A DNA stretch of 16,743 nt from Desulfobulbaceae bacterium (GTDB lineage: Bacteria; Desulfobacterota; Desulfobulbia; Desulfobulbales; Desulfocapsaceae): contig JAUVON010000024.1 in NCBI GenBank assembly GCA_030599175.1, positions 1-16,743 on the forward strand, written 5' to 3'. Below, one piece after another: positions 1 through 16,743 of the stretch. How positions within the stretch are numbered: the stretch's first letter is position 1; every line of letters begins with the position of its first letter. The notes beneath the pieces were generated by a model. That model saw nothing but the letters and a program-made list of their open reading frames with translations. It did not search any database and had not been told where the DNA came from. Position numbers and translations under genes: made by a program.

Positions 1-222
1 ATGAAAACAGACGGCAGCGGTGAAAATGGTGGCTGTCAGATAGTGAATCACCAGGGTGATTTCATAGTTGCTTGACCAGGCGAACCCTGGCACTTTTATA
101 AGGTTATAGCGCTTATAGAGTGGTAGCTGACCAAAGCCTGAAAAGAGGAGCAGGATGCCGCTGAGGGCGACGACCCAGTGGGTAACGCGAACAGTTAGAG
201 AGTGACGGATGCGTGTGGCCAT
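1..222 (-). CDS. Cytochrome b subunit, formate dehydrogenase-gamma-like (partial, N-terminal 74 residues)
   Basis: Reading leftward from an ATG at 222-220, the frame stays open to the window edge for 74 codons, so only the N-terminus is present. It begins MATRIRHSLTVRVTHWVVAL, has a hydrophobic helix at about residues 16-31, and a second helix starts near residue 55 (IHYLTATIFTAAVCFH). Histidines at 15 and 60 sit where FdnI-type cytochrome b subunits carry heme ligands, and the opening HW followed by a helix is typical of that family. In this family the protein anchors a periplasmic oxidoreductase and passes electrons between iron-sulfur clusters and quinone. Its start overlaps the stop of the iron-sulfur gene by one base (TAATG), so translation is probably coupled. 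The cytochrome b class is fairly sure; the enzyme it serves cannot be told here. Confidence 0.75.
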   Translation of the reverse strand, partial: MATRIRHSLTVRVTHWVVALSGILLLFSGFGQLPLYKRYNLIKVPGFAWSSNYEITLVIHYLTATIFTAAVCFH

Positions 223-1199
223 TATTTATCCTCCGTTTCTGTGGTTTCAACCCTGGTAAGACCGAGAGCGGCAACCACTCCTAGTATGGGGGCTGCAAGG
301 CTGAGCTGTGTCCACAGGTTCTGTTTTTCGAGAATATTTTCCGCCTTGTGAAGGGGAACAGGCTTACCCTTTTTTTTCGGGTTATGGCCGGCGGATAAGG
401 CCTTATCTATTTTGTCAAAAGCTACTGGCGAAAAGTAGATTGTAGAGGTGCCGCCATTTTCATCCATGCCATACAGATATCCCTGTTGACCTTCTTTTAA
501 CTGTGTCGCTTTTGCAAAGATATCTTCACGGCGCCCGATCGTCATTGCCTTCTGTGGACATGAAACCATACAGTAGGGCGTTTTTCCCTCAGCCAGCAGA
601 TCTCTGCAAAGGTCACATTTGTACATGACACCACCACCGGCCACTGGTAGATATTTCTGCCAGAGGGTGTAAATGCCTACACCTGCCTGTCTCTGGGGAA
701 CCGTCCAGGGACAGACTGCGCGACACTTTGCGCCTCCAAAACAGAGGCTGTGATCAATATATACAGGTCCTTCGGCTGTTTTATGTTTGACACCAAAAGG
801 GCAGAGTTTGGCGCAGGGCGGGTTGTCGCAATGCATGCACCGCCTTGGAATAGAAATTTTCTTACCGTCAACCTCTACCTGCTGGACAAAGATCCAGTTG
901 TAGGGGGTGAAACGGTCGATCAAATGCTTCTTGTCCGACCAGTCCTCGTATTTTTTCTGGGGCCAGTAGTTGCGCAGCTGATCCTTATCCACTTTGGGAA
1001 ACAGATCCTTTTTTCCTATTCTGCAGGCAGAAACACAAAGTGGAGTTTCTTTTCCCTCGCAGCCATCGCATTTACTGAGATCGATAAGGGTGGCAAAGGA
1101 GTCCGGGCCGATCCTGGCCTCACTCCTTACTGCCGGCGCCAGTGTAACCAGCCCGGCTGCCCCGACTCCTTTGAGAAAGGTTCTTCTGGAAATTGTCAT
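222..1199 (-). CDS. Tat-exported four-cluster iron-sulfur protein (HybA/FdoH-like beta subunit)
   Basis: A 325-residue electron-transfer subunit. The chosen start (1199) is preceded by AGGAG five bases upstream; an upstream in-frame ATG at 1256 lacks this and would add 19 residues before the signal. The N-terminus has a twin-arginine motif (SRRTFLKG) and hydrophobic stretch, so it should be exported folded. Cysteines fall in four groups: C44/47/55/59, C121/124/129/133, C153/159/163 and C195/198/210/214. A C-terminal hydrophobic segment at about 300-315 could anchor it in the membrane. The architecture (Tat signal, four clusters, C-terminal anchor, a YLYGMDENGG stretch) resembles HybA of hydrogenase 2 and formate dehydrogenase beta subunits. 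The third group lacks one expected cysteine: CFGGAKC stands where the family has CxGCxxC, with Gly156 at the ligand position. It is first in an operon with the cytochrome b. No catalytic subunit lies upstream; one may lie beyond the left edge. Confidence 0.85.
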   Translation of the reverse strand: MTISRRTFLKGVGAAGLVTLAPAVRSEARIGPDSFATLIDLSKCDGCEGKETPLCVSACRIGKKDLFPKVDKDQLRNYWPQKKYEDWSDKKHLIDRFTPYNWIFVQQVEVDGKKISIPRRCMHCDNPPCAKLCPFGVKHKTAEGPVYIDHSLCFGGAKCRAVCPWTVPQRQAGVGIYTLWQKYLPVAGGGVMYKCDLCRDLLAEGKTPYCMVSCPQKAMTIGRREDIFAKATQLKEGQQGYLYGMDENGGTSTIYFSPVAFDKIDKALSAGHNPKKKGKPVPLHKAENILEKQNLWTQLSLAAPILGVVAALGLTRVETTETEDK

Positions 1200-1348
1200 A
1201 GCGTCTCCTGTCATTATTTTTTCAGTAATCCTAGCAAATATCCTACAAATGTCCATGTTTAATTTAATGCTTTATTACCTTCGGAAGGGAAAGAATATCA
1301 GGCAAACGGGAGAAATATTTGATGGTAATGGTGGGGGATGAGTAAGGT

Positions 1349-1377
1349 TTGGCAAGCGATCTGATTCATGATATTAT
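1349..1377 (+). promoter_or_regulatory. Candidate sigma70-type promoter of ppsA
   Basis: TTGGCA at 1349-1354 and TATTAT at 1372-1377 are separated by 17 bases, each one mismatch from consensus. The predicted start near 1384 leaves a leader of about 20 bases that includes the AAGGAGG ribosome site before the ATG at 1405. Found by eye only. Confidence 0.5.
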
Positions 1378-1404
1378 TAAGGGAGAAACAATGAAGGAGG
1401 CCCT

Positions 1405-3795
1405 ATGGAATATATCAGATTTTTTGCAACAGTGGATAATGAGAATGTCGCGCTGGTTGGCGGAAAAAACGCGAGTCTTGGCGAGATGTATCAACATTTG
1501 GCTCATCTGGGAGTCAGTGTTCCCCATGGTTTTTCGACGACCCGTGATGCTTATACTCTGCTTCTTTCTCAAAACAACCTTTCCGGACGTATTGAATCAA
1601 TTATCGGGGAGCTGGATGTTGAGGATGTCACCAGGCTGCAGTCATGCGGCAAGGCGGTTAGAGAGCTGATCTTGAATGAGGGGCTCCCGGCTGAACTTGA
1701 AATCGAGATCATTAAAGCGTACACCCGGCTGTCAGACGAGTACGGTGAGAAAGAGATTGATGTTGCTGTACGTTCCTCGGCCACTGCCGAAGATCTCCCA
1801 GATGCCAGTTTTGCCGGACAGCAGGAGAGTTATTTGAACATCCGTGGTGAACACTCCCTGCTCTTACATGTAAAGAGATGTTTTTCCTCTCTCTTTACCG
1901 ACCGTGCCATCAGCTATCGTCATAGCCGCGGGTTTGATCATCGCAAGGTCGCTCTCTGTGTCGGTGTCCAGAAAATGGTGCGCAGTGATCTCTCCTGCAG
2001 TGGAGTGATGTTTACACTTGATACGCAGAGCGGCAACGACAATGTGATTATGATCAATGGTGTTTTCGGACTGGGTGAGAATATTGTCGGAGGGCGTGTT
2101 AACCCTGATGAATTTTATGTTTTCAAACCGACACTCAAAGAAAACAAAACTGCGATCATCAAGCGTCAGCTCGGTTCAAAAGAGATGAAGATGATCTACG
2201 ATGAAAAGAGCAAGACATTGAATGTCTCTACCACGCCGGATGAGCGTGCACGGTTTACACTCAGTGATGATCAGATCGAAACACTGGCATACCATGCACT
2301 TGCCATCGAAGAACATTACCGCGTGCCGATGGATATTGAATGGGCCATGGATGGTGATAACGGGAAGATCTATATCGTGCAGGCGCGTCCCGAGACTGTA
2401 CATTCCAGGAGGCTTAGTTCCACAAGAGCAAATATTATAGAAAAGTACAGACTGCTGGAGGAGACGTCAGAGCGTACCCGGCTGTTGACCGGCAGAGCAA
2501 TCGGCGAAAAGATCGGTGTTGGAGTGGTGAAGGTGATCCGTGATCTCAGCGAGGCGTCTAAATTTGAGGGAGGGCAAGTACTCGTTACCGACATTACCGA
2601 TCCCGATTGGGAGCCGCTGATGAAAAAAGCGTCGGCCGTTGTGACTAGTAAGGGTGGACGTACCTGCCACGCGGCGATTGTGGCGCGGGAAATCGGAGTG
2701 GCTGCCATTGTCGGTACTTCAAAGGCAATGGAAATCCTCCAGGACGGTATGGAGGTGACGGTCTGCTGCGCCGAAGGTGAAGAGGGGCATGTCTATGAGG
2801 GACGGGTCGATTTTAAACTTGAGTCGATCGATCTGAAAGATCTGGAAGAGCCGAAAACAAAACTCATGATGAATGTCGGCAATCCTGAAAAGGCTCTGGC
2901 CCTTGCTTTGATCCCAAACCAGGGGGTGGGACTGGCACGCATGGAGTTTATTATCAACAACCATATCAAAGCCCACCCGATGGCGCTTTACGATATGTAT
3001 CAAGGTCGATCTGTTAAAGACAGTGAGCAGATTGAACAATTGATGCTGGGCTTTAGTGATCCAAAGAGTTTTTTTATCGATGAACTCTCCGCAGGAATCG
3101 GCATGATTGCGGCAGCCTTCTATCCAAACCCGGTGATCGTGCGCACCAGTGATTTTAAGTCCAATGAGTATAAACATATGCCTGGCGGCGAAGCGTACGA
3201 GAAAGATGAAGAGAACCCGATGATCGGTTTTCGTGGAGCCAGCCGCTACTACTCTGAGGCGTATAAAGAGGCTTTCAAATGGGAGTGTGAGGCGCTTAAA
3301 AAAGTACGTGATGATATGGGGTTGACCAATGTCAAACTGATGCTGCCCTTTGTAAGGACGCCGGATGAGGGTCGCAGGGTGATCGCTATAATGAATGAGA
3401 TGGGCTTAATTCAGGGCCGAAATGACCTTGAGATCTATGCGATGTGTGAGATCCCCAGCAATGTTATCTTCGCCGATGAATTTTTAAAGGTGTTTGACGG
3501 CTATAGCATCGGTTCAAATGATTTGACACAGCTCACCTTGGGCGTAGACCGTGATAGCACCCTGGTGGCACATATTTTTGATGAACGGAACGAAGCGGTG
3601 AAACGGATGCTTAAAATGGCTATCGATGCCTGTAAAAAAGCGGGAAAGTATATCGGTATTTGTGGTCAGGCACCATCGGATTACCCTGAAATCACTGAAT
3701 TTCTGGTTGAGAACGGGATCGATTCGATTTCTCTCAACCCCGACTCGGTTCTCAAGATGCGCCAGGTGGTTGTAGAAATTGAAAAACACCTCTAA
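1405..3795 (+). CDS. ppsA: Phosphoenolpyruvate synthase
   Basis: A 796-residue protein, close to the 792 of E. coli PpsA. It makes PEP from pyruvate and ATP, releasing AMP and phosphate, in the cytoplasm for gluconeogenesis. The N-terminal ATP-grasp domain (about 1-340) has VGGKNASLGEM near residue 18 and RSSATAEDLP at 123-132. The swivelling domain carries GGRTCHAAIVARE with the phospho-carrier His422, matching His421 in E. coli. The C-terminal PEP-binding barrel has IGSNDLTQLTLGVDRD and the catalytic cysteine in GICGQAPSDYPE (Cys753). The start follows AAGGAGG with a five-base spacing. It is divergent from the iron-sulfur operon and has its own probable promoter. The cation ATPase follows after 50 bases. 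Pyruvate phosphate dikinase is less likely on length and on the GRTCHAAIVARE/GICGQ signature. Confidence 0.96.
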   Translation: MEYIRFFATVDNENVALVGGKNASLGEMYQHLAHLGVSVPHGFSTTRDAYTLLLSQNNLSGRIESIIGELDVEDVTRLQSCGKAVRELILNEGLPAELEIEIIKAYTRLSDEYGEKEIDVAVRSSATAEDLPDASFAGQQESYLNIRGEHSLLLHVKRCFSSLFTDRAISYRHSRGFDHRKVALCVGVQKMVRSDLSCSGVMFTLDTQSGNDNVIMINGVFGLGENIVGGRVNPDEFYVFKPTLKENKTAIIKRQLGSKEMKMIYDEKSKTLNVSTTPDERARFTLSDDQIETLAYHALAIEEHYRVPMDIEWAMDGDNGKIYIVQARPETVHSRRLSSTRANIIEKYRLLEETSERTRLLTGRAIGEKIGVGVVKVIRDLSEASKFEGGQVLVTDITDPDWEPLMKKASAVVTSKGGRTCHAAIVAREIGVAAIVGTSKAMEILQDGMEVTVCCAEGEEGHVYEGRVDFKLESIDLKDLEEPKTKLMMNVGNPEKALALALIPNQGVGLARMEFIINNHIKAHPMALYDMYQGRSVKDSEQIEQLMLGFSDPKSFFIDELSAGIGMIAAAFYPNPVIVRTSDFKSNEYKHMPGGEAYEKDEENPMIGFRGASRYYSEAYKEAFKWECEALKKVRDDMGLTNVKLMLPFVRTPDEGRRVIAIMNEMGLIQGRNDLEIYAMCEIPSNVIFADEFLKVFDGYSIGSNDLTQLTLGVDRDSTLVAHIFDERNEAVKRMLKMAIDACKKAGKYIGICGQAPSDYPEITEFLVENGIDSISLNPDSVLKMRQVVVEIEKHL

Positions 3796-3845
3796 GGGTA
3801 TCTTGAAAATTTGTCTTAGATCAGTTCCAAAAATGTATTGCGAAT

Positions 3846-6557
3846 ATGAACAAACATGATCTGTTCAACTCCGCTCAATTGTCACAAAACCCAGCAGCAT
3901 ATGCAGAATCGGGCCAAAATGTTCTAGCCGGACTGCAGAGCTCCAGCCATGGCTTGTCCCTGCAGGAGGCCGCTGCCAGACTGAAAAAATACGGTCGCAA
4001 TGCACTGCCTGAAAGCAAACCACCCGGTATATGCCAGGTTTTCCTACATCAGTTTTCCAGCCCTTTGATTTACGTTTTACTTGCTGCAGGGCTGGTTTCC
4101 ATCATCATTAGAGAATTTTCAGATGGAGCTTTTATCGGAGCAGTTTTACTGATTAACGCAATCATCGGTACTATTCAGGAGTATTCTGCACAAAAATCTG
4201 CCGATGCTTTGCAAAAACTTGTCACTGCAAATGTACATGTCCTGCGCGATGGTGAAACCTATGAAGTCAATGCTGATGAAATTGTACCCGGTGATATTAT
4301 TTCCCTTGAATCCGGTGCCCGCGTTCCTGCGGATATCAGGTTGCTCAGCTGCCATGATCTTGTGATTGATGAATCATTGTTAACGGGTGAATCAATAGCA
4401 GTAGTGAAAAACCATAAGGTGATTCTGGCGGTTGATACCGTACTTGGTGATCGGGGCAATATGGCCTATGCAGGAACCATGGTCAGCCGAGGACGCGGGC
4501 AGGGTGTTGTTGTATCTACTGCTCTTCATACCGAACTTGGGCACATTGCTGAATCTGTGTTGGGCACAAAACATGCGAAAGCACCGTTGCAGATTCGTAT
4601 GGAAATATTTACCCACCGGATCGCAATCTTTGCCGGTCTGGCAGTACTGTTGATGGCCTGTGTGGCCTTTTACCGCGGTATGCCTTTATATGATATTTTT
4701 CTTTCCTCCGTAGCCCTTTCAGTTTCAATTATTCCAGAAGGATTACCGGTGGCCCTGACCGTTGCCCTGGCGATAGGTATGCGGCGGATGGCAAGGCGTG
4801 ATGTTATTGTGCGCAGGTTGGTTGCAGTGGAAGCATTGGGTTCATGCACCTGTATTGCAACAGATAAAACCGGCACCCTGACAGTTAACCAGTTGACCGT
4901 TCGTCAACTGGTATTTCCCGGCCAGGAAGCCTGGGATGTTACTATTCTTACACCTGGGATCATACCTGACAGGGAGCAGCAGGAGCTGGTGCATGAAATA
5001 TGCCGTGCTGCTGTGCTGGCCAATGAAGGATTGCTGGCCCGCCGAAATAATGAATGGGTGCATCATGGTGACGCGGTAGATGTTGCATTGCTGGTCATGG
5101 CACATAAATTCGGGTTTGTCAGAGAGGATAGTACGAGCACTTTTCAGGAATTGGATATCATACCTTTCGAATCAGAGCGGCTGTTCAGCGCCAGTCTGAA
5201 TATGGTCAGTGGCAAACCATACGGTTTTGTCAAGGGGGCTATTGAAAAACTGCTCCCCATGTGCAGTTTAATGGCATCAGCGGGAGAGACAGTCAATATC
5301 AATCGCGCCCTGTTGTTAAACCAGGCTGACCAGCTTGCTGCTAGAGGCTATCGCGTTATCGCACTGGCGTCTGGGGAAGTTGAAATTACGGAAAAGGAAG
5401 ATTTCACTGAACAGCATTTGACAAATTTCAAACTTATCGGCCTGCTGGGGCTTATCGACCCCCTCCGCGTTGAAGCAAAAGGTGCCGTAAAAAGCTGCAG
5501 GGATGCCGGAATCAAAGTGGCCATGATCACAGGCGATCATCCGTCAACTGCATATGCAATTGGCTGTGAACTTGAGCTGGTAGAATCACCGGATCAAGTC
5601 ATCACCGGGGCTGCCCTGAAACAGGCAGTGGCTGATGGGAAAGGGCTGATGGAAATAGACCTGCTAACCAGCCAGGCCCGTGTTTTTGCACGAGTGGAAC
5701 CACAGCAGAAGCTGGACATTGTTCAATCCTTACAGCGAAATGGTCATTTCGTAGCTGTTTCCGGTGATGGAGCCAATGACGCCCCGGCCATCCGTGCAGC
5801 ACAGGTCGGAGTCGCAATGGGAAAAAGCGGCACAGACGTTGCCCGGGAAGCGGCAGAGATTATCATAACCGATGATAATTTTGACTCCATTGTCGCCGGT
5901 GTTGAAGAAGGGAGAATCGCCTACGCTAATGTCAGAAAAGTTATCTTTTTACTGATATCCACCGGGGCTGCCGAACTGGTGTTATTTACACTTTCACTTG
6001 CCACCGGCATGCCGCTTCCTCTAATGGCGGTACAGCTGCTATGGCTTAATCTGGTCACCAATGGCATACAGGATATTGCCCTGGCATTTGAACCTGGTGA
6101 AGGGGGAGAGCTGCAGCAAAAACCAAGGCCACCTCAGGAAGGTATTTTTAACCGCCTGATGATCGAACGTGTGATTCTCTCTGCACTGGTTATAGGCATT
6201 GTTGCTTTTTTATTGTTCAGATGGCTGCTCGATCATGGCTACACTCTTGATGAGGCAAGAAACGGTACCCTGCTGTTGATGGTGCTCTTTGAAAATGTAC
6301 ATGTATTTAACAGCCGGTCGGAAACACTCTCACTGTTTCGTCATAATCCGCTGAGAAACTGCGTGCTCCTTTTCGGCACTGTAGCCGCCCAATTGATACA
6401 TATCGGTGCCATGTATACCCCCTGGCTTGGAAATGTACTCGGTGCACAGCCTGTTTCGTTTGAGAACTGGTTGTTACTGTTAGGGCTGGCCCTGTCTGTA
6501 CTGATTGTTATGGAACTGCATAAACTACTGCGCTTTTATCTGAACAAAATGAGATAA
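3846..6557 (+). CDS. P-type (P2-class) cation-transporting ATPase, Ca2+-ATPase-like
   Basis: A 903-residue inner-membrane cation pump. In order it shows an N-terminal cation-ATPase domain (about 15-85), the actuator loop with TGES at 180-183, IPEGLP in helix M4 (Glu298), the phosphorylation site DKTGTLT with Asp340, the nucleotide-binding domain, GDGAND at 640-645, and the C-terminal helices. The C-terminal half aligns by eye with SERCA: Glu710 matches E771, Asn735 matches N796, Thr738 matches T799 and Glu816 matches E908. Two SERCA calcium ligands differ: N768 is Gly707 and D800 is Asn739 (NLVTNGIQD). Ion specificity therefore cannot be assumed to be calcium. The ribosome site before ATG 3846 is weak and no better start exists. 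It lies 50 bases after ppsA without an obvious terminator between, so co-transcription is possible. Its end is 18 bases from the convergent SpoIIM-family gene. Confidence 0.93.
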   Translation: MNKHDLFNSAQLSQNPAAYAESGQNVLAGLQSSSHGLSLQEAAARLKKYGRNALPESKPPGICQVFLHQFSSPLIYVLLAAGLVSIIIREFSDGAFIGAVLLINAIIGTIQEYSAQKSADALQKLVTANVHVLRDGETYEVNADEIVPGDIISLESGARVPADIRLLSCHDLVIDESLLTGESIAVVKNHKVILAVDTVLGDRGNMAYAGTMVSRGRGQGVVVSTALHTELGHIAESVLGTKHAKAPLQIRMEIFTHRIAIFAGLAVLLMACVAFYRGMPLYDIFLSSVALSVSIIPEGLPVALTVALAIGMRRMARRDVIVRRLVAVEALGSCTCIATDKTGTLTVNQLTVRQLVFPGQEAWDVTILTPGIIPDREQQELVHEICRAAVLANEGLLARRNNEWVHHGDAVDVALLVMAHKFGFVREDSTSTFQELDIIPFESERLFSASLNMVSGKPYGFVKGAIEKLLPMCSLMASAGETVNINRALLLNQADQLAARGYRVIALASGEVEITEKEDFTEQHLTNFKLIGLLGLIDPLRVEAKGAVKSCRDAGIKVAMITGDHPSTAYAIGCELELVESPDQVITGAALKQAVADGKGLMEIDLLTSQARVFARVEPQQKLDIVQSLQRNGHFVAVSGDGANDAPAIRAAQVGVAMGKSGTDVAREAAEIIITDDNFDSIVAGVEEGRIAYANVRKVIFLLISTGAAELVLFTLSLATGMPLPLMAVQLLWLNLVTNGIQDIALAFEPGEGGELQQKPRPPQEGIFNRLMIERVILSALVIGIVAFLLFRWLLDHGYTLDEARNGTLLLMVLFENVHVFNSRSETLSLFRHNPLRNCVLLFGTVAAQLIHIGAMYTPWLGNVLGAQPVSFENWLLLLGLALSVLIVMELHKLLRFYLNKMR

Positions 6558-6575
6558 GGTAAAGAAGGGAATGAG

Positions 6576-7349
6576 TCAGAGTAGGGCATCAAATAATTTT
6601 TGTGTCAGGTGGCCTTCAACCAGTCCGGCGAAGAGCAGACAGAGTATGACAATCAGAATGATTTTTTGTAAAGGAATTTGGTTTTTATATCGTTCTATAT
6701 CTTCAAAAATTTCAGCTGTCATATTTCCTTTGGCCTTTTCCTTGATTAACAGATGTGCGGAAAACGTAACTGCTCCCGCCAGTGCAATGGTTGGGATTTC
6801 AATTATGCCGTGTGGAATCAAGGAGACAAAGCCAATAAAATATGAGCCGAAGATATAACTGGATGTTGAGACAGTCAGGCCGCTTTCAGCACCAAGCAAT
6901 ATCATTCCCAGCCAGGGTATCATCAGCCATACATATACTCTGCGAAGGGGCTCTTCTTCAATTTTTTGACATCCCGGCAGAAAACAGAAAAGCTTCATTC
7001 TCTTTTTACCGCAGAATGCTTTCCGTATATTTTTTGGAAACAGCGAAATGTTATGGGGGTTAAAGAGGGATGCAGTATAAAGAAATGAAATAGTAATCAA
7101 AGCACCCATACTGTTCCAGACAAATAGCACGATTCCTTCGTCAACCCCCAGCTTTGCACCGGTTTGAAAAACAGGAAATGCATAAGAAAGGCGTTTGGTG
7201 GAGATCTCAAAGAGTGTTTCCGGGGCAGTCTTAAGGATTTTAATAAAGAAAATTCCCACTGCAAAACTTAAGGCAAATGAAACAAAATATACCAATATCA
7301 ACTTTGTCCAACTGCTTAAAAACAAAGATTTATCTGTTTTATCAAACAT
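6576..7349 (-). CDS. SpoIIM-family (DUF95-like) integral membrane protein
   Basis: A 257-residue protein with about five hydrophobic segments (near residues 15-38, 72-95, 138-155, 165-200 and 228-244). PHGIIEIPTIALAGA at 179-193 is the hallmark of the stage II sporulation protein M family, which is widespread in non-sporulating bacteria and archaea and has no settled biochemical role there. The family label therefore does not imply sporulation. A cytoplasmic or loop region at 110-130 is rich in Cys, Lys and Phe (C113, C122, C127) and breaks the hydrophobic pattern. There is no good ribosome site before the ATG at 7349, and the base composition is visibly more AT-rich than in flanking genes. 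It converges on the cation ATPase and stands alone on this strand. Confidence 0.75.
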   Translation of the reverse strand: MFDKTDKSLFLSSWTKLILVYFVSFALSFAVGIFFIKILKTAPETLFEISTKRLSYAFPVFQTGAKLGVDEGIVLFVWNSMGALITISFLYTASLFNPHNISLFPKNIRKAFCGKKRMKLFCFLPGCQKIEEEPLRRVYVWLMIPWLGMILLGAESGLTVSTSSYIFGSYFIGFVSLIPHGIIEIPTIALAGAVTFSAHLLIKEKAKGNMTAEIFEDIERYKNQIPLQKIILIVILCLLFAGLVEGHLTQKLFDALL

Positions 7350-7677
7350 ATATTTTAAGAAATTGCAGGTTAGGGTTATTCTTGATTATTGGTAAATATT
7401 CAGGTAGTGCTAGTAGAGATTAGCCCGAACTCTGAATTGTAACCGAGTAGTTACCAATCATTTTATCATAAGGCGGTTATGAAGAAAACACGATTATTTG
7501 AGCTGTCTATGATCAAGGGATTGACGTTTAATAGCCGAGTGGCTCGAACCGTATGAAAGAGCTTGGATCTAAAATGATGAGAAGAAGCTTTTAAGATGCA
7601 GAAGTTGATCCCTGGTCCGACAACCACCGAAAAAAAATTTCCTCAAACAACAAACTTCCAGAAGGAGTCTTGTCAGC
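7350..7677. other. Gene-poor 328-bp intergenic region
   Basis: The gap lies between the divergent SpoIIM-family and SpoIIAA-like genes. It holds the probable flavin oxidoreductase fragment at 7479-7556 and a pair of 8-base inverted repeats, ATTGGTAA at 7388-7395 and TTACCAAT at 7451-7458, plus GTAAC/GTTAC at 7439-7454. I saw no convincing promoter, terminator or RNA gene. The AGAAGGAG ribosome site of the next gene is at 7660-7667. Confidence 0.6.
7479..7556 (+). pseudogene. Remnant of an NADH:flavin oxidoreductase (old yellow enzyme) N-terminus
   Basis: An ATG with AAGG just upstream opens a 25-codon frame ending in TGA at 7554-7556. The peptide contains LFELSMIKGLTFNSRVART, which resembles the conserved opening of old yellow enzyme family proteins (LFEPLxIKGLTLKNRVxRS). 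Those are FMN-dependent oxidoreductases of about 350 or more residues. Nothing family-like follows in any forward frame before the next gene at 7678, so the rest appears deleted. Chance similarity over 20 residues cannot be excluded, and a short functional peptide is possible but less likely. Confidence 0.45.
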
Positions 7678-8052
7678 ATGCTTACAGTTACAATTGATGC
7701 AGTAAAAGGTATTGCAATGCTCAGCCCGAATGGCCCATTATCCGATCAGGACTTTGTGAAAGCTACGGCGGCCATTGATACATACCTGAAAAAGACAGGT
7801 TTGCTCAAGGGCCTTGTTATCAATACAAAATCGTTTCCGGGATGGGATTCGTTTGCGGCACTATCTTCTCACCTCAAATTTGTCAAAGAGCATCATAAAA
7901 AGATATCCCGCATCGCATTTGCCACAGATTCCGTGGTTGGCAATTTTGCTGAAACAGTGGCCAGTCACTTTGTTAACGCAGAAATAAAAGTTTTTTTGTA
8001 TCAAGAATTGAAACAGGCTGTGGATTGGGTTGCCGGATGTCAGGAAAAATAG
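7678..8052 (+). CDS. SpoIIAA/STAS-like protein
   Basis: A 124-residue soluble protein. Its pattern fits the SpoIIAA-like family (STAS fold): an N-terminal beta strand (LTVTIDAVKGIAML), GLLKGLVINTKSFPGWDSFAALSSHLKFVKEHHKKISRIAF in the middle (the FPGWD followed by an amphipathic helix is characteristic), and VNAEIKVFLYQELKQAVDWV at the end, close to the family's AEVRxF...ELxxAxxWL. Family members are small and mostly uncharacterised; some bind lipids or act as partner-switching proteins. AGAAGGAG sits ten bases before the ATG. A 38-residue membrane peptide begins at the base right after its stop, suggesting they are made together. Confidence 0.75.
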   Translation: MLTVTIDAVKGIAMLSPNGPLSDQDFVKATAAIDTYLKKTGLLKGLVINTKSFPGWDSFAALSSHLKFVKEHHKKISRIAFATDSVVGNFAETVASHFVNAEIKVFLYQELKQAVDWVAGCQEK

Positions 8053-8169
8053 ATGTTGTTTAAAAACACTTTATCCATGCCATTAACGAAATGGAAAGCC
8101 CTGGCAAAAACATTCCCGGAGCCTTTTATTCTGCTATTTTTTCTTATCATTCTGATTTACGACGCATAG
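8053..8169 (+). CDS. Small single-span membrane peptide, 38 residues (hypothetical)
   Basis: The ATG directly follows the TAG stop of the SpoIIAA-like gene, with AGGA about eight bases upstream, inside that gene's last codons. The peptide starts MLFKNTLSMPLTKWKALAKT, then PEPFILLFFLIILIYDA: a basic N-terminal half and one hydrophobic helix at about residues 22-35, predicted to sit with the basic end in the cytoplasm. I recognise no family. Immediate adjacency, a ribosome site and a plausible membrane topology favour a real gene; the short length keeps confidence moderate. Confidence 0.45.
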   Translation: MLFKNTLSMPLTKWKALAKTFPEPFILLFFLIILIYDA

Positions 8170-8250
8170 TCTTTTGTTGTAGCTGAGTTTTATGGGTAAT
8201 CAGAATTTCATAAGGTTGAATTTACCTGTAACAAGGAGGAACCCTGCGCA

Positions 8251-9000
8251 ATGAAAGTTTATTTTCACCCACAGTTCTATGATGAATATACTACTGATCC
8301 CGCGGCAGAGACAGGGAGGATGGAGGCGATTGTAAAGGAAATTACACCTTTTACAGAAATCATCACCTGTGCACCCGCCTCTGAAGATGATCTGCTGGCT
8401 GCTCATACCAAGGCACATATTGAACAAGTCCGGCGAGTGGGGCTTTTTGAAATCGCAGCTCTGGCCGCAGGTGGGGCAATACAGGCGGCCCAGGCTGGAA
8501 TGGAGGAACCCAGTTTTGGTCTCATCCGGCCGCCGGGACATCATGCGTCGGCGAACAGTTGCTGGGGGTTCTGTTATTTCAACAATATAGCTGTTTCCCT
8601 CTATTACCTGCGGGCAAAGCAGCAAATAGATCAAGCCTTCATCCTCGACTTTGACCTTCACTATGGAGACGGTAATGTTAATATTCTTGGAAAAGAATCC
8701 TGGGTAGAGATTCTTAACCCGGAATCACATCAACGTGACACCTATCTTGAAGAGGTTAAGGATGCCCTGGATACCACCCGAGCTGACATTATTGCAGTTT
8801 CGGCCGGTTTTGACCACCATGTGAACGACTGGGGCGGTTTATTGCATACCGCCGATTATAAGACGATGGGACAGTGGGTCCGCGAAACGGCAATTCGTAA
8901 TGGGGGTGGTTGTTATGGGCTGCTGGAAGGGGGATATAATCATAAGGTTCTCGGTAAAAACGTCCTTGCTTTTCTTGAGGGTCTGCAAACAGGTAAGTGA
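8251..9000 (+). CDS. Histone deacetylase superfamily hydrolase (short form)
   Basis: A 249-residue zinc amidohydrolase of the arginase/deacetylase fold. Hallmarks in order: AAHTKAHIEQV (48-60), RPPGHHA with the His97-His98 pair, GFCYFNN (106-112), DFDLHYGDG (133-141) with zinc ligands Asp135 and His137, AGFDHH with zinc ligand Asp188, and LEGGYN with the transition-state Tyr229. All core catalytic residues expected from HDAC8 or AcuC are therefore present. Bacterial relatives deacetylate polyamines, acetoin-linked proteins or other acetylated small molecules; the substrate here is unknown. It is shorter than the usual 310-370 residues, and the stretch between the zinc motif and AGFDHH is notably compressed. 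AAGGAGGA lies about ten bases before ATG 8251. It precedes the DUF423 gene on the same strand by 54 bases. Confidence 0.88.
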   Translation: MKVYFHPQFYDEYTTDPAAETGRMEAIVKEITPFTEIITCAPASEDDLLAAHTKAHIEQVRRVGLFEIAALAAGGAIQAAQAGMEEPSFGLIRPPGHHASANSCWGFCYFNNIAVSLYYLRAKQQIDQAFILDFDLHYGDGNVNILGKESWVEILNPESHQRDTYLEEVKDALDTTRADIIAVSAGFDHHVNDWGGLLHTADYKTMGQWVRETAIRNGGGCYGLLEGGYNHKVLGKNVLAFLEGLQTGK

Positions 9001-9054
9001 TTGCACTCTGTTGACATATCTTTGACACGGTGGAACTATTTAAGGAAAAAGAGA

Positions 9055-9423
9055 ATGGAACGATTATTTTTTAGCCTGGGGGCAGTGTTTGCAGCTCTGG
9101 CAATCGCTGCTGGAGCTTACGGTGCTCACGGTGGTGAAACAGCACAGGGCCTGGAGCAGGCTCGTTGGATCGCCAAGGGAGCCCGGTACCAGATGTATCA
9201 TGGCCTGGCCCTTCTGGTTGTCGCCTGGGCATGTACTCAGTGGCCGGAACAAGTTAGGTTCTTTCAAGTATCAGGAGGTCTGTTTCTGATCGGCACGGTT
9301 TGCTTTTCAGGCAGCCTTTACCTGATGGCCTTCACGGGCTTAAACCTCGGTTATGTTACACCGTTTGGAGGTATTGCCTTTATGGTCGGTTGGCTCGTGA
9401 TGGCGATTGGTGTATGGCGCTGA
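9055..9423 (+). CDS. DUF423 family small membrane protein (YgdD-like)
   Basis: A 122-residue protein with about four transmembrane helices. The family signature is clear: GAYGAHG near residues 20-26, RYQMYHGLALLVVAWA near 44-59, FSGSLYLMAFTGLNLG near 84-99, then TPFGGIAFMVGWLVMA. Function is unknown in all characterised genomes. ATG 9055 is chosen because AAGGA lies about nine bases upstream and family members begin at this point; an in-frame TTG at 9001 would add an unlikely 18-residue charged extension. It follows the deacetylase gene and may share its transcript. Confidence 0.88.
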   Translation: MERLFFSLGAVFAALAIAAGAYGAHGGETAQGLEQARWIAKGARYQMYHGLALLVVAWACTQWPEQVRFFQVSGGLFLIGTVCFSGSLYLMAFTGLNLGYVTPFGGIAFMVGWLVMAIGVWR

Positions 9424-9471
9424 TTTTTTTTGCTTTTTCCTGAAATTAAAAAAACTATACCAGAGGTGTGT

Positions 9472-9627
9472 ATGACAACCTTTACTCTTCATCCCATGGT
9501 GGTGGGCACTAAAATTTTTGACAAGGGAATGATGACCTATCAGCATGATTATGGTCAGTCATATACCATTTCCATGTACAGTTTTGCCTCTGTAGGTTCA
9601 ATTCCGGAGAGGGAAGGGGGGGCCTGA
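9472..9627 (+). pseudogene. Truncated 5' fragment of an MBL-fold hydrolase (AHL-lactonase-like)
   Basis: A 51-codon frame starts at ATG 9472 with AGAGGTG three bases upstream. The first 36 residues (TLHPMVVGTKIFDKGMMTY, then QHDYGQSYTISMYSF) resemble the opening of metallo-beta-lactamase-fold proteins annotated as N-acyl homoserine lactonase family, where IYxWYIE and a DTG strand normally follow. Here the similarity stops and the frame ends 15 residues later. The zinc motif HxHxDH is absent and there is no room for it before the next gene at 9652. A deletion leaving only the start of the gene is the simplest reading. The family call rests on memory of the N-terminal pattern and is moderate. 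Confidence 0.45.
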
Positions 9628-9651
9628 AAGTTATATTTCTATGGAGAATTT

Positions 9652-10053
9652 ATGAAAACGAAAAACAAACAAGGAATTCATTTCAGCCTGATAGTACTTT
9701 TGTTCTTTGCATTATCTCCGGGAGTTTATGCTGACACAATGAAAATTGCAGTTCCCGCAACGGCGAAGTCAAAAGATGCGTCTATCAGTAAAGAAACTGG
9801 CAGGGCGTCAGCGTTTCTTTTTTTCGATGCCAACGGTCACTTTCTCGAGGCTATGGACAATCCGGCCAGAGATCAGCAGGGAGGTGTTAGCCGCACTGTT
9901 ATCGCCTTGCTGGCCGCCAAAGGTGTAACCCTCATAATTGCCGAGAATATTGGTGATAAAATGAAACAAGCCTTAAAGGATCACCATATTAAATATGTCA
10001 TCAATACAGGAGCGGCTGATAATGCTGTCCAGGCATTTATAGCAACCCGTTAG
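9652..10053 (+). CDS. Secreted NifX/NifB-like (dinitrogenase iron-molybdenum cofactor family) protein
   Basis: A 133-residue protein. Residues 1-27 form a Sec signal peptide: basic start (KTKNKQG), hydrophobic core (FSLIVLLFFALSPG), likely cleavage after VYA. The mature part, beginning DTMKIAVPA, follows the NifX/NafY-type fold: GRASAFLFFD, AMDNPARDQQGGVSRTVIALLAAKGVTLIIAENIG, then KYVINTGAADNAVQAFIA. Family members bind iron-molybdenum cofactor or related metal clusters in the cytoplasm, so a secreted copy is unusual. No nitrogenase genes are nearby, and the mature domain has no cysteine and no obvious metal-binding cluster. GGAG sits six bases before ATG. It ends the plus-strand run and converges on the CYTH gene. 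Confidence 0.82.
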   Translation: MKTKNKQGIHFSLIVLLFFALSPGVYADTMKIAVPATAKSKDASISKETGRASAFLFFDANGHFLEAMDNPARDQQGGVSRTVIALLAAKGVTLIIAENIGDKMKQALKDHHIKYVINTGAADNAVQAFIATR

Positions 10054-10055
10054 AC

Positions 10056-10092
10056 GTGGTATCGTTCCGGTAATTACTATTTTTTATACCAC
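10056..10092. repeat. Inverted repeat between convergent genes, possible weak terminator
   Basis: GTGGTAT at 10056-10062 pairs exactly with ATACCAC at 10086-10092 across a 23-base loop that contains a run of six T. It lies two bases after the NifX-like stop and before the convergent CYTH stop. The long loop and lack of a T run after the stem make terminator function uncertain. Confidence 0.3.
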
Positions 10093-10126
10093 CGGGGAAA
10101 ACCAGTTGATTGACTCAGTTGAAAAG

Positions 10127-10591
10127 TTACCAGTCCTGGTACGGGTTGGTAACGAGGCTGGCGTTATAATATTTTGGGTTGCCGGTCACTTCTTTACCTA
10201 TCCAGCGGGGTGTTGAAAATTTTTCACCCTCATAGTTCAGCTCGATTTCTGCAAAGATCAGCCCTGCATTCTCGCCTGCAAACTCATCAACTTCCCAGGT
10301 AAAGCCTTCAAAGGGGATTTTATATCTGGTTTTTTCAATTAAAGGCTTGTGGCACAACTCCCGGAGCAGCTCTCTGGCATCTTCCAGGGGAATTTCATAT
10401 TCAAATTCAAGCCTGGTCTCTCCTTTCACAGCACCTTTGATGGTGATAAATCCTTTGTCATTGATGGTTCGAACCCGCACTGTCCGCCCTTTTTCCCTGT
10501 TGAGGTAGCCCTGGCAATACTGCTTTCCCTGTGCCAGTCCCCGCCAATCTTCGCTTGTGATAAGGAATTTTTTTTCGATTTCTTTGCCCAT
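10127..10591 (-). CDS. CYTH domain protein, probable inorganic triphosphatase
   Basis: A 154-residue cytoplasmic protein of the CYTH (triphosphate tunnel metalloenzyme) family, the size of the single-domain bacterial forms. The N-terminal ExExK motif is EIEKK at residues 4-8. Tunnel residues continue as RVR at 39-41, ITIKG (Lys52), EFEYEI, EKTRYKI (Lys87, Arg89), WEVDEF (Asp102), FAEIEL (Glu115, Glu117), and EVTGNPKYYNASL at 134-146, typical of this subgroup. Such proteins usually hydrolyse inorganic triphosphate; a class IV adenylate cyclase role is less likely but possible. ATG 10591 is chosen because GAGGAG lies about five bases upstream and ExExK must be near the N-terminus. It follows the EI24-family gene by ten bases, so the two are almost certainly one operon. 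Confidence 0.9.
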   Translation of the reverse strand: MGKEIEKKFLITSEDWRGLAQGKQYCQGYLNREKGRTVRVRTINDKGFITIKGAVKGETRLEFEYEIPLEDARELLRELCHKPLIEKTRYKIPFEGFTWEVDEFAGENAGLIFAEIELNYEGEKFSTPRWIGKEVTGNPKYYNASLVTNPYQDW

Positions 10592-10601
10592 ATTTACTCC
10601 T

Positions 10602-11396
10602 CTAAGGTAGAGAATTATATCGTTTTTTAGCCAGCTCAATGGCCGAAAAGTTAAGTGTGGCATGGATAGTCAGTATGGGGAAAAGCAGGGCCATGGCAAA
10701 TATATTCAGCAGAGGAACCATACTGACCAGAGCCGGCAGAACCCCTATCCGGAAGGCTGGGCTGGAATGGTTTCGCAGCCAGCTTATCTTTTTTCCCAGT
10801 GACCAGCGGCGTCGCGAAGCCGGATAATCGATAAACATGAGGGCTGAATAGTAGGTGTAGAGCAAAAAGACTCCAGCCTGTCCTATTCCAGGGATAAAGT
10901 TGATAAAAAGTGCGACGATGGTCACAGCAATACCAAAAGCGGCAATTTTTATTCCTTCAAAAATATCCCGCAGCACACCGAGTGGCGTGAGGGCAGCGTC
11001 CGGGTCAAAATGTTCCCCCGCATGCAGTTTCTCGGCCGCAGTACTGAGAAAGACATAGCCGGGGGTTGAGATGCTGTAGGCCAGCAGAAAGGCCAGGTAG
11101 AAGGAAACTATCCTGGAAACAAAGACAAATAACCAGCTGCTGACCAGCCAGCCTTTATGTTTTATCCATCCCCAGATGGTATCGGAAGATGGTGCATCAA
11201 GGAAGAAGCTGCCGGTTAAATTGGTAATAAAGTCAACGGTGAACAGGTAGCCGATCCAGGTGAGGGCGAAGGTGACTGCAAAAAGAATGAGAGACCATCC
11301 CATAAGACGCTTTCGGCGCATCATAAACGCCAGGGTGGAAGATAACGGCACCCACTGCGTGGTGGGGGATTGAGCTGTGTGATGTTGCTTTTGCAT
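10602..11396 (-). CDS. EI24/CysZ-like integral membrane protein
   Basis: A 264-residue membrane protein with four or five hydrophobic segments (about residues 33-54, 85-108, 150-190 and 217-245). The C-terminal half carries the EI24-domain pattern: FINFIPGIGQAG, ALMFIDYPASRRRWSLGKK (the DYPxxRR element), WLRNHSSPAFRIG, then VPLLNIFAMALLFP. CysZ of E. coli in this family is a sulfate permease, but many family members are uncharacterised and there is no cys gene nearby. ATG 11396 is used although no ribosome site is visible. A TTG 60 bases further upstream (11456) lies before the predicted transcription start, and a later ATG pair at 11324 is an alternative. It is the first gene of a two-gene unit with the CYTH protein. 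Confidence 0.78.
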   Translation of the reverse strand: MQKQHHTAQSPTTQWVPLSSTLAFMMRRKRLMGWSLILFAVTFALTWIGYLFTVDFITNLTGSFFLDAPSSDTIWGWIKHKGWLVSSWLFVFVSRIVSFYLAFLLAYSISTPGYVFLSTAAEKLHAGEHFDPDAALTPLGVLRDIFEGIKIAAFGIAVTIVALFINFIPGIGQAGVFLLYTYYSALMFIDYPASRRRWSLGKKISWLRNHSSPAFRIGVLPALVSMVPLLNIFAMALLFPILTIHATLNFSAIELAKKRYNSLP

Positions 11397-11456
11397 AACA
11401 GTCAGTGGTACGAATGAATCTGAGAGAATATCTGATAAGAGGTGAATGCGCAGCAA

Positions 11457-11484
11457 AGTATAGATCTTTTTATCAACCTGTAAA
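11457..11484 (-). promoter_or_regulatory. Candidate sigma70-type promoter of the EI24-CYTH unit
   Basis: On the minus strand TTTACA (11484-11479) and TATACT (11462-11457) are spaced by 16 bases, each one mismatch from consensus. The implied start is near 11450, about 54 bases before ATG 11396, which argues against translation from the TTG at 11456. Confidence 0.45.
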
Positions 11485-11529
11485 GAGTGGACGGTGACTT
11501 TTTATGATGCTTCAGATACAATGAAACCC

Positions 11530-12894
11530 ATGAGTACGATAACCAAAAAGAAAAAGAAACCACTCTATATATGCAATAAATGCGGCTATCAGAGTGTGAA
11601 GTGGCTTGGCCGCTGTCCCGAATGCGGGGAGTGGGAGAGTCTGATCGAAGAAAAAATACCTCTTTCTTCGGGGGTTGCCCGTTCTTTTGCTGAACCTGTA
11701 CCCCTGCATTTAGCTCCGGATGGGGATGAGGAAAGGATCAGTACCGGCATTGAAGAGCTGGACAGAGTTTTAGGTGGCGGGATTGTTCCGGGATCAGTGG
11801 TTCTTATAGGCGGTGAACCGGGGATCGGTAAATCTACACTTATTCTCCATCTTCTTGCTTCAGTGGCGGATGAAAAGAGAAAAGTTCTCTATGTTTCCGG
11901 GGAAGAATCCGCCCGGCAGATTAAGATGAGGGCGCGACGTCTTGATGCTATGCACCCCGAGGAATATCTGGCCACAGAAAATGGCGTGGAGAAGATTATC
12001 GCTATGACCATGGCCATGAAGCCGAGCCTTCTGGCAGTCGATTCCATTCAGACGCTGGTATGTGCCGAAATACCATCTTCTCCGGGTTCGGTGACCCAGG
12101 TGCGGGAATCTGCCTACAGGCTGTTGGAGCTTGCAAAAAGAGAGGATATTCCGATTGTACTGGTAGGGCATGTAACCAAGGATGGATCGATTGCAGGCCC
12201 AAAGGTGCTTGAGCATATGGTGGACACGGTACTCTACTTTGAAGGGGATCGCAGCCATGCTTTTCGAATTTTACGCACAGTAAAAAACCGGTTCGGTTCC
12301 ACTAACGAAATAGGTGTCTTCGAGATGAAAGAAGAGGGGCTGGTGGAGGTGAAGAATCCCTCAGAAATTTTTCTGGCGGAGCGGCCCCTGGATGAACCTG
12401 GATCTGTTGTATTGCCCAGTGTAGAAGGGACACGGCCCATTTTGGTAGAGGTTCAGGCCCTGGTCAGTCCCACTAATCTCGGTACTGCAAGAAGAACGGC
12501 TATTGGTGCTGACCCGCAACGACTTTCACTGCTCTGTGCTGTTTTGGAAAAAAAAGCTGGCCTTGATATGTATGGTAATGATATCTTTTTAAATATAGCT
12601 GGTGGAATACGTATTGATGAACCTGCTCTTGACCTCGGTGTAATATGTGCCTTAGCGTCCAGCCTGATGGAAAAACCGATACCTTCCGCTACGGTTGTCT
12701 GTGGCGAGGTTGGCCTGGCCGGAGAAGTTCGGGCCATTGGCCATGTCGATGTTCGGGTGAAAGAGGCTGAGAGGTTGGGGTTTACACGTTTTGTGCTGCC
12801 AAGAGGCAATAAGGAAAGAATAACCTGGAGCCCGCAAATTGAACTGATCGGTGTTTCGACACTGCAGGAGGTTCTGGCAGTGGTCTTCAAGTAA
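11530..12894 (+). CDS. radA: DNA repair protein RadA (Sms)
   Basis: A 454-residue cytoplasmic DnaB-like helicase that promotes branch migration in homologous recombination. The N-terminal zinc finger is C15-x2-C18 ... C29-x2-C32 in CNKCGYQSVKWLGRCPECGEW. Walker A is GGEPGIGKST at 94-103. The RadA-specific KNRFG motif is at 252-256, and the C-terminal third is a Lon-protease-like domain (from about residue 300, with VCGEVGLAGEVRAIGHV). Length matches E. coli RadA (460). ATG 11530 is chosen because family members begin a few residues before the zinc finger; GTG 11494 and ATG 11521 are in frame and cannot be excluded, as none has a strong ribosome site. It is divergent from the EI24-family gene and followed 23 bases later by a small membrane peptide. 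Confidence 0.96.
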   Translation: MSTITKKKKKPLYICNKCGYQSVKWLGRCPECGEWESLIEEKIPLSSGVARSFAEPVPLHLAPDGDEERISTGIEELDRVLGGGIVPGSVVLIGGEPGIGKSTLILHLLASVADEKRKVLYVSGEESARQIKMRARRLDAMHPEEYLATENGVEKIIAMTMAMKPSLLAVDSIQTLVCAEIPSSPGSVTQVRESAYRLLELAKREDIPIVLVGHVTKDGSIAGPKVLEHMVDTVLYFEGDRSHAFRILRTVKNRFGSTNEIGVFEMKEEGLVEVKNPSEIFLAERPLDEPGSVVLPSVEGTRPILVEVQALVSPTNLGTARRTAIGADPQRLSLLCAVLEKKAGLDMYGNDIFLNIAGGIRIDEPALDLGVICALASSLMEKPIPSATVVCGEVGLAGEVRAIGHVDVRVKEAERLGFTRFVLPRGNKERITWSPQIELIGVSTLQEVLAVVFK

Positions 12895-12917
12895 AATTTT
12901 TTGAATGGAGAATAATT

Positions 12918-13028
12918 ATGTCTGATGCCCATCATGATCACCATGAAGATAATGATGTAAATGTAAAAGTAGCCCTGTTTTTTGTCGCTGTGATAGTAGC
13001 TATTGTGTTTTTTGGCATTATCAACTGA
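12918..13028 (+). CDS. Small His-rich single-span membrane peptide, 36 residues (hypothetical)
   Basis: ATG 12918 follows GGAG by eight bases, 23 bases after the radA stop. The peptide has a His/Asp-rich head (MSDAHHDHHEDNDVNVK: five acidic residues and four histidines) and one hydrophobic helix (VALFFVAVIVAIVFFGIIN) ending at the TGA. The composition split, the ribosome site and close spacing to radA support a real gene. The head could bind a metal ion; that is inference. I recognise no family. A mobile palindromic element begins two bases after the TGA, and its flanking 7-base repeat includes the stop codon. Confidence 0.55.
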   Translation: MSDAHHDHHEDNDVNVKVALFFVAVIVAIVFFGIIN

Positions 13029-13029
13029 T

Positions 13030-13184
13030 GATGGAATCGTAAAAACTCTTCATCTACTTCGTTGCTATAAATTTTCTATCATCACGACGTACTTTAGTAC
13101 GCCGAAATGATAGAAAATTTATGCGCCTCGGATATGAAGTTTTTTACGAATCCATCCTGTAAAATATGTTTTTACGAAACCATC
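13030..13184. repeat. MITE-like palindromic element, 155 bp, with terminal inverted repeats and flanking direct repeats
   Basis: The ends, GATGGAATCGTAAAAAC at 13030-13046 and GTTTTTACGAAACCATC at 13168-13184, are inverted copies matching at 15 of 17 bases. AACTGAT flanks the element on both sides (13023-13029 and 13185-13191), as a target-site duplication would. Inside, 13030-13156 forms a near-continuous palindrome centred at 13094/13095, with a perfect 16-base arm pair (13067-13082 with 13107-13122) and CGTACT-TT-AGTACG at the tip. A second copy of the right-end motif is at 13139-13156. No protein is encoded, so it would be non-autonomous. Transcribed, it would fold into a long hairpin. 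Confidence 0.7.
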
Positions 13185-13286
13185 AACTGATAGTGAATTC
13201 GTAAATGGTCACTCGATGTCTACGCTTATCGGAAGTTCCAGATGGCTAAGTCAAAAACTCAAAGTTCAATATAATGGAAGGGACTA

Positions 13287-14561
13287 ATGGCAGGGAATAA
13301 ATCGGAACGGGAAGTTGTTATCCTGATGACTGATATGGTTCGATATTCCTGGAAAACTTCAGCCATGAACCCGGAGGAAATCAGAAAATTTCTAATCGAT
13401 TATCATACAGCCATACATACTCTTGTTGATCGGGAAGAAAATGGGCCCCTGGAGATAGACCCTTCCTCCGGAGATGGCTCTGTAATTATATTTGATAAGC
13501 GGTCTGGTGAGGACAGAGTCGCTATCTGCACCCGTGCACTGCAAGTTGCTGTGAGGGTAGCCCAGGCTATAAGTGACGGGCGTCTTCAGCCAACTCGCAT
13601 GGGATTATTCCTGGGTGACATAACCGAGGCCAGATTGGGGAGCAGAGTTCTCAAATTTGGTGCCAGCTTTGCAGTTGCGAATCGACTGGAGGAGCTTTGC
13701 GGCTATTTCGGCACTGATTTGCTGATGGATCGTGAGGTAGCCAGGTATCAGAAAGGGTACAACAAATATCTTCTCACTATTGCCAAGGTTAGCCTGACCA
13801 GTATTCTCCATCCGATGAATCTCTTTACTCTCTGCAAACCCGGTATTCAGAATTACCCGCCAGAAGTGGAAGAGGATCAGTTGCTTCGGTTTGTTGCGAT
13901 GAAAAATGAAGCGATGGAATTTTTTTCCGGTAACCTGCTGTTGGGAATTAAACCAGATTTCCCCAGGGTGCGGGAGATGTTGATCGAGGTGCAGAACTTT
14001 TTTCTTAAACTTACCGGAAGGGCCGATATTGGTACCGAGCGCATTTTAGAGTATATCCGGGAGACCCCCCTGCCGGCGCCTGATTTTGATCGACGGGGGA
14101 TGAAGCTTATGGAAAAAAGCCGTGATTCTCTTGGAGAGCGCATATTTCATCTTTCCAAACAGCTTTTAAAAGCAATGAATCCGGATTTTTACCATGCTCT
14201 TGTTGTGGATACTGAATGGGAGAAATATTTCCGACTGCAGTGGTTCAGGAAAGGGGAGACCATAATCGAGATCGACAGTGTTCCGGATGGTGTCTATTAC
14301 CTGGACAGCGGTGTTGCCGAAACAGTCAATGGCAAGGGAGAGGTGTTGTCCATGATGGAGGCGGGAACAATCTTCGGTGAGCTGGCATATTTTGGCAGGG
14401 AGCAGAAGCGTACGGCAACCGTACGTGCCAAAACCGATATGGTGGTCAGAAAAATATCTACGGAAGATTTTAAAAAGATGCCGGTAATAGTCGATATCTT
14501 CAAGAGAATTGCCATTGCCAGAAAAGAAGAAATTAAAGAGAGAGAAAGGTCTGTTGGTTAG
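13287..14561 (+). CDS. Class III nucleotide-cyclase-like domain fused to a cyclic-nucleotide-binding domain
   Basis: A 424-residue protein without signal peptide or membrane span. Residues 8-155 look like a class III cyclase catalytic domain: VVILMTDMVRYS with first metal Asp16, SGDGSVIIF with second metal Asp63, GLFLGDITEARLGS at 106-119, then KFGASFAVANRLEEL with Arg133. The usual substrate-selecting Lys before GDG appears replaced by Pro59, and the transition-state Asn of the VNxAxR motif by Ala129, so activity is uncertain. Residues 160-310 are a mostly helical linker. Residues 312-415 form a cNMP-binding domain: a PBC-type cassette at 363-379 (FGELAYFGREQKRTATV) retains Glu365 and Arg375, the ribose/phosphate contacts of CRP. 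No DNA-binding domain follows. GGAAGGG precedes the ATG by about six bases. It could make and sense its own messenger, or be a pseudo-cyclase controlled by one. Confidence 0.8.
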   Translation: MAGNKSEREVVILMTDMVRYSWKTSAMNPEEIRKFLIDYHTAIHTLVDREENGPLEIDPSSGDGSVIIFDKRSGEDRVAICTRALQVAVRVAQAISDGRLQPTRMGLFLGDITEARLGSRVLKFGASFAVANRLEELCGYFGTDLLMDREVARYQKGYNKYLLTIAKVSLTSILHPMNLFTLCKPGIQNYPPEVEEDQLLRFVAMKNEAMEFFSGNLLLGIKPDFPRVREMLIEVQNFFLKLTGRADIGTERILEYIRETPLPAPDFDRRGMKLMEKSRDSLGERIFHLSKQLLKAMNPDFYHALVVDTEWEKYFRLQWFRKGETIIEIDSVPDGVYYLDSGVAETVNGKGEVLSMMEAGTIFGELAYFGREQKRTATVRAKTDMVVRKISTEDFKKMPVIVDIFKRIAIARKEEIKERERSVG

Positions 14562-14583
14562 TGTCTGTCCATAAGACTTCCCA

Positions 14584-14613
14584 CCCCTCCAGGCAAGCAA
14601 CCCGGAGGAGGGG
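14584..14613. terminator. Possible hairpin between convergent genes
   Basis: CCCCTCC at 14584-14590 can pair with GGAGGGG at 14607-14613 across a 16-base loop, in the 70-base gap between the cyclase-fusion stop and the convergent protease stop. There is no clear T run on either strand, so it may only be a GC-rich stem. Confidence 0.3.
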
Positions 14614-14631
14614 GGAAATGCGGGCTAAATA

Positions 14632-16113
14632 CTATTTGGCAGTAAGAACAACATACCTGCTATGGTCTGCTGCCCGGACTCGAAGCAGAATCCGTTTTGA
14701 TTGAGATGACCTTTTAAGTACATCATGGAGTTCCTGCAGGTTGTCGACTTTATTTCTGTTAACTTCTTCAATCAGATACCCCGGCTTCAACCCTCCTTCA
14801 GCTGCCGGGCTGCCGGCCTGGACATCGCTGATCACAACACCACTGTTTTCTGCATATCCTAATCTTTCAGCCAGCTCCTTGGTCAAATCCTGAAGACTGA
14901 GACCAAAATCTTCCAGGGAGTTTTTGTCTTTGCTGCTGGAAAAACCCCTTTGGCCAAAGTCAGACGGCTGTTCACCGATGATGACCTTTATCTGCTGCTC
15001 TTTGCCATTGCGAATAATATGCAGAATCGCCTTGGTATTGGGGATAATCAGAGCTATTTTATTGCGCAGTTCCGATACATTCTCCAGTACGGTATCATTC
15101 AGGCGAACAATCACATCACCCTGTTTAAGACCCGCCTTACTTGCCGGAGAATCCTCCTGCACTTCATTTATCAGGATCCCCCCCGTCTGTTTTAACCCAA
15201 AGGATTCAGCTAATTCCTTGGTTACATCCTGAATTGCTACACCGAGCCAGCCGCGGGTCACTTTACCCTGCTTCTGCAACTGGTCTTCGATTGATTTTGC
15301 CATATTTACAGGAATGGCAAAACCGATTCCCATATAGCCGCCGGTTTTGGAAAAGAGTGCTGTGTTGATTCCGACGACTTCACCCCGGCCATTAATCAGC
15401 GGTCCTCCGCTGTTGCCGGGATTGATTGCCGCATCGGTCTGGATAAAATTTTCATATTGATTTATGCCAACGCTGGATCTTCCCTTGGCACTTACCACAC
15501 CGACAGTGACGGTCTGGCTCAGGCCAAAGGGATTGCCGATGGCAATAACCCATTCCCCCACCTCAAGTGCATCGGAATCACCGAGAACCACCACCGGCAG
15601 GTTCTTCGGGGCATCTATTTTAAGTAGAGCCACGTCCGACAGGGGATCAGCGCCGATGAGTCTGGCATCAAATTCACGATTGTCCGACAAACTCACCTTT
15701 ATAACATCCGCATCTTCAATGACGTGATTGTTGGTCAGTATATAGCCGTCTTTACTGATGATGAACCCTGAACCCTGGCCGCGCTGTTTGCGTTCACGCT
15801 GTTGGGGCTGCCGGGGTTGCTGGTGGCGGTAGGATGGGCCGAAAAACTGTTCGAAAAAGGGATGCTTAAAGATCTCGTCATATTCCTGGCCGCGGTGCTG
15901 GCCTCCACTGGTAGTTTTTTCAACCCTTATGTGGACAACTGCCGGTTTTGCTTTTTTTACCACATTGACAAATGCCTTTGATGACTTGTCCAGAATGCTG
16001 TTGTCTACATCGGATTTTGCCTGTGCGATATTTGCCCATCCGGCTATTGCCAGAGAGAGCAGCATAAAAGTGATAATAGTGTAAAGAGGCAGTCTTGCTG
16101 CTTGAACTTTCAT
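14632..16113 (-). CDS. htrA: Periplasmic serine protease of the HtrA/DegP-DegQ family
   Basis: A 493-residue periplasmic protease/chaperone for misfolded envelope proteins. ATG 16113 is chosen because AAGGAG lies about six bases upstream; an in-frame ATG at 16188 would add 25 residues before the signal peptide. The signal peptide spans residues 1-32 (hydrophobic YTIITFMLLSLAIAG, likely cleavage after AQA). The trypsin-like domain has His130 (TNNHV), Asp160 (SDVALL) and Ser235 (NPGNSGGPL). Two PDZ domains follow, at about 288-378 (GWLGVAIQ) and 402-490 (DFGLSLQDL). The loop at about 70-112 is Gln/Arg-rich (HQQPRQPQQRERKQRGQ), where DegP has its LA loop. Length and two PDZ domains fit DegP/DegQ/MucD equally; which one is not decidable. 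It has a candidate promoter and dyad upstream. Confidence 0.96.
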   Translation of the reverse strand: MKVQAARLPLYTIITFMLLSLAIAGWANIAQAKSDVDNSILDKSSKAFVNVVKKAKPAVVHIRVEKTTSGGQHRGQEYDEIFKHPFFEQFFGPSYRHQQPRQPQQRERKQRGQGSGFIISKDGYILTNNHVIEDADVIKVSLSDNREFDARLIGADPLSDVALLKIDAPKNLPVVVLGDSDALEVGEWVIAIGNPFGLSQTVTVGVVSAKGRSSVGINQYENFIQTDAAINPGNSGGPLINGRGEVVGINTALFSKTGGYMGIGFAIPVNMAKSIEDQLQKQGKVTRGWLGVAIQDVTKELAESFGLKQTGGILINEVQEDSPASKAGLKQGDVIVRLNDTVLENVSELRNKIALIIPNTKAILHIIRNGKEQQIKVIIGEQPSDFGQRGFSSSKDKNSLEDFGLSLQDLTKELAERLGYAENSGVVISDVQAGSPAAEGGLKPGYLIEEVNRNKVDNLQELHDVLKRSSQSKRILLRVRAADHSRYVVLTAK

Positions 16114-16212
16114 ATAATTCTCCTTGATCAACGGAAACAATCTGTTGAATAAAATGATGGGGGGAGTCGACATGTCTCCCACATACAATGTTATCTTCCG
16201 TCCTGGAGGAGA

Positions 16213-16240
16213 ACTGTAAAGCTGAATAAAATATCGTCAA
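16213..16240 (-). promoter_or_regulatory. Candidate promoter of the HtrA-family protease
   Basis: On the minus strand TTGACG (16240-16235) and TACAGT (16218-16213) are 16 bases apart. The -35 is one mismatch from consensus and the -10 two. The implied leader is about 90 bases. I found no good sigmaE-type pair (GGAACTT with TCAAA) in the same gap. Confidence 0.35.
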
Positions 16241-16242
16241 GA

Positions 16243-16264
16243 AAGATTACTGAAATGTAATCTT
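16243..16264. promoter_or_regulatory. Operator-like inverted repeat upstream of the HtrA-family protease
   Basis: AAGATTAC at 16243-16250 and GTAATCTT at 16257-16264 are perfect 8-base inverted copies separated by six bases. The dyad lies directly upstream of the candidate -35 of the protease gene (two bases away), a usual place for an activator such as a response regulator. No T run follows, so a terminator is unlikely. Confidence 0.4.
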
Positions 16265-16283
16265 GGGAGAGTCAGAGCCGGTG

Positions 16284-16327
16284 AAAAAAAAAGCCGGGGA
16301 TGGCTGTAACCACCCTCGGCTCTTTTT
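16284..16327 (-). terminator. Rho-independent terminator of the DAHP synthase gene
   Basis: Read on the minus strand, AGCCGAGGGTGG (16321-16310), a six-base loop and CCATCCCCGGCT (16303-16292) form a 12-base stem with one mismatch and one G-U pair, followed by nine T (16292-16284). It lies 18 bases past the DAHP synthase stop. The T-rich stretch at 16321-16327 could let it act weakly on the plus strand too. Confidence 0.85.
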
Positions 16328-16344
16328 CCATGGGGATTTGTATG

Positions 16345-16743
16345 TCAACTTCTGATCATATCCGCAATCTGAAAAGCAACCTCAAGGCTCTGCTCCGCAT
16401 TCAGCCGGGGGTCACAGGTTGTGAGGTAGTTGTTGGCAAGTTCTTCATCGTTAATATTGCGGGCACCACCTGTACATTCAGTGACATTATTACCTGTCAT
16501 TTCAAAATGAACTCCGCCAGGAATGGTGCCTTCCGACCAGTGGCTTTCGAAAAAGCAGGTAATCTCGGAAAGGATATCGTTAAAGCTCCTGGTTTTGAGT
16601 CCCGAGGTTGCAGTATATGTATTGGCATGCATCGGGTCACAACTCCAGACGATGTTAAACCCTTCATGTTTCATTTCCCGGAGCAATGGGGGCAGAATTT
16701 TTTCTACCTTTTTCACTCCCAGCCGACAGATGAGGGTAATGCG
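16345..16743 (-). CDS. Class II (plant-type) 3-deoxy-7-phosphoheptulonate synthase, C-terminal part
   Basis: The frame is open from the right window edge for 132 residues to a stop at 16345, so the N-terminal two thirds are missing. DAHP synthase condenses PEP with erythrose 4-phosphate, the first step of aromatic amino acid synthesis. Class II features are plain: RITLICRLGVKKVEKILPPL at the edge, VWSCDPMHANTYTATSGLKTR (with the His/Asp-containing active-site segment), PGGVHFEMTGNNVTECTGG and NNYLTTCDPRLNAEQSLEVAF. The glutamate in HFEMTG and the aspartate in CDPRLN match metal ligands of this class. The end is complete and is followed by a strong terminator. Type I DAHP synthases lack these motifs, so the class assignment is firm. 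Confidence 0.95.
   Translation of the reverse strand, partial: RITLICRLGVKKVEKILPPLLREMKHEGFNIVWSCDPMHANTYTATSGLKTRSFNDILSEITCFFESHWSEGTIPGGVHFEMTGNNVTECTGGARNINDEELANNYLTTCDPRLNAEQSLEVAFQIADMIRS

Follow-up and report, generated by a model that had tools for sequence, protein, structure and literature searches.

Certain sulfur-cycling bacteria encode a 424-residue protein in which a degenerate class III cyclase domain is joined to an intact-looking cyclic-nucleotide-binding domain (CNBD), and because key parts of the cyclase active site have been lost from a protein whose sensor appears intact, it is probably a reader of a cyclic-nucleotide (cNMP) messenger rather than a maker of one. Throughout the family the loop that chooses the base in a class III cyclase is cut short, and the metal site never varies. 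The protein was found in a 16,743-nucleotide stretch of a Desulfobulbaceae genome (contig JAUVON010000024.1, assembly GCA_030599175.1), referred to here, at its full length, as the window; coordinates are collected in Table 1.

Table 1. Positions of the features discussed in the text
Feature	Position	Strand	Remarks
Whole protein: cyclase domain of class III (degenerate), linker and CNBD	13287–14561	+	gene, 424 aa
Class III cyclase fold (predicted), residues 1–185	13287–13841	+	
Helical linker, residues 186–280	13842–14126	+	perhaps a diverged form of the TPR-like tail of cyclases
Helices, cNMP-binding beta barrel and C-terminal helix, residues 281–424	14127–14558	+	
Phosphate-binding motif, residues 363–381	within 14127–14558	+	
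Codon of D16, first metal Asp	13332–13334	+	D in 235/235 members with a residue there
Codon of P59, substrate Lys position	13461–13463	+	K absent; P 223, S 11, A 1
Codon of D63, second metal Asp	13473–13475	+	D in 235/235
Segment G110–R133, shortened loop	13614–13685	+	CHASE2 cyclases have four more residues here
Codon of A129, transition-state Asn position	13671–13673	+	N absent; A 201, S 34, T 1
Codon of R133, phosphate/transition-state Arg	13683–13685	+	R in 236/236
His-rich 36-aa peptide, one hydrophobic segment, between radA and the cyclase-CNBD gene	12918–13028	+	unannotated
Palindromic MITE-like 146-base repeat, between the small ORF and the cyclase-CNBD gene	13030–13175		
L105, CHASE2 cyclase	1237–3498 of L105	−	only PF00211 match in the window's own genome

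A cyclase fold with a shortened active-site loop

Residues 1–185 are predicted to adopt the class III catalytic-domain fold, as the initial annotation had supposed, and the outcome that it had named as fatal to its reading, a first domain of some other fold, did not arise. Conservation in the active site was read from an alignment of 236 members, from which identical and contained sequences had been dropped, with residue roles taken from excerpts of the Rv1625c work (PMC4174876). Both metal aspartates and the phosphate-binding arginine are invariant (Table 1), R104 is kept in 235 of 235 aligned members, and the earlier placement of Pro59 and Ala129 at the lysine and asparagine positions is borne out by columns that never hold the catalytic residue. 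Set against what an active enzyme would carry, the protein thus has the two metal aspartates and lacks the substrate lysine and the Asp/Thr residue, and the transition-state pair is broken by the loss of asparagine from all 236 members, R133 alone being kept.

The Asp/Thr column, as aligned, holds neither residue in family members. From G110 to R133 there are 24 residues in all 235 members in which the interval could be measured, compared with 28 in each of 36 CHASE2-type and related cyclases of the same order. An alignment with class III cyclases, one of the checks originally proposed, was made as a profile alignment against these 36; it is colinear over residues 4–264 (E 6.5e-17) and requires a four-residue gap at the Asp/Thr region, where a pairwise alignment with 5o5k places a gap of three. 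This fixed four-residue shortening implies that the base-selecting Asp/Thr position is missing.

The metal aspartates and the arginine remain invariant among members down to 42% identity, which indicates that the cyclase site is still under selection. The gene as a whole is under purifying selection, with dN/dS of about 0.2 (0.16 and 0.22 against the genes of genomes G005 and G002, respectively; dS is saturated against the next relative).

These same residues also speak for the leading alternative, an active but non-canonical cyclase with unusual base choice whose CNBD reads its own product. D16, D63 and R133 are equally expected of an active enzyme and so count against the loss of activity, R104 is likewise invariant, and according to the portions of PMC11224242 consulted, Pycsar cyclases vary widely in their base-choosing residues while the metal aspartates stay. 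In that source the CTP choice of EaPycC depends on large or polar residues which, counted from its numbering, lie two positions before the first metal aspartate and four and two before the second; the 424-residue protein has M14, P59 and S61 there, which are not large or polar residues of that kind, and the S61 position is alanine in 213 of 235 members. Since the loop is shortened and the asparagine lost in every member measured, and the cyclase part resembles Pycsar models so little (see below), we regard an active enzyme as unlikely. The initial annotation had offered a self-sensing synthase or a pseudocyclase; the latter is now favoured and the former ranks well behind it.

The linker

The cyclase domain ends at about residue 185, and the following region was described at first as helical and as matching no recognised domain. 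The helical character stands, and a fold search with the linker alone returned weak matches; nor was the region by itself significantly similar to the tail of CHASE2 cyclases. The profile alignment to these cyclases continues to residue 264, however, and extends through their TPR-like tail, which suggests, as a lead, that residues 186–270 are a remnant of that tail.

The sensor and the source of its messenger

The C-terminal domain matches Pfam PF00027 with 60.7 bits (cut-off 27.5), and the glutamate and arginine of its phosphate-binding cassette, singled out earlier as Glu365 and Arg375, are kept in 230 and 229 of 231 members, respectively. A single member, from Desulfospira (L097), has both changed. 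Binding of a cyclic nucleotide would be expected from so intact a cassette. The residue following the cassette arginine is variable (T 152, N 63, S 15, R 1), and for this reason no claim is made for cAMP or cGMP.

A cellular source for such a messenger is likely, given the other class III cyclase-domain proteins present in the window's own genome and its relatives. The own genome (87% complete) has 8 PF00027 matches, including the cyclase-CNBD gene, and one PF00211 match, the CHASE2 cyclase L105; PF00211 matches outside the cyclase-CNBD family occur in 21 of 22 genomes, 18 of the 22 carrying the cyclase-CNBD gene. In G003 (87% complete, with two cyclase-CNBD copies) no PF00211 match and no messenger source were seen. 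L105 has threonine at the lysine position, arginine two residues before the metal aspartate and glycine at the Asp/Thr position, a pattern found also in two close relatives (3 of the 36 aligned cyclases), and its nucleotide choice may be unusual. Separately, L112 (1–1854, minus strand; truncated where the L112 sequence ends) encodes an enzyme of the lyase/fumarase family that carries a CNBD (PF00027, PF00206 and PF10415).

That 21 of 22 genomes encode further proteins with a class III cyclase domain also speaks for a second alternative, in which the protein is half of an enzyme: it would offer its metal aspartates to a partner cyclase contributing the lysine, Asp/Thr and asparagine, so that the heterodimer would have one complete site and its product would feed back through the CNBD. 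The model for such an arrangement is domain C1 of mammalian adenylyl cyclase, which, in the excerpts of PMC4174876 consulted, supplies the metal aspartates while the other substrate residues come from elsewhere. The kept metal aspartates and the loss of the other substrate residues fit this pattern, except that R133, which belongs to the C2-type side, never varies either; the bacterial protein further differs from C1 in having no C2 in the same chain and in carrying a CNBD. Also against it, the only PF00211 cyclase of the own genome has threonine at the lysine position and glycine at the Asp/Thr position, and PF00211 matches occur also in G012, G018 and G028, genomes of the same family with no long cyclase-CNBD match. 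We therefore judge a half-cyclase rather improbable, slightly more so than an active enzyme.

Comparison with known systems

With CHASE2-type adenylate/guanylate cyclases such as L105 the protein shares the catalytic fold, the metal aspartates and the arginine; it differs in lacking the CHASE2 and membrane parts, in its C-terminal CNBD, and in the loss of the lysine, Asp/Thr and asparagine and the shorter loop. Its CNBD has the fold and the Glu/Arg cassette of those of CRP, HCN channels and PKA-R, with a cyclase-fold domain in place of their helix-turn-helix (HTH), channel or kinase partner. The protein is thus free of DNA-binding and membrane parts, in agreement with the initial annotation.

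The same source had remarked that cyclases and cNMP receptors are normally separate proteins. The fusion is real, but it has a precedent in PADLOC model PDLC00734, a PycC (Pycsar cyclase with CNBD), so that the combination in one chain is already known in kind and lends some weight to an active enzyme. In that model the CNBD-like part (30–120 of 374) precedes the cyclase part (about 182–322), the opposite order. L105 matches the PDLC00734 cyclase part at E 4.2e-20, whereas residues 1–190 of the window protein match 0 PADLOC families, and hence no PycC model, at E ≤ 1, and the cyclase part of the distant member L044 matches PDLC00734 weakly (E 0.0038). The family departs from this precedent in its domain order, its fixed shortening and its retained metal site. 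Among the listings and excerpts consulted, which included few subscription journals, no description of this fusion or of such pseudocyclases was found; the word cyclase is absent from the main text of Kannan et al. 2007 (PMC2246266).

That the protein belongs to a Pycsar-like anti-phage system is very improbable: the CNBD matches PycTIR models at E 3.3e-15 and, at E 1.3e-6, one PycC model in its CNBD part, but the protein matches through this domain only, its gene occupies a conserved place flanked by radA and degP, no cNMP-gated effector gene adjoins it at the window locus, where radA and a DegP-type protease are the neighbours, and no plasmid or phage match was obtained at E 1e-5.

A proposed mode of action

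The reading that we favour, with somewhat better than even confidence, is that of a soluble cNMP receptor with a pseudocyclase as its partner module. It builds on the predicted fold, the residue pattern and its conservation, the shortened loop and the purifying selection to propose a ligand, a dimer, an allosteric step and an output. The CNBD would bind a cyclic nucleotide whose synthesis takes place elsewhere in the cell, and binding would shift the C-helix and the linker. The pseudocyclase fold would form the usual head-to-tail dimer and might bind triphosphate or pyrophosphate together with Mg but not carry out the normal cyclisation, and the output would be a change in conformation or in partner binding of this N-terminal fold. 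Counting against a pseudocyclase receptor, besides the invariant residues, are the member lacking the CNBD glutamate and arginine, the genome with no PF00211 match, and the lack of a partner gene that names an output.

The family is a clean example of a class III cyclase fold that has lost base recognition by a fixed loop shortening and has kept its metal site, with a cNMP sensor fused to it. If the domain does bind a nucleoside triphosphate or a partner cyclase, the family would illustrate how an inactive cyclase acquires a second use as a cNMP-controlled switch, in bacteria whose cNMP-binding proteins are many and whose cyclases are few, as in the own genome.

Distribution and genomic context

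A search for the same architecture and its conserved neighbours, also proposed at the outset, recovered the family and a conserved position; no conserved partner gene naming an output was found among the loci examined. With 6831 candidates the search gave 491 proteins at E ≤ 1e-3, and a profile search with 7999 gave 531, with query coverage of 93–100% for the best 120 of each set. Of the 58 genomes searched, 37 are from the window's own family, and 26 of these have long matches, or 27 if a fragment at a contig edge is counted; the 21 from other families of the same order have none. A scan of genome contigs gave 57 loci, labelled mostly Desulfobulbaceae and Desulfocapsaceae, the remainder being a few Desulfobacterales, one Syntrophobacterales, unassigned deltaproteobacterial MAGs and one labelled Puia, which may be misbinned. 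The nearest relatives are the Desulfobulbaceae MAGs S3730MH12 and UBA2775 (96–97%).

The usual gene order is cysZ-like (−), radA (+), the cyclase-CNBD gene (+), degP (−) and DAHP synthase (−), with lon, acyl-CoA carboxylase-like or membrane protein genes, as read from sequence, inserted at some loci. Among 64 loci classed by context, some of them possibly one species via two sources, 34 lie within four genes of radA or degP; a thioesterase gene marks 5, recBCD-like genes mark 3, and 22 have none of these, several of the 22 being short contigs. Context clusters on a tree of 57 rows, changing 8 times where shuffled contexts change 22.2 times on average, and none of 200 shuffles gave so low a number; copies elsewhere are thus mainly separate lineages. 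In 19 of the 20 loci whose nearest called gene on the same strand is radA, more than 100 bases separate the two; the neighbourhood is therefore read as a conserved position, and an operon partner at radA/degP was rejected as the main reading.

Part of this gap is filled by the small ORF of Table 1, whose peptide has no Pfam family above cut-off. It is present at 31 of the 34 radA/degP loci and 0 of the 30 others, some of which are short contigs; in this count L090, which has no small-ORF match, was scored with a wrong gene position, the one entered by hand for L066. The ORF ends less than 300 bases from the cyclase-CNBD gene in 25 loci, often less than 100, and joint transcription with the radA side may thus occur. 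Of 58 genomes from the order, 39 have relatives of the ORF (E ≤ 1e-5), among them genomes that lack the cyclase-CNBD gene, such as G018, where the ORF directly follows radA; an obligate partnership was accordingly rejected. From the ORF to the gene start there are 49 bases in two sister genomes and 261 in the window (at L049, with the ATG that matches the window's). The own genome carries the 146-base repeat at no fewer than 40 places (72 match rows on both strands; 40 of 91 candidates scored).

At L035, L077 and L095 the gene lies behind a same-strand recD-like gene (shown for L077), with upstream genes read from sequence as recB and recC, and the two full rows of these copies form a branch of their own (100/100). 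At L044, L086, L087, L089 and L091 the next gene is thioesterase-like and belongs to a single cluster (4HBT at L087, where this was shown), at spacings from a 4-base overlap to 126 bases apart.
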